Assembly (NCBI RefSeq): GCF_900103875.1
Contig: NZ_LT629705.1
Location: 1,006,501 to 1,070,500 of the forward strand
Length of the DNA stretch: 64,000 nt
Direction: 5' to 3'
Source: Pseudomonas arsenicoxydans
GTDB lineage: Bacteria > Pseudomonadota > Gammaproteobacteria > Pseudomonadales > Pseudomonadaceae
Shown: positions 1 through 64,000 of the stretch, piece after piece
Layout: the number at the start of each line of letters is the position of its first letter
Position numbering within the stretch: the stretch's first letter is position 1
Made by a program: the position numbers and the translations under genes
Notes under the pieces: model-generated
Database searches by the model: none
What the model saw: only the letters and a program-made list of their open reading frames with translations
Told to the model about the DNA's origin: nothing

Positions 1-1404
1 CTCAAGTACCTGAATCACACCACCACCAGCTTCCAGGACATCGCCGGCAAAGGTGCCAAGCAGCTGACCTTCGACCAGATTTCCCTGGAACTGGCCGGAC
101 CTTACGCCGCAGAAGACGCCGACGTGACACTGCGCCTGCATCAAACCCTGCAGGAAAAGCTCAACGCCATTCCGAGCCTGAGCAAAGTCCTGAGCGAAAT
201 CGAAATGCCGCTGGTGCCGGTGCTGGCACGGATCGAACGCCAGGGCGCGCTGGTCGATGCCAACCTGCTGGGCATTCAGAGTGTTGAGCTGGGCGACAAA
301 ATGGTCGCGCTCGAACGTGAGGCGTTTGCCATCGCCGGCGAGGAGTTCAACCTTGGCTCGCCCAAGCAACTGGGCGTGATCCTGTACGAAAAACTCGGTC
401 TGCCGATCCTCAGCAAAACCGCCAAGGGCCAGGCATCCACCGCCGAAGCAGTGCTGGCTGAACTGGCCGAGCAGGATTACCCGCTGCCCAAAGTGCTGAT
501 GCAGTACCGCTCGATGAGCAAGCTGAAAAGCACTTACACCGATCGCCTGCCGGAGCAGATCAACCCGCGAACCGGACGGATTCACACCTCGTACCATCAG
601 GCTGTCGCAGCGACCGGTCGACTGTCGTCCAGCGATCCGAACCTGCAGAACATCCCGATCCGCACCGCCGAAGGCCGTCGCATCCGTCAGGCGTTCATTG
701 CCCCTAAAGGCTACAAGCTGCTGGCAGCGGACTACTCGCAAATCGAACTGCGGATCATGGCTCACCTGGCCAAGGATGAAGGGTTGCTGCATGCGTTCCG
801 CAATGACCTGGACGTGCACAAAGCCACGGCGGCCGAAGTCTTCGGTGTCGAACTGGCCGATGTCACAACCGATCAGCGCCGCAGCGCCAAGGCGATCAAC
901 TTCGGTTTGATCTACGGCATGAGTGCGTTTGGCCTGGCCAAACAGATTGGCGTTGATCGCAAACAGTCACAGGCGTACATCGACCGTTATTTCGCCCGCT
1001 ACCCGGGTGTTCTGGAGTACATGGAGCGCACCCGCGCACAGGCGGCCGAGCAAGGTTTTGTTGAAACCATTTTCGGACGTCGCTTGTACTTGCCGGAAAT
1101 CAACGCGAAAAACCCGGCCCTGCGCAAAGGCGCCGAGCGCACGGCAATCAACGCCCCGATGCAAGGCACCGCGGCGGACATCATCAAGAAAGCCATGGTG
1201 GCTGTGGATAACTGGCTGACGACCTCAGGCCTGGACGCCAAAGTCATCCTGCAAGTACACGACGAATTGGTGCTTGAGGTGCGTGAGGATTTGATCGACC
1301 AGGTTCGCGATGAAATTCGCGTGCACATGAGCGACGCCGCGAAACTCGATGTACCGCTTCTGGTTGAAGTCGGCGTTGGCAACAACTGGGACGAGGCTCA
1401 CTGA
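1..1404 (+). CDS. polA: DNA polymerase I, C-terminal part (5' end outside window)
   Basis: Polymerase used for Okazaki-fragment maturation and excision repair. The reading frame is open from base 1, so the gene starts upstream of the window; 467 codons remain out of the roughly 930 usual for the family. The visible part covers the end of the 3'-5' exonuclease-like domain and the whole polymerase domain. Motif A ([12 protein letters not shown]) lies near base 730, motif B ([14 protein letters not shown]) near 880 and motif C (VHDELVLEV) near 1257, all with their catalytic Asp/Lys/Tyr/His residues. It converges with engB; a small-RNA locus lies between them. Identification is secure. Confidence 0.98.
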
Positions 1405-1513
1405 GCCGTCTGAACCGGGGTTTTCTGCTGCGGCACAGTGCCGCGGCAGAACAGCGCAGGGGGCTTATTTCGGAAAACGAGGGGACTTATTTCAAATGGT
1501 TTCTGAAGCGCCG

Positions 1514-1541
1514 GAACTAAACATGTGAACTGCCACTCAGA
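1514..1541 (+). promoter_or_regulatory. Sigma-22 (AlgU/RpoE-type) promoter for the ersA-like sRNA
   Basis: GAACTA at 1514-1519 and TCAGA at 1537-1541 are separated by 17 bases. This fits the envelope-stress sigma consensus (GAACTT, 16-17 bases, TCTGA) with one mismatch per element. It sits about 135 bases upstream of a strong terminator, the right distance to define the small RNA annotated here. No experimental start site is available. Confidence 0.6.
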
Positions 1542-1546
1542 GTTAC

Positions 1547-1679
1547 TGAATGGCTGGTGAAGCCCTTCGATGCTCCTATGTTGTGTTAAGTGTTGGCAGA
1601 TATCTGGACCCCGCCCTAGCGGTCCGGAACTTGAACCCCGGAACTTCCCCCTCCCCATAAGAAGTCCGGGGTTTTTTTT
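1547..1679 (+). ncRNA. ersA: ErsA-like small RNA (Spot 42 genomic position)
   Basis: Candidate trans-acting small RNA between polA and engB, the same slot as Spot 42 (spf) in enterobacteria and, as I recall, ErsA in P. aeruginosa (about 132 nt, sigma-22 dependent, acting on algC and oprD mRNAs). Support from the sequence: a sigma-22-like promoter just upstream; a 3' terminator giving a ~132-nt transcript; an internal hairpin around 1606-1625 (GGACC/GGTCC arms); and a C-rich unpaired stretch (CTTCCCCCTCCCC, 1644-1656) suited to pairing with G-rich ribosome-binding sites. No credible ORF occupies the region. The 5' end is inferred from promoter spacing. Confidence 0.7.
1634..1679 (+). terminator. 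Intrinsic terminator of the sRNA locus
   Basis: The left arm AACCCCGGAACTT (1634-1646) pairs with AAGTCCGGGGTT (1662-1673) with one bulged A, and eight T residues follow (1672-1679). It ends the sRNA and may also stop polA read-through before the convergent engB. Confidence 0.85.
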
Positions 1680-1688
1680 GCCCGCGAT

Positions 1689-2333
1689 TTATTGCTCGGC
1701 AATCTCCGAGCCCTTGTCCGCGAGTTCCATCCAGCCTGCCAGTACAGTGTAGGCGTCTTCCAGGCCCATGCGTTTCGGCGCCGAAAACAACTGGATGCTG
1801 ATCGCATCACCCCAGCCTTTGCGGATATCTGCCTGAACCTTGAGCAGGACGTTCTTCGCTGCGCCGTACGTCAACTTGTCGGCCTTGGTCAGCAAAATGT
1901 GCATCGGCATGCCACTGGCGACTGCCCAGTCGAGCATCAACAGGTCGAAGTCAGTCATTGGGTGGCGGATGTCCATCATCAAGATCAGACCTTTCAAACT
2001 CTCGCGGCCACCCAGATAAGCTTCCAGGTGACGCTGCCAGTGCAGCTTCAGCGGGATAGGTACTTTTGCATAACCGTAGCCCGGCAGGTCGACCAGACGA
2101 CGATCATCGTCTAGCTTGAAGAAGTTCAAGAGTTGCGTGCGACCCGGAGTTTTCGAGGTTCGCGCCAGGCTGGCATGAGTCAGGGTGTTCAACGCGCTGG
2201 ATTTACCGGCATTGGAACGCCCGGCGAATGCCACTTCAAAGCCTTCGTCGTCAGGACATTGATCGACTTTGGCAGCGCTGAGCATGAAGGTGGACTGTTG
2301 GCACAGGCCGAGGATGGGGTTCTTGAGTTGCAT
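1689..2333 (-). CDS. engB: Ribosome biogenesis GTPase EngB (YihA/YsxC)
   Basis: Essential GTP-binding protein of the TrmE-Era-EngA-YihA-Septin class that acts in 50S subunit assembly. The 214-residue product carries the G1 P-loop GRSNAGKSS, a TPGRTQ switch I, G3 DLPGYG and G4 TKAD. The open frame extends further upstream, but MQLKNP at 2333 gives the normal family length and places the P-loop about 36 residues in, so that start is preferred. The gene is divergent from the cytochrome c5 gene and convergent with the sRNA/polA locus. Confidence 0.96.
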
Positions 2334-2524
2334 GGGATTTCCGATGTGGGCGGCGCCGGGAATGGACGCGGCGAGCAGTGTCGTTTCCGTTTCAGTGACG
2401 CCAGTATATAATGCCGCAGATTTTGTGTGCGCTTTGTCCCAGCGTAGGATGAAGTTCACGAGAGCGAATGACCTTGATTGCGCATTAGAACGCAAAACGC
2501 TCTCAACCCTGAAAAGGTCGTTTT

Positions 2525-2815
2525 ATGACGAAATGGCTGCTAGTTGCCGGTGTCTTGATGCCGCTTTACAGCGCTCAGGCTACACAGGATCCGGAAGCTG
2601 TGTACAACCGTGTTTGTGGTGCCTGTCATTCCGGCCAACTACCCATGGCCCCCCAAAAGGGCGATCAGGAAGCTTGGACGCCGAGGTTGGCGAAAGGTAT
2701 GGAGACGCTGGTGCAACACGTGACCCAGGGTTTCAAGGCGATGCCGCCGCGTGGTTTGTGCATGGACTGCAGTGCCGAGGATTACCAGGCCATCATCCAC
2801 TGGATGAGCGAGTGA
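2525..2815 (+). CDS. Cytochrome c5-type monohaem c protein
   Basis: Small exported cytochrome (96 aa). Residues 1-19 form a signal peptide ending SAQA. A single haem-attachment motif CGACH lies near residue 32, a late Met (KAMPP) is a likely axial ligand, and a second cysteine pair, CMDC, is typical of the c5 family. Probably a periplasmic or membrane-associated electron carrier. It lies 46 bases upstream of the dihaem cytochrome c4 gene and likely shares its transcript. TATAAT at 2407-2412 is a possible -10 element, although the -35 is weak. Confidence 0.9.
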   Translation: MTKWLLVAGVLMPLYSAQATQDPEAVYNRVCGACHSGQLPMAPQKGDQEAWTPRLAKGMETLVQHVTQGFKAMPPRGLCMDCSAEDYQAIIHWMSE

Positions 2816-2861
2816 TCCCGGTCCATAACTCTTTAACCCTTAGCCGTAGTTGGATTAGCTG

Positions 2862-3473
2862 ATGAACAAATTGATCGTGAGTCTGCTGTTGACCGTGGGG
2901 ATCTCCGGCATTGCCCATGCTGCAGGTGATGCAACTGCTGGTCAGGCGAAAGCCGCAGTATGTGGCGCCTGTCATGGCCCGGATGGCAATAGCATGGCGC
3001 CTAACTTTCCGAAACTGGCAGGCCAGGGCGAGCGTTATCTGAACAAGCAGCTGCACGACATCAAGTCCGGCAAACGTACGGTACTGGAAATGACCGGCCT
3101 GCTGACCAACCTGAGCGATCAGGACCTGGCCGATATCGCCGCCTACTTCGCTAGCCAGAAAGGCAGCGTTGGCGCCGCCGACCCTAAAGTCGTGGCTCGC
3201 GGTGAAGCACTGTTCCGCGGTGGCGACCTGGCCAAGGGCCTGCCCGCCTGCACCGGTTGCCACTCGCCCAATGGCGCAGGCAACCCGGCAGCTGGTTTCC
3301 CACACCTGGGCGGTCAGCACGCTCAATACGTTGCCAAGCAACTGACCGAATTCCGCAAGGAAGAAGGCGGCCGCACCAACGATGGCGACACCAAAACCAT
3401 GCAGACCATTGCCAAGCGGCTGAGCGACGAAGACATCGCGGCAGTGTCCAGCTACATTCAGGGCCTGCACTAA
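2862..3473 (+). CDS. cc4: Dihaem cytochrome c4
   Basis: Periplasmic dihaem electron carrier that feeds terminal oxidases, notably cbb3-type. The 203-residue precursor has a signal peptide of about 20 residues (MNKLIVSLLLTVGISGIAHA) and two similar cytochrome domains with haem motifs CGACH (residues 34-38) and CTGCH (130-134). Each domain has a later Met ligand, as in M-T-G and T-M-Q contexts. It follows the c5 gene and precedes a strong terminator, so the two cytochromes look like one unit. Gene order next to dsbA matches other pseudomonads. Confidence 0.95.
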   Translation: MNKLIVSLLLTVGISGIAHAAGDATAGQAKAAVCGACHGPDGNSMAPNFPKLAGQGERYLNKQLHDIKSGKRTVLEMTGLLTNLSDQDLADIAAYFASQKGSVGAADPKVVARGEALFRGGDLAKGLPACTGCHSPNGAGNPAAGFPHLGGQHAQYVAKQLTEFRKEEGGRTNDGDTKTMQTIAKRLSDEDIAAVSSYIQGLH

Positions 3474-3550
3474 GACCGGCGAACAGGGCGGCGCGCAGGA
3501 TGTACATCTCCTGCAACGTTAACGCTCTATTAATCCGTCGCAGCAAGTAT

Positions 3551-3579
3551 AAAAAGGGTGGCTTAGGCCGCCCTTTTTT
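3551..3579 (+). terminator. Intrinsic terminator after the cytochrome genes
   Basis: Twelve-pair stem: AAAAAGGGTGGC (3551-3562) pairs with GCCGCCCTTTTT after a TTAG loop, including one G-T pair, and runs into TTTTTT. It separates the c5-c4 unit from dsbA. Confidence 0.85.
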
Positions 3580-3673
3580 GTGGCTGCTGCCGTTACACTA
3601 CAGAACTCACGCCCGCCATGACCTGTCTGAAAACAGGTCGCGCGAGGCGACCAAAATTGTCCAGGAGTAAAGC

Positions 3674-4315
3674 ATGCGTAATCTGATCATCAGCGCCGCA
3701 CTCGTCGCTGCCAGCCTGTTCGGCGTGACTGCCCAAGCCGCCGAAGCACCCGCCGCCCCTTATGTCGAACTGAGCAATCCGGTTCCGGTCGCTGTGCCTG
3801 GCAAAATCGAAGTCGTGGAGCTGTTCTGGTACGGCTGCCCGCACTGCTACGCTTTTGAACCGGTGATCAATCCTTGGGTCGAGAAGCTGCCTTCGGATGT
3901 CAACTTTGTCCGCATTCCGGCGATGTTCGGCGGCCCTTGGGATGCACACGGCCAGATGTTCCTGACCCTTGAAGCCATGGGCGTCGAGAGCAAGGTTCAC
4001 GCCGCGGTGTTCAACGCGATTCAGAAAGAACACAAGAAGCTGATCGATAAAGCCGACATGGCCGACTTCCTCGCCACTCAAGGCGTAGACAAGGACAAGT
4101 TCCTGTCGACTTTCGACTCCTTTGCCATCAAGGGCAAGATCGTCCAGGCGCGTGAACTGGCCAAGAAATATGAAATCTCCGGGGTTCCAACCATGATCGT
4201 CAACGGCAAGTATCGCTTTGACATAGGGTCTGCCGGCGGCGCCGAGCAAGCCCTGCAACTGGCCGACAAACTGGTCGACAAAGAGCGAGCGGCTAACAAG
4301 GCTGCCGCCAACTAA
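3674..4315 (+). CDS. dsbA: Thiol:disulfide interchange protein DsbA
   Basis: Periplasmic oxidant that introduces disulfide bonds into exported proteins. The 213-residue precursor has a signal peptide (MRNLIISAALVAASLFGVTAQA), a thioredoxin fold with active site C55-P-H-C58 in the context WYGCPHCYAFEP, and the cis-proline loop SGVPTMIVNGKY near residue 175. The start has AGGAG seven bases upstream. The gene lies 14 bases before the EEP-family gene, so read-through is possible. Confidence 0.97.
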   Translation: MRNLIISAALVAASLFGVTAQAAEAPAAPYVELSNPVPVAVPGKIEVVELFWYGCPHCYAFEPVINPWVEKLPSDVNFVRIPAMFGGPWDAHGQMFLTLEAMGVESKVHAAVFNAIQKEHKKLIDKADMADFLATQGVDKDKFLSTFDSFAIKGKIVQARELAKKYEISGVPTMIVNGKYRFDIGSAGGAEQALQLADKLVDKERAANKAAAN

Positions 4316-4329
4316 GCGCGGGGCCTGCC

Positions 4330-5208
4330 ATGCGCCGCTGGGGTACTGAACGCGTCGTTGGCCTGCATGATCCGCGGGTCAACGAACATCATCTGGAATC
4401 GACGGGCCTGCCCGCAGACAGCCGTCTGCGCCTGCTCAGCTTCAATATCCAGGTCGGCATCAGTACCGAGCGTTATCGGCACTACCTGACCAGGGGCTGG
4501 CAACATCTGTTGCCGCACACCGGCCGTGCCGACAATCTGCAAAAGATCGGCACTCTGTTGGGCGACTTCGATCTGGTCGCCCTGCAGGAAGCCGATGGCG
4601 GCAGCCTGCGATCAGGCTACGTCAACCAGGTTGAACACCTGGCGCAACTCGGCGCTTTCCCCTACTGGTATCAGCAACTCAACCGCAATCTCGGGCGCCT
4701 CGGCCAGCATAGCAATGGCGTGCTGAGCCGCTTGCGCCCCTGGGCGATTGAAGACCATCCACTACCGGGCCCCAAAGGGCGCGGAGCCATCCTGGTGCGC
4801 TTCGGCGAGGGTCCAGAGGCGTTGGTGGTGGTGATGATGCACCTTGCGCTCGGCGCTCGGGTGCGCACGATGCAGCTGGCTTACATTCGCGAGTTGATCG
4901 GCGGCTACAAACACCAGGTGTTGATGGGCGACATGAACACCCACGCCAGTGACTTGCTGCAGAACTCCCCGTTGCGTGACCTCGGCCTGCTCGCGCCACA
5001 ACTGGAAGCGACCTTCCCAAGTTGGCGTCCGCAGCGCTGCCTGGACCATATACTGCTCAGCCCTACCCTGACCCTTGAAAAGGTCGAGGTGCTGGCACAA
5101 CCGATTTCAGATCACCTGCCCGTCGCGGTAGAGATTCGTCTGCCGGGTTCGCTCACGGCCGATGCATTGCCCGCGTTGAGTCCTGCCCCTCGCGGATCCC
5201 TTGAATGA
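4330..5208 (+). CDS. Endonuclease/exonuclease/phosphatase (EEP) family protein
   Basis: Metal-dependent phosphoesterase of unknown substrate (292 aa). Family signatures are visible: LLSFNIQVG with the metal-side Asn, LQEAD with the catalytic Glu, MMHLALGA with a His, GDMNTH (the GDxN signature), and C-terminal LDHILLS and ISDHLPV with the catalytic His. There is no signal peptide. The stop overlaps the start of the diguanylate cyclase gene (ATGA), which implies translational coupling. The same gene pair occurs in this position in P. aeruginosa as I recall it. Whether the substrate is DNA, phosphoinositide or nucleotide cannot be told from sequence. Confidence 0.88.
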   Translation: MRRWGTERVVGLHDPRVNEHHLESTGLPADSRLRLLSFNIQVGISTERYRHYLTRGWQHLLPHTGRADNLQKIGTLLGDFDLVALQEADGGSLRSGYVNQVEHLAQLGAFPYWYQQLNRNLGRLGQHSNGVLSRLRPWAIEDHPLPGPKGRGAILVRFGEGPEALVVVMMHLALGARVRTMQLAYIRELIGGYKHQVLMGDMNTHASDLLQNSPLRDLGLLAPQLEATFPSWRPQRCLDHILLSPTLTLEKVEVLAQPISDHLPVAVEIRLPGSLTADALPALSPAPRGSLE

Positions 5209-7253
5209 GCGACGAAACAGAGCGTTGGAAAGAGAAATACCTCAAAAGCATCGAACAACAGGAAAAGCTCGAACGTCGGTGGAACGCCAGGCTCGACCTG
5301 CTGCGCCGTGGCCTGGTGCGTAGTACGCTTGCTGCGGAAGGCACCGATCGCGCCGTTGATCTATGCATGAAGGAAATGCGCGAAGTCGTGCGCACCGATG
5401 ATATGGACGCCGGCCTCGCCGCCCTGCTGCCACGGCTCGAAAAAGCGGTGCTCGACTCCGAACAGCGCCGGGAAACCCGGGTCAACCAGACCAGCGCCGC
5501 ACTGAATGCACTGGTGACACAGCTGCAAACGCTACCGCTGCCACGCGAAGTCAGCCGACCGCTCAAGAATTTTGCCAAGCAACTGGATGGCCGGGTCAGT
5601 CAGGCAAGGGAAATTCCGTTGCTGCTCAGCGAGCTGAGTGGCCTTCAAGGCAACGCCTTGCGCCAACTGGACAACCCGACAGAGCCTGATCGTCCTGGTT
5701 TTTTGCAGCGGTTGTTCGGTAACCGGGAAGCGGATGAGGCCACGGCGCAGGTTGCCGTCGTTTCCGTGCAAGCGCCTGCCCCGCAGACGGCTGAACCGAC
5801 TAACGCACCAGCTGCTGAGACTCGACCGGAAACAGTCGATACCGCGCCCACGATAGAGCAGCCGCCAGTCGCGCCATCACCGGCCCACGACGCCCCACCT
5901 GTCGTTGCAATCCCTGAGTCCCTGGTTATACAGGCCGTTCCCAAAGAGGTTACAGCTCCCGACGTCGTGGCGTTTGTCCCGCCTGTCCTTGCCCCAGCGC
6001 CTGAATGTGCGCAGCCGGCAGAGCCACAAGAGCCGAGCGATTTTGAACAACTGGAAGAGCCAGCGCTGCCAGTCATCGCACCTGCCGCGCAGGTTCAAGA
6101 GTTAATCAATCCTGACGAATTGAAACCGGCAGCGGCGACCACCGGCGATGCGCAGCAACCTGAGCCAGGGGACATTGTTTATGCCTTACCGGACTCACCA
6201 GAGCCTTCCTACAGTTCTGTGGCCAAGCACATTGAAGACACGCTGTTGGGCCTTCTTGACGACCTGACGCTGCCCGAACGTCACCGGCCGCAAGCCGAAG
6301 CGATGCGCGACCGTCTGCAAAACGGCTTGAACTGGTACGAGTTGATCCCGATCCTCGACGATCTGGCGACATTGATGCTGGCAATCACCGACAGCGGTCA
6401 GCACGAATTCGAAGCTTACTTGCAGCATCTCAACGAACGCCTGGAGTCCTTCCAGAGCAACTTGCAGGCGGCCAGTGACGGCCATGCCGACAATCGCTCT
6501 GCTGCGCGTGAAATGGACACGCAGATCCGCGAGCAGGTCGACGGCTTGCAAAGCAGCATGCAGGAAGCGGCAGATCTGGAGGACCTCAAGCACGTTCTGG
6601 AGAACCATCTCGAAGGCCTGCTGGGCACGATGGACCAACACCAAAAGCAGCGCGACGAGCGTGAGCACGAAATCGCCGCACGCCTGCAAGGCCTGGCGGA
6701 ACGGGTGGCACACATGGAACAGGAAGCGCTGGGCTATCGCGAGCACCTCGAGGAACAGCGCCAGAAGGCCCTGATCGACCCGCTCACCAACCTGCCCAAT
6801 CGAGCCGCCTGGAGTGAGCGGCTGGAGCACGAAGTTCGCGACTGGCAGCAACACGGCAACACCCTATTGCTGGTGATGCTGGACCTCGACCACTTCAAAC
6901 GCATCAACGATAACTACGGGCACCTTGCGGGTGACAAAGTACTGAAAATCATCGCCGGCGTATTGCGCAAGCGCCTGCGGGGAACGGATTTCATTGCACG
7001 ATTCGGAGGTGAGGAGTTTGTCATGTTGATGCCTGACACTTCCCTGGTAACCGGCGCAAAGCTGCTGGAAACCATGCGCGCCTCCATTGAGGCCTGCCCT
7101 TTTCACTTCAAGGGCGAACGGGTGACCATCACGCTGTCCGTAGGTTTTACCGCATTGAAAACCGCGGAACACAGTGATCAAGCGCTGAAAAGAGCCGATC
7201 AGGCGTTGTATCGCGCAAAAAATGCCGGCCGCAACCGGGTTGAACCAGGCTGA
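5205..7253 (+). CDS. dgcH: Diguanylate cyclase with long N-terminal region
   Basis: Makes cyclic di-GMP. The 682-residue protein has no clear membrane segment. Residues ~1-190 are helical and charged; ~190-330 is a Pro/Ala/Glu-rich low-complexity linker; ~330-520 is a helical region with coiled-coil character; and a GGDEF domain fills ~525-682. The active-site loop reads GGEEF, and the product-inhibition I-site RxxD (RGTD) lies five residues before it, so the enzyme should be active and feedback-controlled. It overlaps the EEP gene by four bases. The symbol rests on position equivalent to PA5487 from memory. Confidence 0.92.
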   Translation: MSDETERWKEKYLKSIEQQEKLERRWNARLDLLRRGLVRSTLAAEGTDRAVDLCMKEMREVVRTDDMDAGLAALLPRLEKAVLDSEQRRETRVNQTSAALNALVTQLQTLPLPREVSRPLKNFAKQLDGRVSQAREIPLLLSELSGLQGNALRQLDNPTEPDRPGFLQRLFGNREADEATAQVAVVSVQAPAPQTAEPTNAPAAETRPETVDTAPTIEQPPVAPSPAHDAPPVVAIPESLVIQAVPKEVTAPDVVAFVPPVLAPAPECAQPAEPQEPSDFEQLEEPALPVIAPAAQVQELINPDELKPAAATTGDAQQPEPGDIVYALPDSPEPSYSSVAKHIEDTLLGLLDDLTLPERHRPQAEAMRDRLQNGLNWYELIPILDDLATLMLAITDSGQHEFEAYLQHLNERLESFQSNLQAASDGHADNRSAAREMDTQIREQVDGLQSSMQEAADLEDLKHVLENHLEGLLGTMDQHQKQRDEREHEIAARLQGLAERVAHMEQEALGYREHLEEQRQKALIDPLTNLPNRAAWSERLEHEVRDWQQHGNTLLLVMLDLDHFKRINDNYGHLAGDKVLKIIAGVLRKRLRGTDFIARFGGEEFVMLMPDTSLVTGAKLLETMRASIEACPFHFKGERVTITLSVGFTALKTAEHSDQALKRADQALYRAKNAGRNRVEPG

Positions 7254-7356
7254 CAGGCAATTGTGCCATTTTATTTAAAACTGCGCTTTTGCCTTCTGCG
7301 CGCGAGTCAGTACGTTACACTGTTGCATTACTGTCTTGCGTGTATTGCCTCCAGCC

Positions 7357-8136
7357 ATGAAATGTCTTGCTCTCATTGTGTCGCTGCTCCTGTTGGCCGG
7401 TTGTGCCAGTGGTCCGCGGATCGACACCAGTCACCCTTCAGCCAATTACGACAGTCGCATTCAGTTCGTGGTGGTGCATTACACCAACGCCTCACTTGAG
7501 CGCTCGCTGCAACTGCTGACCCACGGCGAGGTCAGCAGCCACTATCTGATCGGCGACGATAAAGGCGCCACCATCTATAAGCTGATGGATGAAAACTTGC
7601 GCGCCTGGCACGCCGGTGAAAGCGAATGGCAAGGCCGGACCTGGCTGAACTCCAGCTCCATCGGCATCGAGATCGTCAATCCGGGCTTCAAAGACACCCC
7701 GACCGGTCGCCTGTGGTATCCCTACAGCGAAGATCAGATTCAGTCGTTGATCTTCCTGCTCAAGGACATCAGCAAGCGTTACAACATCGACCCTGGCGCC
7801 ATCATCGGTCATAGCGACATTGCGCCGCTGCGCAAGCTCGATCCTGGCCCGCTGTTCCCCTGGAAACGCCTGGCCGCCGAAGGCCTGGGTATCTGGCCCA
7901 ACGAGCAGGCGGTTGCACGCCAGCAAGCCCAGTATGCAGTCGAGCTGCCAAGCATCGGCTGGTTCCAGTCACAGTTGGCTCACCTCGGTTATGCCACGCC
8001 GCAAACGGGTGAGCTGGATGTTGCAACACGCCATGTCCTGGCCGCTTTCCAGATGCATTTCCGCCCCACCCGCTTCGATGGCACCCCGGACGCTCAAACC
8101 GCAGCATTGCTACAGGTTTTGAATCAGACAAAATAA
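7357..8136 (+). CDS. ampDh2: Lipoprotein N-acetylmuramoyl-L-alanine amidase (AmpDh2/AmiD type)
   Basis: Zinc amidase that cuts the MurNAc-L-Ala bond of peptidoglycan or its fragments at the outer membrane. The 259-residue product starts at MKCLALIV, giving a type II signal with lipobox LAGC. An Amidase_2 domain follows with zinc ligands in VVVHYTNAS and GHSDIAPLRKLDPG, plus HAGES. The C-terminus (~185-255) is a peptidoglycan-binding helical domain. An upstream TTG at 7336 is possible but would bury the lipobox start. It lies just before kinB/algB as in other pseudomonads, although an EAL gene intervenes here. Confidence 0.9.
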   Translation: MKCLALIVSLLLLAGCASGPRIDTSHPSANYDSRIQFVVVHYTNASLERSLQLLTHGEVSSHYLIGDDKGATIYKLMDENLRAWHAGESEWQGRTWLNSSSIGIEIVNPGFKDTPTGRLWYPYSEDQIQSLIFLLKDISKRYNIDPGAIIGHSDIAPLRKLDPGPLFPWKRLAAEGLGIWPNEQAVARQQAQYAVELPSIGWFQSQLAHLGYATPQTGELDVATRHVLAAFQMHFRPTRFDGTPDAQTAALLQVLNQTK

Positions 8137-8208
8137 TGACGCCCGCCCGACGGTCAGGGCTATTTCCAAATCAGCAGCTATAACTCATTGGTAATTCTTC
8201 GGATATCC

Positions 8209-9825
8209 ATGATGGCTGTAGCTCGAGAGACGCTTCGTAGTTGGTTCTATCGCCCTTGGTTCCTGGCGATACTGGCTGCTGCCTTGAGCGCAACGCTATT
8301 GATGGCCGGTAGCCTGTTCGTGGCAATGCATCAGGTCGAACAAAGCGAAAGCGAGGAAATGAATGCTCAGGGCGAGCGCTTCCTGGTCCGCCTGGAGCAG
8401 TTGTTCGGACAACTTCGCGAAAGCCTCGACGATCTCGAAGCCCAACCGTTGCGGACCTGTGATACGGCGATGGTCGCGACCTTGCAACAGGTGAGTTTCA
8501 ATTACCGATTCGTTTACGAAGCTGCTTACATGGATGGCCCGCGAATCTGCTCAAACCGCCCCCGCCAGGAAGTGTTGTCGCTGACACGACCACCGGATAT
8601 AAGGGGCCCCACCTACAGCTTCTGGTTGAATACCACGACCGAACCCGATGAAAACCGTGCTGCGCTGATGCTCGGACGTGGCAACTTTCGTGTCGCGACG
8701 TCTCGCGGACATTTGACCGACATGGTCGATCTGTCCCCCGGTAGCAGCCTGCTGGTCGTGCTCGATCACGGCAACCGCGCGATTCCGGTTCTGGGTGTCG
8801 AGCAAGTCTGGCCGCCCACGGAACCCTGGCCCCCAAAAAGCCAGGATGCATTGCAAGTGACACAAACCCGCTTGATCTACCGCATGCCCACCAACAACCC
8901 CGAATACCAACTAGTGCTGATCACACCGCGCACCGGCATGCATGTGCCTGCCGTGTGGTGGTGGCTACTGCCGGCCAGCCTGGCCTTGGGGGTTTTCGTT
9001 GGTTTCATGGTGTTTTTGCTGGTCCGACAGCGACAGTCGCTGGATGCCGAATTGAACGGCGCCATTCGCCGAGGCGAGTTGCAGGTGCTGTATCAACCGA
9101 TCTTTGATCTCGACAGTCGCAACTGTGTCGGTGCCGAAGCCTTGCTGCGCTGGCGAAGGCCGGACGGCACCCTGACCAGTCCCGACCTGTTCATCCCGAT
9201 GGCCGAAAACACCGGCCAGATCCGTCAGATGACCGACTTCGTATTGCAGCGGTTGCTTGAACAACTGGGGCAGTTGCTACGCGCCAACCCGCAGCTGTAC
9301 ATCTCAGTCAACCTGGCAGCTTGCGACGTCATGGTCCCACGTATCGGTCAGGTGATGGCCCGTCTGTTGACCTTGCACCGGGTCGCGGCAAAGCAGATCG
9401 CTTTCGAGGTGACAGAGCGCGGCTTGATCGACGTGGTGGTGGCCAGGGAAAACCTGCAAGCGCTGCGCGATGTCGGGCATCAGGTGTTGATCGATGACTT
9501 TGGCACCGGTTATTGCAGCCTCGCCTACCTGCAAACCCTGCCGGTGGACTGCCTGAAAATCGACAAGGCGTTTATCGATGCATTGGGTCATGACGCCGCC
9601 AGCAGCGGTGTAGCACCGCACATCATCCATATGGCGCAGGCCCTGCAACTCAAGGTGATCGCCGAGGGTATCGAGCATGAAGCCCAGGCGAAGTTTTTGA
9701 GCAGTGAAGGTGTGAGGTATGGTCAGGGTTGGCTGTTCGCCCATGCACTGAGCGCCGTACAGTTCATTGAACTGATTACCCGCGGTCGCCGGCTGAACGC
9801 CCGGCGCCTGGATGATGAAGCCTGA
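8209..9825 (+). CDS. c-di-GMP phosphodiesterase with periplasmic CSS-motif sensor and EAL domain
   Basis: Membrane phosphodiesterase (538 aa). A transmembrane segment at ~20-40 and another at ~250-275 flank a periplasmic CSS-motif domain with cysteines in LRTCDTAM and ICSN. The cytoplasmic EAL domain keeps the usual catalytic set: EALLRW, SVNLA, FEVTE, DDFGTG, LKIDK, AEGIE and YGQGW. CSS domains in this family respond to periplasmic redox state via DsbA/DsbB, and dsbA lies 4 kb away; whether that is functional is inference. ATG codons at 8209 and 8212 are equally good starts. The gene converges on kinB with a 15-base gap. Confidence 0.9.
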   Translation: MMAVARETLRSWFYRPWFLAILAAALSATLLMAGSLFVAMHQVEQSESEEMNAQGERFLVRLEQLFGQLRESLDDLEAQPLRTCDTAMVATLQQVSFNYRFVYEAAYMDGPRICSNRPRQEVLSLTRPPDIRGPTYSFWLNTTTEPDENRAALMLGRGNFRVATSRGHLTDMVDLSPGSSLLVVLDHGNRAIPVLGVEQVWPPTEPWPPKSQDALQVTQTRLIYRMPTNNPEYQLVLITPRTGMHVPAVWWWLLPASLALGVFVGFMVFLLVRQRQSLDAELNGAIRRGELQVLYQPIFDLDSRNCVGAEALLRWRRPDGTLTSPDLFIPMAENTGQIRQMTDFVLQRLLEQLGQLLRANPQLYISVNLAACDVMVPRIGQVMARLLTLHRVAAKQIAFEVTERGLIDVVVARENLQALRDVGHQVLIDDFGTGYCSLAYLQTLPVDCLKIDKAFIDALGHDAASSGVAPHIIHMAQALQLKVIAEGIEHEAQAKFLSSEGVRYGQGWLFAHALSAVQFIELITRGRRLNARRLDDEA

Positions 9826-9840
9826 TCGGATGGCTACGGC

Positions 9841-11631
9841 TTATACCGCCAGAGCCATGTAGAACTGAGTCCCCTGCCCTGGCCGCGAATAGACACCCAT
9901 CCGCCCGCCATGCAACTGCACAATTTCCTTGCATAGTGCCAAGCCAAGCCCCGCGCCACCCTTCTTGCGGCCGACCTGAACAAAGGGCTCGAAGATCCGT
10001 CCCTGCTGGCCGTACGCAATGCCTTCGCCGTTGTCTTCTACGCTGATAATCACCCGTTCTCCATGACGTCGGGCCTGCAACCGTATCAACCCGCCCTCAG
10101 CGGTGTGGCGCAAAGCGTTATCGATGAGGTTATCGAGTACCCGATCCAGTTGCCCTTGATCGACCTGTAACCTCGGCAACGGCCCTTGCACTTCCACCAG
10201 CAATTCAATGCCTTTGAGCGCCGAAGCCCCGGCAAAGCGTGCCCGGGCCTGCTCAAGCAGATCTTCGATGACACAAGGTGCAAGCGTAAGCTTCTGCAAT
10301 CCGTTCTGGTAACGTGAGAAATTCAACAGGTCGTTGATCAGCTGCATCAAGCGCTGCATTTCTTCGTTCACGGTGTCCAGCAAATCAGCTTCGCGCGAAT
10401 CCGCAGGAAACTTCGCCCGTTCGCGGAACAGGCCGAACGCCATATGCATGCCGGTCACCGGGGTACGCAGCTCATGGGAGGCCCGCAGGACAAACTCACT
10501 GCGCACCCGTTCGAATGCGCGCTGCTCGGTGACGTCATGCAACACCATCACAGCGCCAAGAATATGGCCCTGTGTATGACTGACCGGCGTCAGGCTATAG
10601 GTCAGCAATCTCGACTCGCCATCCACTTCGACGCTCAGATCTTCCGGTGCCCGCTCGAGCGTCCCGCCGCGCAGCACCAGTTGCAGTTGTTCATCCAGTT
10701 CGGGACGTTCAAGTGCCGTCCCCAGCCCTTGGCCAAGGCGATCGGTGTCCCAACCCAACTGGCGCTGGGCCACCGGGTTGAGGTGCTCGAGATGACCATC
10801 GCGATCGATCATCAGCAACCCGTCGTCAATGCTGTCGAGTACGGCCTGCAATCGTTGCTGACCGGCAAGCAGCTCGTCGATATTCATCGCCTGGTGCTCG
10901 CGCAATGCCTCGGCCATGATGCCGAAACGCTTGGTCAGCTGGTTCATTTCCACGGCGGAGGACACCGGCAGGGTCACTTCGAAATTGCCTTGGCCAATAT
11001 TGTCGGCAGCCTGCACCAAGGCTTCTATCGGAGCGCCAAAGCGCCTGGCGATCGCATGGGCGGTAACGAACCCGATGATCAGGACCGCCAATCCCACCAA
11101 TCCCAGCAAACCGGCGATCAGCAGCGCCCGCTCACGGGCCCGGCGTTCGGTGTCATTGATGCTATCCAGAGCGCGCTTGTGCTCGGTGATCAGGCCGTTG
11201 CGCAGCGCGTTGAATTTTTCCGTGAGCGCTTCTTTGCCACTTAATACCTGTGTCGGTTCACGTGCCTGGCTGTAGGCCTCAAGAAAGTCGAGGTAGTCAG
11301 CCTTGGCCTGCTTGAATCCGTACAAGTCGCCGTTTCCTGCTTGCTCATGGGCGATGCCTTCGTCCAACAACTGGAGGTAACGCTGGCGGCTCGACTCAAA
11401 GGCTGCAGGATTGGGCGTTTCATTGACCATGACCATGAGCTGATCGCCCAGGGTCTGACGCAATTTCAGCCCCAGATCCAGCGTGACAAAGTTTTCGCGA
11501 ACCAGTGCTTCCTGAGTCGCGGCCATCTGCATCACGCTTACCAGACCGAGCAAGAGCCCGAGCAACGCCACCGTGATCAGCGCCGAAATACTCAGGAACA
11601 GCCGAGTACGCAGCTTCATCGCCAGTTTCAT
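9841..11631 (-). CDS. kinB: Sensor histidine kinase KinB
   Basis: Partner kinase of AlgB in control of alginate and virulence genes. The 596-residue protein has two transmembrane helices (about residues 8-32 and 165-190) around a periplasmic helical sensor domain, then HAMP, PAS (~255-360), an HisKA domain with phosphoacceptor His in RASHELRTPVTG, and an HATPase domain with N (DNLIDNALRH), G1 (DNGEG) and G2 (GGAGLGLALC) boxes. The start at 11631 (MKLAMKLRTRLF) is chosen over an open frame running into algB. It lies 10 bases after the algB stop, so the two are co-transcribed. Confidence 0.93.
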   Translation of the reverse strand: MKLAMKLRTRLFLSISALITVALLGLLLGLVSVMQMAATQEALVRENFVTLDLGLKLRQTLGDQLMVMVNETPNPAAFESSRQRYLQLLDEGIAHEQAGNGDLYGFKQAKADYLDFLEAYSQAREPTQVLSGKEALTEKFNALRNGLITEHKRALDSINDTERRARERALLIAGLLGLVGLAVLIIGFVTAHAIARRFGAPIEALVQAADNIGQGNFEVTLPVSSAVEMNQLTKRFGIMAEALREHQAMNIDELLAGQQRLQAVLDSIDDGLLMIDRDGHLEHLNPVAQRQLGWDTDRLGQGLGTALERPELDEQLQLVLRGGTLERAPEDLSVEVDGESRLLTYSLTPVSHTQGHILGAVMVLHDVTEQRAFERVRSEFVLRASHELRTPVTGMHMAFGLFRERAKFPADSREADLLDTVNEEMQRLMQLINDLLNFSRYQNGLQKLTLAPCVIEDLLEQARARFAGASALKGIELLVEVQGPLPRLQVDQGQLDRVLDNLIDNALRHTAEGGLIRLQARRHGERVIISVEDNGEGIAYGQQGRIFEPFVQVGRKKGGAGLGLALCKEIVQLHGGRMGVYSRPGQGTQFYMALAV

Positions 11632-11641
11632 CGGATAACGC

Positions 11642-12988
11642 TCACAGGTTGTACTGCTTGCGCTTGCGATACAGGGTCGAAGCGTCGATGCCAAGGGTTT
11701 TGGCCGCCTGATCCAGCGTGTCGGCCGTGGCCAGCACGGCACCGATGTGGGCTTTCTCCAGCTCATCCAGACTCAACGCAGCACCGATGCGCGGCGCATT
11801 GTTGACCGGGGTCTCGGCCATGCCCAAATGACTGATCTCGACCCGCTCCTGTGGACAAATGATGCTCGCCCGCTCCACCACGTTACGTAGCTCGCGAATG
11901 TTGCCGGGCCAGCGGTAACACAGCAACGCTTCACGGGCTTCATCGCTGAACCCTCTCGCCGGGCGGGCGTACTCCTTGACGAAGCGCGCAAGAAAACGGT
12001 CAGCCAGGTTCAGAATGTCTTCTCTGCGCTCGCGCAGTGGCGGCAAGTGCAGGGTAATGACGTTCAGGCGATAGAGCAGGTCTTCACGGAAGCGACCGTC
12101 GCGCACCATGTCTTCGAGGTTCAGGTTGGTCGCCGCAAGAATTCGCACATCAGCGCGGCGCGTCACTGGGTCGCCCACACGCTCGTATTCCTTGTCCTGG
12201 ATGAAACGGAGCAACTTTGGTTGCAACGTCAAAGGAAAATCGCCGATTTCGTCGAGAAACAGCGTGCCACCATCCGCTTGATTGACTCGTCCCAAGGTGC
12301 TTTCGCTCGCGCCCGTGAACGCACCACGACTGTGGCCGAAGAGTTCGCTTTCCATCAATTCCGCCGTCAGCGACGGGCAGTTGATCGTAACGCACGACTT
12401 CTTCTGGCGCTTGCTCCAACCGTGAATGGCTTGCGACAGCTCGCCTTTACCGGTCCCCGACTCACCAAGGATCAAAATGTTGGCATCGGTGCCGGCCACT
12501 TGGCGTGCGGTCTCGAGTACGACTTTCATGGCCGGGCTATGCGAGTCCAGGCCGTCCTTGGACTTACGTACTTCGCCTTCAAGGGCTTCAAGGCGTGCGG
12601 AGAGTTGGCGCACTTCCAACTGCTTGGCGGTGGCCAGGCGCAATTGGTCGGGGCTGCAGGGTTTGACGAGATAGTCGGCGGCGCCTGCCTGAATGGCATC
12701 GACTGCGGTGTCTACGGCGGAGTGAGCGGTGACGATCACTACGCGCATCCAGGGTGCCTGGATGCGCATCTGGGCCAAAACATCCAGGCCGTTGTCTTCG
12801 CCCAGGCGCAGATCGAGAAAGCATAGATCGAACACCTGGCGCTGTAACAAGGCGTCGGCCTGCGCTGCGCTGTTCGCGGTAGCGACGCTATAGCCTTCGT
12901 CTTCGAGGCAATAACGGAAGGTTCGCAGAATGGCGGATTCATCATCCACCAGCAGAATGCGGCCTTGATGCTCAGTGGCTGATTCCAT
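11642..12988 (-). CDS. algB: Sigma-54-type response regulator AlgB
   Basis: NtrC-family regulator (448 aa). An N-terminal receiver domain has an acidic pair (DDE) and phospho-acceptor Asp in CFLDLRLGED. A central AAA+ domain follows with Walker A GESGTGKGE, the sigma-54 contact loop GAFTGA, Walker B GTLFLDEIGD and an arginine-finger region. The C-terminus is a Fis-type HTH ending TLYRKRKQY. The ATG at 12988 (MESATEH) has AGGA five bases upstream and is preferred to 13003. The GAFTGA loop is intact, so it should be able to activate sigma-54 polymerase; a sigma-54 promoter lies 350 bases away in the divergent direction. Confidence 0.95.
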   Translation of the reverse strand: MESATEHQGRILLVDDESAILRTFRYCLEDEGYSVATANSAAQADALLQRQVFDLCFLDLRLGEDNGLDVLAQMRIQAPWMRVVIVTAHSAVDTAVDAIQAGAADYLVKPCSPDQLRLATAKQLEVRQLSARLEALEGEVRKSKDGLDSHSPAMKVVLETARQVAGTDANILILGESGTGKGELSQAIHGWSKRQKKSCVTINCPSLTAELMESELFGHSRGAFTGASESTLGRVNQADGGTLFLDEIGDFPLTLQPKLLRFIQDKEYERVGDPVTRRADVRILAATNLNLEDMVRDGRFREDLLYRLNVITLHLPPLRERREDILNLADRFLARFVKEYARPARGFSDEAREALLCYRWPGNIRELRNVVERASIICPQERVEISHLGMAETPVNNAPRIGAALSLDELEKAHIGAVLATADTLDQAAKTLGIDASTLYRKRKQYNL

Positions 12989-13262
12989 GTTCCTGCGCTC
13001 CATTTAATGAATGATCTTGGTTAGTCCCGGAAAAATCGGGCAAGTTGCATGGTTTATTCTGATCCATTCCAGCCCTGGCAGGGTAGCTCTCTACCGATCT
13101 GTTAGCTAATGGTCTGATTTATCTGGTTTTTTACTTAAATATCGCTTTTAAGGCGATTACCCACGTCCCTTTCTGACATCTGCGCCCTCCCCGCAATTCA
13201 AAAATTATCAAAGTTCCCTTGATGCGATCGTGCAATACGCCCGACCTTGCGCAGGCCATCGT

Positions 13263-13310
13263 GCAGGATGCGTCCTGCGTACTTTTAACAATCAATCTAA
13301 CTCATTGATT
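13263..13310. promoter_or_regulatory. Two inverted repeats upstream of the sigma-54 promoter (candidate activator sites)
   Basis: GCAGGA-TGCG-TCCTGC (13263-13278) and AATCAAT-CTAACTC-ATTGATT (13290-13310) are perfect inverted repeats 28-75 bases upstream of the -24 element. Enhancer-binding or IHF sites would be expected in this interval. Assignment to AlgB is not possible from sequence alone. Confidence 0.35.
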
Positions 13311-13337
13311 TTAAACACTTTAATTCTAATAAAAAGC

Positions 13338-13353
13338 TGGCATGCAGACTGCA
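13338..13353 (+). promoter_or_regulatory. Sigma-54 (RpoN) promoter, divergent from algB
   Basis: TGGCATG (13338-13344), four bases, then CTGCA (13349-13353). The invariant GG (13339-13340) and GC (13351-13352) are exactly ten bases apart, as required. Predicted transcription starts near 13364, about 64 bases before the first gene of the orf95-DUF1328-ivy cluster. The rest of the 440-base gap between algB and 13428 is AT-rich and holds no gene I can support. Confidence 0.6.
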
Positions 13354-13427
13354 ATAGACAGGGTAAGCAGGGCATAAATTATCGACGCCCACTAGCAGAT
13401 CACCACCAGAGTGGGAGGAGCTTCAGG

Positions 13428-13715
13428 ATGAATCGCCAACGTGCCGCCCAAATGCGTATCTCGCCATTGCATATCCAGCAAGGCCTGTTTGCCCTTCTGG
13501 CCCTGTTGATCACGCTGATCGCGGGCCAACAGTTCCTTCTTTGGGAACAGAGCCAGCAACCAGAGGCGCCGCACGTATCGATTCAACCTGCAACCCAGAC
13601 TCATTTCAGAGCCGTCAGCAGCAACCAGGCTGACCTCGCCCCAATGCGAATGATGGACGTCGACCAGGCTCAGCCTGTGGATCAGATGCCACGTCAGGAA
13701 CATTGGGTGTTCTAG
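13428..13715 (+). CDS. Uncharacterised single-pass membrane protein
   Basis: Not recognised as a named family. The 95-residue product has a basic N-terminus, one hydrophobic helix (~17-38, LFALLALLITLIAG) and a polar Gln/Pro-rich tail of about 55 residues, most simply a membrane-anchored periplasmic tail. The ATG at 13428 has GGGAGGAG spaced eight bases away; the frame is open further upstream but without a good start. It is first in a cluster with a DUF1328 protein and an Ivy inhibitor, downstream of a sigma-54 promoter. Gene order suggests equivalence to PA5482 (from memory). Confidence 0.8.
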   Translation: MNRQRAAQMRISPLHIQQGLFALLALLITLIAGQQFLLWEQSQQPEAPHVSIQPATQTHFRAVSSNQADLAPMRMMDVDQAQPVDQMPRQEHWVF

Positions 13716-13773
13716 GCAAACCAACTTGGCGTGATCGATGCGCCGGGAAAAGCACCACACGCACTACCTCTAA

Positions 13774-13962
<189 letters not shown>

Positions 13963-13964
13963 AG

Positions 13965-14429
13965 ATGAGCGTCACGTTTAAGACACTGGCAGCCGCCCTG
14001 CTTCTGGGCGGTAGTGCCATGGCGATAGCTGCCAATGATGGGCAGGCGCGGGTCAACGAGTTGCTGAGCGCAGACCCGCAGTACCGTGAAACCTGGACAA
14101 AAGTTGTTAAAAAGGAAGAACGACTGCCGGAATGGGTGATGAACCTGTCTGGCGATGCCGAGCAAATGAATGCTGTTGAAGAAGATGGCGACAAGTATCT
14201 GGTCGGCCCACTGTGCGAAACAAAGCCGACGTGCCTGACCAAACGCTTGATCGTGGCATTCAGTTTCGACAAGAAGGACGCCTACGCCATGCTGATCGAA
14301 GTACCCGCGGGACTGCCGGCCGACAAGTCGCCAACGCGACATGCCGATTACCGCTTCCTCGGCAAACCAGATCAAGGTATGCAGGATTTGTTGATGGAAC
14401 AGCTCAAGAAAGATCCAAACTGGTATTGA
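13965..14429 (+). CDS. Ivy-family vertebrate (C-type) lysozyme inhibitor
   Basis: Periplasmic inhibitor that protects peptidoglycan from lysozyme or from the cell's own lytic transglycosylases. The 154-residue precursor has a signal peptide (MSVTFKTLAAALLLGGSAMAIA) and an Ivy fold with the disulfide-bounded inhibitory loop, here C-ETKPT-C near residue 84 in place of the classic CKPHDC. Strongly coupled to the DUF1328 gene. The position matches the second P. aeruginosa Ivy paralogue (PA5481) as I recall it. The loop variation may change target range. Confidence 0.8.
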   Translation: MSVTFKTLAAALLLGGSAMAIAANDGQARVNELLSADPQYRETWTKVVKKEERLPEWVMNLSGDAEQMNAVEEDGDKYLVGPLCETKPTCLTKRLIVAFSFDKKDAYAMLIEVPAGLPADKSPTRHADYRFLGKPDQGMQDLLMEQLKKDPNWY

Positions 14430-15134
14430 GTTCGAAACACGGAAGAGGCCACACCGCTTCTTCCCTATGCGCTACCCGAGGAAGGTAGTCGCATGACCAA
14501 GGGGTCGGGACGTTCTGACTGTTACAGGGTCGGAGTGACCTACGGGCACATGGAGTGTCTGCGCAAGGGCCGGGTCAGGAATAGCTGCGACGCAAGTTCG
14601 CCGATCCAGTGTGATTTGACGAGCTTGCGTAGAGCTTTCTGCATGAAAAGCATCGTCCTAGAGCGTTCTGCTGCTCCCCTGCCCTTAAGATACGGCGACT
14701 CTTCGCAAAACCGGCGCGCGGTGTTTCTTTCGTGACCGTATATCGAGAAAGAGCTGCCTTGCCGACGAAGCGTTTTCGCTTTGAAACGTAGGCTTCTTCC
14801 TAAGTTTTGCCCTACACCTCCCCGCTCGAAAAATGACCAACCTCCCCTGTAATGGCCGGTTCACGGCACTTATGCCTGCCGAAATGTCGTATTCGAACCG
14901 GTTGGGACGCAAGTTTCAATTGAAAAAGCTCATGCCGATTCGGCATAGGGTAGGCGTTTACGGCATTAGACGTCGCAGCCTTGCATCGGAATAGTTGCGC
15001 CTTTTTTCGCCTGCCAGAGAGCCATACAACTCGCTCCGGGGCACCTTATACGGGGGCAGAGGCATACGACTTTTTCGCCACAAGCGTTCCAGTTCCTGCA
15101 TCTGCCTGAGTCAAACGCAAGTAAGGGTAAAGAT
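14430..15134. other. 704-base intergenic region upstream of gltP
   Basis: No convincing coding sequence. A short open frame at 14493-14735 lacks a ribosome-binding site and has codon use unlike its neighbours. Visible structure includes two perfect palindromes, TTTCAATTGAAA (14914-14925) and ATGCCGA-T-TCGGCAT (14932-14946), with further CGGCAT copies just downstream. These are candidate operators for gltP, about 190 bases before its start. A small RNA in the first 300 bases cannot be excluded. Confidence 0.4.
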
Positions 15135-16466
15135 ATGAAGAAGGCAAAGCTTAGCCTCGCCTGGCAGATCCTCATCGGTCTGGTATTGGGGATTGCAATC
15201 GGTGCGCTGCTCAACCATTTCAGTGCCGAAAAGGCCTGGTGGATCAGCAACGTCCTGCAACCAGCAGGCGATATCTTTATCCGTCTGATCAAGATGATCG
15301 TGATCCCAATCGTCATTTCCTCGCTGATCGTCGGCATCGCAGGCGTTGGTGACGCGAAGAAGCTTGGACGTATCGGTCTGAAGACCATCGTTTACTTCGA
15401 AATCGTCACCACCATCGCCATCGTGGTCGGTCTGGTTCTGGCCAACGTGTTCCATCCGGGCACCGGCATCGACATGAGCACCCTGGGTACGGTGGATATT
15501 TCCAAGTACCAGGCGACCGCTGCCGAGGTTCAGCACGAACACGCGTTCGTCGAAACCATCCTCAATCTGATCCCGTCGAACATCTTCGCGGCCATGTCCC
15601 GCGGCGAGATGCTGCCGATCATCTTCTTCTCCGTGTTGTTCGGTCTCGGCTTGTCGAGCCTGCAATCGGACCTGCGTGAACCGCTGGTGAAGATGTTCCA
15701 GGGCGTCTCGGAAAGCATGTTCAAAGTCACCCACATGATCATGAACTACGCCCCGATCGGCGTTTTCGCACTGATCGCGGTGACCGTCGCCAACTTCGGT
15801 TTTGCCTCCTTGCTGCCGCTGGCCAAACTGGTGATCCTGGTTTACTTCGCCATCGCCTTCTTCGCCTTTGTGGTGCTGGGCTTGATCGCCAAGGTATTCG
15901 GCTTCTCGGTGCTCAAGCTGATGCGCATCTTCAAGGATGAGCTGGTGCTGGCTTACTCCACCGCCAGTTCCGAAACCGTGCTGCCACGCGTGATCGAGAA
16001 AATGGAAGCCTACGGCGCACCGAAAGCCATTTGCAGCTTCGTGGTGCCAACCGGCTACTCGTTCAACCTCGACGGTTCGACCCTGTACCAGAGCATCGCG
16101 GCCATCTTCATTGCTCAGCTCTACGGCATCGATCTGTCGATCAGCCAGCAACTGCTGCTGGTGCTGACCCTGATGGTCACCTCCAAAGGCATCGCCGGTG
16201 TACCGGGCGTTTCCTTCGTGGTGTTGCTGGCCACCTTGGGCAGCGTCGGCATTCCGCTCGAAGGCCTGGCGTTCATCGCCGGTGTCGACCGCATCATGGA
16301 CATGGCCCGTACCGCACTGAACGTAATCGGCAACGCCCTTGCCGTACTGGTCATCTCCCGCTGGGAAGGCATGTACGACGATGCCAAGGGCCAGCGCTAC
16401 TGGAACTCCCTGCCGCACTGGCGCAGCAAGGAAAAGCTGCCGGTAGGCGAAGTGTCCAGCAACTGA
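15135..16466 (+). CDS. gltP: Proton/glutamate-aspartate symporter GltP (DAACS family)
   Basis: Inner-membrane uptake of glutamate and aspartate driven by the proton gradient. The 443-residue protein has eight hydrophobic helices and two hairpins. The family marks are the serine-rich stretch STASSETVLPRVIEKME (~277-292) and the NLDGSTLYQS motif (~310) in helix 7, followed by SKGIAGVPG. The start has AAGGGTAAAG spaced normally. It is monocistronic, bounded by a long upstream region and a strong terminator. Confidence 0.95.
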   Translation: MKKAKLSLAWQILIGLVLGIAIGALLNHFSAEKAWWISNVLQPAGDIFIRLIKMIVIPIVISSLIVGIAGVGDAKKLGRIGLKTIVYFEIVTTIAIVVGLVLANVFHPGTGIDMSTLGTVDISKYQATAAEVQHEHAFVETILNLIPSNIFAAMSRGEMLPIIFFSVLFGLGLSSLQSDLREPLVKMFQGVSESMFKVTHMIMNYAPIGVFALIAVTVANFGFASLLPLAKLVILVYFAIAFFAFVVLGLIAKVFGFSVLKLMRIFKDELVLAYSTASSETVLPRVIEKMEAYGAPKAICSFVVPTGYSFNLDGSTLYQSIAAIFIAQLYGIDLSISQQLLLVLTLMVTSKGIAGVPGVSFVVLLATLGSVGIPLEGLAFIAGVDRIMDMARTALNVIGNALAVLVISRWEGMYDDAKGQRYWNSLPHWRSKEKLPVGEVSSN

Positions 16467-16516
16467 TCACAAGCGTGCAGGATTGCCGCATGTGGTAGCG
16501 GCGCAAGCCGTGACAA

Positions 16517-16544
16517 ACAAACCCCGGAGAAATCCGGGGTTTGT
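16517..16544 (+). terminator. Terminator after gltP
   Basis: Perfect 12-pair stem, ACAAACCCCGGA / TCCGGGGTTTGT, closed by a GAAA tetraloop. The downstream T tract is short (CGTTTC), so it may be a moderate terminator. Confidence 0.7.
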
Positions 16545-16596
16545 CGTTTCTGCACACCCCGCTATCATTCGCCGCATCTTCCGGGGGATTTGACTG

Positions 16597-17826
16597 ATGC
16601 TTAATGGCCTGTGGCTTGGCTTCTTCATCGTGGCTGCCATTTCGGCGCTGGCGCAATGGCTGATTGGCGGAAACGCCGGCATCTTCGCGGCGATGGTGGA
16701 AAGCATCTTCGCCATGGCCAAGTTGTCTGTCGAAGTCATGGTCCTGCTGTTCGGCACACTGACTCTCTGGCTGGGCTTTCTGCGAATTGCCGAAAAGGCC
16801 GGAATCGTCGAATGGCTGGCCAAAGCGCTTGGCCCGTTGTTCCTGCGTCTGATGCCGGAAGTCCCGCCCGGTCATCCGGCCATCGGCCTGATCACGCTGA
16901 ACTTTGCCGCCAACGGACTGGGCCTGGACAACGCCGCCACGCCGATTGGCCTTAAAGCTATGAAAGCGCTGCAAGAGCTCAATCCCAGCGACACGATTGC
17001 CAGCAACGCTCAGATCCTCTTTTTGGTGCTCAATGCCTCTTCGCTGACCCTGCTGCCAGTGACGATCTTCATGTACCGCGCCCAGCAAGGCGCGCCCGAT
17101 CCGACACTAGTGTTTCTGCCCATCCTGTTGGCCACCAGTTGCTCGACCATCGTGGGCTTTTTGTCGGTGGCGTTCATGCAACGCCTGCGCATCTGGGACC
17201 CGGTGGTGCTCGCCTATCTGATTCCCGGTGCCTTGGCCCTCGGTGCCTTTATGGCGCTGCTGGCGACCCTCTCGGCGAGCGCTCTGGCGGGTTTGTCATC
17301 CATCCTCGGCAACCTGACGCTGTTTGGCTTGATCATGCTGTTCCTGGTGATCGGCGCGCTGCGCAAGGTGAAGGTGTACGAAGCGTTCGTCGAAGGGGCC
17401 AAAGAAGGCTTCGACGTGGCCAAGAATCTATTGCCGTACCTGGTGGCGATGCTGTGCGCGGTCGGCGTGCTGCGAGCCTCCGGCGCACTGGACTTTGGTC
17501 TGGACGGTATTCGTCATCTGGTGGCATGGGCCGGATGGGACACGCGCTTCGTTGACGCGCTGCCAACGGCGATGGTCAAACCGTTCTCCGGCAGCGCCGC
17601 AAGGGCGATGCTGATCGAAACCATGAAGACATCGGGTGTAGACAGCTTCCCTGCACTGGTCGCGGCGACGGTGCAGGGCAGTACGGAAACGACGTTCTAT
17701 GTACTGGCGGTGTACTTTGGCGCGGTGGGGATTCAGCGGGCGCGGCATGCGGTCGGGTGCGCATTGCTGGCGGAGCTTGCCGGTGTGCTCGGTGCAATCG
17801 GCGTTTGCTACTGGTTCTTCGGTTAA
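16597..17826 (+). CDS. SpmA/SpmB-like nucleoside-recognition (Gate) membrane protein
   Basis: Polytopic membrane protein of 409 aa with two Gate-type halves, equivalent to the spore-maturation proteins SpmA and SpmB joined in one chain. The first half has the conserved NFAANGLGLDNAATPIGLKAM segment near residue 108; the second ends with a PFSGSAARAM / VQGSTETTFYVLAVYFGAVG segment typical of SpmB. The joined form is common in non-sporulating proteobacteria. The transported solute is unknown. The gene is flanked by the gltP terminator and a REPIN, so it is likely transcribed alone. Confidence 0.88.
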   Translation: MLNGLWLGFFIVAAISALAQWLIGGNAGIFAAMVESIFAMAKLSVEVMVLLFGTLTLWLGFLRIAEKAGIVEWLAKALGPLFLRLMPEVPPGHPAIGLITLNFAANGLGLDNAATPIGLKAMKALQELNPSDTIASNAQILFLVLNASSLTLLPVTIFMYRAQQGAPDPTLVFLPILLATSCSTIVGFLSVAFMQRLRIWDPVVLAYLIPGALALGAFMALLATLSASALAGLSSILGNLTLFGLIMLFLVIGALRKVKVYEAFVEGAKEGFDVAKNLLPYLVAMLCAVGVLRASGALDFGLDGIRHLVAWAGWDTRFVDALPTAMVKPFSGSAARAMLIETMKTSGVDSFPALVAATVQGSTETTFYVLAVYFGAVGIQRARHAVGCALLAELAGVLGAIGVCYWFFG

Positions 17827-17837
17827 CCGAGATTCCC

Positions 17838-17928
17838 TGTGGGAGCGGGCTTGCCCGCGATGGCGTCGTATCAGGCGACGAAGATGTTGACTGACAGACC
17901 GCTATCGCGGGCAAGCCCGCTCCCACAG
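17838..17928. repeat. REPIN (inverted pair of REP sequences)
   Basis: TGTGGGAGCGGGCTTGCCCG starts the left arm at 17838; its near-perfect reverse complement ends near 17928, with about 40 bases between the two REP cores. This is the typical REPIN arrangement spread by REP-associated tyrosine transposases. It lies between the convergent SpmAB-like gene and the MCE operon. Confidence 0.93.
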
Positions 17929-17944
17929 GGGTTGTGTGGCGGAT

Positions 17945-18571
17945 TTAAGGCTTTGGCGGCGGCGCGACTTTCTGGCCTTGCTCAACCGCCCAACTCACCA
18001 CCTGTGCCGTCAACTGATCACTGGCCTGGCCAAACCCGGCCACCACCGCCGGCACCTGCACATCGCTCAACGGCTGGCGCACTTCGAAGCGACGGCTGGC
18101 GAGGATGCGTTGGTCATACCCGCGTACCAACAACGCATCCAGACGCACGACCACACTGGCCGCCGTGCCTTGATACTCCGTCTGGAAGGCTTGCAGATTG
18201 CCGCCCAATTCCAGATCAGCCTGGAAATTGCTGTCATCGGTGCTCAACAACGGCACCCGGCCATCACGCTGGAAACCATCGAGCAGGCGATTGCGCAGCA
18301 ACACCGGCGCCGGATCGCTCCAGCGTGACGCCTTGTAGCTGCTGAGCAGGTCACCCTGAGGGATGACCGCAATGTTCGGGCTGTTCAAGGCCTGGCTGGC
18401 CTGGGGCTTGGTCAGGCGTAGCGACCAGCGTAGCGGGGCGCCGTGGCTGACCGCCGCGCTGCCTTGGGATGAGGGCAAGCGATAGACATCGAACGGTTCG
18501 GACTTGGGCAGGATCGAACAGGAACTGAGCCATGTGAAGCTGACGAGGAGGGCGAGGTGCGCAAGCTTCAT
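17945..18571 (-). CDS. ABC-type transport auxiliary lipoprotein (PqiC/DUF330-like)
   Basis: Last gene of the MCE operon, 208 aa. A type II signal peptide ends in the lipobox LSSC (residues ~15-18). The rest matches the ABC_trans_aux fold, with SVVVRLDALLVRGYDQRILASRRFEV and a C-terminal helix FGQASDQLTAQVVSWA. It probably sits in the outer membrane and docks the MCE tunnel protein, as PqiC and LetB partners do. It overlaps the MCE gene by four bases. Confidence 0.88.
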   Translation of the reverse strand: MKLAHLALLVSFTWLSSCSILPKSEPFDVYRLPSSQGSAAVSHGAPLRWSLRLTKPQASQALNSPNIAVIPQGDLLSSYKASRWSDPAPVLLRNRLLDGFQRDGRVPLLSTDDSNFQADLELGGNLQAFQTEYQGTAASVVVRLDALLVRGYDQRILASRRFEVRQPLSDVQVPAVVAGFGQASDQLTAQVVSWAVEQGQKVAPPPKP

Positions 18572-19506
18572 GGTGTGAACTCCTTGTTCTTGTCATCACC
18601 CAGCAGATAACCGCTGGGGTTGGCTTGCAGGCGTTGGGAGATGGCCCGCAACGCTGTCAGGGTGTCGCGCAGTTCACGCACCGCTGGCGCCAGGCCATTG
18701 AGGCCCTGCATCCCGCTGTTGAGCGAATCCTGATTGGTGGTGAGGAGGGTGTTGATGGTCGCGCTGCTTTGCTCCAGCGATTTCATCGCCTGCTCGGCGC
18801 TGCCGAACACCTGTTTGCCCTGATCATTGAGCAGGCCATTGGCGTTGCGCATCAGCGCTGACGTCTGTTCGAGCATGGCCCCGGCTTGCTTGCCGACCGA
18901 CGCCAACTGCTGCATCGCCTGACGAATATCACCGCGTTGATCGGCGATGGTGCCGGTGGTTTGCTCCAGATGTTCAAGCGTCTTGCTGACGCGCTCGACG
19001 TTTTCCGCAGAAAACATCTGATTGGCGTTATGCATCAACGCGCTCACGCCGGCCATCAAGTCATTGCTGTCGTTCATCAAGCGCGCGATGGGCGAGGGCG
19101 ACGCCACAATCGTTGGCAAATGACCGTCCTTGCCCCTCAGCGTCGGGCTTTGCGGCGTGCCGCCGCTGAGCTGGATGATCGACGTCCCCGTGATCCCGGT
19201 CAGCGCCAACTTGGCCTGAGTGTCTTCCTTGATCGGCGTATCGCCCCCCAGGCGAATCCGCGCCAGCACCCGACGCGGGTCTTTCGGGTCCAGGCGCAAC
19301 GTCACCACGTCGCCCACCTTGATCCCGCTGTACTGCACCGCACTGCCCTTGGACAGGCCGCTGACCGCCTCGTTGAAGACGATCTCGTAATCCTTGAACT
19401 CGGTGTCGACGCTGGACTTGGCCAGCCACAGACCGAAGAGCAGGCCGCCTGCCACCACCAGCACGGTGAACAGGCCGATCAATACATGATGGGCTCGGGT
19501 TTCCAT
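18568..19506 (-). CDS. MCE/MlaD-family lipid-binding protein
   Basis: Periplasmic membrane-anchored component of a lipid transport system, 312 aa. One transmembrane helix (~8-28) is followed by a single MCE domain (~40-120, EIVFNEAVSGLSKGSAVQYSG and later GITGTSIIQLSG), then a long helical region rich in Gln/Ala with coiled-coil repeats, expected to form a hexameric tunnel or needle. The C-terminal helical length is greater than in MlaD itself and resembles the Pqi/Yrb-type single-MCE proteins. Substrate lipids are unknown. Confidence 0.92.
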   Translation of the reverse strand: METRAHHVLIGLFTVLVVAGGLLFGLWLAKSSVDTEFKDYEIVFNEAVSGLSKGSAVQYSGIKVGDVVTLRLDPKDPRRVLARIRLGGDTPIKEDTQAKLALTGITGTSIIQLSGGTPQSPTLRGKDGHLPTIVASPSPIARLMNDSNDLMAGVSALMHNANQMFSAENVERVSKTLEHLEQTTGTIADQRGDIRQAMQQLASVGKQAGAMLEQTSALMRNANGLLNDQGKQVFGSAEQAMKSLEQSSATINTLLTTNQDSLNSGMQGLNGLAPAVRELRDTLTALRAISQRLQANPSGYLLGDDKNKEFTP

Positions 19507-19507
19507 G

Positions 19508-20311
19508 TCAGACCTCTTTCAACTGTTTAGCGGCCGTCAACGCCGCGCGGCCGCGAGGGCCATGGAAGTATTCGTGAATCCACGCGTCGTCGGTTTCCGA
19601 CACCTTGTCGATGGCGTCCGCCACCAGCACTTTCTTCTGCGCCAGCACCGCCACCCGGTCGGTGATGGTGTAGAGCGTGTCGAGGTCGTGGGTGACCAGA
19701 AACACACTCAACCCCAAGGCATCACGCAGGGTCAGGATCAATTGATCGAACGCCGCAGCGCCGATCGGGTCGAGGCCGGCGGTAGGTTCGTCGAGAAACA
19801 GGATGTCCGGGTCCAGCGCCAGCGCCCGGGCCAGCGCCGCGCGCTTGATCATGCCGCCGGACAGCGAAGCAGGGTACTTGTCGGCCGCCGACAGCGGCAG
19901 ACCGGCCAACGCGAGCTTGACCGCCGCCAGGTGCTCGGCGTCTTCACGGCTCAGACCGGCGTGCTCGATCAACGGCAGGGCGACGTTCTCGGTCACGGTC
20001 AGCGAAGAGAACAAGGCGCCTTTCTGGAACAATACGCCGAAACGCCGTTCGACCAGTGAGCGCTCGTGTTCGGACAGGGTTGGCAGGTTCTTGCCGAAGA
20101 CTTTCACCACCCCCTCACTGGGCTGGCGCAAGCCAACGATGCTGCGCAGCAACACCGATTTGCCGCTGCCGGAACCGCCGACCACGGCGAGGATTTCGCC
20201 CTTGTACAAATCGAGGTCGAGATTCTCGTGCACGCTCTGGCTGCCAAAGCGATTGCACAGGCCACGGACTTCGATCACCACCTCGGAAGGCGCGCGCGGT
20301 TGTCGACTCAC
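19508..20311 (-). CDS. ABC transporter ATP-binding protein (MlaF-like)
   Basis: Energy-coupling subunit of the MCE system, 267 aa. Walker A GGSGSGKSV, Q-loop region, signature LSGGMIKRAALARA, Walker B ILFLDEPTAGLDP and the switch His in VTHDL are all present, so it should be catalytically competent. The start overlaps the permease stop by four bases, and the MCE gene begins one base after its stop. Co-expression of all four genes is likely. Confidence 0.93.
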   Translation of the reverse strand: MSRQPRAPSEVVIEVRGLCNRFGSQSVHENLDLDLYKGEILAVVGGSGSGKSVLLRSIVGLRQPSEGVVKVFGKNLPTLSEHERSLVERRFGVLFQKGALFSSLTVTENVALPLIEHAGLSREDAEHLAAVKLALAGLPLSAADKYPASLSGGMIKRAALARALALDPDILFLDEPTAGLDPIGAAAFDQLILTLRDALGLSVFLVTHDLDTLYTITDRVAVLAQKKVLVADAIDKVSETDDAWIHEYFHGPRGRAALTAAKQLKEV

Positions 20312-21456
20312 CAGCCCATCTCCATGAAAAACAATGCGGCCACGGCGTCGAGCACGATCACCACGAAAATCGACTGCACCACGCTCGACGTGGTGTGCGC
20401 ACCGACAGACTCGGCACTGCCACTGACTTTGAAGCCTTCAAGACAGCCAATCGCTGCGATCAGGAAGGCGAAGATCGGCGCTTTGACGATCCCCACCAGA
20501 AAGTGCTGAACGCCAATGTCCGATTGCAGCAATGAAAGGAACATCGCCGGCGAGATATCAAGCGACAAGGCGCACACCACACCACCGCCGACAATGCCCG
20601 AGAGCATCGCCAGAAATGTCAGCATCGGTAACGCAAACAGCAAGGCCAATACACGCGGCACCACCAACAATTCCACCGGGTCGAGACCCAGTGTGCGGAT
20701 GGCGTCGATTTCTTCATTGGCTTTCATCGAACCGATCTGCGCAGTAAACGCACTGGCGGTGCGCCCGGCCATCAGGATTGCGGTCAGCAACACACCGAAT
20801 TCGCGCAGGAAGGAGAAGGCAACGAGGTCCACGGTGAAAATACTCGCGCCGAAACGGGCCAACACCGTCGCCCCGAGAAACGCCACCACGGCGCCCACCA
20901 GAAAGGTCAGCAGGGCAACGATGGGCGCGGCGTCGAGGCCGGTCTGCTCGATGTGCGCGACCATCGGCGTGATGCGCCAGCGCGCGGGGCGAAACAGATT
21001 GCGCGCAATGGTTTCGAGAATCAGGCCGACAAACCCCAGCAGTTGCAGGGTGTCCTGCCAGACTGCATCGACGGCGCGCCCAATGCGCGTCAGCAGTTGA
21101 ATGCCGACGCTGATTTCCGGTTCCTTGAGCGGCACGCAGAAATCGGTGAGCGAGCAATAAATCGTCTGCAACAAGGCACGGTCGGCAGAGGAAAGCGTGC
21201 AATCGGGATGCTCGGCGGACCGGCCCAGACGCTCGGCGCCGAGTAATTCCACCAGCAGCGATGCCCCGGCAGTGTCGAGGGCGCCGAGGCCGTTGAGGTC
21301 GATGTGCGTGCTGTCGTCGTACTGGCCACGGAGCTTTTCGCTCAGTTGCTTGAGATCGGCGTAATGGGCGAGCGTCCAGTCACCCGTAACCCGCAGTTGA
21401 GCAGGGGAGTGAGAGGCGTCTAGTCGGGCATTGCCGGCCATTGTGCTACTGGTCAT
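20308..21456 (-). CDS. MlaE-family permease with N-terminal STAS domain
   Basis: Inner-membrane permease of the MCE system, 382 aa, first gene of the four-gene operon. Residues ~15-105 form a STAS-like domain (HIDLNGLGALDTAGASLLVELLG), comparable to MlaB but fused rather than separate. The remainder is the MlaE permease, with five to six membrane helices and the conserved stretches FGASIFTVDLVAFSFLREFGVLL and GRTASAFTAQIGSMKANEEIDAIRTLGLDP. Fused STAS explains the lack of a separate mlaB gene. Lipid direction is undetermined. Confidence 0.92.
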   Translation of the reverse strand: MTSSTMAGNARLDASHSPAQLRVTGDWTLAHYADLKQLSEKLRGQYDDSTHIDLNGLGALDTAGASLLVELLGAERLGRSAEHPDCTLSSADRALLQTIYCSLTDFCVPLKEPEISVGIQLLTRIGRAVDAVWQDTLQLLGFVGLILETIARNLFRPARWRITPMVAHIEQTGLDAAPIVALLTFLVGAVVAFLGATVLARFGASIFTVDLVAFSFLREFGVLLTAILMAGRTASAFTAQIGSMKANEEIDAIRTLGLDPVELLVVPRVLALLFALPMLTFLAMLSGIVGGGVVCALSLDISPAMFLSLLQSDIGVQHFLVGIVKAPIFAFLIAAIGCLEGFKVSGSAESVGAHTTSSVVQSIFVVIVLDAVAALFFMEMGW

Positions 21457-21510
21457 AAGCTCCGTGCTTGTTCGGCTGATACGCAGGTCTACGTAATAGC
21501 ACGAACCGGA

Positions 21511-22539
21511 TCAGTTTTCTTTGATCGGTGTGCTGTCCGCGATCTTGAAGCGCAGCACCCCGATCAACTGGCCGTCTTCGGTCAGCACCCGAACCTGCCA
21601 TTTACCCGCCGGGTTGCCGGGGAAGTTTTGCTTGTGGGTCCAGGCCCGATAGCCTTCCTTGCGCCCGCCGTGGATGTCCAGCGCGATGCGATCAACCTCT
21701 TTGCCGTTGAACATCCACACGTGATAAATCCGTTCATCCAGACCGCGTGGAGCGTTGATCGCGGTGTAGGCGTACAGGCCATCTCCCCGGATCTGCTCGG
21801 CGCTGACCTCATCAAGGCTCTTGCCTGGCGTGCGGTCCTGCATCTGCGTGCTAATCGCCACGTCGGTCATCCACAGCGTCGCCGGCGGCACCCACGAACG
21901 CAGCACCCAGCCTACGCCACCGATGCCCACGGTAATGCTCAGAATCGCCAACGCGTTGCGCACGGTCCGTATCGGGAAAATCGACGCCAGGCTCGGGAAC
22001 GACAGCACGACGGAGATACCCAGCGCCAGTTTGAAACTCTGGGAAGTGGTCAGGTGCATGATGACGGGCAGGGCGGTGAGCAGCGCAGCAAACAGCGTCA
22101 GGGTATGCAGCGCCAGGAACGCCCAGCGCCGGGGCGCCAGCCATTTGTAGTAGAGCGGGTCGATGATGGAAATCAGCGCCGCAATCCCCAGCATCCCGGT
22201 AAAAAACAGCTGACCGCTGTTCCAGGTGGTGGTGATGAAAAAGAATGGCAGGACGAAGAACAGACTTTCCTGGTGAATCATCTGCGTCGCGTAACGCAAC
22301 AAAGGCTGGGGAATTTCGCGCTTGAAGATTCTGGTGAAGAGCTTGGTCAGGCTGTTTTCCAGCATCAGCCAGATCCAGCTGAGCACCATGATGATGGTGA
22401 TCCACGTCGCCAGGCTCTGCTGGCGATCCACCAGGATGAAACTGCCGACCCCGGAGATAAAACCGCCGAGCGCAATGACCCCTGGATACCGCTTCATCAA
22501 TTCCAGGATGCGCTGTACGTATAGGGTCAGAGTAGGCAT
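21511..22539 (-). CDS. DUF5924 family membrane protein with C-terminal DUF2914 domain
   Basis: Function unknown. The 342-residue protein has about seven hydrophobic helices (residues ~15-215) followed by a soluble DUF2914 domain (~235-335) with conserved WMTDVAIST, VWMFNGKEVDRI and GKWQVRVLTEDGQLIG. The frame is open upstream, but MPTLTLYVQ at 22539 is the first plausible start before the hydrophobic part. It lies downstream of, and in the same direction as, the M16 peptidase gene with a ~116-base gap. Confidence 0.82.
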   Translation of the reverse strand: MPTLTLYVQRILELMKRYPGVIALGGFISGVGSFILVDRQQSLATWITIIMVLSWIWLMLENSLTKLFTRIFKREIPQPLLRYATQMIHQESLFFVLPFFFITTTWNSGQLFFTGMLGIAALISIIDPLYYKWLAPRRWAFLALHTLTLFAALLTALPVIMHLTTSQSFKLALGISVVLSFPSLASIFPIRTVRNALAILSITVGIGGVGWVLRSWVPPATLWMTDVAISTQMQDRTPGKSLDEVSAEQIRGDGLYAYTAINAPRGLDERIYHVWMFNGKEVDRIALDIHGGRKEGYRAWTHKQNFPGNPAGKWQVRVLTEDGQLIGVLRFKIADSTPIKEN

Positions 22540-22655
22540 TCGGCGATTCACAATAGTCGTGGGAAAAATCCTCGACAGAGTACCGCCCGTGGGGCGGTGT
22601 GGCGAGGTTCGCAATCCAGACCCGAAACCCTTGCAGCCACCGCCAAAGGCAGCGG

Positions 22656-24044
22656 TTATTTGGTTGGCGGACCCCTTCGGTGCATGCGCCAGCCCAGCCC
22701 CATCAACACGATAAGGCCGAACACGCCGGCAATCGCCCACATCAACTGGTCATAGCTCATCAGTGGCTTCTCGATCCGCAAGTAGCCCGGCTGCATCAGC
22801 AACTCACGCATCGCCTTGTTCGCTTCTTCCAGCGTGACGCCTTGCAGCTCCTTGGCCGGATCAGCGAAACGTCCGTCCTCGTAGTCTCCAAGCGCACTCC
22901 AATAGTAATCGGCCAATGCGCTGTTTCCTTGAACGGCCCAGGCCTGACGGGCGATCGCGGCCTGTTTGAGTCGGTTGAACGTGTTAGCGTTGAGGCCATC
23001 CCTGAGCATTCCGGCCTTCAAATCCTCCAGCACTTTTTCGGCTTCAGGCACGTCGTCGCGTTCCAGGTCCGCGTTCAGACTCATGAAGCCCACACCGCCA
23101 AACAGTTCGCGCTCAGCGGAAGGGCCATAGGACAAACTGTGGGCCAGGCGCAATTTGCGATAGAGCGCCCAGTCCAGATACTCCTTGAGCAAATCGAAGG
23201 TTTCGTCATGCAGGTCCTCCAGCACCGGCTCCGGAACGAGCCAGTGCAGTTTGGCGCCACCCCCGACGAATCCATTGTTCAACGTTCGCTCGTGGGCAGC
23301 GCTGGCCTGGATTTGCGGCAGGGCCAAGTGATCGGTCGGGTCGACAGCCGTAAGTCCGCCATACGTGCGCTCCAGATAGGCTGGCAGTAGGCGATCGAGT
23401 TCGCCGACGACGATCAGCGTCATGTTGTTGGGCGCATACCAGGCCTTGCGCACTTTCTCCAACTGTTCACGGGTGAGGTGATCGACTTGAGCCCGCTCCG
23501 GGCATTTGAGGCCCAGCTCCACCGCCAGTTGATTACTCGCCGTGTGGCCCAGGTCCTGACGATCCAGCCAACGTTGCAAGTGCGAGTAATGACCGCCGTC
23601 TTCGCGCTCGACCACTAGTTTGGCCGCGTTGATGGCGTTGTCATCGATTCGGGTCTGAGTCAGGAGCGCCAGCAGCAGGTCGAGGACCTTGCGCTGGTTT
23701 TGCGCCGGGGCCTCGATGGTGAATGTGGTGTCGGCGTTGCTGGTGAACGCGTTCCACTCACCACCCAGTGCCTGCATGCGCTCTTCCAGACCGCCTTCGC
23801 CGGTGGCATCGATGCCGCTGAACAGCAAATGCTCGAGCAAATGCGGCAGCTCCTTGTCGGCGCAGCTGAAATCATCCAGGCCAACGCCGACCACCAAACG
23901 AATCGCCACATGCCCGCGCTCGGTGCCGGGTTTGAGCAGCAATTGCAGACCGTTGGGCAGCGTATAGCCTTCGACCTGGAAACGATCCAGGGCAAACGAA
24001 GGCAATGAACCCAGCAAAAGAAAGGCGAACAACAGACAACGCAT
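22656..24044 (-). CDS. M16-family zinc metallopeptidase homologue, membrane-anchored
   Basis: Exported single-repeat M16 protein (462 aa). A signal peptide (MRCLLFAFLLLGSLPSFA) precedes the peptidase domain, whose inverted zinc motif HLLEH is in LPHLLEHLLFSG; the downstream zinc Glu is likely in AKLVVEREDGG. A C-terminal transmembrane helix (~428-448, WAIAGVFGLIVLMGLGW) ends in a basic tail, which is unusual for M16 and would tether the enzyme to the inner membrane, active site in the periplasm. The ATG at 24044 is preferred over a TTG at 24065. Substrate unknown. Confidence 0.88.
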   Translation of the reverse strand: MRCLLFAFLLLGSLPSFALDRFQVEGYTLPNGLQLLLKPGTERGHVAIRLVVGVGLDDFSCADKELPHLLEHLLFSGIDATGEGGLEERMQALGGEWNAFTSNADTTFTIEAPAQNQRKVLDLLLALLTQTRIDDNAINAAKLVVEREDGGHYSHLQRWLDRQDLGHTASNQLAVELGLKCPERAQVDHLTREQLEKVRKAWYAPNNMTLIVVGELDRLLPAYLERTYGGLTAVDPTDHLALPQIQASAAHERTLNNGFVGGGAKLHWLVPEPVLEDLHDETFDLLKEYLDWALYRKLRLAHSLSYGPSAERELFGGVGFMSLNADLERDDVPEAEKVLEDLKAGMLRDGLNANTFNRLKQAAIARQAWAVQGNSALADYYWSALGDYEDGRFADPAKELQGVTLEEANKAMRELLMQPGYLRIEKPLMSYDQLMWAIAGVFGLIVLMGLGWRMHRRGPPTK

Positions 24045-24165
24045 AGAAAGCTTCCAGGCAACCAATCGGAGATCCGTGTCGTCCTTCAGGCCGCTATCGC
24101 GGGCTGCTCACGAAGACGGCCTTGAGGCTGAACCACTGTAACTGACTGACCACGCTGCCAGACGT

Positions 24166-25824
24166 TCAAGGCGAATGCGTAATGTCAGCCAAATCGTCGA
24201 CGGCGAGTGCGCCAGTGTCAGACGTTTCCAGCACCACATAAGCGCTGCTGCAGAACAACGAATTCAAGCGCTTCATGTCGGCGATCAGTTCCAGGTGTAA
24301 CGAACTGGTCTCGATACTTTGCACAATTTTACGTTGCAACCGGCTGACATGCGCATGGGCCAGGCGGCGTTCCTGTGCGCGAAAGCGACGTTTCTCACGC
24401 AATAACTGGCGGGCACTTTCCTTGTCGGCACTGAGGAACACCGACAACCCCAGGCGCAGGTTAGAGATGAGCTGCGTGTGCAGCCCTGCAAGCTCTTCCA
24501 GGCCGACCTCGGAAAACGACCGGCGTTGCGAGGTTTTCTGCTGCTGGACCTTGCGCAACATGCGCTCGATCAGATCGCTGGCGAGTTTGAGGTTGATCGC
24601 CAGTTCGATGATTTCTGCCCAGCGCCGACTGTCTTGATCACTGAGGTCCTCACGAGGCATTTGCGCCAGATAGAGCTTGATCGCGCTGTAGAGCGCTTCG
24701 ACATCATCGGTCAGCCGGCGCATTTCCTGGGTGATAGCACTCTGTTTACCGCGCAGCACGTCGAGCATGGCTTCAAGCATGTTGTCGATCAAATCGCCAA
24801 TGCGCAGGGTTTCCCGGGCGGCGTTGGCCAGCGCCAGGCTTGGCGTGAGCAGGGCCGTGGGATCAAGGTGCCGGGGTTTGGCCGTGCCGTTGAGTTCCGG
24901 GCGCTCCGGCAGCAGCCACGCGCAAAGCCTGGCCATCGGGCCGACGCTGGGTAACAGGATCAGGCATCGCGCGGTGTTGTAGAGCAGGTGGAAGCCGATG
25001 ACCATTTCCTGAGGGCTGAAATCCAGGCTGTCGATCCAGTGCACCAGCGGATCGAGTACCGGAATGATCAGCAGCAGGCCGATCAGCTTGTACAACAGGC
25101 TGCCCAGCGCCACCTGACGGCCGGCGGCGTTTTGCATGCTGGTGCTGAGGAACGCAAGGATGCCGCTGCCGATATTGGCGCCAATCACCAGACCAATGGC
25201 CACTGGCAGACTGATCACTCCAGCGCCGGCCAGGGTTGCCGTCAGCAGGACGGCGGCCAGGCTGGAATAGGAAATCATCGCGAACATCGCGCCGACCAAG
25301 GCATCGAGCAGAATGTCGCCGGTCAGTGAGGCGAAAATCACCTTCACGCCCTGCGCATGAGTGATGGGCGCGGCAGATTCGACAATCAGTTGCAGCGCCA
25401 GAATGATCAGGCCCAAGCCAATACTGACGCGGCCCATCTGCCCAAGCCGCGTCTGTTTGCGAGACAGAAAGAAAATCACCCCGAGGAAGATCAGCAGCGG
25501 CGACAGCCACGACAAATCGAACGTCAGCACCCGCGCCATCAGCGCCGTACCGACGTCGGCGCCGAGCATGGTCGCCAGGGCCGGCGTCAACGCCATCAGG
25601 CCTTGGCCGACAAAGGAAGTGACGAGCATGGCGGTGGCGTTACTGCTCTGGACCATCGCGGTCACGACGATTCCGGAGATGAAAGCCAGCCAGCGCTTGG
25701 ACATGTTCTGGCCGATAACATGGCGCAGATTGGAACCGTAGACCCGCAAGATGCCGGTTCGGACGATGTGCGTGCCCCAGATCAGCAAGGCCACGGCGGA
25801 TAACAAATTGAGCAGGGTGAGCAT
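24166..25824 (-). CDS. Na/Pi cotransporter family protein (NptA-PhoU type, YjbB-like)
   Basis: Putative sodium-phosphate transporter of 552 aa. The N-terminal half has two inverted Na_Pi_cotrans repeats with QSSNATAMLVTSFVGQG (~60) and a related TxxxGxxxS segment in the second repeat (~180-230). The C-terminal ~200 residues form a PhoU-like helical domain (ETLRIGDLIDNMLEAMLDVL...). This architecture matches E. coli YjbB, which mediates phosphate export. The gene stands alone between the M16 and terC genes. Confidence 0.92.
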   Translation of the reverse strand: MLTLLNLLSAVALLIWGTHIVRTGILRVYGSNLRHVIGQNMSKRWLAFISGIVVTAMVQSSNATAMLVTSFVGQGLMALTPALATMLGADVGTALMARVLTFDLSWLSPLLIFLGVIFFLSRKQTRLGQMGRVSIGLGLIILALQLIVESAAPITHAQGVKVIFASLTGDILLDALVGAMFAMISYSSLAAVLLTATLAGAGVISLPVAIGLVIGANIGSGILAFLSTSMQNAAGRQVALGSLLYKLIGLLLIIPVLDPLVHWIDSLDFSPQEMVIGFHLLYNTARCLILLPSVGPMARLCAWLLPERPELNGTAKPRHLDPTALLTPSLALANAARETLRIGDLIDNMLEAMLDVLRGKQSAITQEMRRLTDDVEALYSAIKLYLAQMPREDLSDQDSRRWAEIIELAINLKLASDLIERMLRKVQQQKTSQRRSFSEVGLEELAGLHTQLISNLRLGLSVFLSADKESARQLLREKRRFRAQERRLAHAHVSRLQRKIVQSIETSSLHLELIADMKRLNSLFCSSAYVVLETSDTGALAVDDLADITHSP

Positions 25825-25995
25825 AAGGGCCCCCTGTGGTGGTAGCGCCCCAGAGGGGCAAGTTGACGGTGCCGCGCGACTTTCTACGTTTGTGTACTTT
25901 AGCTGTAGTTGGCTAACGGTCTGCGCGCCAGCATCGCACAGCTAAAGAAGCGATTGAAACAAAACTGTCATGAAAACAGGTTGATGCAGATGTGA

Positions 25996-26015
25996 AAAAG
26001 GGGCCGAAGGCCCCT
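25996..26015 (-). terminator. Terminator downstream of terC
   Basis: On the minus strand AGGGGCC-TTC-GGCCCCT is followed directly by TTTT. It is a compact, stable hairpin at the proper distance after the terC stop. Confidence 0.85.
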
Positions 26016-26023
26016 GCAATTCA

Positions 26024-26047
26024 TGTGGGAGCAAACTCGCTCCCACA
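26024..26047. repeat. Single REP-like hairpin
   Basis: TGTGGGAGC-AAACTC-GCTCCCACA is a perfect 9-bp inverted repeat that shares the GTGGGAGC edge of the REP family but has a diverged core. It sits between the terC stop and its terminator. Confidence 0.7.
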
Positions 26048-26068
26048 GTTTTTGTGCACTGACTCGGG

Positions 26069-26836
26069 TTATTGCCCCGGAATGTCCTTGCGCAGTTTCA
26101 CCGGATCTTGCTGCGTTTTCTTTCTCGCAATCGCGGTGCGCATCTTGATGTTGATCGCTTCAACCGCCAGCGAGAACGCCATGGCGAAGTAGACGTAGCC
26201 TTTTGGCACGTGCACATCGAACGACTCGGCAATCAGCACCGTACCGACGATCAACAGGAACGACAGCGCCAGCATTTTCAGCGACGGGTGCTTGTCGATG
26301 AATTCGCTGATCGTGCCGGACGCCCACATCATCACCAGCACGGCAACGATGATCGCCGCGACCATGACCGGAACGTAGGAGACCATGCCGACAGCGGTGA
26401 TCACCGAGTCCAGCGAGAACACGATGTCGATGATCGCGATCTGAATGATGGTGTAAAGGAAGTTGCCGCCCTTGCCGCCCGGCTCTTCATTGCTTTCGTC
26501 TTCGCCTTCGAGCGCGTGGTACATCTCTTGCGAGCTCTTCCACAACAGGAACAGGCCACCGAAGAACAGGATCAGGTCACGCCCGGAAATGCCTTGGCCG
26601 AACACTTCGAACAGGTCGGCGGTCAGGCGCATGACCCAGGTGATCGACAGCAGCAACAGGATCCGCGTGACCATGGCCAGCGCCAGGCCGAAAATCCGCG
26701 TGCGCTGTTGCATGTGCTTGGGCATGCGGCTGACCAGGATCGAAATCATGATGATGTTATCGATACCCAGGACGATTTCCAGGGCGGTCAGGGTAAAGAA
26801 GGCAACCCAGATTTCAGGGTTGGTCAGCCATTCCAT
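26069..26836 (-). CDS. TerC-family integral membrane protein
   Basis: Polytopic protein of 255 aa with seven hydrophobic segments and the acidic membrane motifs ALEIVLGIDNIIMISIL (~22) and DIVFSLDSVITAVGM (~136), which are the metal-site signatures of the TerC family. Family members act in Mn2+ export during membrane protein metalation or, in other contexts, in tellurite resistance. There are no ter genes nearby, so metal export is the likelier role here. The gene is preceded by the citrate transporter with an 85-base gap and ends with its own terminator. Confidence 0.9.
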   Translation of the reverse strand: MEWLTNPEIWVAFFTLTALEIVLGIDNIIMISILVSRMPKHMQQRTRIFGLALAMVTRILLLLSITWVMRLTADLFEVFGQGISGRDLILFFGGLFLLWKSSQEMYHALEGEDESNEEPGGKGGNFLYTIIQIAIIDIVFSLDSVITAVGMVSYVPVMVAAIIVAVLVMMWASGTISEFIDKHPSLKMLALSFLLIVGTVLIAESFDVHVPKGYVYFAMAFSLAVEAINIKMRTAIARKKTQQDPVKLRKDIPGQ

Positions 26837-26921
26837 GTGTATTCCTTTGAGCGAGTGTTAAACCATAAAGGGCCCGGACTTCAAACCGCGAAGCCTGGAC
26901 CCGTTACGGTGAGTCTTGGGC

Positions 26922-28229
26922 TTATAGAGTGCTGAACAGCGGAAAGATCCCCATCAGCAATGCTGCAACCAGTATGCACATGCAGACCAGCACCGCCCAT
27001 TTCAGGGTGAAGCGCTGATGGTCACCGAAATCGATACCGGCCAGGGCCACCAACAGGTAGGTCGACGGCACCAGCGGGCTCAACAAGTGGACGGGCTGAC
27101 CAACAATCGAGGCACGTGCCATTTCAACCGCGGTTATACCGTAGTGACTGGCTGCTTCGGCAAGTACTGGTAACACGCCGTAATAAAATGCGTCGTTCGA
27201 CATGAAAAACGTGAACGGCATGCTTACCAACGCGGTGATCACGGCCAGGTACGGGCCGAGGAAATCCGGGATAACCGCCAGCAGGCTTTTCGACATGGCG
27301 TCGACCATGCCAGTACCCGACAGGATACCGGTGAAGATACCGGCAGCGAAGATCAAACCGACTACCGCCAGCACGCTACCGGCATGGGCCGCGACGCGGT
27401 CTTTCTGCTGTTGCAGGCATGGATAGTTGACGATCATCGCGATACTGAACGCCACCATGAACAGCACTGGCAGCGGCAACAGGCCGGCAATCAGGGTGCA
27501 CATCAACGCGAACGTCAGGGCACCGTTGAACCAGATCAACTTCGGACGACGGGCATCCGGGAACTGCGAAACGCTGATTTCACTGTGGTCGACTTCTTCG
27601 CCCACCAGGTGCAATTCACCCAGACGCGCACGTTCACGTTTGCCGTAGAAGTAGGCGATCAGGAGGATGGCCACCACGCCGGCGGCCATTGCCGGAATCA
27701 TCGGCACGAAGATGTCGGAAGGGTCCACATGCAGCGCACTGGCCGCACGGGCGGTCGGACCACCCCATGGGGTCATGTTCATCACGCCACCGGCGAGGAT
27801 GATCAGACCGGCCATGATTCGCGGGCTCATGCCAATGCGGCTGTAGAGCGGCAACATCGCCGCCACGCAGATCATGTAAGTGGTCGCGCCATCACCATCG
27901 AGGGAGACGACGAGCGCCAGTACGGCGGTGCCGACCGAAACTTTCAACGGGTCGCCCTTGACCAGTTTGAGGATCTTGCGCACGGCCGGGTCGAACAGGC
28001 CGGAGTCGATCATCAGGGCGAAATACAGTATGGCGAACATCAGCATCACGCCGGTCGGCGCGAGCTTGGTGATGCCTTCGAGCATCATCGGGCCGATCTT
28101 CGGCGCAAACCCACCGAACAGGGCGAAAACGATCGGGATAATGATCAGGGCGATCAGCGCGGACAGGCGCTTGGTCATGATCAGGAACATGAACGTGATG
28201 ACCATGGCAAAGCCAAGGAAAGTCAGCAT
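26922..28229 (-). CDS. CitMHS-family metal-citrate:H+ symporter
   Basis: Inner-membrane uptake of citrate complexed with Mg2+ or another divalent metal, 435 aa, about 12 helices. Family features: SLDGDGATTYMICVAAMLPLY (~108), MTPWGGPTARAASAL (~152) and a C-terminal half with AGIFTGILSGTGMVDAMSKSL and FFMSNDAFYYGVLP. The start at 28229 has a GGAGTACTCCC context. The long leader contains a CA-rich Crc/Hfq-type motif and a short upstream ORF, consistent with catabolite repression of citrate use. No adjacent two-component system (tctDE-like) is visible. Confidence 0.93.
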   Translation of the reverse strand: MLTFLGFAMVITFMFLIMTKRLSALIALIIIPIVFALFGGFAPKIGPMMLEGITKLAPTGVMLMFAILYFALMIDSGLFDPAVRKILKLVKGDPLKVSVGTAVLALVVSLDGDGATTYMICVAAMLPLYSRIGMSPRIMAGLIILAGGVMNMTPWGGPTARAASALHVDPSDIFVPMIPAMAAGVVAILLIAYFYGKRERARLGELHLVGEEVDHSEISVSQFPDARRPKLIWFNGALTFALMCTLIAGLLPLPVLFMVAFSIAMIVNYPCLQQQKDRVAAHAGSVLAVVGLIFAAGIFTGILSGTGMVDAMSKSLLAVIPDFLGPYLAVITALVSMPFTFFMSNDAFYYGVLPVLAEAASHYGITAVEMARASIVGQPVHLLSPLVPSTYLLVALAGIDFGDHQRFTLKWAVLVCMCILVAALLMGIFPLFSTL

Positions 28230-28279
28230 GGGAGTACTCCAGGCATAGCGCGGCTAGGGAATGGGCGAACCGGGTGGGG

Positions 28280-28360
28280 TCAGCGCAGAACGGGAAGCGC
28301 GAGGCGTATGGACGGAGTAACAGCGAAGCGGCGGGTAGCAGAAGACATCAGGATCACCAT
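28280..28360 (-). CDS. Possible 26-codon leader ORF upstream of the citrate transporter
   Basis: An ATG at 28360 opens a frame of 26 codons (begins MVILMSSATRRF) ending with TGA at 28280, 50 bases before the transporter start. The ten bases immediately before the ATG are AACAACAACA, so there is no Shine-Dalgarno but a strong Hfq/Crc target. It may be a translated regulatory leader or chance. The remaining part of the 318-base gap to 28548 shows nothing else. Confidence 0.35.
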   Translation of the reverse strand: MVILMSSATRRFAVTPSIRLALPVLR

Positions 28361-28370
28361 TGTTGTTGTT
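28361..28370 (-). promoter_or_regulatory. Crc/Hfq catabolite-activity (CA) motif
   Basis: Minus-strand AACAACAACA, matching the AANAANAA element to which Hfq with Crc binds to block translation in pseudomonads. It is the only such element I noticed near a gene start in this window and it lies ahead of a citrate uptake gene, a logical target. Confidence 0.55.
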
Positions 28371-28547
28371 AAATGGACCGTGCGAGCAATCAAACACGCG
28401 CTTTGGCCAACCGGTCTGTTGCCGGCAGTGGGGCGATCCTAATCGGGGAAGCTTTCAGCCAGCTTTCGCCGACGAAAGCATTGACCGGATGTGCAACCGG
28501 TCGTCGGACAGGGCTAATGTCCCGGAATATGGGGCAGGAGGAGATAA

Positions 28548-28949
28548 ATGCATGACATTCATTCGGGCGGCTGTCACTGCGGACATTTGCGCTATCAATT
28601 CAACGGGCCGCTACACGACATCGCCCACTGCCATTGTTCAATTTGCCGGCGGGTTAGCGGCGGGATCGTGACCACCTGGATCACTGTGCCCGCATCGGCG
28701 TTCCAATGGATGAAAGGGACACCGGCGCAGTACACGTCCTCGACCAGCTGCGTGCGCTATTTCTGCTCGACATGTGGGGCACAACTGGCGCTGGTGTCAC
28801 GCCTCAGCCCGGAGACTATCGACGTGACCATCGCCACCTTCGACCACCCGGAACAAGCACCGGCCGAGCGGCACATCTGGACGGACAACCAATTGCCCTG
28901 GCTGCACCTGGACGAACATCTGCCCGGCGAAGCACAAGAAAGCCTCTGA
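28548..28949 (+). CDS. GFA-family (glutathione-dependent formaldehyde-activating enzyme-like) protein
   Basis: Small zinc protein of 133 aa with the Mss4-like fold. Zinc cysteines are in GGCHCG, AHCHCSICRR and FCSTCGAQL, the full GFA pattern. Most GFA-domain proteins of this size are not true formaldehyde-activating enzymes and have unknown substrates. GGAGGAG precedes the ATG by five bases. It converges back-to-back, with no gap, on the dioxygenase-like gene. Confidence 0.9.
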   Translation: MHDIHSGGCHCGHLRYQFNGPLHDIAHCHCSICRRVSGGIVTTWITVPASAFQWMKGTPAQYTSSTSCVRYFCSTCGAQLALVSRLSPETIDVTIATFDHPEQAPAERHIWTDNQLPWLHLDEHLPGEAQESL

Positions 28950-29276
28950 TCAAAAAACAGACAGGTCCAGCGGACGGATTGCGCCCATCCAGATCGCGTG
29001 CTCAGTGTGGTCGAGCAAGTCGTTACCCGTATCAGGGTGCAGGAACACCACCAATCCCTGGCGATTGAGCGCCAGCCAGGGCAGGACTTCGCCAAGCAAT
29101 TCCGGGCCAAACGCCAGTTGGCAGCTCCAGTCCGGATGCGGGCCGACAGGGCGCTCATGCACGCGTCCCATCTTCAGCGGGAATAGTTGCGCCGCCCGCT
29201 CACAGACATCCCGTGCCCGTTCGATGCTGTCGGCGTCAAAATAGACATGGGCGTGATAACCCTTGATCTGCTGCAT
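28950..29276 (-). CDS. DOPA 4,5-dioxygenase family protein
   Basis: A 108-residue protein beginning MQQIKGYHAHVYFD. The HAHVYF motif and the later GPHPDWSCQLAF, HPDTG and LLDHTEHAIWMG segments match the bacterial DOPA-dioxygenase (ferredoxin-like) family, with His residues as probable metal ligands. An upstream ATG at 29360 would add 28 residues that look like leader sequence; the shorter start fits family length. Physiological substrate unknown. Confidence 0.85.
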   Translation of the reverse strand: MQQIKGYHAHVYFDADSIERARDVCERAAQLFPLKMGRVHERPVGPHPDWSCQLAFGPELLGEVLPWLALNRQGLVVFLHPDTGNDLLDHTEHAIWMGAIRPLDLSVF

Positions 29277-29358
29277 CTCAATCCCTCTAAAACCCGGTCG
29301 AACCCTCACCGTTTCCCACAGGTCACACGTCATATACGTAGAAAACAAGGACTCAGCC

Positions 29359-30030
29359 ATGAAAAATGCCGAAACCCCCGTTGTGAAAGTGGTGCTTTAT
29401 GGTGCCATGAGTAGCCTGGGCAGTGCGCTGATGGCTGAAATGCTGCGACGTCAGCATGAAGTCATCGCGATTCTGGACGATCTGACGGCGCTCGCGCCGC
29501 GTCCGGGTTTACGCACCAAGACCGGTGACCTGTTTGAGGCTGAACGCGTAAAGCAAAGTGTTGCAGGCAGTTCAGCGGTTATCTGTTTACTCGATGCGCC
29601 AGGGTTGCCGTTCAACAGCGACAGTGTGGAAAAGACCATCGTTCCGGGCCCGGTCGAGCAAGTGCTGGCCGTGGATGCACTGATTGACGGCATGCAGGCC
29701 GCGGGCATTTCCCGGCTGTTTCTTGTAGGAGATTTCGAGGTACTGGACGATCCGGAGACCGACGATAGCCTGCAGCGCCATGCCGCCGAGGAAATCCGCG
29801 AAGCGCTGCAAAGCAGTGCGTTGCACTGGACGCTGGTGAACGCGCCACGTGGCGTGCCCGGACTGACCATCGAACATTTCAGCCACGTCAGCAGCAGCCT
29901 GGAACCGGGGCTGGCCGAACCGCTTGAGCGGTTAAACCGCGTCGCCGTCGGCATTGCCGATGAGCTTCAGCTGAACCTGCACGTTCGCGAGCACGTCAAT
30001 TTTGTCGCGGTGGACGCTAAACAGCGATAG
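29359..30030 (+). CDS. NAD(P)-binding oxidoreductase-like protein (NmrA/atypical SDR)
   Basis: A 223-residue Rossmann-fold protein. The N-terminal VVLYGAMSSLGSALMAEML is a glycine-poor variant of the dinucleotide-binding loop. GDLFEAERVKQSVAGSSAVICLLDAPG and later FLVGDFEVLDD and WTLVNAPRG match atypical SDRs that lack a catalytic Tyr-Lys pair. This start (MKNAETPVVK) gives the proper fold; an earlier ATG would add unrelated sequence. The 3' end overlaps the convergent LysR gene by 14 bases. Confidence 0.75.
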   Translation: MKNAETPVVKVVLYGAMSSLGSALMAEMLRRQHEVIAILDDLTALAPRPGLRTKTGDLFEAERVKQSVAGSSAVICLLDAPGLPFNSDSVEKTIVPGPVEQVLAVDALIDGMQAAGISRLFLVGDFEVLDDPETDDSLQRHAAEEIREALQSSALHWTLVNAPRGVPGLTIEHFSHVSSSLEPGLAEPLERLNRVAVGIADELQLNLHVREHVNFVAVDAKQR

Positions 30031-30967
30031 ACGGCAACGCAAGACCGGTAAGCGATTGCGCACTGCTGGCTTGCTCCGCCATCAACCAATCGACAAATAG
30101 TTGGATCAACGCCCCCCGCCGTTTGCGTTGAGGCAACACCACGTAATAGCCGAGCCTGGAAATCACCGTGTCTGCAATCGGCCGGCACAACAAACCTTGT
30201 GTCAGCAAGTTATCCACAAGGTGACGCCAGCCGATCGCCACGCCTTGGCCGCCAATCGCGGCTTGAATCAACAGCGTGTAATTATCGAAACGCAATTGCC
30301 CCGGCGCCGGCGCTGACGTAATGCCCAGCTCGCGAAACACGCCGCTCCAATCGAACCAGTTACTGCTGTTTTCTCCGCGTAAATGCAGCAGCGGGAATTC
30401 CAGCAATGATTGAGCGGGCAAGGGCAGGGGGCGGTCCTTCAACAACAGCGGGCTGCATACCGGAAACACTTCTTCGCTAAACAACCAATGGCTTTCGCCC
30501 TGTTTGAAGCGCCCGTCGCCGAACAGCACCGCCACGTCGATATCGGTGCGCAGCATGTTGTGGTTGCGCTCGCTGGTGACCAGGCTCACATCCACTTGAG
30601 GATTGGCGGCATGAAAACGGTGCAGTCGCGGCATCAGCCAATAGGCGGCAAAGGCGAAATCGGTGGCGACCTGCAAGACCTCGTGTTGCTTTTGTGCGGT
30701 TATCGCGCTCAATCCTGCGTCGATATTCTGCAAACCGAGCTGAACCTGCTCGAAAAGAATGGTCCCGGCTTCCGTCAGTTCAATACCGCGATAGATGCGG
30801 TCGAACAGCCGTGTGCCCAGCTGTTCTTCCAACCGCTTGATCTGCTGGCTGATGGCCGGTTGCGTGGTGCCAAGCTCCACTGCGGCGGCGGTGAAACTGC
30901 GCTGACGGGCGGCAGATTCAAAAGCGCGAAGTAGATCCAAAGACAAATCACCGAGGGATTCATACAT
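30017..30967 (-). CDS. LysR-family regulator of choline-sulfate utilisation
   Basis: A 316-residue LysR regulator with an N-terminal winged HTH (RSFTAAAVELGTTQPAISQQIKRLEEQLG, residues ~20-48) and a C-terminal effector domain of periplasmic-binding-protein type. It is divergent from betC with a ~114-base gap, the usual LysR arrangement, and a close match in context to the choline-sulfate regulators found beside choline sulfatases in pseudomonads and rhizobia. The inducer is presumably choline-O-sulfate or choline. Confidence 0.88.
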   Translation of the reverse strand: MYESLGDLSLDLLRAFESAARQRSFTAAAVELGTTQPAISQQIKRLEEQLGTRLFDRIYRGIELTEAGTILFEQVQLGLQNIDAGLSAITAQKQHEVLQVATDFAFAAYWLMPRLHRFHAANPQVDVSLVTSERNHNMLRTDIDVAVLFGDGRFKQGESHWLFSEEVFPVCSPLLLKDRPLPLPAQSLLEFPLLHLRGENSSNWFDWSGVFRELGITSAPAPGQLRFDNYTLLIQAAIGGQGVAIGWRHLVDNLLTQGLLCRPIADTVISRLGYYVVLPQRKRRGALIQLFVDWLMAEQASSAQSLTGLALPSIAV

Positions 30968-31081
30968 AAGCTGTGCTTATCCTAGTCATTGCCGTGCATG
31001 GGCTTTACCACAACAAGCATGGACTCCATGCTCGGTTGCAGCACTCTCGCATAAATATTCACTATGGAATGCCGCGATCAC

Positions 31082-32596
31082 ATGAAGCGCAAGAATATTC
31101 TTTTCATCATGGCCGATCAGATGGCCGCGCCAATGTTGCCGTTCTATGGCCCTTCGCCTATAAAACTGCCTAATCTGAGCCGCCTCGCCGCCGAAGGCGT
31201 GGTGTTCGATGCCGCCTATTGCAACAGCCCACTGTGCGCACCGTCGCGTTTCACCCTGGTCAGCGGTCAGCTGCCGAGCAAGATCGGCGCCTACGACAAC
31301 GCGGCCGATTTCCCTGCCGATGTACCGACGTACGCCCACTACCTGCGTCGACTCGGCTACCGCACCGCGCTCTCGGGCAAGATGCACTTTTGCGGCCCGG
31401 ATCAACTCCACGGCTACGAAGAACGCCTGACCAGCGACATTTACCCGGCCGACTACGGTTGGGCCGTGAATTGGGATGAACCGGACGTCCGTCCGACCTG
31501 GTATCACAACATGTCGTCGGTGCTGCAAGCCGGGCCGTGCGTGCGCACCAATCAGCTGGATTTCGATGAAGAGGTGGTGTTCAAGGCCCAGCAATACCTG
31601 TTCGATCACATCCGTGAGGATGGCGATCAGCCGTTCTGCCTGACCGTGTCGATGACACACCCACACGACCCGTACACCATTCCCAAGGCTTTCTGGGACC
31701 TGTACGACGATGCCGACATCCCGCTGCCTGATACCCCCGCGCAGACCGAACTCGACCCGCACTCTCAGCGTTTGCTCAAGGTCTACGACCTGTGGGATAA
31801 GCCGCTGCCTGTGGATAAGATTCGCGATGCGCGCCGTGCTTACTTCGGGGCTTGCAGCTATATCGACAGCAACGTCGGCAAACTCCTGCAAACGCTCGAA
31901 GAAACCGGGTTGATCGATGACACCATCATTGTCTTCTCTGGCGATCACGGCGACATGCTCGGCGAGCGCGGCCTCTGGTACAAAATGCATTGGTTCGAAA
32001 TGGCCGCGCGAGTGCCTTTGCTGATCAGTGCGCCCGGACAATTCGGGGCTGGCCGGGTCAGCGCATCCGTTTCCACCGCCGACCTGCTGCCCACCTTCGT
32101 GGAACTTGCCGGCGGTTCGCTGGAGCCAGGCCTGCCGCTGGACGGTCGCTCGCTGGTCCCGCATCTGCAAGGGCAGGGTGGACACGACGAAGTGTTTGGC
32201 GAATACATGGCCGAGGGCACCATCAGTCCTTTGATGATGATCCGTCGCGGAGCCTACAAATTCATCTACAGCGAAGACGACCCTTGCCTACTCTTCGATG
32301 TACACAATGACCCGCGCGAGCAAGAAGAACTCAGCCAATCGCCGCAGTATTGGCACCTGTTCGAGGATTTTCTCGCCGAAGCGCGGGCCAAATGGGACAT
32401 TCCGGCCATTCACCAACAGGTGCTCGCCAGCCAGCGACGCCGGCGTTTCGTCGCCGATGCGTTGACCATCGGCAAGCTGAAGAGCTGGGATCACCAGCCG
32501 CTGGTGGACGCCAGTCAGCAATACATGCGCAACCACATCGATCTCGACGATCTGGAGCGCAAAGCACGTTATCCACAACCCTGCCAAAACCAATAA
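31082..32596 (+). CDS. betC: Choline-sulfatase
   Basis: Cytoplasmic type I sulfatase that splits choline-O-sulfate into choline and sulfate, feeding glycine betaine synthesis and sulfur supply. The 504-residue protein has the formylglycine motif C52-A-P-S-R, metal ligands MADQ near the start and SGDHGDMLGE (~280), and WYKMHWFE. There is no signal peptide. The internal ATG at 31082 (MKRKNILF) is preferred over 31064 because family members start there. The choline-binding protein gene follows after 16 bases. Confidence 0.95.
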   Translation: MKRKNILFIMADQMAAPMLPFYGPSPIKLPNLSRLAAEGVVFDAAYCNSPLCAPSRFTLVSGQLPSKIGAYDNAADFPADVPTYAHYLRRLGYRTALSGKMHFCGPDQLHGYEERLTSDIYPADYGWAVNWDEPDVRPTWYHNMSSVLQAGPCVRTNQLDFDEEVVFKAQQYLFDHIREDGDQPFCLTVSMTHPHDPYTIPKAFWDLYDDADIPLPDTPAQTELDPHSQRLLKVYDLWDKPLPVDKIRDARRAYFGACSYIDSNVGKLLQTLEETGLIDDTIIVFSGDHGDMLGERGLWYKMHWFEMAARVPLLISAPGQFGAGRVSASVSTADLLPTFVELAGGSLEPGLPLDGRSLVPHLQGQGGHDEVFGEYMAEGTISPLMMIRRGAYKFIYSEDDPCLLFDVHNDPREQEELSQSPQYWHLFEDFLAEARAKWDIPAIHQQVLASQRRRRFVADALTIGKLKSWDHQPLVDASQQYMRNHIDLDDLERKARYPQPCQNQ

Positions 32597-32612
32597 TGTT
32601 AAGGGGAAGTCC

Positions 32613-33533
32613 ATGCAAAAGTTATCCACAGTACTGACGGTCGGGCTTCTGGCTCTGGGCAGCGCATCGGTTTACGCCGACCAAAGCTGCGACACGGTGA
32701 AAATGGCCGACCCTGGCTGGAGCGACATCGCCGCGACTAACGCCATCACCGGGTTTCTGCTGGACGGCATGGGCTACAAAGCCAAGGTCGACACTCTCGC
32801 GGTGCCGATCACCTTTGGCGGATTGAAGGATGGCCAGGTGGATGTGTTCCTGGGTAACTGGATGCCGGCGCAGCAGGGGTTCTACGACAAGTTCGTGGCC
32901 ACCGGCGATGTCACGCAACTCGCCAAGAACCTCGACGGCACCGAGTTTACTCTCGCGGTTCCGGACTATGTCTGGGACGCGGGTGTGCATAACTTTAACG
33001 ACCTGAACAAGTTCGCCGACAAGTTCGACAAGAAGATCTACGGCATCGGCTCCGGCGCCCCGGCGAACATTTCGCTGCAAGAGATCATCAAGAAGAATGA
33101 CTTCGACATGGGTCAGTGGAAACTGATCGAGTCCAGCGAGCAGGCGATGCTGGCCGAAGTGTCTCGCGCGGTGAAGAAACAGAAATTCGTCACCTTCCTC
33201 GGCTGGACCCCGCACCCGATGAACGTGCAGCTGAAAATGCATTACCTGAAGGGCGGCGAGAAGTATTTCGGCGACACGGGCAGCGTCCACACGCTGACGC
33301 GCAAAGGTTATGCACAGGCCTGTCCGAACGTTGGCAAGTTGCTGACCAACCTGAGTTTCACCCAGGAGATGGAGAACAGCATCATGGCCGAAGTGGTGAA
33401 CAAGAAAGTCAGCAATGCCGACGCGGCCAAAGCGTGGATCAAGGCGAACCCGGCGGTATTGGACAAGTGGCTTGACGGTGTGAAGACCGTGGACGGGAAG
33501 GATGCGTTGACGGCAGTAAAAGCCAAGCTCTGA
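32613..33533 (+). CDS. choX: Choline ABC transporter substrate-binding protein
   Basis: Periplasmic ligand-binding protein of the OpuAC/ProX type, 306 aa. It has a signal peptide ending VYA and starts DQSCDTVKMADPGWSDIAATNAITGF, with the choline-box aromatic residues expected in GNWMPAQ, PDYVWDAG and WTPHPM. AAGGGGAAG precedes the ATG. No permease or ATPase gene adjoins, so it presumably uses a core transporter elsewhere, as orphan binding proteins of the Cbc system do in pseudomonads. It may bind choline or choline-O-sulfate; the betC linkage makes both plausible. Confidence 0.92.
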   Translation: MQKLSTVLTVGLLALGSASVYADQSCDTVKMADPGWSDIAATNAITGFLLDGMGYKAKVDTLAVPITFGGLKDGQVDVFLGNWMPAQQGFYDKFVATGDVTQLAKNLDGTEFTLAVPDYVWDAGVHNFNDLNKFADKFDKKIYGIGSGAPANISLQEIIKKNDFDMGQWKLIESSEQAMLAEVSRAVKKQKFVTFLGWTPHPMNVQLKMHYLKGGEKYFGDTGSVHTLTRKGYAQACPNVGKLLTNLSFTQEMENSIMAEVVNKKVSNADAAKAWIKANPAVLDKWLDGVKTVDGKDALTAVKAKL

Positions 33534-33543
33534 CCCCCTCGCC

Positions 33544-33669
33544 GATCGTTCCCACGTCGAGGCGTCGATCCGTCGGCGTGGGAATGCCGCCACGGACGCT
33601 CTGCGTCTGCTTCGGGATGTGACGCAGAGCGTCACGGGATGCATTCCCACGCAGAGCGTAGGAACGATC
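33544..33669. repeat. 126-bp nested palindromic intergenic repeat
   Basis: The ends are GATCGTTCC (33544-33552) and GGAACGATC (33661-33669). Inside are paired elements GGCGTGGGAATGCC / GCATTCCCACGC and GACGCTCTGCGTC / GACGCAGAGCGTC. The whole can fold into a branched structure. GTTCCCACGC-type repeats of this look are common between genes in the P. fluorescens group; its copy number cannot be judged from one window. Confidence 0.85.
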
Positions 33670-33732
33670 AGTCGCAGAACGATCATTGTCTGGTGCTGAT
33701 ACCCTTACGCAAAATTCCATCCGAGAGGATCC

Positions 33733-35301
33733 ATGGCCTTCCCCAGCCGCCATTCACTCTTCCCCTTCCTTTCCTGGTTGCCCCGGCAAACCCGCGCCAG
33801 CGTCGGCCGTGACCTGATCGTCGGCCTCAGTGGCGCCATTCTCGCGTTGCCGCAATCCATTGCCTACGCACTGATTGCCGGTCTCCCGCCCGAATATGGC
33901 CTCTATGCTGCGATCATCCCGGTGTTGATCGCCTGCCTGTGGGGTTCGTCGTGGCATTTGATCTGCGGTCCGACGGCGGCCATTTCCATTGTCCTGTACG
34001 CGAGCGTCAGTCCACTGGCGGTTCCAGCGACACAGGACTACGTGACGTTGATCCTGTTGCTGACCTTTCTGGCCGGCATTTTCCAATGGCTGCTGGGGTT
34101 GCTGCGGTTTGGCGCGCTGGTGAATTTCGTCTCGCACTCGGTGGTGCTGGGTTTCACCCTCGGCGCGGCGGTGGTGATTGCCATCGGCCAACTGCCGAAC
34201 CTGCTGGGGCTGGACCTGCCCAATCAAGCCACGGCGTTGAACAGCCTGATGATGCTGTTGAGTCATCTCGGCGCGATGGACAAGCCGTCGCTGGTACTGG
34301 GCGTGGCGACGGTCGTGGTGGGCGTGATCCTGAAAATGCTCCTGCCACGCTGGCCGACGCTGTTGATCACCTTGGTGTTGAGCGGACTGCTGGTATGGGT
34401 TTGGCCATCGATGTTCGGTCATGTGAAGTTGGTCAGCGCGTTTGTCGGGCGGTTGCCGCCGTTCAGCCCGCTGCCGCTGGACCTGGATCTGATCCTGCGC
34501 CTGCTGCCCAGCGCCGTGGCCGTTGGAATGCTCGGGCTGGTGACGAGCCTGTCGATTGCACGTTCCTTGTCGACGCGCTCACAGCAACTGCTGGATGCCA
34601 ATCAGGAAGTCCGCGCACAGGGATTATCGAACATTGTCGGGGCGTTCTTTTCCGGATCGCTGTCGGCCGGCTCCTTCACCCGTTCGGGCCTGAGCTACGA
34701 GGCGGGCGCCTGCTCACCGCTGGCTGGCGTCTTTTCGGCCATTTGGGTGGCACTGTTCGCGATCTTTGGCGCGGTGCTGATCGCGCACATTCCGATACCG
34801 GCGATGGCGGGCAGTATTTTGCTGATCGCTTGGGGCCTGGTGGATCATCGCGGCATTCGCGCGTTGTTGCGGGTCAGTCGCGCCGAGTTCGTGGTGATGG
34901 CACTGACCTGTGTCGCCACGCTGCTGCTGGAGTTGCAGACGGCAATTTACGCCGGGGTGCTGGCGTCCTTGTTCTTCTATCTCAAACGCACTTCGCAACC
35001 GCGCGTGCAACATTGGCGTGAAGGCGATGAAGATATTCTGCGGGTCGGCGGGTCGATCTTTTTCGGCGCCAGCCATTACCTGCAAGTACGTCTGCAACGC
35101 ATGCACGGCGCGCGAGTCGTGATCGAGGCGCAGCAGATCAACTTTATCGACTATTCGGGGGTGGAAATGCTTCACCAGGAAGCACGACGGCTTCTGCGCC
35201 AGGATCGCAGCCTGACCCTGCGTGGTGCTCGGCCGCCAGTGATAGAAGAACTGAGAAAGCTCGAAGGCGCGGAGAAATGCCCGATCCGGTTTGAGGACTG
35301 A
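33733..35301 (+). CDS. SulP-family anion transporter with STAS domain
   Basis: Inner-membrane transporter of 522 aa, about 10-12 helices, then a C-terminal STAS domain (~430-510, VVIEAQQINFIDYSGVEMLHQEARRL). The SulP signature is near the start (GLSGAILALPQSIAYALIAGLPPEYGLYAAIIP), and the FFSGSLSAGSFTRSGLSYEAG segment lies in the second half. Its position just after betC and the choline-binding gene suggests handling of sulfate, either uptake or export, but SulP members also move bicarbonate and other anions. The repeat between them may separate transcription. Confidence 0.92.
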   Translation: MAFPSRHSLFPFLSWLPRQTRASVGRDLIVGLSGAILALPQSIAYALIAGLPPEYGLYAAIIPVLIACLWGSSWHLICGPTAAISIVLYASVSPLAVPATQDYVTLILLLTFLAGIFQWLLGLLRFGALVNFVSHSVVLGFTLGAAVVIAIGQLPNLLGLDLPNQATALNSLMMLLSHLGAMDKPSLVLGVATVVVGVILKMLLPRWPTLLITLVLSGLLVWVWPSMFGHVKLVSAFVGRLPPFSPLPLDLDLILRLLPSAVAVGMLGLVTSLSIARSLSTRSQQLLDANQEVRAQGLSNIVGAFFSGSLSAGSFTRSGLSYEAGACSPLAGVFSAIWVALFAIFGAVLIAHIPIPAMAGSILLIAWGLVDHRGIRALLRVSRAEFVVMALTCVATLLLELQTAIYAGVLASLFFYLKRTSQPRVQHWREGDEDILRVGGSIFFGASHYLQVRLQRMHGARVVIEAQQINFIDYSGVEMLHQEARRLLRQDRSLTLRGARPPVIEELRKLEGAEKCPIRFED

Positions 35302-35323
35302 TCTACGACGCTCCCGCCCTTGA

Positions 35324-36145
35324 CTACAGCGCCAGCTGCCGACGAAGTTCGGCCAGCACCGGCGCCGTGTCCGGGCGCACGCCGCGCCACAGGAAGAACG
35401 CTTCCGCCGCTTGTTCAGCCAGCATGCCCAAGCCGTCCATGGATACCGCTGCGCCGTGTTCACTGGCCCAACGGCAGAAGGAAGTCGGCTCTTTGCCGTA
35501 CATCATGTCGTAGCACACCGTCTTGCCCGGTTCGATCAGGCTGCTGGCAATCGGCGGCACATCGCCCGACAAGCTCGCCGATGTCGCATTGATGATCAGG
35601 TCCACCGGCTCGCACAACCAGTCGAAGCCACTGGCCGATACTGGCCCCAAGTCGCGGAACAGCTCCGCCAGGAGCTCGGCTTTCTCCACCGTGCGGTTGG
35701 CGATGATTACCGACGCCGGCTGCTCAGCCAGCAACGGTTCCAGCGCGCCACGCACCGCGCCGCCAGCACCGAGCAACAGGACGCGTTTACCCTTGAGGCT
35801 GAAACCGGCGTTGACGGTCAAGTCACGTACCAGCCCGGCGCCGTCGGTGTTGTCACCGAGCAGCGTGCCGTCGTCGAGTTTGCTCAAGGTGTTTACCGCG
35901 CCAGCCCGTTGTGCCCGTTGCGTCAGGCTGTCGGCCAGGCGAAAGGCCTCTTCCTTGAATGGCACCGTTACATTCGCCCCACGACCTTCGAGGAAAAATG
36001 CCCGGGCGAAGCCGGAAAAATCGTCGAGCGGCGCCAGCGAAGTGCTGTAGTCCAGTTCCTGAGCGGTTTGCTCGGCAAACAAACGGTGAATCAGCGGCGA
36101 CTTGCTGTGGCCAATCGGGTTACCGAATACGACGTAACGGTCCAT
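35324..36145 (-). CDS. aroE: Shikimate dehydrogenase
   Basis: Reduces 3-dehydroshikimate with NADPH in the chorismate pathway. 273 aa. Shikimate-binding [19 protein letters not shown] is at the N-terminus, the catalytic Lys/Asp pair is in VTVPFKEEA and GDNTDGAG, and the nucleotide-binding [13 protein letters not shown] is central. It follows hemF by 13 bases on the same strand, a conserved pseudomonad pair. It ends 22 bases from the convergent SulP gene. Confidence 0.97.
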
Positions 36146-36158
36146 CAGAACTCCTCGT

Positions 36159-37097
<939 letters not shown>

Positions 37098-37236
37098 CTA
37101 CGCGGCGCTCCATCGGAGCGGGGGCCGGCGCAAATGGGCGCGTAGCATAACATCGCAGATGGGCCTGCCGCAGTTGACGAAGGTCAAGCTTAGGAGTCCG
37201 ATAGGGAGCTTCGCAAATGACCTAAGGAGAGTTCTG

Positions 37237-38214
37237 ATGGCAAAGCGCATTCAGTTTCGCGCCCATGGCGGCCCCGAAGTGCTCGAGTATGTCGACTATC
37301 AACCCGCCGAGCCCGGCCCGCAGCAGGTTCGCGTGGTCAACAAGGCCATCGGCCTGAACTTCATCGATACCTACTACCGCAGTGGTCTCTATGCGCCACC
37401 CGCGCTGCCATCGGGCCTGGGTGCGGAAGGCGCGGGCGTGGTCGAGGCAGTGGGCAGCGAAGTCACACGCTTCAAGATCGGGGATCGTGTGGCGTACGGC
37501 AGCGGCCCATTGGGCGCTTATAGCGATATTCATGTGTTGCCGGAACCCAATCTGGTGCACCTGCCGGATGCCATCAGTTTCGAACAGGCTGCCGGGGTGA
37601 TGCTTAAAGGCCTGACCGTGCAGTACCTGTTGCGCCAGACCTATGAACTCAAGGGCGGGGAAACCATCCTGTTTCACGCGGCAGCCGGCGGTGTCGGTTC
37701 ACTGGCTTGCCAATGGGCCAAGGCGTTAGGCGTGAAGCTGATCGGAACGGTCAGCTCGCCGCAGAAAGCGGCGCTGGCAAAAGCCAACGGTGCCTGGGCA
37801 ACCATCGATTACAGCCATGAAAACGTCGCACAACGCGTACTGGAATTGACTGACGGGAAAAAAGTCCCCGTGGTGTACGACGGCGTCGGCAAGGACACGT
37901 GGCTGACGTCGCTCGACAGCGTTGCTCCGCGCGGTCTTGTGGTGAGTTTCGGTAATGCGTCCGGAGCGGTCGACGGGGTGAACCTGGGGATTTTGGCGGC
38001 GAAGGGTTCGTTGTACGTCACCCGGCCGACGCTGGCGACTTACGCCAACAACGCCGAGAACCTGCAGCGCATGGCGGATGAGCTGTTTGAGATGATCATC
38101 AGCGGGAAGTTGAAGGTGGACATCAGCCAGAAGTATCCGCTGGCTGAAGCGGCGAAAGCGCAGGCTGAGTTGTCGGCGCGACGTACGACAGGCTCGACAG
38201 TTCTGCTGCCTTAA
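37237..38214 (+). CDS. qor: NADPH:quinone oxidoreductase (zeta-crystallin type)
   Basis: Cytoplasmic zinc-free medium-chain reductase, 325 aa. GroES-like N-domain with GLNFIDTYYRSGLY and the signature GLGAEGAGVVEAVG; nucleotide-binding HAAAGGVGSLACQWAKALG (~150); and a Ser in place of a zinc ligand set. TAAGGAGA lies six bases before the chosen ATG. An earlier ATG at 37159 would add 26 unrelated residues. Ends in a REPIN that separates it from tsaC. Confidence 0.93.
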   Translation: MAKRIQFRAHGGPEVLEYVDYQPAEPGPQQVRVVNKAIGLNFIDTYYRSGLYAPPALPSGLGAEGAGVVEAVGSEVTRFKIGDRVAYGSGPLGAYSDIHVLPEPNLVHLPDAISFEQAAGVMLKGLTVQYLLRQTYELKGGETILFHAAAGGVGSLACQWAKALGVKLIGTVSSPQKAALAKANGAWATIDYSHENVAQRVLELTDGKKVPVVYDGVGKDTWLTSLDSVAPRGLVVSFGNASGAVDGVNLGILAAKGSLYVTRPTLATYANNAENLQRMADELFEMIISGKLKVDISQKYPLAEAAKAQAELSARRTTGSTVLLP

Positions 38215-38217
38215 GAA

Positions 38218-38307
38218 CGCCATCGCGGGCAAGCCCGCTCCCACAGTTGACCGAGTTTCCTCAGAGGAATGCGGTTAAGTGTGGGAGCGGGCTTGCCCGC
38301 GATTGGC
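38218..38307. repeat. REPIN in inverse orientation
   Basis: CGCCATCGCGGGCAAGCCCG opens the left arm and TGTGGGAGCGGGCTTGCCCG (from 38280) the right arm, with the REP cores facing outward compared with the copy at 17838. It fills the gap between convergent qor and tsaC. Confidence 0.92.
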
Positions 38308-38319
38308 AGCGCCGCGGTC

Positions 38320-38877
38320 TCAATCCGGGCGAATCACATTGCCCGTCGCCAGATCTCGAATCACGCTCGGATTCTTGCGTCCGCCCAGATTCCCGCCCAA
38401 CACGTAATCCACCTGCCCACGAAAATACTGCTCGACGCGAATTCGCGTACGCGCCGCCGGCCGGCCCTGCGGGTTGGCCGACGTTGAAACCAACGGCCCG
38501 ACCACCGCGCACAAATCCCTCACCAGCGGGTGATCGCTGACACGCAGCGCCACCGTTTCATGCACGCCGGTAATCCATTGCGGCAACATATTCTGATGCG
38601 GTACCAGCCAGGTGTTCGGCCCCGGCCAGGTGCTGGCCATGCGATCCATCCACAATTCAGGAAAGTCGTCGAAGAGGAAGTCGAACTGGCGAATGTTGTC
38701 GGCCACCAGAATCAACCCTTTTTCCACCGACCGCCCCTTGATCGCCAGCAGACGATAGACCGCCTCTTCGTCCCACGGGTCGCAACCCAGGCCCCACACG
38801 GCTTCGGTTGGATAGGCGATCACCGCCCCTGCGCGAACGGCTTGTGCGGCTTGTTGCACACGCCAACTGTTGACCAT
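38320..38877 (-). CDS. tsaC: Threonylcarbamoyl-AMP synthase TsaC (YrdC/RimN)
   Basis: Makes threonylcarbamoyl-AMP for the t6A37 tRNA modification. 185 aa, YrdC domain only, without the C-terminal extension of Sua5. Conserved parts: [62 protein letters not shown] and [14 protein letters not shown]. It follows dprA downstream by 54 bases on the same strand; the dprA-tsaC pairing is conserved in gammaproteobacteria. Confidence 0.97.
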
Positions 38878-38931
38878 GAAAAACTCTCCGGAATAAGGCT
38901 CTGCGCAGTTTACCGATCTTCCTTATAAAAC

Positions 38932-40032
38932 CTAGCTCACCCGTGCAAACCAACGTCCGCTTTCACAGACTGCCCGGCCGTCCATTTCCAGCTCCGTCAA
39001 CGCCGCCAGCACTTTGGACAAGGCCCAGCCGCTGCTGACGGACAACGCTTCACTGGTGTGGGGCGCGGCGTGGAGCAACTTGAGCAACGGGTGCGTCACC
39101 GCTGGAGTGTCTGTGGATAACGGCAACCGTTGCCAGCCGCGTAGCGCTTCAAGGATATGTTCAATGGTTTCCACCAACACTGCGCCGTCGCGGATCAATT
39201 GATGACAGCCCTTGGCGCCAGGATGATGGATTGATCCCGGAATCGCGTAGACCTCGCGACCCTGTTCCGCCGCCAGCCTCGCGGTGATCAACGAACCGCT
39301 CGCAATACTGGCCTCGACCACCAGCACACCCAGGGACAAACCGCTGATGATCCGGTTGCGCCGAGGGAAGTTGCTGGCGCTAGGACCGGCGTCCAGCGGG
39401 AACTCGGAAAGCACCGCGCTACCCGATGCGATCATGGCGTCCGCCAGCCGCCGATTACGCTGTGGATAAAACTTTTCAAGTCCCGTGCCAAGTACACCGA
39501 CCGTTCGCCCGCCCACGTCCAAAGCGGCCTGATGCGCGGCGGCATCGATGCCCAGCGCCAGACCGCTGGTAATGACGAAACCGGCACCGGCCAGACTGCG
39601 CGAAAACGCCGCGGCAGTGTCCATGCCCGGTCGCGATGCGCGACGACTGCCGACCATCGCCAGCTGTGGGATTTCCAGGATTCCCGGATCGCCCGCTACA
39701 AATAACAGCGGCGGCGCATCGCTGATCTGTGCCAGCAGCGCCGGGTAGTCAGGTTGGTCCCACATCAGTAAATGCTGGCCCGAACGCTCTAGCCAAGCCA
39801 ATGCATGGCTCGCGCCATCGCGCACTTCCTGGGCCCGTCGCGCTTCGGCACACGCCAGCGGCAAGCCCAACGAGCGCCAGGCGCTGGCCGGTGCGCTGAT
39901 GGCTTTGGAGGCCGAACCAAACGCTTCGAGCAATTTTCGAAATCGTGCAGGACCGATTTCCGGCAATCGGTGCAGGCGTAAACGAGCTTCCAGTTCCGCA
40001 GGGGAAACCGGTGTGACGGCAGACAGCGACAT
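38932..40032 (-). CDS. dprA: DNA-processing protein DprA (Smf)
   Basis: Loads RecA on incoming single-stranded DNA during transformation. 366 aa: an N-terminal SAM/HhH-like domain (~15-90), a Rossmann-type DprA domain (~95-300, MVGSRRASRPGMDTAAAFSRSLAGAG, TSGLALGIDAAAHQAAL, SEFPLDAGPSASNFPRRNRIISGLS) and a C-terminal winged-helix-like domain ending at residue 366. It contains two perfect DnaA boxes (39112, 39461), with a third in its upstream region at 40078. Lies upstream of tsaC and downstream of the LysM gene. Confidence 0.96.
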   Translation of the reverse strand: MSLSAVTPVSPAELEARLRLHRLPEIGPARFRKLLEAFGSASKAISAPASAWRSLGLPLACAEARRAQEVRDGASHALAWLERSGQHLLMWDQPDYPALLAQISDAPPLLFVAGDPGILEIPQLAMVGSRRASRPGMDTAAAFSRSLAGAGFVITSGLALGIDAAAHQAALDVGGRTVGVLGTGLEKFYPQRNRRLADAMIASGSAVLSEFPLDAGPSASNFPRRNRIISGLSLGVLVVEASIASGSLITARLAAEQGREVYAIPGSIHHPGAKGCHQLIRDGAVLVETIEHILEALRGWQRLPLSTDTPAVTHPLLKLLHAAPHTSEALSVSSGWALSKVLAALTELEMDGRAVCESGRWFARVS

Positions 40033-40112
40033 GGATCATCCTTGATCGTTATGAGCCCCGTTCAAACGGGAATAAGCTGTGGATAACTCTGTTGGTAACT
40101 TGTGGAGCAGGC

Positions 40113-41138
40113 TTACGGATTTCGCACCTTGTCCATGACGGCCAAGGAGCGCGACGCGGTGAGTACCAAACCGTAACTAAGCTTGTCGTAGGTGCGGAAA
40201 ACCATCAGCAAACCCGCGCGCTCGTCGGGAATTTTCAACGGTTGACCGGTGATCCGGTCACGCACGGTTTCGCCGGTTTTCATCACCACCAGCACGTTGC
40301 CTTCGACCAGACCATCGCGCTGGCCTTTGTTCAAGGTGACAACATCCAGCGCACCAATCTGGGTAACCCCGCGCGGCACATCGATAATCAAGCCGTTGAC
40401 CGGCGTCTTGGGCGCGCTGGGCATGAAGGTCGAGTTGATGGATCGCTCTTCACCGCTGAACAAACGGTCACCGAGTCGAACTTCCTGAGTCGTGCGTTGC
40501 AGCGCCAGGGTGGCGACGTCACCTTCGGTGGCGACAATCTCGCCGCCGCCGATGTCGTCGGCGTTGATCCCCAGAAACTCTTTGCTGTCGGGATCGGTAT
40601 AGACCTTGCCCTGACGGAAGATGCCGTAGACCGGCTGGTTCGGATCGAAATGGCCACGGGCGAAGATACGATCACCGGTGCCGCTGAGCACGCGTTCGGC
40701 ATCTCCGGCGACGATGTAGGGCGCCTTGTCGAAGTCCTCGACCTTGTCGACGATGCGGTTGCTCAACAAGAAGCTGTTGATCGATTTCAGCGGAATGCTC
40801 GGGATCGCGTCCGCCACCGGCGCGCTGCGTACCCGAGGCGAGAGCTTGATGGTGCCCCGGGAAGCGCCGCGATTGAGGGTCAGGCGCGGCTGACCATCGA
40901 CGTAAACCAGCGACAACGAATCGCCGGGATAAATGAGATTGGGGTTTTCGATCTGTGGATTGGCTTGCCACAGCTCCGGCCATTTCCATGGCTCACGCAG
41001 AAATTTGCCTGAAATGTCCCAGAGTGTGTCCCCCGCGACCACCGTATATTGCGCTGGAAAACCTTCCTTGAGTTGCACCTGCCCGTGCGCCAAACCGGCC
41101 GAGGCCAGAAGGAGCAAGGCGAGTAGTGATTTCCTCAT
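40113..41138 (-). CDS. Exported LysM peptidoglycan-binding protein
   Basis: A 341-residue protein with a signal peptide (MRKSLLALLLLASAGLAHG) and one N-terminal LysM domain (~32-85, YTVVAGDTLWDISGKFL ... NPNLIYPGDSLSLVY). The remaining ~250 residues have no catalytic signature I recognise and look like repeated beta-rich modules (VYGIFRQGKVYTDPDSKEFLG, ATLALQRTTQEVRLGDRLF). It is divergent from def with a 167-base gap, a gene order conserved in pseudomonads and other gammaproteobacteria. Probably an envelope protein that needs cell-wall contact; function unknown. Confidence 0.9.
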   Translation of the reverse strand: MRKSLLALLLLASAGLAHGQVQLKEGFPAQYTVVAGDTLWDISGKFLREPWKWPELWQANPQIENPNLIYPGDSLSLVYVDGQPRLTLNRGASRGTIKLSPRVRSAPVADAIPSIPLKSINSFLLSNRIVDKVEDFDKAPYIVAGDAERVLSGTGDRIFARGHFDPNQPVYGIFRQGKVYTDPDSKEFLGINADDIGGGEIVATEGDVATLALQRTTQEVRLGDRLFSGEERSINSTFMPSAPKTPVNGLIIDVPRGVTQIGALDVVTLNKGQRDGLVEGNVLVVMKTGETVRDRITGQPLKIPDERAGLLMVFRTYDKLSYGLVLTASRSLAVMDKVRNP

Positions 41139-41305
41139 GCGGTGAATCCCTTTATTATGTGCGTTCGCGTGAAACGCCAGAGCCCTCGTGGCTCGCTCAT
41201 CTATTCTGAAAAGAACAGGGAGCTACGCTTCACAACGGTAGCCGGCATCTTCGGACCCGCCAGGCCATCGCCCGACTTTACCTCACACGTGCAGCAATTG
41301 AGCTT

Positions 41306-41812
41306 ATGGCCATTTTAGACATCCTCGAATTCCCCGACTCGCGCCTGCGCACGATCGCCAAACCGGTGACCGTAGTGGACGACGAAGTGCGTCAGTTGGT
41401 CGATGATATGTTTGAAACAATGTATGAAGCGCCAGGCATCGGCCTCGCCGCGACCCAGGTCAACGTGCACAAACGTATCGTCGTGATGGACCTCTCCGAA
41501 GACCGCAGCGAACCGCGGGTGTTCATCAACCCCGAGTTCGAAGCGCTGACCGACGAGATGGAGCAATACCAGGAAGGCTGCCTCTCGGTGCCGGGTTTCT
41601 ACGAAAACGTCGACCGTCCGCAGAAGGTCAAGGTCAAGGCCCTGGATCGCGACGGCCAGCCTTACGAACTGATCGCCGAAGGCCTGCTCGCAGTGTGCAT
41701 CCAGCACGAATGCGACCACCTGAATGGCAAATTGTTCGTCGACTACCTGTCCAACCTCAAACGCGACCGAATCAAGAAGAAACTGGAAAAGCTCCATCGC
41801 CAGAACGCTTGA
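41306..41812 (+). CDS. def: Peptide deformylase
   Basis: Removes the formyl group from nascent proteins. 168 aa with all three motifs: [10 protein letters not shown] (motif 1), EGCLSVPG (motif 2, Cys metal ligand) and [14 protein letters not shown] (motif 3, HEXXH). A rho-independent terminator lies between it and fmt, so the two translation-linked genes may be expressed unequally. Confidence 0.98.
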
Positions 41813-41824
41813 TGCCCTCCTTTC

Positions 41825-41851
41825 AAAGGCTTGCTGCGGCAAGCCTTTTTC
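41825..41851 (+). terminator. Intrinsic terminator/attenuator between def and fmt
   Basis: Perfect 10-pair stem AAAGGCTTGC-TGCG-GCAAGCCTTT (41825-41848) followed by TTCTTTTC. It ends 19 bases before the fmt ATG. Confidence 0.8.
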
Positions 41852-41869
41852 TTTTCAGAGATTGCTCCC

Positions 41870-42829
41870 ATGACTGAGCCACTGCGCATCGTCTTTGCCG
41901 GCACCCCGGAATTCGCCGCCGAACACCTCAAGGCCCTGCTCGACAGCCCTTACGAGATCGTCGCGGTCTACACCCAGCCGGACCGTCCGGCGGGTCGCGG
42001 GCAAAAACTGATGCCGAGCCCGGTCAAGCAACTCGCGCTGGAAAACAACATCCCGGTGCTGCAACCGCCCACCCTGCGCAACGAAGACGCTCAGGCCGAA
42101 CTGGCTGCGCTCAAGCCGGACTTGCTGGTGGTGGTCGCCTACGGCCTGATCCTGCCGCAAGCGGTGCTGGATATTCCGCGCCTGGGTTGCATCAACAGCC
42201 ATGCCTCCTTGCTACCGCGCTGGCGCGGTGCGGCGCCCATCCAGCGCGCCGTCGAGGCGGGCGATAGCGAAAGCGGCGTGACCGTGATGCGCATGGAGCT
42301 GGGCCTGGACACCGGGCCGATGCTGCTCAAAGTCACCACGCCGATCACCGCTGAAGACACCGGCGGCAGCCTCCACGACCGTTTGGCCGAAATGGGCCCA
42401 CCGGCTGTGATTCAGGCGATTGCCGGGCTCGCCGCCGGCACGCTGAAGGGCGAAGTGCAGGACGACAGCCTCGCCACCTACGCGCACAAATTGAACAAGG
42501 ACGAAGCACGCATCGACTGGAGCCGCCCGGCGGTTGAGCTGGAACGTCTGGTCCGTGCCTTCAACCCGTGGCCGATCACCCACAGCACGCTGAATGGCGA
42601 AGCCTTGAAAGTGCTGGCCGCTACAGTCGCCGAAGGGCAGGGCGCACCGGGGGAAATCCTCAGCGCCAGCAAGGACGGCTTGATCGTCGCCTGCGGCGAG
42701 CAGGCCTTGTGCCTGACCCGTTTGCAATTGCCTGGCGGCAAGGCGCTGAATTTCAGTGACCTGTTCAACAGCCGTCGTGAGAAATTCGCCGTCGGCACCG
42801 TGCTCGGCCAAGTGGCGGACGCTCAATGA
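41870..42829 (+). CDS. fmt: Methionyl-tRNA formyltransferase
   Basis: Adds the formyl group to initiator Met-tRNA. 319 aa with the formyl-transferase N-domain ([18 protein letters not shown]; catalytic [24 protein letters not shown]) and C-terminal OB domain (from ~210, [25 protein letters not shown]). The ATG at 41870 is chosen; the frame is open further upstream through the terminator hairpin. The stop overlaps the rsmB start (ATGA). Confidence 0.97.
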
Positions 42830-44136
42830 ATCCGCGTCTGGCCGCCGCCAAGGCACTGGCTGCTGTTCTCAACGGTAAAGCATCCCTCAACAGTTCGTTG
42901 CCCACACAAATGGACAAGGTTGAGGACCGCGATCGCGGCTTTACCCAGGACCTGGCGTTCGGCACTGCGCGCTGGCAACCGCGTTTGTCGGCGCTGGCGG
43001 CCAAGTTGCTGCAGAAGCCGTTCAAGGCGGCGGACGCTGATGTCGAGGCGTTGTTGCTGGTCGGTCTCTACCAATTGCTCTACACCCGCGTTCCGGCCCA
43101 CGCCGCCATCGGCGAAACCGTGGGCTGCGCCGACAAGCTGAAAAAACCCTGGGCCAAGGCCTTGCTCAATGCCGTGCTGCGCCGCGCCCAGCGTGAAAGC
43201 GAAGCGCTGCTGGCCGAACTGGAACATGACCCGGTGGTGCGCACTGCCCATCCACGCTGGCTGCAGAAATCCCTGAAGGCCTTCTGGCCTGAGCAGTGGG
43301 AAGCCATTTGCGCCGCGAACAATGCGCATCCGCCGATGATTCTGCGGGTCAACCGTCGCCATCATTCTCGCGATGCGTATCTCGGGCTGCTGACGCAAGC
43401 CGGCATCGCCGCCACGCCGTGCATTTACAGCCAGGACGGCATCATCCTCGAAGCAGCAACCGACGTGCGCAGCCTGCCCGGCTTCGCCGAAGGCTGGATC
43501 AGCGTGCAGGACGAAGCAGCGCAACTGGCCGCCGACCTGCTCGACCTGGCGCCAGGCCAACGGGTGCTGGACGCCTGCTGCGCGCCGGGCGGCAAAACCT
43601 GCCACATTCTTGAGGCCGAGCCAAAACTGGCGGGCGTCGTGGCGGTGGACCTGGAGGCCAAGCGTCTGGTGCGGGTGCGCGAAAACCTTGCACGCCTTGG
43701 CCTGAGCGCCGAGCTGATCGCTGCCGATGGCCGCGACACCGCTACCTGGTGGGACGGCAAACCGTTTCAACGCATCTTGCTCGACGCGCCGTGTTCGGCC
43801 ACCGGCGTAATCCGTCGTCACCCGGACATCAAACTGACACGCCAACCCGACGACATCGCCGCATTGGCGGTGCTGCAAGGTGAGCTGCTCGACGCCCTGT
43901 GGATAACTCTGGAAGTCGGCGGGATTCTGCTTTACGCCACCTGCTCCACGCTGCCGACCGAGAACACCGAGGTCATCGAAGCGTTCCTCGCTCGCACGCC
44001 GGGTGCCCGTGAGCTGGATCTCGCCACGACGGCCGGCATCAAGCAGCCGCACGGTCGCCAGTTGCTGGCTCAGGAAGGTGGCCACGACGGTTTCTACTAC
44101 GCCAAGCTGATCAAGATCGCCGCCGCGCGCGGTTAA
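42826..44136 (+). CDS. rsmB: 16S rRNA (cytosine-967-C5)-methyltransferase RsmB (Sun)
   Basis: Makes m5C967 in 16S rRNA. 436 aa: an N-terminal NusB-like RNA-binding domain (1-~140, [21 protein letters not shown]) and a Rossmann methyltransferase domain with [17 protein letters not shown], the catalytic Cys in [17 protein letters not shown] and the second Cys in [11 protein letters not shown]. Translationally coupled to fmt; trkA follows after 23 bases. One DnaA box lies in the coding sequence at 43898. Confidence 0.97.
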
Positions 44137-44159
44137 CGGGATATCAAGGGAGTGACTGG

Positions 44160-45533
44160 ATGAAAATCATCATCCTCGGCGCAGGGCAGGTCGGCGGTTC
44201 GCTGGCGGAACACTTGGCCAGCGAGGCCAACGACATCACCGTGGTGGACACCGATGGCGATCGCCTGCGTGACCTTGGTGATCGACTGGACATCCGCACC
44301 GTGCAAGGCCGCGGCTCGTTGCCGACGGTGCTGCGCCAGGCCGGCGCGGATGATGCCGACATGCTGGTGGCGGTGACCAACAGCGACGAAACCAACATGG
44401 TCGCCTGCCAGGTCGCCCACACCCTGTTCCACACCCCGACCAAAATTGCCCGGGTCCGCGAAGCGGCGTACCTCACCCGCTCCGAGTTGTTCGATAACGA
44501 CGCGATTCCGGTGGACGTGCTGATCAGCCCGGAACAAGTGGTCACCAACTACATCAAGCGCCTGATCCAGCATCCGGGCGCCTTGCAGGTGATCGACTTC
44601 GCCGAAGGCAAAGCGCAATTGGTGGCCGTGAAGGCGTACTACGGCGGACCGCTGGTGGGTCAGCAATTGCGTCAGTTGCGCGAACACATGCCAAACGTTG
44701 AAACCCGTGTAGCGGCGATTTTTCGTCGTGATCGGCCGATTTTGCCTCAGGGCGATACCGTCATCGAGGCCGACGACGAAGTGTTTTTCATCGCCGCCAA
44801 AGCGAATATTCGTGCGGTGATGAGTGAAATGCGCCGTCTGGATGAAACGTACAAGCGTATCGTCATTGCCGGCGGCGGGCAGATCGGTGAGCGTCTGGCC
44901 GAGGCGATCGAAAGTCGCTACCAGGTCAAGATCATCGAGATGAACCCGGCACGCTGCCGCCATCTGTCGGACACCCTCGACAGCACCGTGGTGTTGCAGG
45001 GCAGTGCCTCCGACCGCGACTTGCTGTTGGAAGAGAACATTGCCGACGCGGATATCTTCCTGGCCCTGACCAACGATGACGAAGCCAACATCATGTCTTC
45101 GCTGCTGGCCAAGCGCCTGGGGGCGAAGAAGGTGATGACGATCATCAACAACCCGGCGTACGTTGATTTGATTCAGGGCGGCGACATCGACATTGCCATC
45201 AGTCCGCAACTGGCGACGATCGGTACCTTGCTGGCCCACGTGCGCCGTGGCGATATCGTCAGCGTGCACTCACTGCGCCGCGGCGCGGCGGAGGCCATTG
45301 AGGCGATTGCTCATGGTGACGCGAAGTCGAGCAAGGTAATCGGCAAGGCCATCGAGAACATCGGCTTGCCGCCAGGCACAACGATTGGCGCGATCATTCG
45401 TGATGAAGAAGTGATCATTGCCCACGACGATACAGTGATCGAAACGGGCGACCATGTGATTCTATTCCTTGTGGATAAGAAGCATATTCGGGATGTGGAA
45501 AAGCTGTTTCATGTGGGGTTGAGCTTTTTCTGA
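44160..45533 (+). CDS. trkA: Trk system potassium uptake regulatory protein TrkA
   Basis: Peripheral membrane NAD-binding regulator that gates TrkH/TrkG potassium channels. 457 aa with two RCK modules: N-domains starting [19 protein letters not shown] and [19 protein letters not shown] (~233), each followed by a TrkA_C domain. Last gene of the probable fmt-rsmB-trkA unit; downstream lies a REPIN. No channel gene is in the window. Confidence 0.97.
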
Positions 45534-45562
45534 TCCGTATTTTGCGGAGACTGGACTGGCCT

Positions 45563-45656
45563 CTTCGCGGGCAAGCCCGCTCCCACAGGAGTCTCGGCCT
45601 TACGCAAGAAAGGTGTTCACTGCAAAACCCTGTGGGAGCGGGCTTGCCCGCGATAG
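45563..45656. repeat. REPIN between trkA and the TPR gene
   Basis: Left arm TCGCGGGCAAGCCCGCTCCC (45565 on) and right arm TGTGGGAGCGGGCTTGCCCG (45631 on) form an inverted pair, same orientation as the copy at 38218. The spacer between arms is about 42 bases. Confidence 0.92.
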
Positions 45657-45709
45657 CGATCTCAAGAACACACGGCCATCCCTGAAAAACCTCAACAAGG
45701 AGTCCTCCC

Positions 45710-46024
45710 ATGCTCGAATCCCTGGAAAAAATGCTCGCCAAGGGTGTGGATAACTCATTGCTGCGCTTTGGGCTGGGCAAGGGTTACCTGGATCTTGGGG
45801 AAAACGCCAAGGCCGCCGAGCATTTCCAGCGTTGCGTCGAATTCGATCCGAAGTATTCGGCGGCCTGGAAACTATTGGGCAAGGCTCATCTGGCACTCGC
45901 AGACTTCGCGGCCGCGCGTCAGGCATCGGAACAAGGTCTGGAAGCTGCCCGCGCCCATGGCGACAAGCAAGCAGAGAAAGAGATGACGGTATTTCTGAAA
46001 AAGCTTGAACGCCAGTCGCACTGA
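45710..46024 (+). CDS. Small tetratricopeptide-repeat protein
   Basis: A 104-residue all-helical protein with two to three TPR units (SLLRFGLGKGYLDLGENAKAAEHFQRCVEFDPKYSAAWKLLGKAHLALADFAAARQASEQGL). There is no signal or membrane segment. AAGGAG precedes the ATG. Likely a protein-interaction module of unknown partner. It converges directly on the PilZ gene, whose stop abuts its own. A perfect DnaA box sits in its first codons (45745). Confidence 0.88.
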   Translation: MLESLEKMLAKGVDNSLLRFGLGKGYLDLGENAKAAEHFQRCVEFDPKYSAAWKLLGKAHLALADFAAARQASEQGLEAARAHGDKQAEKEMTVFLKKLERQSH

Positions 46025-46264
46025 TCAGAGATAGCGCAAGCCTATGCCATCGGCATCGACCAACACCACTTCCATACGCACCCGCGGAGCACCTGTGGGT
46101 AAGTCCTGCACTTGACCGTAAACCACCGCGCCTCTGGACAACGACGACAAGCGCGGATGCTTGACGTAGACGCCTGTATCCGAAAGATTGCGGGTCTGGC
46201 CGAGGCATTCGCCAAAGCTTTCGTGAGTGATCTTGATGCGAAACGATTTGCGAAGTTCGGACAT
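46025..46264 (-). CDS. PilZ-domain c-di-GMP-binding protein
   Basis: A 79-residue stand-alone PilZ domain. Both ligand motifs are present: RxxxR as RKSFR (residues 5-9) and NxSxxG as NLSDTG (~26-31). It should therefore bind cyclic di-GMP. The start at 46264 (MSELRKSFRIK) fits the domain; the open frame continues upstream without similarity. It lies downstream of the acyltransferase gene on the same strand, separated by the DnaA-box palindrome. The position matches PA0012 (from memory). Confidence 0.9.
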   Translation of the reverse strand: MSELRKSFRIKITHESFGECLGQTRNLSDTGVYVKHPRLSSLSRGAVVYGQVQDLPTGAPRVRMEVVLVDADGIGLRYL

Positions 46265-46288
46265 CTTTTGCGCCCTTGAATGAACGGT

Positions 46289-46320
46289 TGTGGATAACCT
46301 TGGCCCCAAGGTTATCCACA
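46289..46320. repeat. 32-bp palindrome formed by two head-to-head DnaA boxes
   Basis: TGTGGATAACCTTGG (46289-46303), CC, CCAAGGTTATCCACA (46306-46320): a perfect 15-bp inverted repeat whose outer nine bases on each side are consensus DnaA boxes. It lies in the short gap between the PilZ gene and the acyltransferase gene. It could also act as a transcript hairpin, but it lacks a T tract. Confidence 0.85.
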
Positions 46321-46336
46321 GATCATGCCAATCGAG

Positions 46337-47224
46337 TCAATACCAGCGCTCTTCGCCTGGCGGACGTTTCTTGAAGCGTTTCATGCTCCACATGTATTGG
46401 CTCGGATACGCCCGCACATAACGCTCCACGACCTGGCTCATGGCGGCGCAGGAGGTCTCGGTATCCGTGCTGTACATGGCCTCTGGCGCGGCTTCAAGGA
46501 TCACTTTGTAGCCGGAACCGTCCGGCAACCGCAGCGCATGCAGGAACACACCGACGGCTTTACCGCCAGCGAGCATGTTCGGCACAAATTTACTGGTCAG
46601 CGCCTGAGTGGCGAAGAACGGTACAAAGATCCCGGCGGATTCAGCCGGTTCAGGGTCAGCCGGAATGCCGACCGCACCACCTTTGCGCACTTCCTTGATA
46701 ACGCTGAGGATGCCTTCCTTGGTCGAGGCGGCCACCCGGTTGCCCAACTGGACACGTTGCTTGCGCAGCAAATCATCCACCGCCTTAAGCTTGGGCGGAC
46801 GATAGAAGATGATCGGTTTGCACTGGCTGCAATAGAAGTGGTTCAACACTTCCCAATTGCCCAGGTGGCTGGTGATGCCGACGACACCTTTGCCGGAGGC
46901 AAGCGCGTCTTTCAATACGTCGAGGCCTTCGACTTCGCGCACCAGATCAATCGAGCGCTGGGCCGGCCAGATCCACGCACACGCGCTTTCCGTCAACGAC
47001 TTGCCAATGTCTTTCAGGCTCTGGCCCACCAGACGCTCACGCTCAGCCGGGTCCATCTCGGGAAAGCACTTGGAAAGGTTGATCCGCACCACGTCGCGGG
47101 AACGGTTAGGGGTTTTCCACATGACCCAGCCAATGGCCGAGCCGACGGCTTGCACTGCCCGCCAGGGAAGCAAGGCAAACAGCCGCAGAGCGCCTACCAG
47201 CAAGGCGCCTTTAAACTTATCCAC
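46337..47224 (-). CDS. lpxL: Lipid A biosynthesis lauroyl acyltransferase (LpxL/HtrB family)
   Basis: Inner-membrane acyltransferase that adds a secondary acyl chain to lipid A precursors. 295 aa with an N-terminal hydrophobic anchor (ALLVGALRLFALLPWRAVQAVG) and the catalytic HX4E motif as HLGNWE (~130). Start is GTG at 47224, with AGGAG six bases upstream; this codon lies inside a perfect DnaA box (47217-47225). P. aeruginosa has two LpxL paralogues, and this one matches the copy near dnaA (PA0011) as I recall. Confidence 0.9.
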   Translation of the reverse strand: MDKFKGALLVGALRLFALLPWRAVQAVGSAIGWVMWKTPNRSRDVVRINLSKCFPEMDPAERERLVGQSLKDIGKSLTESACAWIWPAQRSIDLVREVEGLDVLKDALASGKGVVGITSHLGNWEVLNHFYCSQCKPIIFYRPPKLKAVDDLLRKQRVQLGNRVAASTKEGILSVIKEVRKGGAVGIPADPEPAESAGIFVPFFATQALTSKFVPNMLAGGKAVGVFLHALRLPDGSGYKVILEAAPEAMYSTDTETSCAAMSQVVERYVRAYPSQYMWSMKRFKKRPPGEERWY

Positions 47225-47264
47225 AGGTCACTCCTGATCTTGTGCTGTGCGCGAGGCGGCCATT

Positions 47265-47822
47265 CTAACCGCCGTTGGCGAGCTGAGCGTAGCGGTCGCA
47301 GTCTTGCGTGTGGTCCATGACCATGCCCGACGCCTGCATCAGCGCGTAGCAAATGGTCGGGCCAACGAAGGTGAACCCGGCCTTTTTCAAGCCTTTGCTC
47401 ATCTCCACGGCGACTGGCGTGACCGCCGGCACCTCGGTGCGATCCTTGAAATGATTGATCACCGGCGTGCCGCCAACGAAAGACCAGAGAAACTCCACCG
47501 GGTCTTCCAGCGTCAGCCAGGCCTGGGCGTTGCGCCGGGCTGCGTTGAGTTTCAGGCGATTGCGGATGATGCCTGGATCGAGCATCAACTCATCGATTTC
47601 CGCATCGCTCATTTGCGCCACACGCTGGACGTCGAAGCCGAACAACACCTCGCGATAACGCTCACGTTTGCGCAGCACGGTGATCCATGAGAGGCCGGCC
47701 TGGAACCCTTCGAGCAAAAGCAACTCGAACAATCCCTGCGCATCGCGTAGCGGCGCGCCCCACTCCTGGTCGTGATAAGCCATGTACAGCGGATCTTCGG
47801 AACACCAAAAGCAGCGTGGCAT
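47265..47822 (-). CDS. tag: DNA-3-methyladenine glycosylase I
   Basis: Excises 3-methyladenine from DNA. 185 aa, the usual Tag size, with zinc-binding Cys/His residues at both ends ([20 protein letters not shown] at the start; HTQDCDRY at the end), the substrate pocket region [24 protein letters not shown] and [14 protein letters not shown]. The start is ATG at 47822; longer frames run into glyQ. Divergent from glyQ with an 81-base gap. Confidence 0.96.
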
Positions 47823-47903
47823 AAGGCTCCAGGGGGCGTGCGCAGCAATGAATCGGGTATACTCCCGCTCTTTAAATCGCAGCCCAAGAAACAGGTGAAT
47901 TTC

Positions 47904-48857
47904 GTGAGCCAGCCTACGCCAGCCGTGCGTACCTTCCAAGACTTGATCCTCGCCCTCCAGCAATACTGGGCCGAGCAAGGTTGCGTGGTACTTCAGCCCT
48001 ACGATATGGAAGTAGGCGCCGGTACTTTCCACACTGCCACGTTTCTGCGCGCCATCGGCCCGGAAACCTGGAACGCCGCTTATGTGCAGCCCAGTCGTCG
48101 CCCGACTGACGGCCGCTACGGCGAAAACCCGAACCGTCTGCAGCACTACTACCAGTTCCAGGTTGTCCTGAAGCCGAACCCGGACAATTTCCAGGAACTG
48201 TACCTGGGCTCCCTCAAACACGTTGGCCTGGACCCGTTGGTCCACGACATTCGCTTCGTCGAAGACAACTGGGAATCGCCGACACTGGGCGCCTGGGGTC
48301 TGGGCTGGGAAGTCTGGCTCAACGGCATGGAAGTGACGCAGTTCACTTACTTCCAGCAAGCGGGCGGCATCGAGTGCTACCCGGTGACCGGCGAGATCAC
48401 TTACGGCCTCGAACGTCTGGCCATGTACCTGCAAGGCGTGGACTCGGTCTACGACCTGGTCTGGGCAGACGGTCCGTTCGGTAAAGTGACCTACGGCGAC
48501 GTGTTCCACCAGAACGAAGTGGAGCAGTCGACCTACAACTTCGAACACGCCAACGTCGAGAAGCTGTTCGAACTGTTCGATTTCTACGAAAGCGAAGCCA
48601 AGCGCCTGATCGAACTCGACCAGCCGCTGCCGTTGCCAAGCTACGAAATGGTGTTGAAGGCGTCCCATACCTTCAACCTGCTGGATGCGCGCCGGGCGAT
48701 CTCGGTAACCGCGCGTCAGCAATACATCCTGCGTGTACGCACCCTGGCGCGTTCCGTTGCGCAAGCCTACCTGCTGGCTCGCGCCAAGCTGGGCTTCCCG
48801 ATGGCGACCCCGGACCTGCGTGATGAAGTACTGGCCAAGCTGGAGGCTGCACAATGA
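47904..48857 (+). CDS. glyQ: Glycyl-tRNA synthetase alpha subunit
   Basis: Catalytic subunit of the alpha2-beta2 glycyl-tRNA synthetase. 317 aa, with class II motifs and the highly conserved [24 protein letters not shown] and [17 protein letters not shown]. Start is GTG at 47904 ([10 protein letters not shown]), which gives family length; earlier in-frame codons overlap tag. TATACT at 47858-47863 could be its -10. Overlaps glyS by four bases (ATGA). Confidence 0.97.
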
Positions 48858-50908
48858 GTGCTCAAGATTTTCTGGTTGAACTGGGCACCGAAGAACTGCC
48901 ACCTAAAGCCCTGAACACCCTGGCCGATGCGTTCCTGGCCGGTATCGACAAGGGCTTGCAGGCCGCCGGCCTGAACTACGAGACCAAAACCGTCTACGCC
49001 GCGCCCCGTCGCCTGGCTGTGCTGATCACTTCGCTGGCCACCCACCAGCCTGATCGCAGCATCAACCTCGACGGCCCGCCACGTCAGGCCGCGTTTGATG
49101 CCGAAGGCAACCCGACTCAAGCGGCACTGGGTTTTGCCAAGAAGTGCGGCGTCGACCTGAGCGAAATCGATCAGAGCGGCCCGAAACTGCGCTACAGCCA
49201 AAGCATCGCCGGTAAACCGACCGCTAGCCTGCTGCCGACCATCGTCGAAGATTCCCTGAACGACCTGCCGATTCCCAAGCGCATGCGCTGGGGTGCTCGC
49301 AAGGAAGAATTCGTTCGCCCGACCCAATGGCTGGTGATGTTGCTTGGTGACCAGGTTATCGACTGCACCATCCTCGCCCAGAAGGCTGGCCGTGATTCCC
49401 GTGGTCACCGCTTCCATCACCCGGAAAGTGTGCGCATCACTTCGCCGGCCAATTATCTGGCCGACCTGCGTGGCGCTTACGTGCTGGCCGATGCCAACGA
49501 GCGTCGTGCGCTGATCAGCAAGCGCACCGAAGAGCTGGCGACGATGCAGGAAGGTACTGCAATCGTTCCGCCTGCCTTGCTCGACGAAGTGACTGCGCTG
49601 GTTGAATGGCCGGTGCCGCTGGTGTGCTCGTTCGAGGAACGTTTCCTCGACGTGCCGCAAGAAGCCCTGATCACCACCATGCAGGACAACCAGAAGTATT
49701 TCTGCCTGCTGGATGCCGACGGCAAGTTGCTGCCACGTTTCATTACCGTGGCCAACATCGAAAGCAAAGACCCGCAGCAGATCATCGCTGGTAACGAGAA
49801 AGTGGTTCGCCCACGCCTGACCGACGCCGAGTTCTTCTTCAAGCAAGACAAGAAGCAGAAACTCGAAGACTTCAATCTGCGTCTGCAGAACGTGGTGTTC
49901 CAGGAAAAACTCGGCAGCGTCTACGACAAGGCCGAGCGCGTTTCCAAGTTGGCCGCGTTCATCGCGCAACGCATTGGCGGCAACGCAGCCTGGGCTTCCC
50001 GTGCCGGCCTGCTGTCCAAGTGCGACCTGGCGACCGAGATGGTCGGTGAGTTCCCGGAGATGCAAGGCGTCGCCGGTTACTACTACGCCCTCAACGACGG
50101 CGAGCCGGAAGATGTTGCCCTGGCACTGAACGAGCAATACATGCCGCGCGGTGCCGGCGCTGAACTGCCGACCACCCTGACCGGTGCGGCCGTGGCCATC
50201 GCCGACAAGCTCGACACCCTGGTCGGTATTTTCGGCATCGGCATGTTGCCAACCGGCAGCAAAGACCCGTATGCCTTGCGCCGTGCCGCGCTCGGCGTGT
50301 TGCGCATCCTGATCGACAAGAAGCTCGACCTCGACCTCAACGATGCCGTGGCGTTTGCCGTGAATGCGTTCGGTACCAAGGTGAAGGCTGCCGGTCTGAA
50401 TGACTCGGTGCTGGAATTCATCTTCGACCGTCTGCGTGCTCGTTATGAAGACGAAGGCGTGGATGTCGGCACTTACCTGTCGGTACGTGCCCTGAAGCCG
50501 GGTTCGGCGCTGGACTTCGACCAACGCGTACAAGCGGTGGAAGCGTTCCGCAAGTTGCCGGAAGCCGCTGCCCTCGCTGCAGTGAACAAGCGCGTGTCGA
50601 ACTTGCTGAGCAAGGTCGAAGGCTCTGTTCCGTCGGTCGTGGAAGCCAAGTACTTCGACAACGCCAACGAATTCTCCCTGTACTCGGCGATCCAGCAGGC
50701 TGACCAGGCTGTACAGCCAATGGCCGCTGCGCGTCAGTACCGTGAATCGCTGGCACGTCTGGCTGCCTTGCGCGAGCCGGTGGATGCATTCTTCGAGGCC
50801 GTGATGGTCAACGCTGAAGATCCCAAGGTCCGCGCCAACCGCTATGCATTGCTGGCGCGTCTGCGTGGGCTGTTCCTCGGCGTCGCCGACATTTCGATGC
50901 TGGGCTGA
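48854..50908 (+). CDS. glyS: Glycyl-tRNA synthetase beta subunit
   Basis: tRNA-binding subunit of the tetrameric enzyme, 684 aa. Begins [19 protein letters not shown], has a central HD-like domain with [30 protein letters not shown], and a C-terminal anticodon-binding domain (DALRH-like end, [25 protein letters not shown]). Translationally coupled to glyQ; gmhB starts 11 bases after its stop. Confidence 0.98.
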
Positions 50909-50918
50909 GGAGCTGCTG

Positions 50919-51452
50919 TTGAAACTGCTGATTCTCGATCGGGACGGGGTGATCAATTACGACTCCGACGCTTACATCAAGTCGGTGGAGGAGTGGATTC
51001 CGCTCCCGGGTTCGATCGAGGCGATTGCGCAGTTGAGCAAGGCCGGCTGGACGGTGGCGGTGGCTACCAACCAGTCGGGCATTGCTCGCGGTTATTACGA
51101 CATCGCCACCCTGGACGCCATGCATGAGCGCCTGCGCGCGCTGGTGGCGGAGCAGGGCGGTAAAGTCGGGCTGATCGTCTATTGCCCGCACGGGCCGGAC
51201 GACGGCTGCGATTGCCGCAAGCCAAAACCGGGGATGTTGAAAACCATCGCCGCGCATTACAACGTTTCGCTGACTAATCTATGGTTCGTTGGCGACACGC
51301 TCGGTGACCTGGAAGCCGCCAAAGCCGTCGATTCTCAGCCAGTTTTGGTAAAGACCGGGAAAGGCGAAAAGACTGCGGGCAAGACCCTACCGGTGGGCAC
51401 CTTGATTTTTGACGATCTTGCGGCGATTGCCGCAGAACTTATCCACAATTAG
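50919..51452 (+). CDS. gmhB: D-glycero-beta-D-manno-heptose-1,7-bisphosphate 7-phosphatase
   Basis: HAD phosphatase in ADP-heptose synthesis for LPS core. 177 aa with the nucleophile motif LDRDGVINYDSD, TNQSGIARG, the zinc knuckle CPHGPDDGCDCRKPKPGM, and GDTLGDLEAAK. Start is TTG at 50919 with GAGGAG seven bases upstream; longer frames overlap glyS. A DnaA box lies at the 3' end (51439). plsC follows after 82 bases. Confidence 0.94.
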   Translation: MKLLILDRDGVINYDSDAYIKSVEEWIPLPGSIEAIAQLSKAGWTVAVATNQSGIARGYYDIATLDAMHERLRALVAEQGGKVGLIVYCPHGPDDGCDCRKPKPGMLKTIAAHYNVSLTNLWFVGDTLGDLEAAKAVDSQPVLVKTGKGEKTAGKTLPVGTLIFDDLAAIAAELIHN

Positions 51453-51534
51453 AGTGCTTTCGAATTTCCTGACCAAGGATTGATCGGGAGTGCACTTTAT
51501 ATAGACGGGCAGAGCCCGCACGGTAAATGTCGCC

Positions 51535-52314
51535 ATGTCGATACTGCAGGCCATCAGAACCTTCCTCTTTTACCTGCTGCTGGGCACCAGCTCCTTGCTT
51601 TGGTGCAGCCTGAGCTTTTTTATCGCGCCTTTTCTGCCGTTCAAGGCGCGCTATCGCTTTATCAATGTCTATTGGTGCCGTTGCGCCTTGTGGCTGAGCA
51701 AAGTATTTCTGGGCATCAGCTACGAAGTGAAGGGCGCCGAGAACGTACCAGACCAACCCTGCGTGATTCAGTCGAACCACCAGAGCACCTGGGAGACGTT
51801 CTTTCTCTCGGCTTACTTCGAGCCTTTGAGCCAGGTGTTGAAGCGTGAACTGCTTTACGTCCCGTTCTTCGGTTGGGCCATGGCCATGCTGCGTCCGATC
51901 GCCATCGATCGCGACAATCCGAAAGCTGCGCTCAAGCATGTGGCGAAGAAGGGCGACGAATTGCTCAAGGATGGCGTTTGGGTACTGATTTTCCCGGAAG
52001 GGACGCGGGTTCCCTTTGGCACCATCGGCAAGTTCTCCCGCGGAGGCACCGCGTTGGCGGTCAACGCGGCACTTCCAGTGCTGCCGATTGCACACAATGC
52101 CGGCAAATTCTGGCCGAAAACCGGTTGGGCAAAGAAGCAGGGCGTGATCACCGTGATCATTGGCGCACCTATGTACGCCGAGGGTAGCGGGCCGCGCGCC
52201 ATTGCCGATCTGAACGACCGTGTGCAGCACTGGAACGAACAGATGCAACGTGAGATGGGTTCGCTGCCAGCAGCTCCTGAAGCACCCTCAGCGAACGACC
52301 AGGTGGCTGTCTGA
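51535..52314 (+). CDS. plsC: 1-acyl-sn-glycerol-3-phosphate acyltransferase
   Basis: Makes phosphatidic acid at the inner membrane. 259 aa with an N-terminal membrane segment (FLFYLLLGTSSLLWCSLSFFI), the catalytic HX4E motif as NHQSTWETF (~82), and the substrate-binding FPEGTRVPFG (~158). Last plus-strand gene before the convergent gyrB; double terminators follow. The position matches PA0005 (lptA) as recalled. Confidence 0.94.
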   Translation: MSILQAIRTFLFYLLLGTSSLLWCSLSFFIAPFLPFKARYRFINVYWCRCALWLSKVFLGISYEVKGAENVPDQPCVIQSNHQSTWETFFLSAYFEPLSQVLKRELLYVPFFGWAMAMLRPIAIDRDNPKAALKHVAKKGDELLKDGVWVLIFPEGTRVPFGTIGKFSRGGTALAVNAALPVLPIAHNAGKFWPKTGWAKKQGVITVIIGAPMYAEGSGPRAIADLNDRVQHWNEQMQREMGSLPAAPEAPSANDQVAV

Positions 52315-52443
52315 GATTCTGTGGATAACCTGTGTACCGTTTCTCCGGAAAGCGGCTCGTTTCGTTCGTAAGCATATGATTTATATGTATATTTCCTAAT
52401 CTCATAAAATTCCGAAAAAGGTGCATAAGTTTTTTTCGGGCGC

Positions 52444-52474
52444 AAAAAAACCGGCTGATATAGCCGGTTTTTTT
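52444..52474 (+). terminator. Terminator after plsC
   Basis: A 13-pair stem, AAAAAAACCGGCT / AGCCGGTTTTTTT, with a GATAT loop. A-rich before and T-rich after, so it can work in both directions. Confidence 0.88.
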
Positions 52475-52551
52475 ATGCCTGGAATTTCTGTGTTTCAGTG
52501 ACTGAACAATGGCTGTACCAGGTTGTTAACGGGGTAGCTAACACCCAATAA

Positions 52552-52580
52552 AAAAGGCCAACGCTGAGCGTTGGCCTTTT
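52552..52580 (-). terminator. Terminator of gyrB
   Basis: A 13-pair stem, AAAAGGCCAACGC-TGA-GCGTTGGCCTTTT, in the 23 bases downstream of the gyrB stop on the minus strand, with TTTT after the stem (TTATTGGG beyond). Forms a bidirectional pair with the neighbouring terminator. Confidence 0.88.
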
Positions 52581-52603
52581 GGGTTTGGCAGGATTTCGCT
52601 GAA

Positions 52604-56136
<3,533 letters not shown>

Positions 56137-56156
56137 CTAGCTTCTGCTGAGCATGA

Positions 56157-57260
56157 TTACAGACGCATCGGCATGACGACGTAGGCCGAATCATCGTTGT
56201 CGGACTCTTGCACCAGCGCACTGCTGTTGGAGTCGGACAGGATCAAACGAACCTGCTCTGTGGTCATCACACCCAGCACGTCGAGCAGGTAGCTGACGTT
56301 GAAACCGATTTCCAGATTGCCGCCGTTGTATTCAACGCCAACTTCTTCTTCAGCTTCTTCCTGCTCCGGGTTGTTTGCCTGGATCTTCAACTGACCGTTG
56401 GCCAATTGCAGACGAATACCACGGTATTTCTCGTTGGAGAGAATCGCGGTACGGCTGAACGCTTCACGCAATGCCTGACGATCCCCCAGTACCAGCTTGT
56501 CGCCACCTTTAGGCAGAACGCGCTCGTAGTCAGGGAACTTGCCGTCGACCAGCTTCGAGGTGAAGGTGAATTCGCCGGTGGTCGCGCGGATGTGGTGCTG
56601 ACCCAGCACGATGCTGACGATGCCGTCCGGCTCAGTCAGCAGGCGTGCGAGTTCAAGGATACCCTTGCGCGGAACGATGACCTGGTGGCGATCCGGCTGA
56701 CCGATATCAGCCTTCATCGAGCACATGGCCAGACGGTGACCGTCAGTGGCCACGGCGCGGATGATGCCTTCAGAAACCTCCAACAGCATGCCGTTCAGGT
56801 AATAACGCACGTCCTGCTGGGCCATGGCGAAGCTGGTGCGTTCGATCAGACGACGCAGTTTGCTTTGCTCCAGGCTGCAGGTCAGCGAGCCAGGACCTTC
56901 TTCGACAGTCGGGAAATCGTTGGCGGGCAGGGTCGACAGGGTGAAGCGGCTACGGCCGGCTTTCACCACCAGCTTCTGCTCGTCGACCTTGATGTCGATC
57001 AGCGCGTCGTTCGGCAGGCTTTTGCAGATGTCCATCAACTTGCGCGCAGGCACAGTAATGGAACCCGGATCGGCAGGCTCTTCGAGTTGCACGCGACCGA
57101 CCAGCTCGACTTCCAGGTCGGTACCGGTCAGCGACAATTGCTGGCCTTCGACAACCAACAGCACGTTGGAGAGCACCGGCAAGGTCTGGCGGCGCTCGAC
57201 GACGCCTGCGACCAGTTGCAGGGGTTTCAACAGGGCTTCGCGTTGAATGGTGAAATGCAT
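56157..57260 (-). CDS. dnaN: DNA polymerase III beta subunit (sliding clamp)
   Basis: Processivity clamp. 367 aa in three similar domains. Starts MHFTIQREALLKPLQLVAGVVERRQTLPVLSNVLL and ends with DNDDSAYVVMPMRL, the usual C-terminal clamp tail. It lies 39 bases after dnaA; dnaA-dnaN-recF-gyrB run in the same direction. Confidence 0.99.
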   Translation of the reverse strand: MHFTIQREALLKPLQLVAGVVERRQTLPVLSNVLLVVEGQQLSLTGTDLEVELVGRVQLEEPADPGSITVPARKLMDICKSLPNDALIDIKVDEQKLVVKAGRSRFTLSTLPANDFPTVEEGPGSLTCSLEQSKLRRLIERTSFAMAQQDVRYYLNGMLLEVSEGIIRAVATDGHRLAMCSMKADIGQPDRHQVIVPRKGILELARLLTEPDGIVSIVLGQHHIRATTGEFTFTSKLVDGKFPDYERVLPKGGDKLVLGDRQALREAFSRTAILSNEKYRGIRLQLANGQLKIQANNPEQEEAEEEVGVEYNGGNLEIGFNVSYLLDVLGVMTTEQVRLILSDSNSSALVQESDNDDSAYVVMPMRL

Positions 57261-57299
57261 GGTCTAGTCCCTTGCCTTAATAAGCTGCGCTGGTGTTCA

Positions 57300-58820
57300 T
57301 CAAGTGGTCAGTGTACGCAGCAGGTTCTTGTAGTCCTCGCGGATGTCCGCGTCGGATTCCTTAAGTTCGTTGATCTTGCGGCAAGCGTGCAAAACGGTGG
57401 TGTGGTCCCGGCCGCCAAACACATCGCCGATTTCCGGCAGGCTGTGGTTAGTCAACTCCTTGGACAACGCCATTGCAACCTGACGCGGACGTGCGACCGA
57501 GCGTGAACGACGCTTGGACAGCAGGTCGGAGATCTTGATCTTGTAGTACTCAGCGACCGTGCGCTGAATGTTATCCACAGAGACCAGTTTGTCTTGCAGC
57601 GCCAACAAGTCCTTCAGGGATTCGCGAATCAACTCGATGGTGATGTCGCGGCCCATGAAGTGCGAGTGGGCGATCACGCGTTTCAGCGCGCCTTCCAGCT
57701 CACGGACGTTGGAGCGAATACGTTGCGCGATAAAGAACGCCGCATCGTGTGGCAGATCGACTTTGGCCTGATCGGCCTTTTTCATCAGGATCGCTACGCG
57801 GGTTTCCAGCTCTGGCGGCTCGACCGCTACGGTCAGGCCCCAGCCGAAGCGGGATTTCAGGCGCTCTTCAAGGCCTTCGATTTCTTTAGGATAGCGGTCA
57901 CTGGTGAGAATGACCTGCTGACCACCTTCAAGCAGGGCGTTGAAGGTGTGGAAAAACTCTTCCTGGGAACGCTCTTTACGGGCAAAGAACTGAATGTCAT
58001 CGATCAGCAACGCATCCACCGAGCGGTAGAAGCGCTTGAACTCGTTGATTGCGTTCAGTTGCAGAGCCTTGACCATGTCGGCCACGAACCGCTCCGAATG
58101 CAAGTAAACCACCTTGGCATTCGGGTTCTTCTTTAATAGGTGGTTACCCACAGCGTGCATCAAGTGGGTTTTACCCAAGCCGACGCCGCCATAAAGGAAG
58201 AGCGGGTTGTAACCGTGCTTCGGGTTATCCGCCACTTGCCAGGCCGCGGCCCGGGCCAACTGGTTGGACTTACCCTCGACGAAGTTTTCGAAGGTGAAGG
58301 TGCGGTTCAAGTAGCTGGTGTGCTTGAGCGCGCCTTCAACCTGCACGGTGCGCTGCTCTGAGCGAACCGGGGCCTGTTGCGAACTGGCGCCGGCCATCGG
58401 GTCGAAGCTGTCACGCGACGGCTCTTCACTGACTTCAGCAACTTTTTGCGTCGCACGCTTGGTCGGTGTGGTCGCCGGGGCGGGTGCCGGAGCGTTCACT
58501 GGCGCTTGGGTCGCCTGAGCTTGGGACGCAGCAGCGGCCAACGGCGCATTTGGAGCCGCACGCGGTGCTGAACTGCGTTTGCTGCCTATTAATAAGGAAA
58601 GCGCAGGCGCCATGCCATTGCCATGCTCATCCAGCAGTTCGAGGACACGGCCCAGGTATTTTTCATTGACCCAGTCGAGAACAAAACGATTCGGTGCGTA
58701 GACACGCAACTCGTCGCCTTCGGCTTCGACCTGTAGTGGACGGATCCAAGTGTTGAATTGTTGGGCAGGCAGCTCATCGCGCAAAAGCTCCACGCACTGC
58801 TGCCAAAGTTCCACTGACAC
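57300..58820 (-). CDS. dnaA: Chromosomal replication initiator protein DnaA
   Basis: Initiator ATPase. 506 aa. Domain I ([27 protein letters not shown]), an unusually Ala/Pro-rich domain II linker (~85-165), AAA+ domain III ([36 protein letters not shown]) and domain IV with the signature [14 protein letters not shown]. Start is GTG at 58820. A DnaA box lies in the coding sequence (57571) and four perfect ones lie in the region upstream, so autoregulation is expected. Confidence 0.99.
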
Positions 58821-59280
58821 GGATATCCCCTAAGTTGAAAGCCGGTGAGGCAAAAACAAGCGGCCATTGTAGCGACCAGACGTCCACTTATCCACATGCA
58901 GGTTGCGCACAGGCCATGAATTATCAACGCGTTACCCCTCATAAAGACGACCAACGGTATGTGCATAAGCTCTGTGGATAACCGACCATGAGGACACTGG
59001 ACAAGTGGGGGCTAAACTCGGTGGATAACCTGCCTGTGGATAACTAGCCGTTCCACACACAGCTTATCCGATAGCGCAGCACAGGCTGACCACCGTTTTC
59101 CACTGTAGTTGTCATTCTCTGTACAGCACGGAGTAGAAGGTCTAAAGCCACTTATCCACAGAGGAAGGCGTCCCTAGCTTTTATAAGCTTTACAAAAAAG
59201 CTTTAAATAACTTCCTTCTTTATTTCTATATCTAGCGAAGGCTGCGCGAGCGAAAAAACGCCTGGAGATCTATTTATAAG
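58821..59280. other. oriC: Replication origin oriC (between dnaA and rpmH)
   Basis: Four perfect DnaA boxes: TTATCCACA at 58888-58896 and 59152-59160, and TGTGGATAA at 58973-58981 and 59035-59043. A one-mismatch box, GGTGGATAA, is at 59020-59028. To the right of the last box is an AT-rich block (59177-59234, with TTTATAAGCTTT, AAGCTTTAAATAA and TTTATTTCTATATC), the likely unwinding element, followed by GATC at 59267. Layout and position between dnaA and rpmH match known Pseudomonas origins. Confidence 0.92.
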
Positions 59281-59297
59281 GAAACGTTGGTTGGAAA

Positions 59298-59326
59298 TTG
59301 ACCTAGAGGCTTGCTTTCTCTAGAAT
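59298..59326 (+). promoter_or_regulatory. Sigma-70 promoter of rpmH
   Basis: TTGACC (59298-59303), a 17-base spacer and TAGAAT (59321-59326), each one or two bases from consensus. Predicted start is near 59333, about 55 bases before the rpmH ATG. Confidence 0.7.
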
Positions 59327-59387
59327 CCCCGGTCTCTTAAAACGGGGGCCATTCCGGCCCGTTGTGGACGAACCAGGTAACACGACA

Positions 59388-59522
59388 ATGAAACGTACTT
59401 TCCAACCAAGCACTATCAAACGCGCTCGTACCCACGGTTTCCGTGCTCGCATGGCAACCAAGAACGGTCGTGCCGTCCTGTCGCGTCGTCGCGCCAAAGG
59501 TCGTGCGCGTCTGGCAGTTTGA
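59388..59522 (+). CDS. rpmH: 50S ribosomal protein L34
   Basis: A 44-residue, highly basic ribosomal protein: begins [20 protein letters not shown] and ends [12 protein letters not shown], the full family sequence. First gene of the rpmH-rnpA-yidD-yidC cluster to the right of oriC; rnpA begins 16 bases later. Confidence 0.98.
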
Positions 59523-59538
59523 TAATCCGGCACTGGAG

Positions 59539-59940
59539 GTGAGTCAGGACTTCAGTCGGGAAAAGCGTCTGCTTACTCCCCGGCATTTCAAGGCAGTCTT
59601 TGACTCCCCTACCGGCAAGGTTCCGGGGAAAAATCTCCTGCTCCTTGCGCGCAACAACGATCTCGATCACCCCCGTCTCGGGCTGGTTATCGGGAAGAAG
59701 AGCGTAAAGCTCTCCGTCGAGCGCAATCGCCTCAAACGTCTGATGCGCGAATCGTTTCGCCTGAACCAGGATTCGCTGGTCGGTTGGGACATCGTAATCG
59801 TCGCGCGCAAAGGTTTGGGTGACGTAGAAAACCCCGAATTGATTCAGCATTTCGGCAAGCTCTGGAAGCGTCTGGCACGTAGCAAGCCGGTACCAGCAGT
59901 CAACACCGAAACTGTAGGGGTAGACAGTCCCGATGCGTAA
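59539..59940 (+). CDS. rnpA: Ribonuclease P protein component
   Basis: Protein subunit of RNase P. 133 aa from a GTG at 59539 ([20 protein letters not shown]). The family RNR-type signature is [29 protein letters not shown]. The frame is open upstream into rpmH, so a longer product is possible, but this start fits the usual N-terminus. The 3' end overlaps yidD by eight bases. Confidence 0.95.
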
Positions 59941-60178
59941 ACTGGCCCTCGTTCCGATCCAGTTTTATCGCTATGCCATTAGTCCTCTGATGGCCAGTCA
60001 CTGTCGTTTCTACCCCAGTTGTTCCTGCTACGCGTATGAAGCCATAGAAAATCATGGCCTTCTGCGCGGTGGCTGGCTGGCCTTTCGTCGTTTAGGTCGC
60101 TGTCATCCGTGGAATCCCGGTGGTTATGACCCGGTTCCATCTATCCCTACCTCCCGTTCTTCTTCGATGGCCGAGTAA
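59933..60178 (+). CDS. yidD: Membrane protein insertion efficiency factor YidD
   Basis: 81 aa. Conserved [27 protein letters not shown] and [25 protein letters not shown] with the invariant cysteines. Amphipathic N-terminal helix binds the membrane. Overlaps rnpA; yidC starts two bases after its stop. Confidence 0.96.
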
Positions 60179-60180
60179 TC

Positions 60181-61887
60181 ATGGATATCAAACGCACGAT
60201 CCTGATCGTCGCCCTGGCAATCGTGTCCTACGTTATGGTTCTTAAATGGAACCAGGACTATGGCCAGGCTGCCCTGCCGACTCAGAATGTTGCTTCCAGT
60301 ACTTCCGCACCGGGCCTACCGGACACGGCGACTGGCAATAATGCTTCTGTCAGTGACGACATTCCACGCGCCGCAAGCGATACCAGTGCGACTGCACCTG
60401 CTGAAACACCGGTAGCTGCAAGCAAAGACCTCATCCAGATCAAAACGGATGTGCTCAACCTGGCTATCGATCCACAAGGTGGTGATGTTGCCCAGCTGAC
60501 GCTGCCGCTGTATCCACGTCGCCAGGACCATCCGGAAATTCCATTCCAGTTGTTCGATAACGGCAACGAGCGGACTTATCTGGCCCAGAGCGGTTTGATC
60601 GGTACCGATGGTCCGGACGCAAGTCCTGCCGGTCGTCCGGTTTACTCCTCGGAGAAGAAGATCTACCAACTGGCTGACGGTCAGGACCAATTGGTCGTGG
60701 ACCTGAAGTTCAGCAAGGACGGCGTCAACTACATCAAGCGTTTCACCGTGAAACGTGGCCTGTATGACGTAACCGTTACCTACTTGATCGACAACGAAAG
60801 CGCCAAGCCTTGGTCCGGTGCGATGTTCGCTCAATTGAAGCGTGACGCCAGCGCCGATCCATCGTCCAGCACTGCCACCGGTACCGCGACTTACCTGGGC
60901 GCTGCCCTGTGGACAAGTAACGAGCCGTACAAGAAAGTGTCCATGAAGGACATGGACAAGGTGACCGAAGACAAAACCAAGCCACCCATCACCTATAACG
61001 TGAATGGCGGCTGGGTTGCATGGTTGCAGCACTATTTTGTAACCGCATGGATTCCTCAGTCAGGCCAGAACAATGCGGTAGTTGCTCGTAAAGATGGCAA
61101 AGGCAACTACATCATCGGCTACACCGCGCCAGCATTGACTGTTGCGCCAGGTGCTAAAGCCGAGACCAGCGCAGTTCTGTACGCAGGTCCGAAAAGCCAG
61201 GCTGTGCTGAAACAGTTGTCCCCGGGTCTGGAACTGACCGTCGACTACGGCATTCTGTGGTTCATTGCCCAGCCAATTTTCTGGCTGCTGCAACATATCC
61301 ACGCGCTGGTCGGTAACTGGGGCTGGTCGATCATCTTCCTGACCATGCTGATCAAAGGGCTTTTCTTCCCGCTGTCGGCTGCCAGCTACAAATCGATGGC
61401 CCGCATGCGCGCGGTGGCACCGAAACTGGCTGCACTGAAAGAGCAGCATGGCGACGACCGGCAGAAAATGTCGCAATCCATGATGGAGCTGTACAAGAAA
61501 GAGAAGATCAATCCGCTGGGTGGTTGCTTGCCAATCCTCGTGCAGATGCCAGTTTTCCTTTCGTTGTACTGGGTTCTGCTGGAAAGCGTTGAAATGCGCC
61601 AAGCGCCGTTCATGCTGTGGATTACTGACCTGTCGATCAAGGATCCGTTCTTCATTCTGCCGATCATCATGGGCGCAACCATGTTCATCCAGCAGCAGTT
61701 GAACCCTACACCTCCGGATCCGATGCAGGCCAAGGTGATGAAGCTGATGCCAATCATCTTCACCTTCTTCTTCCTGTGGTTCCCGGCGGGTCTGGTGCTG
61801 TACTGGGTAGTGAACAACTGCCTGTCCATCACCCAACAGTGGTACATCACTCGTAAAATCGAAGCGGCTACCAAAGCAGCTGCCTGA
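60181..61887 (+). CDS. yidC: Membrane protein insertase YidC
   Basis: Inserts and folds inner-membrane proteins, alone or with SecYEG. 568 aa: an N-terminal signal-anchor helix (TILIVALAIVSYVMVLKW), a large periplasmic domain (~60-340), then the five-helix core with the hydrophilic-groove Arg in helix 2 region (AASYKSMARMRAV) and conserved NPLGGCLPILVQMPVFLSLYWVL and FFLWFPAGLVLYWVVNN. A terminator and a perfect DnaA box (61895-61903) follow. Confidence 0.98.
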   Translation: MDIKRTILIVALAIVSYVMVLKWNQDYGQAALPTQNVASSTSAPGLPDTATGNNASVSDDIPRAASDTSATAPAETPVAASKDLIQIKTDVLNLAIDPQGGDVAQLTLPLYPRRQDHPEIPFQLFDNGNERTYLAQSGLIGTDGPDASPAGRPVYSSEKKIYQLADGQDQLVVDLKFSKDGVNYIKRFTVKRGLYDVTVTYLIDNESAKPWSGAMFAQLKRDASADPSSSTATGTATYLGAALWTSNEPYKKVSMKDMDKVTEDKTKPPITYNVNGGWVAWLQHYFVTAWIPQSGQNNAVVARKDGKGNYIIGYTAPALTVAPGAKAETSAVLYAGPKSQAVLKQLSPGLELTVDYGILWFIAQPIFWLLQHIHALVGNWGWSIIFLTMLIKGLFFPLSAASYKSMARMRAVAPKLAALKEQHGDDRQKMSQSMMELYKKEKINPLGGCLPILVQMPVFLSLYWVLLESVEMRQAPFMLWITDLSIKDPFFILPIIMGATMFIQQQLNPTPPDPMQAKVMKLMPIIFTFFFLWFPAGLVLYWVVNNCLSITQQWYITRKIEAATKAAA

Positions 61888-61908
61888 TTTACACTGTGGA
61901 TAACCACT

Positions 61909-61935
61909 CAAAACGCCCCCTAGTGGGGCGTTTTG
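61909..61935 (+). terminator. Hairpin terminator between yidC and mnmE
   Basis: An 11-pair stem, CAAAACGCCCC-CTAGT-GGGGCGTTTTG, with TTTT in the 3' arm but no further T tract. mnmE starts 31 bases later, so it may be partial. Confidence 0.7.
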
Positions 61936-61966
61936 CTATCTGTCACTTTTGTCTGGATACCGGTTT

Positions 61967-63337
61967 ATGAGCGTTCCTCGTGAAACCATTGCAGCCGTCG
62001 CCACCGCTCAAGGTCGCGGTGGTGTGGGCATCGTCCGTATTTCCGGGCCGTTGGCGAGCCTTGCAGCCAAAGCCATCAGCGGTCGCGAACTGAAACCCCG
62101 ATTTGCCCATTACGGCCCGTTTCTCAGTGAAAACGAAGAGGTGCTCGACGAAGGCATCGCGTTGTATTTCCCCGGACCGAACTCATTCACCGGCGAAGAT
62201 GTGCTTGAACTGCAGGGGCACGGCGGGCCGATCGTGCTGGACATGTTGCTCAAGCGTTGCCTGGAACTGGGCTGTCGTCTCGCCCGTCCGGGTGAATTCA
62301 GTGAGCGAGCGTTCCTCAATGACAAACTCGATCTGGCCCAAGCGGAAGCTATCGCCGACTTGATCGAGGCAAGTTCTGCACAGGCCGCACGCAACGCGCT
62401 GCGTTCGTTGCAGGGTGCATTTTCCCAACGTGTGCATAACCTCACCGAACAACTGATTGGCCTGCGCATCTATGTCGAGGCGGCTATTGATTTTCCGGAA
62501 GAAGAAATCGATTTTCTAGCGGATGGTCACGTACTGGCCATGCTCGACAAAGTGCGCGACGAATTATCCACAGTGCTTCGTGAAGCCGGGCAAGGTGCCT
62601 TGCTGCGTGACGGGATGACGGTGGTCATTGCCGGCCGTCCGAATGCCGGTAAATCCAGCCTGTTGAATGCATTGGCTGGTAGAGAAGCCGCGATCGTCAC
62701 CGAGATTGCCGGCACCACCCGGGACATTCTTCGCGAACATATCCACATCGATGGCATGCCGTTGCACGTGGTCGACACTGCAGGCTTGCGCGATACCGAT
62801 GACCAGGTGGAAAAGATCGGGGTTGAACGGGCGTTGAAAGCCATCGGCGAGGCCGATCGCGTGCTGTTGGTGGTTGATGCGACCGCTCCAGAAGCACTTG
62901 ATCCATTCGCTTTATGGCCGGAATTTCTCGAAATTCGCCCGGATCCGTCCAAAGTGACGCTGATTCGCAATAAGGCGGACCTGACCGGGGAAGCGATTGC
63001 CCTGGAAGTCAGTGACGATGGCCATGTCACGATCAGCCTCAGTGCAAAATCCGCCGGCATGGGTCTGGAACTGCTACGCGAGCATCTCAAGGCGTGCATG
63101 GGCTACGAGCAGACCTCGGAAAGCAGCTTCAGCGCACGCAGACGTCACCTTGAAGCGTTGCGACATGCCAGCGCGTCCCTTGAGCATGGCCGTGCACAGT
63201 TGACCCTGGCGGGGGCCGGTGAACTGCTGGCCGAAGATTTACGTCAGGCTCAGCACTCACTTGGTGAAATCACCGGTGCATTCAGCTCCGATGACCTGCT
63301 GGGACGCATTTTCTCCAGCTTCTGCATCGGTAAATAG
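61967..63337 (+). CDS. mnmE: tRNA uridine-5-carboxymethylaminomethyl modification GTPase MnmE (TrmE)
   Basis: With MnmG makes cmnm5U34/nm5U34 in tRNAs. 456 aa: a tetrahydrofolate-binding N-domain ([23 protein letters not shown]), a helical domain, the G domain ([39 protein letters not shown]) and the C-terminal CIGK. ATG at 61967 gives the family length. A perfect DnaA box lies within (62564-62572). mnmG, its partner, begins 548 bases downstream. Confidence 0.98.
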
Positions 63338-63351
63338 TCCCGTCGTTATTC

Positions 63352-63380
63352 ACAGACAGGCCATTCGAGCCTGTCTGTTC
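63352..63380 (+). terminator. Terminator after mnmE
   Basis: A 10-pair perfect stem ACAGACAGGC / GCCTGTCTGT with a seven-base loop, followed by TCCCTCCCTT. T tract is interrupted, so strength is uncertain. Confidence 0.65.
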
Positions 63381-63469
63381 CCTCCCTTGTCCTGAATTTT
63401 TCTCCAGTGCCGAGCATATTCCTTCTGCTTGAGCGGATTTTCTGTGCCCGCAATTCGCTCAATCAGCGC

Positions 63470-63780
63470 TTTTCTGTGGATTAAGCCCTGTGAGTAACTG
63501 CCACTAAGGGCAGTTGATAACAGGGCCTCAAAACTGAAGATAACCGCCCCTGTGGATAACCACCCCTTTAATCCACAGGCTTAAACCGGTTATCCAAGGG
63601 CCTCATTGGCACATGACCACAGGGTTTTGAATCTCTGTACATATTGAATATAAAGGCCTGTAAAGATCTATCCACAGAAAGGTGCCTCAATAGAAATAAA
63701 CATAAAAACAAAGATTTAATAAATTTCTTTCTTTTTAATTTCTATAACCCCGACTTCTCCACAGCTGGTTAAATTTTGTG
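63470..63780. other. Second oriC-like region (DnaA-box cluster plus AT-rich block) upstream of mnmG
   Basis: One perfect DnaA box, TGTGGATAA (63551-63559), and four boxes with one mismatch: TGTGGATTA (63475-63483), TAATCCACA (63569-63577), CTATCCACA (63668-63676) and TTCTCCACA (63755-63763). An AT-rich block follows (about 63690-63749, with AAACAAAGATTTAATAAATTT and TTTCTATAA). The order box, GAAAGG, AT-rich, TTTCTATA repeats that of oriC. The whole 548-base gap between mnmE and mnmG contains no gene. TATACT at 63811 is a likely -10 for mnmG. Confidence 0.7.
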
Positions 63781-63885
63781 CAAAGGGTTCTTTAGGAAGG
63801 GCGAAGTCCCTATACTTGCCGACCAGGTATAGAAACCTGAGCTCAAACTATTCCTGATTACCTGACTGAAGCAGGCACGAGGTGC

Positions 63886-64000
63886 GTGGTGGATTTCCCT
63901 TCCCGTTTTGAAGTGATCGTCATCGGCGGCGGTCATGCCGGTACCGAGGCTGCACTGGCGTCAGCACGCATGGGGGCAAAAACCCTGTTGCTGACGCATA
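63886..64000 (+). CDS. mnmG: tRNA uridine-5-carboxymethylaminomethyl modification enzyme MnmG (GidA), N-terminal part
   Basis: FAD-dependent partner of MnmE. Only the first 38 codons are in the window: [20 protein letters not shown], with the FAD-binding GxGxxG-like [26 protein letters not shown]. The start is GTG at 63886, followed by a second GTG. The gene continues beyond the window. Confidence 0.96.

Follow-up and report, generated by a model that had tools for sequence, protein, structure and literature searches.

Bacteria are taught as having one origin of replication per chromosome. For Pseudomonas aeruginosa, two origins, oriC1 and oriC2, were reportedly described by Yee and Smith in 1990, Smith et al. 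in 1991 and Jiang et al. in 2006, and oriC2 presumably lies near gidA (mnmG), that is, at the site of the module treated here. As quoted in a passage of PMC4403523, two autonomously replicating elements were characterised in this species, and only one of them is essential under typical laboratory growth. A second Pseudomonas origin is therefore of a kind already known; two-origin reports for pseudomonads were also mentioned in an earlier reading of the DNA by a model (the sequence-only reading). A passage of the same 2015 paper states that there was then no evidence for two functional origins used on one chromosome (PMC4403523). In the bipartite origins described in excerpts of PMC4285127, the unwinding element is located in one of the two sub-regions. 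Box-for-box identity of two sites, wide occurrence in a family and a match to the Escherichia coli site were not found in the literature searched, which consisted mostly of titles, abstract openings and passages.

The window, i.e. the whole 64-kb stretch of DNA analysed, is part of one 6.50 Mb contig from a Pseudomonas-type genome, an assignment based on named Pseudomonas relatives of this gene block. It contains from left to right gyrB, recF, dnaN and dnaA (all on the minus strand), oriC, rpmH, rnpA, yidD, yidC, mnmE, the module under study and mnmG. Several of these gene names were assigned on the assumption that the conserved order holds. The features that frame the two sites are as follows:

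58821 to 59388: oriC region, the dnaA-rpmH gap
61967 to 63337, plus strand: mnmE, an open reading frame
63338 to 63885, no strand: mnmE-mnmG intergenic region, delimited by gene ends and sequence, which holds the second origin-like module
63886 to 64000, plus strand: mnmG from its start (GTG), running past the window end

From the anchor box of oriC at 59152 to that of the module at 63668, the distance is 4516 bp. The short yidC-mnmE gap carries a perfect DnaA box at 61895-61903, followed by an inverted repeat that was spotted by eye.

The module consists of the boxes and the AT-rich block listed below. Offsets are counted from the box adjoining the AT-rich block (63668 in the module and 59152 in oriC, both taken as 0), and conservation is pairwise conservation across 18 genus loci.

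63475 to 63483, minus strand: DnaA box TAATCCACA, one mismatch, offset -193, conservation 0.96
63489 to 63497, minus strand: weak DnaA box TTACTCACA, two mismatches, offset -179, conservation 0.96
63512 to 63520, minus strand: weak DnaA box TTATCAACT, two mismatches, offset -156, conservation 0.96
63535 to 63543, minus strand: weak DnaA box TTATCTTCA, two mismatches, offset -133, conservation 0.81
63551 to 63559, minus strand: perfect DnaA box TTATCCACA, offset -117, conservation 1.0
63569 to 63577, plus strand: DnaA box TAATCCACA, one mismatch, offset -99, conservation 0.94
63590 to 63598, plus strand: weak DnaA box TTATCCAAG, two mismatches, offset -78, conservation 0.96
63668 to 63676, plus strand: last (R1-like) DnaA box CTATCCACA, one mismatch, adjoining the AT block, offset 0, conservation 0.96
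63697 to 63746, plus strand: AT-rich block and candidate DNA unwinding element, with the lowest stability of all 50-mers in the window
63755 to 63763, plus strand: DnaA box TTCTCCACA, one mismatch, in the mnmG upstream region or leader, offset +87, conservation 0.89

The sequence-only reading had counted one perfect box, four with one mismatch and weaker ones at 63489 and 63590. All of these were recovered, together with two further two-mismatch boxes at 63512 and 63535. Its description of the layout holds with one correction: the plus-strand box at 63668 is followed by GAAAGG and then by an AT block ending in TTTCTATA, but the one-mismatch box at 63755 is on the far side of this block. At -179, the module box is TTATTCACA (one mismatch) in 14 of the 18 genus loci, and 33 of 55 anchored mnmG-upstream regions share the box at -99. 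With a cluster of DnaA boxes and an adjoining AT-rich candidate unwinding element, the sequence features of a DnaA-type chromosomal origin are present.

The oriC of the same genome shares this arrangement:

58888 to 59231, plus strand: oriC at dnaA, with boxes at 58888 (-264), 58960 (-192), 58973 (-179), 59020 (-132), 59035 (-117) and 59152 (0), and a candidate unwinding block at 59182-59231

Its boxes lie on the plus strand at -264, on the minus strand at -192, -179, -132 and -117, and on the plus strand at -56 (two mismatches) and 0; one more two-mismatch box is located at -231. The module boxes at -193, -179, -133, -117 and 0 therefore correspond to oriC boxes at -192, -179, -132, -117 and 0, with the same strands and offsets that agree within 1 bp. 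The order is also the same, from the boxes to the last box and the AT block, so the claim that the module repeats the plan of oriC is upheld. The two sites differ in that oriC has stronger boxes and the extra -264 box, while the -99 box of the module is absent from oriC here and present at oriC in two named relatives, L202 and L204. The whole window was scanned on both strands with a template of minus boxes at -193, -179, -133 and -117 (1 bp tolerance) and a plus box at 0. This template, which was fixed after both sites were already known, scored 43 at 59152 and 39 at 63668, and the next best score was 18; 30 windows with their bases shuffled inside 500-bp blocks scored 20 at most. No third site matching the box spacing was found on either strand of the 64-kb window.

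The likeness extends to the bases between the boxes. When the two sites were anchored on the last box, the alignment called for by the sequence-only reading, made here without gaps, gave 151 identical bases of 315 (48%), against a mean of 79.8 in shuffles (sd 7.6, z 9.3). Outside the boxes, 112 of 241 bases were identical, compared with a mean of 63.1 (sd 7.9, max 82) in 80 slid registers. This match in one register outside the boxes indicates sequence homology beyond a shared set of boxes. Divided by half, the similarity reached z 8.3 in the box half and was less clear in the AT half (41/87, z 4.2).

Nearest-neighbour duplex energies placed 63697-63746 at rank 1 among the 63951 50-mers of the window. 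The oriC block at 59182-59231 ranked 24 and, among separate minima, comes third, behind the module block and one at 13285. IHF-like sites were represented by one perfect site in oriC (58922) and two one-mismatch sites in the module (63706 and 63709), both inside the AT block; scanning of both sites revealed no IHF-like site at a common position.

Of 30 genus loci, 12 had no mnmG in the stretch, and conservation was measured in the remaining 18 on an alignment that runs from mnmE to mnmG. Pairwise identity among the 18 was lowest in the spacer that follows mnmE (0.49). It rose to 0.81 across the box half, where the bases outside the boxes alone gave 0.75, to 0.84 for the last box together with the AT block, and to 0.85 in 63756-63884, up to the mnmG start. 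Single boxes, two-mismatch ones included, were conserved at 0.81-1.00 across these loci, so the loss of the boxes in related Pseudomonas genomes, which would have spoken against the sequence-only reading, was not observed.

A layout score based on boxes at -179, -117 and 0 was used with a cut-off of 21 (maximum 16 in 2200 shuffled regions). Upstream of mnmG, the layout was detected in 18/18 genus, 27/28 family/genus, 4/27 order and 0/28 class loci, as well as in all 14 named Pseudomonas loci (one of them titled Paucimonas, a metagenome bin), where the genus, family/genus and named sets may share species. The one family/genus locus of the 28 without it was L149. Upstream of dnaA, the layout was present in 13 of 13 named Pseudomonas loci with a scorable dnaA, and it was found at both sites in all 13 where both could be scored; one genus genome, G028, lacked it at dnaA (score 15). 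In three of the 13 named Pseudomonas loci (L206, L209 and L211), mnmE and mnmG are about 4 kb further apart. In L206 the extra stretch (5469-9462) falls between the two origin copies, and its open reading frames, named by eye, resemble a TonB-type siderophore receptor, a FecR-like protein and a FecI-like sigma factor. Additionally, a plus-strand DnaA box about 60-140 bp upstream of dnaA (58888 here) recurs in many dnaA-upstream regions, some of them without the origin layout, and is possibly a dnaA promoter element.

Whole genomes of 99 Pseudomonadaceae were searched with the fixed spacing -179, -117, 0 and up to three mismatches. The pattern occurred in 84 of them, with two matches in 49 and one in 35; 15 had no match and none had more than two. 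The reversed pattern, used as a control, gave 0 matches in the same 99 genomes. In the family genome G256, the two matches are 24 kb apart. The order sample yielded the pattern in 8 of 145 genomes, six of which are Pseudomonadaceae and two members of family f5; a pattern match occurs in G345 (f5). Outside Pseudomonadaceae, the layout was found at mnmG in 5 of 39 scored genomes of the order and at dnaA in 3 of 51. These three, G100 (f5), G091 (f33) and G102 (f7), contradict a first supposition, since dropped, that only Pseudomonadaceae have the dnaA-side copy; in G100 the match lies at the far contig end and dnaA in the first bases, so that its dnaA-side placement assumes circularity. Within family f7 (loci L102, L119 and L292), G064 shows the layout at mnmG only; in G102 mnmG and dnaA both have it, which makes f7 a second family with the double arrangement.

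The sequence-only reading had also called the module boxes weaker, possibly tuned to another DnaA-ATP level. Their weakness agrees with the comparison across genomes: summed over the five matched boxes, oriC had fewer mismatches than its module counterpart in 14 of 15 genomes, and in the fifteenth the two sites were equal (p 0.0009). In the present genome, the module has one perfect box and oriC four.

We conclude that the module very probably represents a second, homologous copy of the chromosomal origin ("oriC2") and not a chance cluster. The earlier proposal of a duplicated origin is supported by box spacing and orientation, the like bases between the boxes, the order of the elements and conservation in relatives. 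In the proposed mechanism, DnaA would first bind the module at its perfect box (-117) and at the R1-like one, and ATP-DnaA would then fill the weak boxes between them. The assembly would open the 63697-63746 block, where the helicase would be loaded. Since the module boxes are weaker than those of oriC and oriC is 4.5 kb away, oriC should usually fire first; its fork would pass the module almost at once and replicate it passively. The module could then serve as a reserve or subordinate origin, act under special conditions, or form a local DnaA sink upstream of mnmG. A spacing-matched, conserved second copy across a family makes origin movement and the role of second origins directly testable, and the paired copies in many genomes show which origin positions are kept in both.

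Which copy is older was approached through the spacing in other groups, the similarity of the copies and GC skew. The E. coli spacing (-180, -106, 0) was found at mnmG in 13 of 16 named loci of Vibrio/Alteromonas type (1 bp tolerance). With fixed spacing, the E. coli pattern gave 0 matches in 184 class genomes; either the class sample holds no such genomes or fixed spacing is too strict. Among the named loci, Amphritea and Neptuniibacter have the Pseudomonas layout at mnmG and not at dnaA. Over 295 bp, mean identity was 0.564 among oriC copies, 0.576 among module copies and 0.460 between the sites (0.477 within a genome), compared with 0.25-0.26 after shuffling. Against the mnmG copies of eight other Pseudomonadales, picked because the layout is present in them, oriC copies reached 0.377 and module copies 0.391. 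In a tree of the 295-bp segments, whose deep nodes are weak, most oriC and module copies separate, several family segments fall cleanly in neither group, and the other-family mnmG copies stand beside the module copies.

The GC skew at fourfold-degenerate sites of yidC and mnmE, taken relative to dnaA/dnaN, was used as an indicator of the side from which the block is replicated. In this comparison, which involves small groups and still includes gene-specific biases, the means were -0.19 in Vibrio/Alteromonas-type genomes (8/8 negative), -0.19 in other Pseudomonadales (22/24 negative), +0.28 in betaproteobacteria (0/5 negative), +0.008 in Pseudomonadaceae (9/15 negative) and 0.000 in seven unassigned class genomes (4/7 negative). 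Pseudomonadaceae differed from the Vibrio/Alteromonas type (Mann-Whitney p 0.0002), from other Pseudomonadales (p 0.0004) and from betaproteobacteria (p 0.008). The AT skew difference of the dnaA-mnmG block was the same in Pseudomonadaceae (+0.195) as in other Pseudomonadales (+0.196). The intermediate GC skew is consistent with a shift of the origin from mnmG to dnaA, the skew being still short of equilibrium, or with shared use of both sites. Because the module occupies the position of the E. coli/Vibrio oriC with the same polarity, it may, by this analogy, be the older origin site. A further step, which we put forward as a tentative and somewhat doubtful possibility, is that the family retains two working, homologous origins within a few kilobases of each other: next to mnmG the old gammaproteobacterial (E. 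coli-type) site, and next to dnaA its copy, now dominant. Origin relocation would then be caught part-way, with the old origin weaker, still under selection and able to fire when oriC is blocked.

The same observations bear on the reading that the module was once an origin and is now a relic in decay, without a present role, which we consider unlikely. Its weaker boxes would be expected of a relic, and an origin switch would leave the dnaA-mnmG block with the kind of in-between GC skew measured in Pseudomonadaceae; the finding, quoted in a passage of PMC4403523, that P. aeruginosa has a single essential origin points the same way. Decay is difficult to reconcile, however, with boxes that are conserved at 0.81-1.0, weak ones included, next to a spacer at 0.49, and with module copies that are as alike among genomes as the oriC copies (0.576 vs 0.564).

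The number of boxes was not retained as evidence for the module, because the neighbourhood of oriC is box-rich throughout. The window contains 48 boxes with at most one mismatch, compared with a mean of 6.2 in shuffles, and the cluster by itself is for this reason weaker evidence than its appearance suggests. Of the 135 perfect TTATCCACA boxes in the 6.5 Mb genome, 33 fall within 50 kb around oriC (contig 1036501-1086500, i.e. about 30001-64000 of the window and 16 kb beyond), at 6, 7, 7, 8 and 5 per 10 kb, with 2 in the next 10 kb rightward and 1 in the 50 kb leftward. In a separate count without statistics, among the matches listed, 26 of 31 perfect boxes at contig positions of about 1.1-3.0 Mb are on the plus strand, compared with 14 of 32 to the left of the window. 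The enrichment around oriC speaks for a locus of DnaA titration or switching (datA- or DARS-like) that sits in a box-rich zone and never unwinds, and an excerpt of PMC12371093 describes boxes accumulating toward the origin in E. coli and Salmonella, favourable to titration. Titration requires neither the exact spacing of oriC nor an adjoining AT block, yet the module has both, and its block is the least stable 50-mer in 64 kb; we regard this alternative as improbable.

It is very improbable, in our assessment, that the module is a DnaA-controlled regulatory region of mnmG-rsmG-parAB that is merely origin-like. The segment before mnmG (63756-63884), with the box at 63755 at its edge, is conserved like the box half, and trmEF-rsmG-noc is described as being under DnaA regulation in B. 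subtilis (an excerpt of PMC8203912). Regulation leaves the oriC spacing unexplained, and a consensus scan of 63300-64000 detected no plus-strand promoter-like site. Regulatory and origin roles of the module could coexist.

A single bipartite origin, an idea offered by the sequence-only reading, whose halves would be the module and oriC brought together by looping, is highly improbable: both sites do flank one conserved block of about 4.5 kb with identical polarity, but each carries the complete set of boxes as well as a candidate unwinding block, where excerpts of PMC4285127 place the element in one sub-region; the sites are about 4 kb further apart in 3 of 13 named genomes and the matches 24 kb apart in G256; and P. 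aeruginosa is reported to need only one of its two (quoted in PMC4403523).

Compared with known systems, the second, homologous origin copy proposed here most resembles P. aeruginosa oriC1/oriC2 in having two origins on one Pseudomonas chromosome; there both replicate autonomously and one is essential. The arrangement also resembles the bipartite origins of Bacillus subtilis and Helicobacter pylori, in which two DnaA-box clusters flank genes near dnaA, and differs from them in having a candidate unwinding element at both clusters and a spacer of several genes. The boxes of E. coli oriC are named R1 to R4. With mnmG turned to the right, that origin has boxes at -180 (minus), -106 (minus) and 0 (plus), then the AT block and then mnmG. 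Unlike this type of oriC, which has many GATC/Dam sites, the whole mnmE-mnmG intergenic region contains one GATC, at 63665; the module boxes are weaker, and a second origin is present at dnaA. The R2-like box is at -117 in the module and at -106 in E. coli, so that the middle box of the module lies 11 bp further out. As in E. coli and Vibrio, the module is located upstream of mnmG with its AT side toward mnmG and the same polarity, and, as in E. coli, it has an R4-like box at -179 (vs -180), an R2-like box on the same strand and an R1-like box adjoining the AT block.
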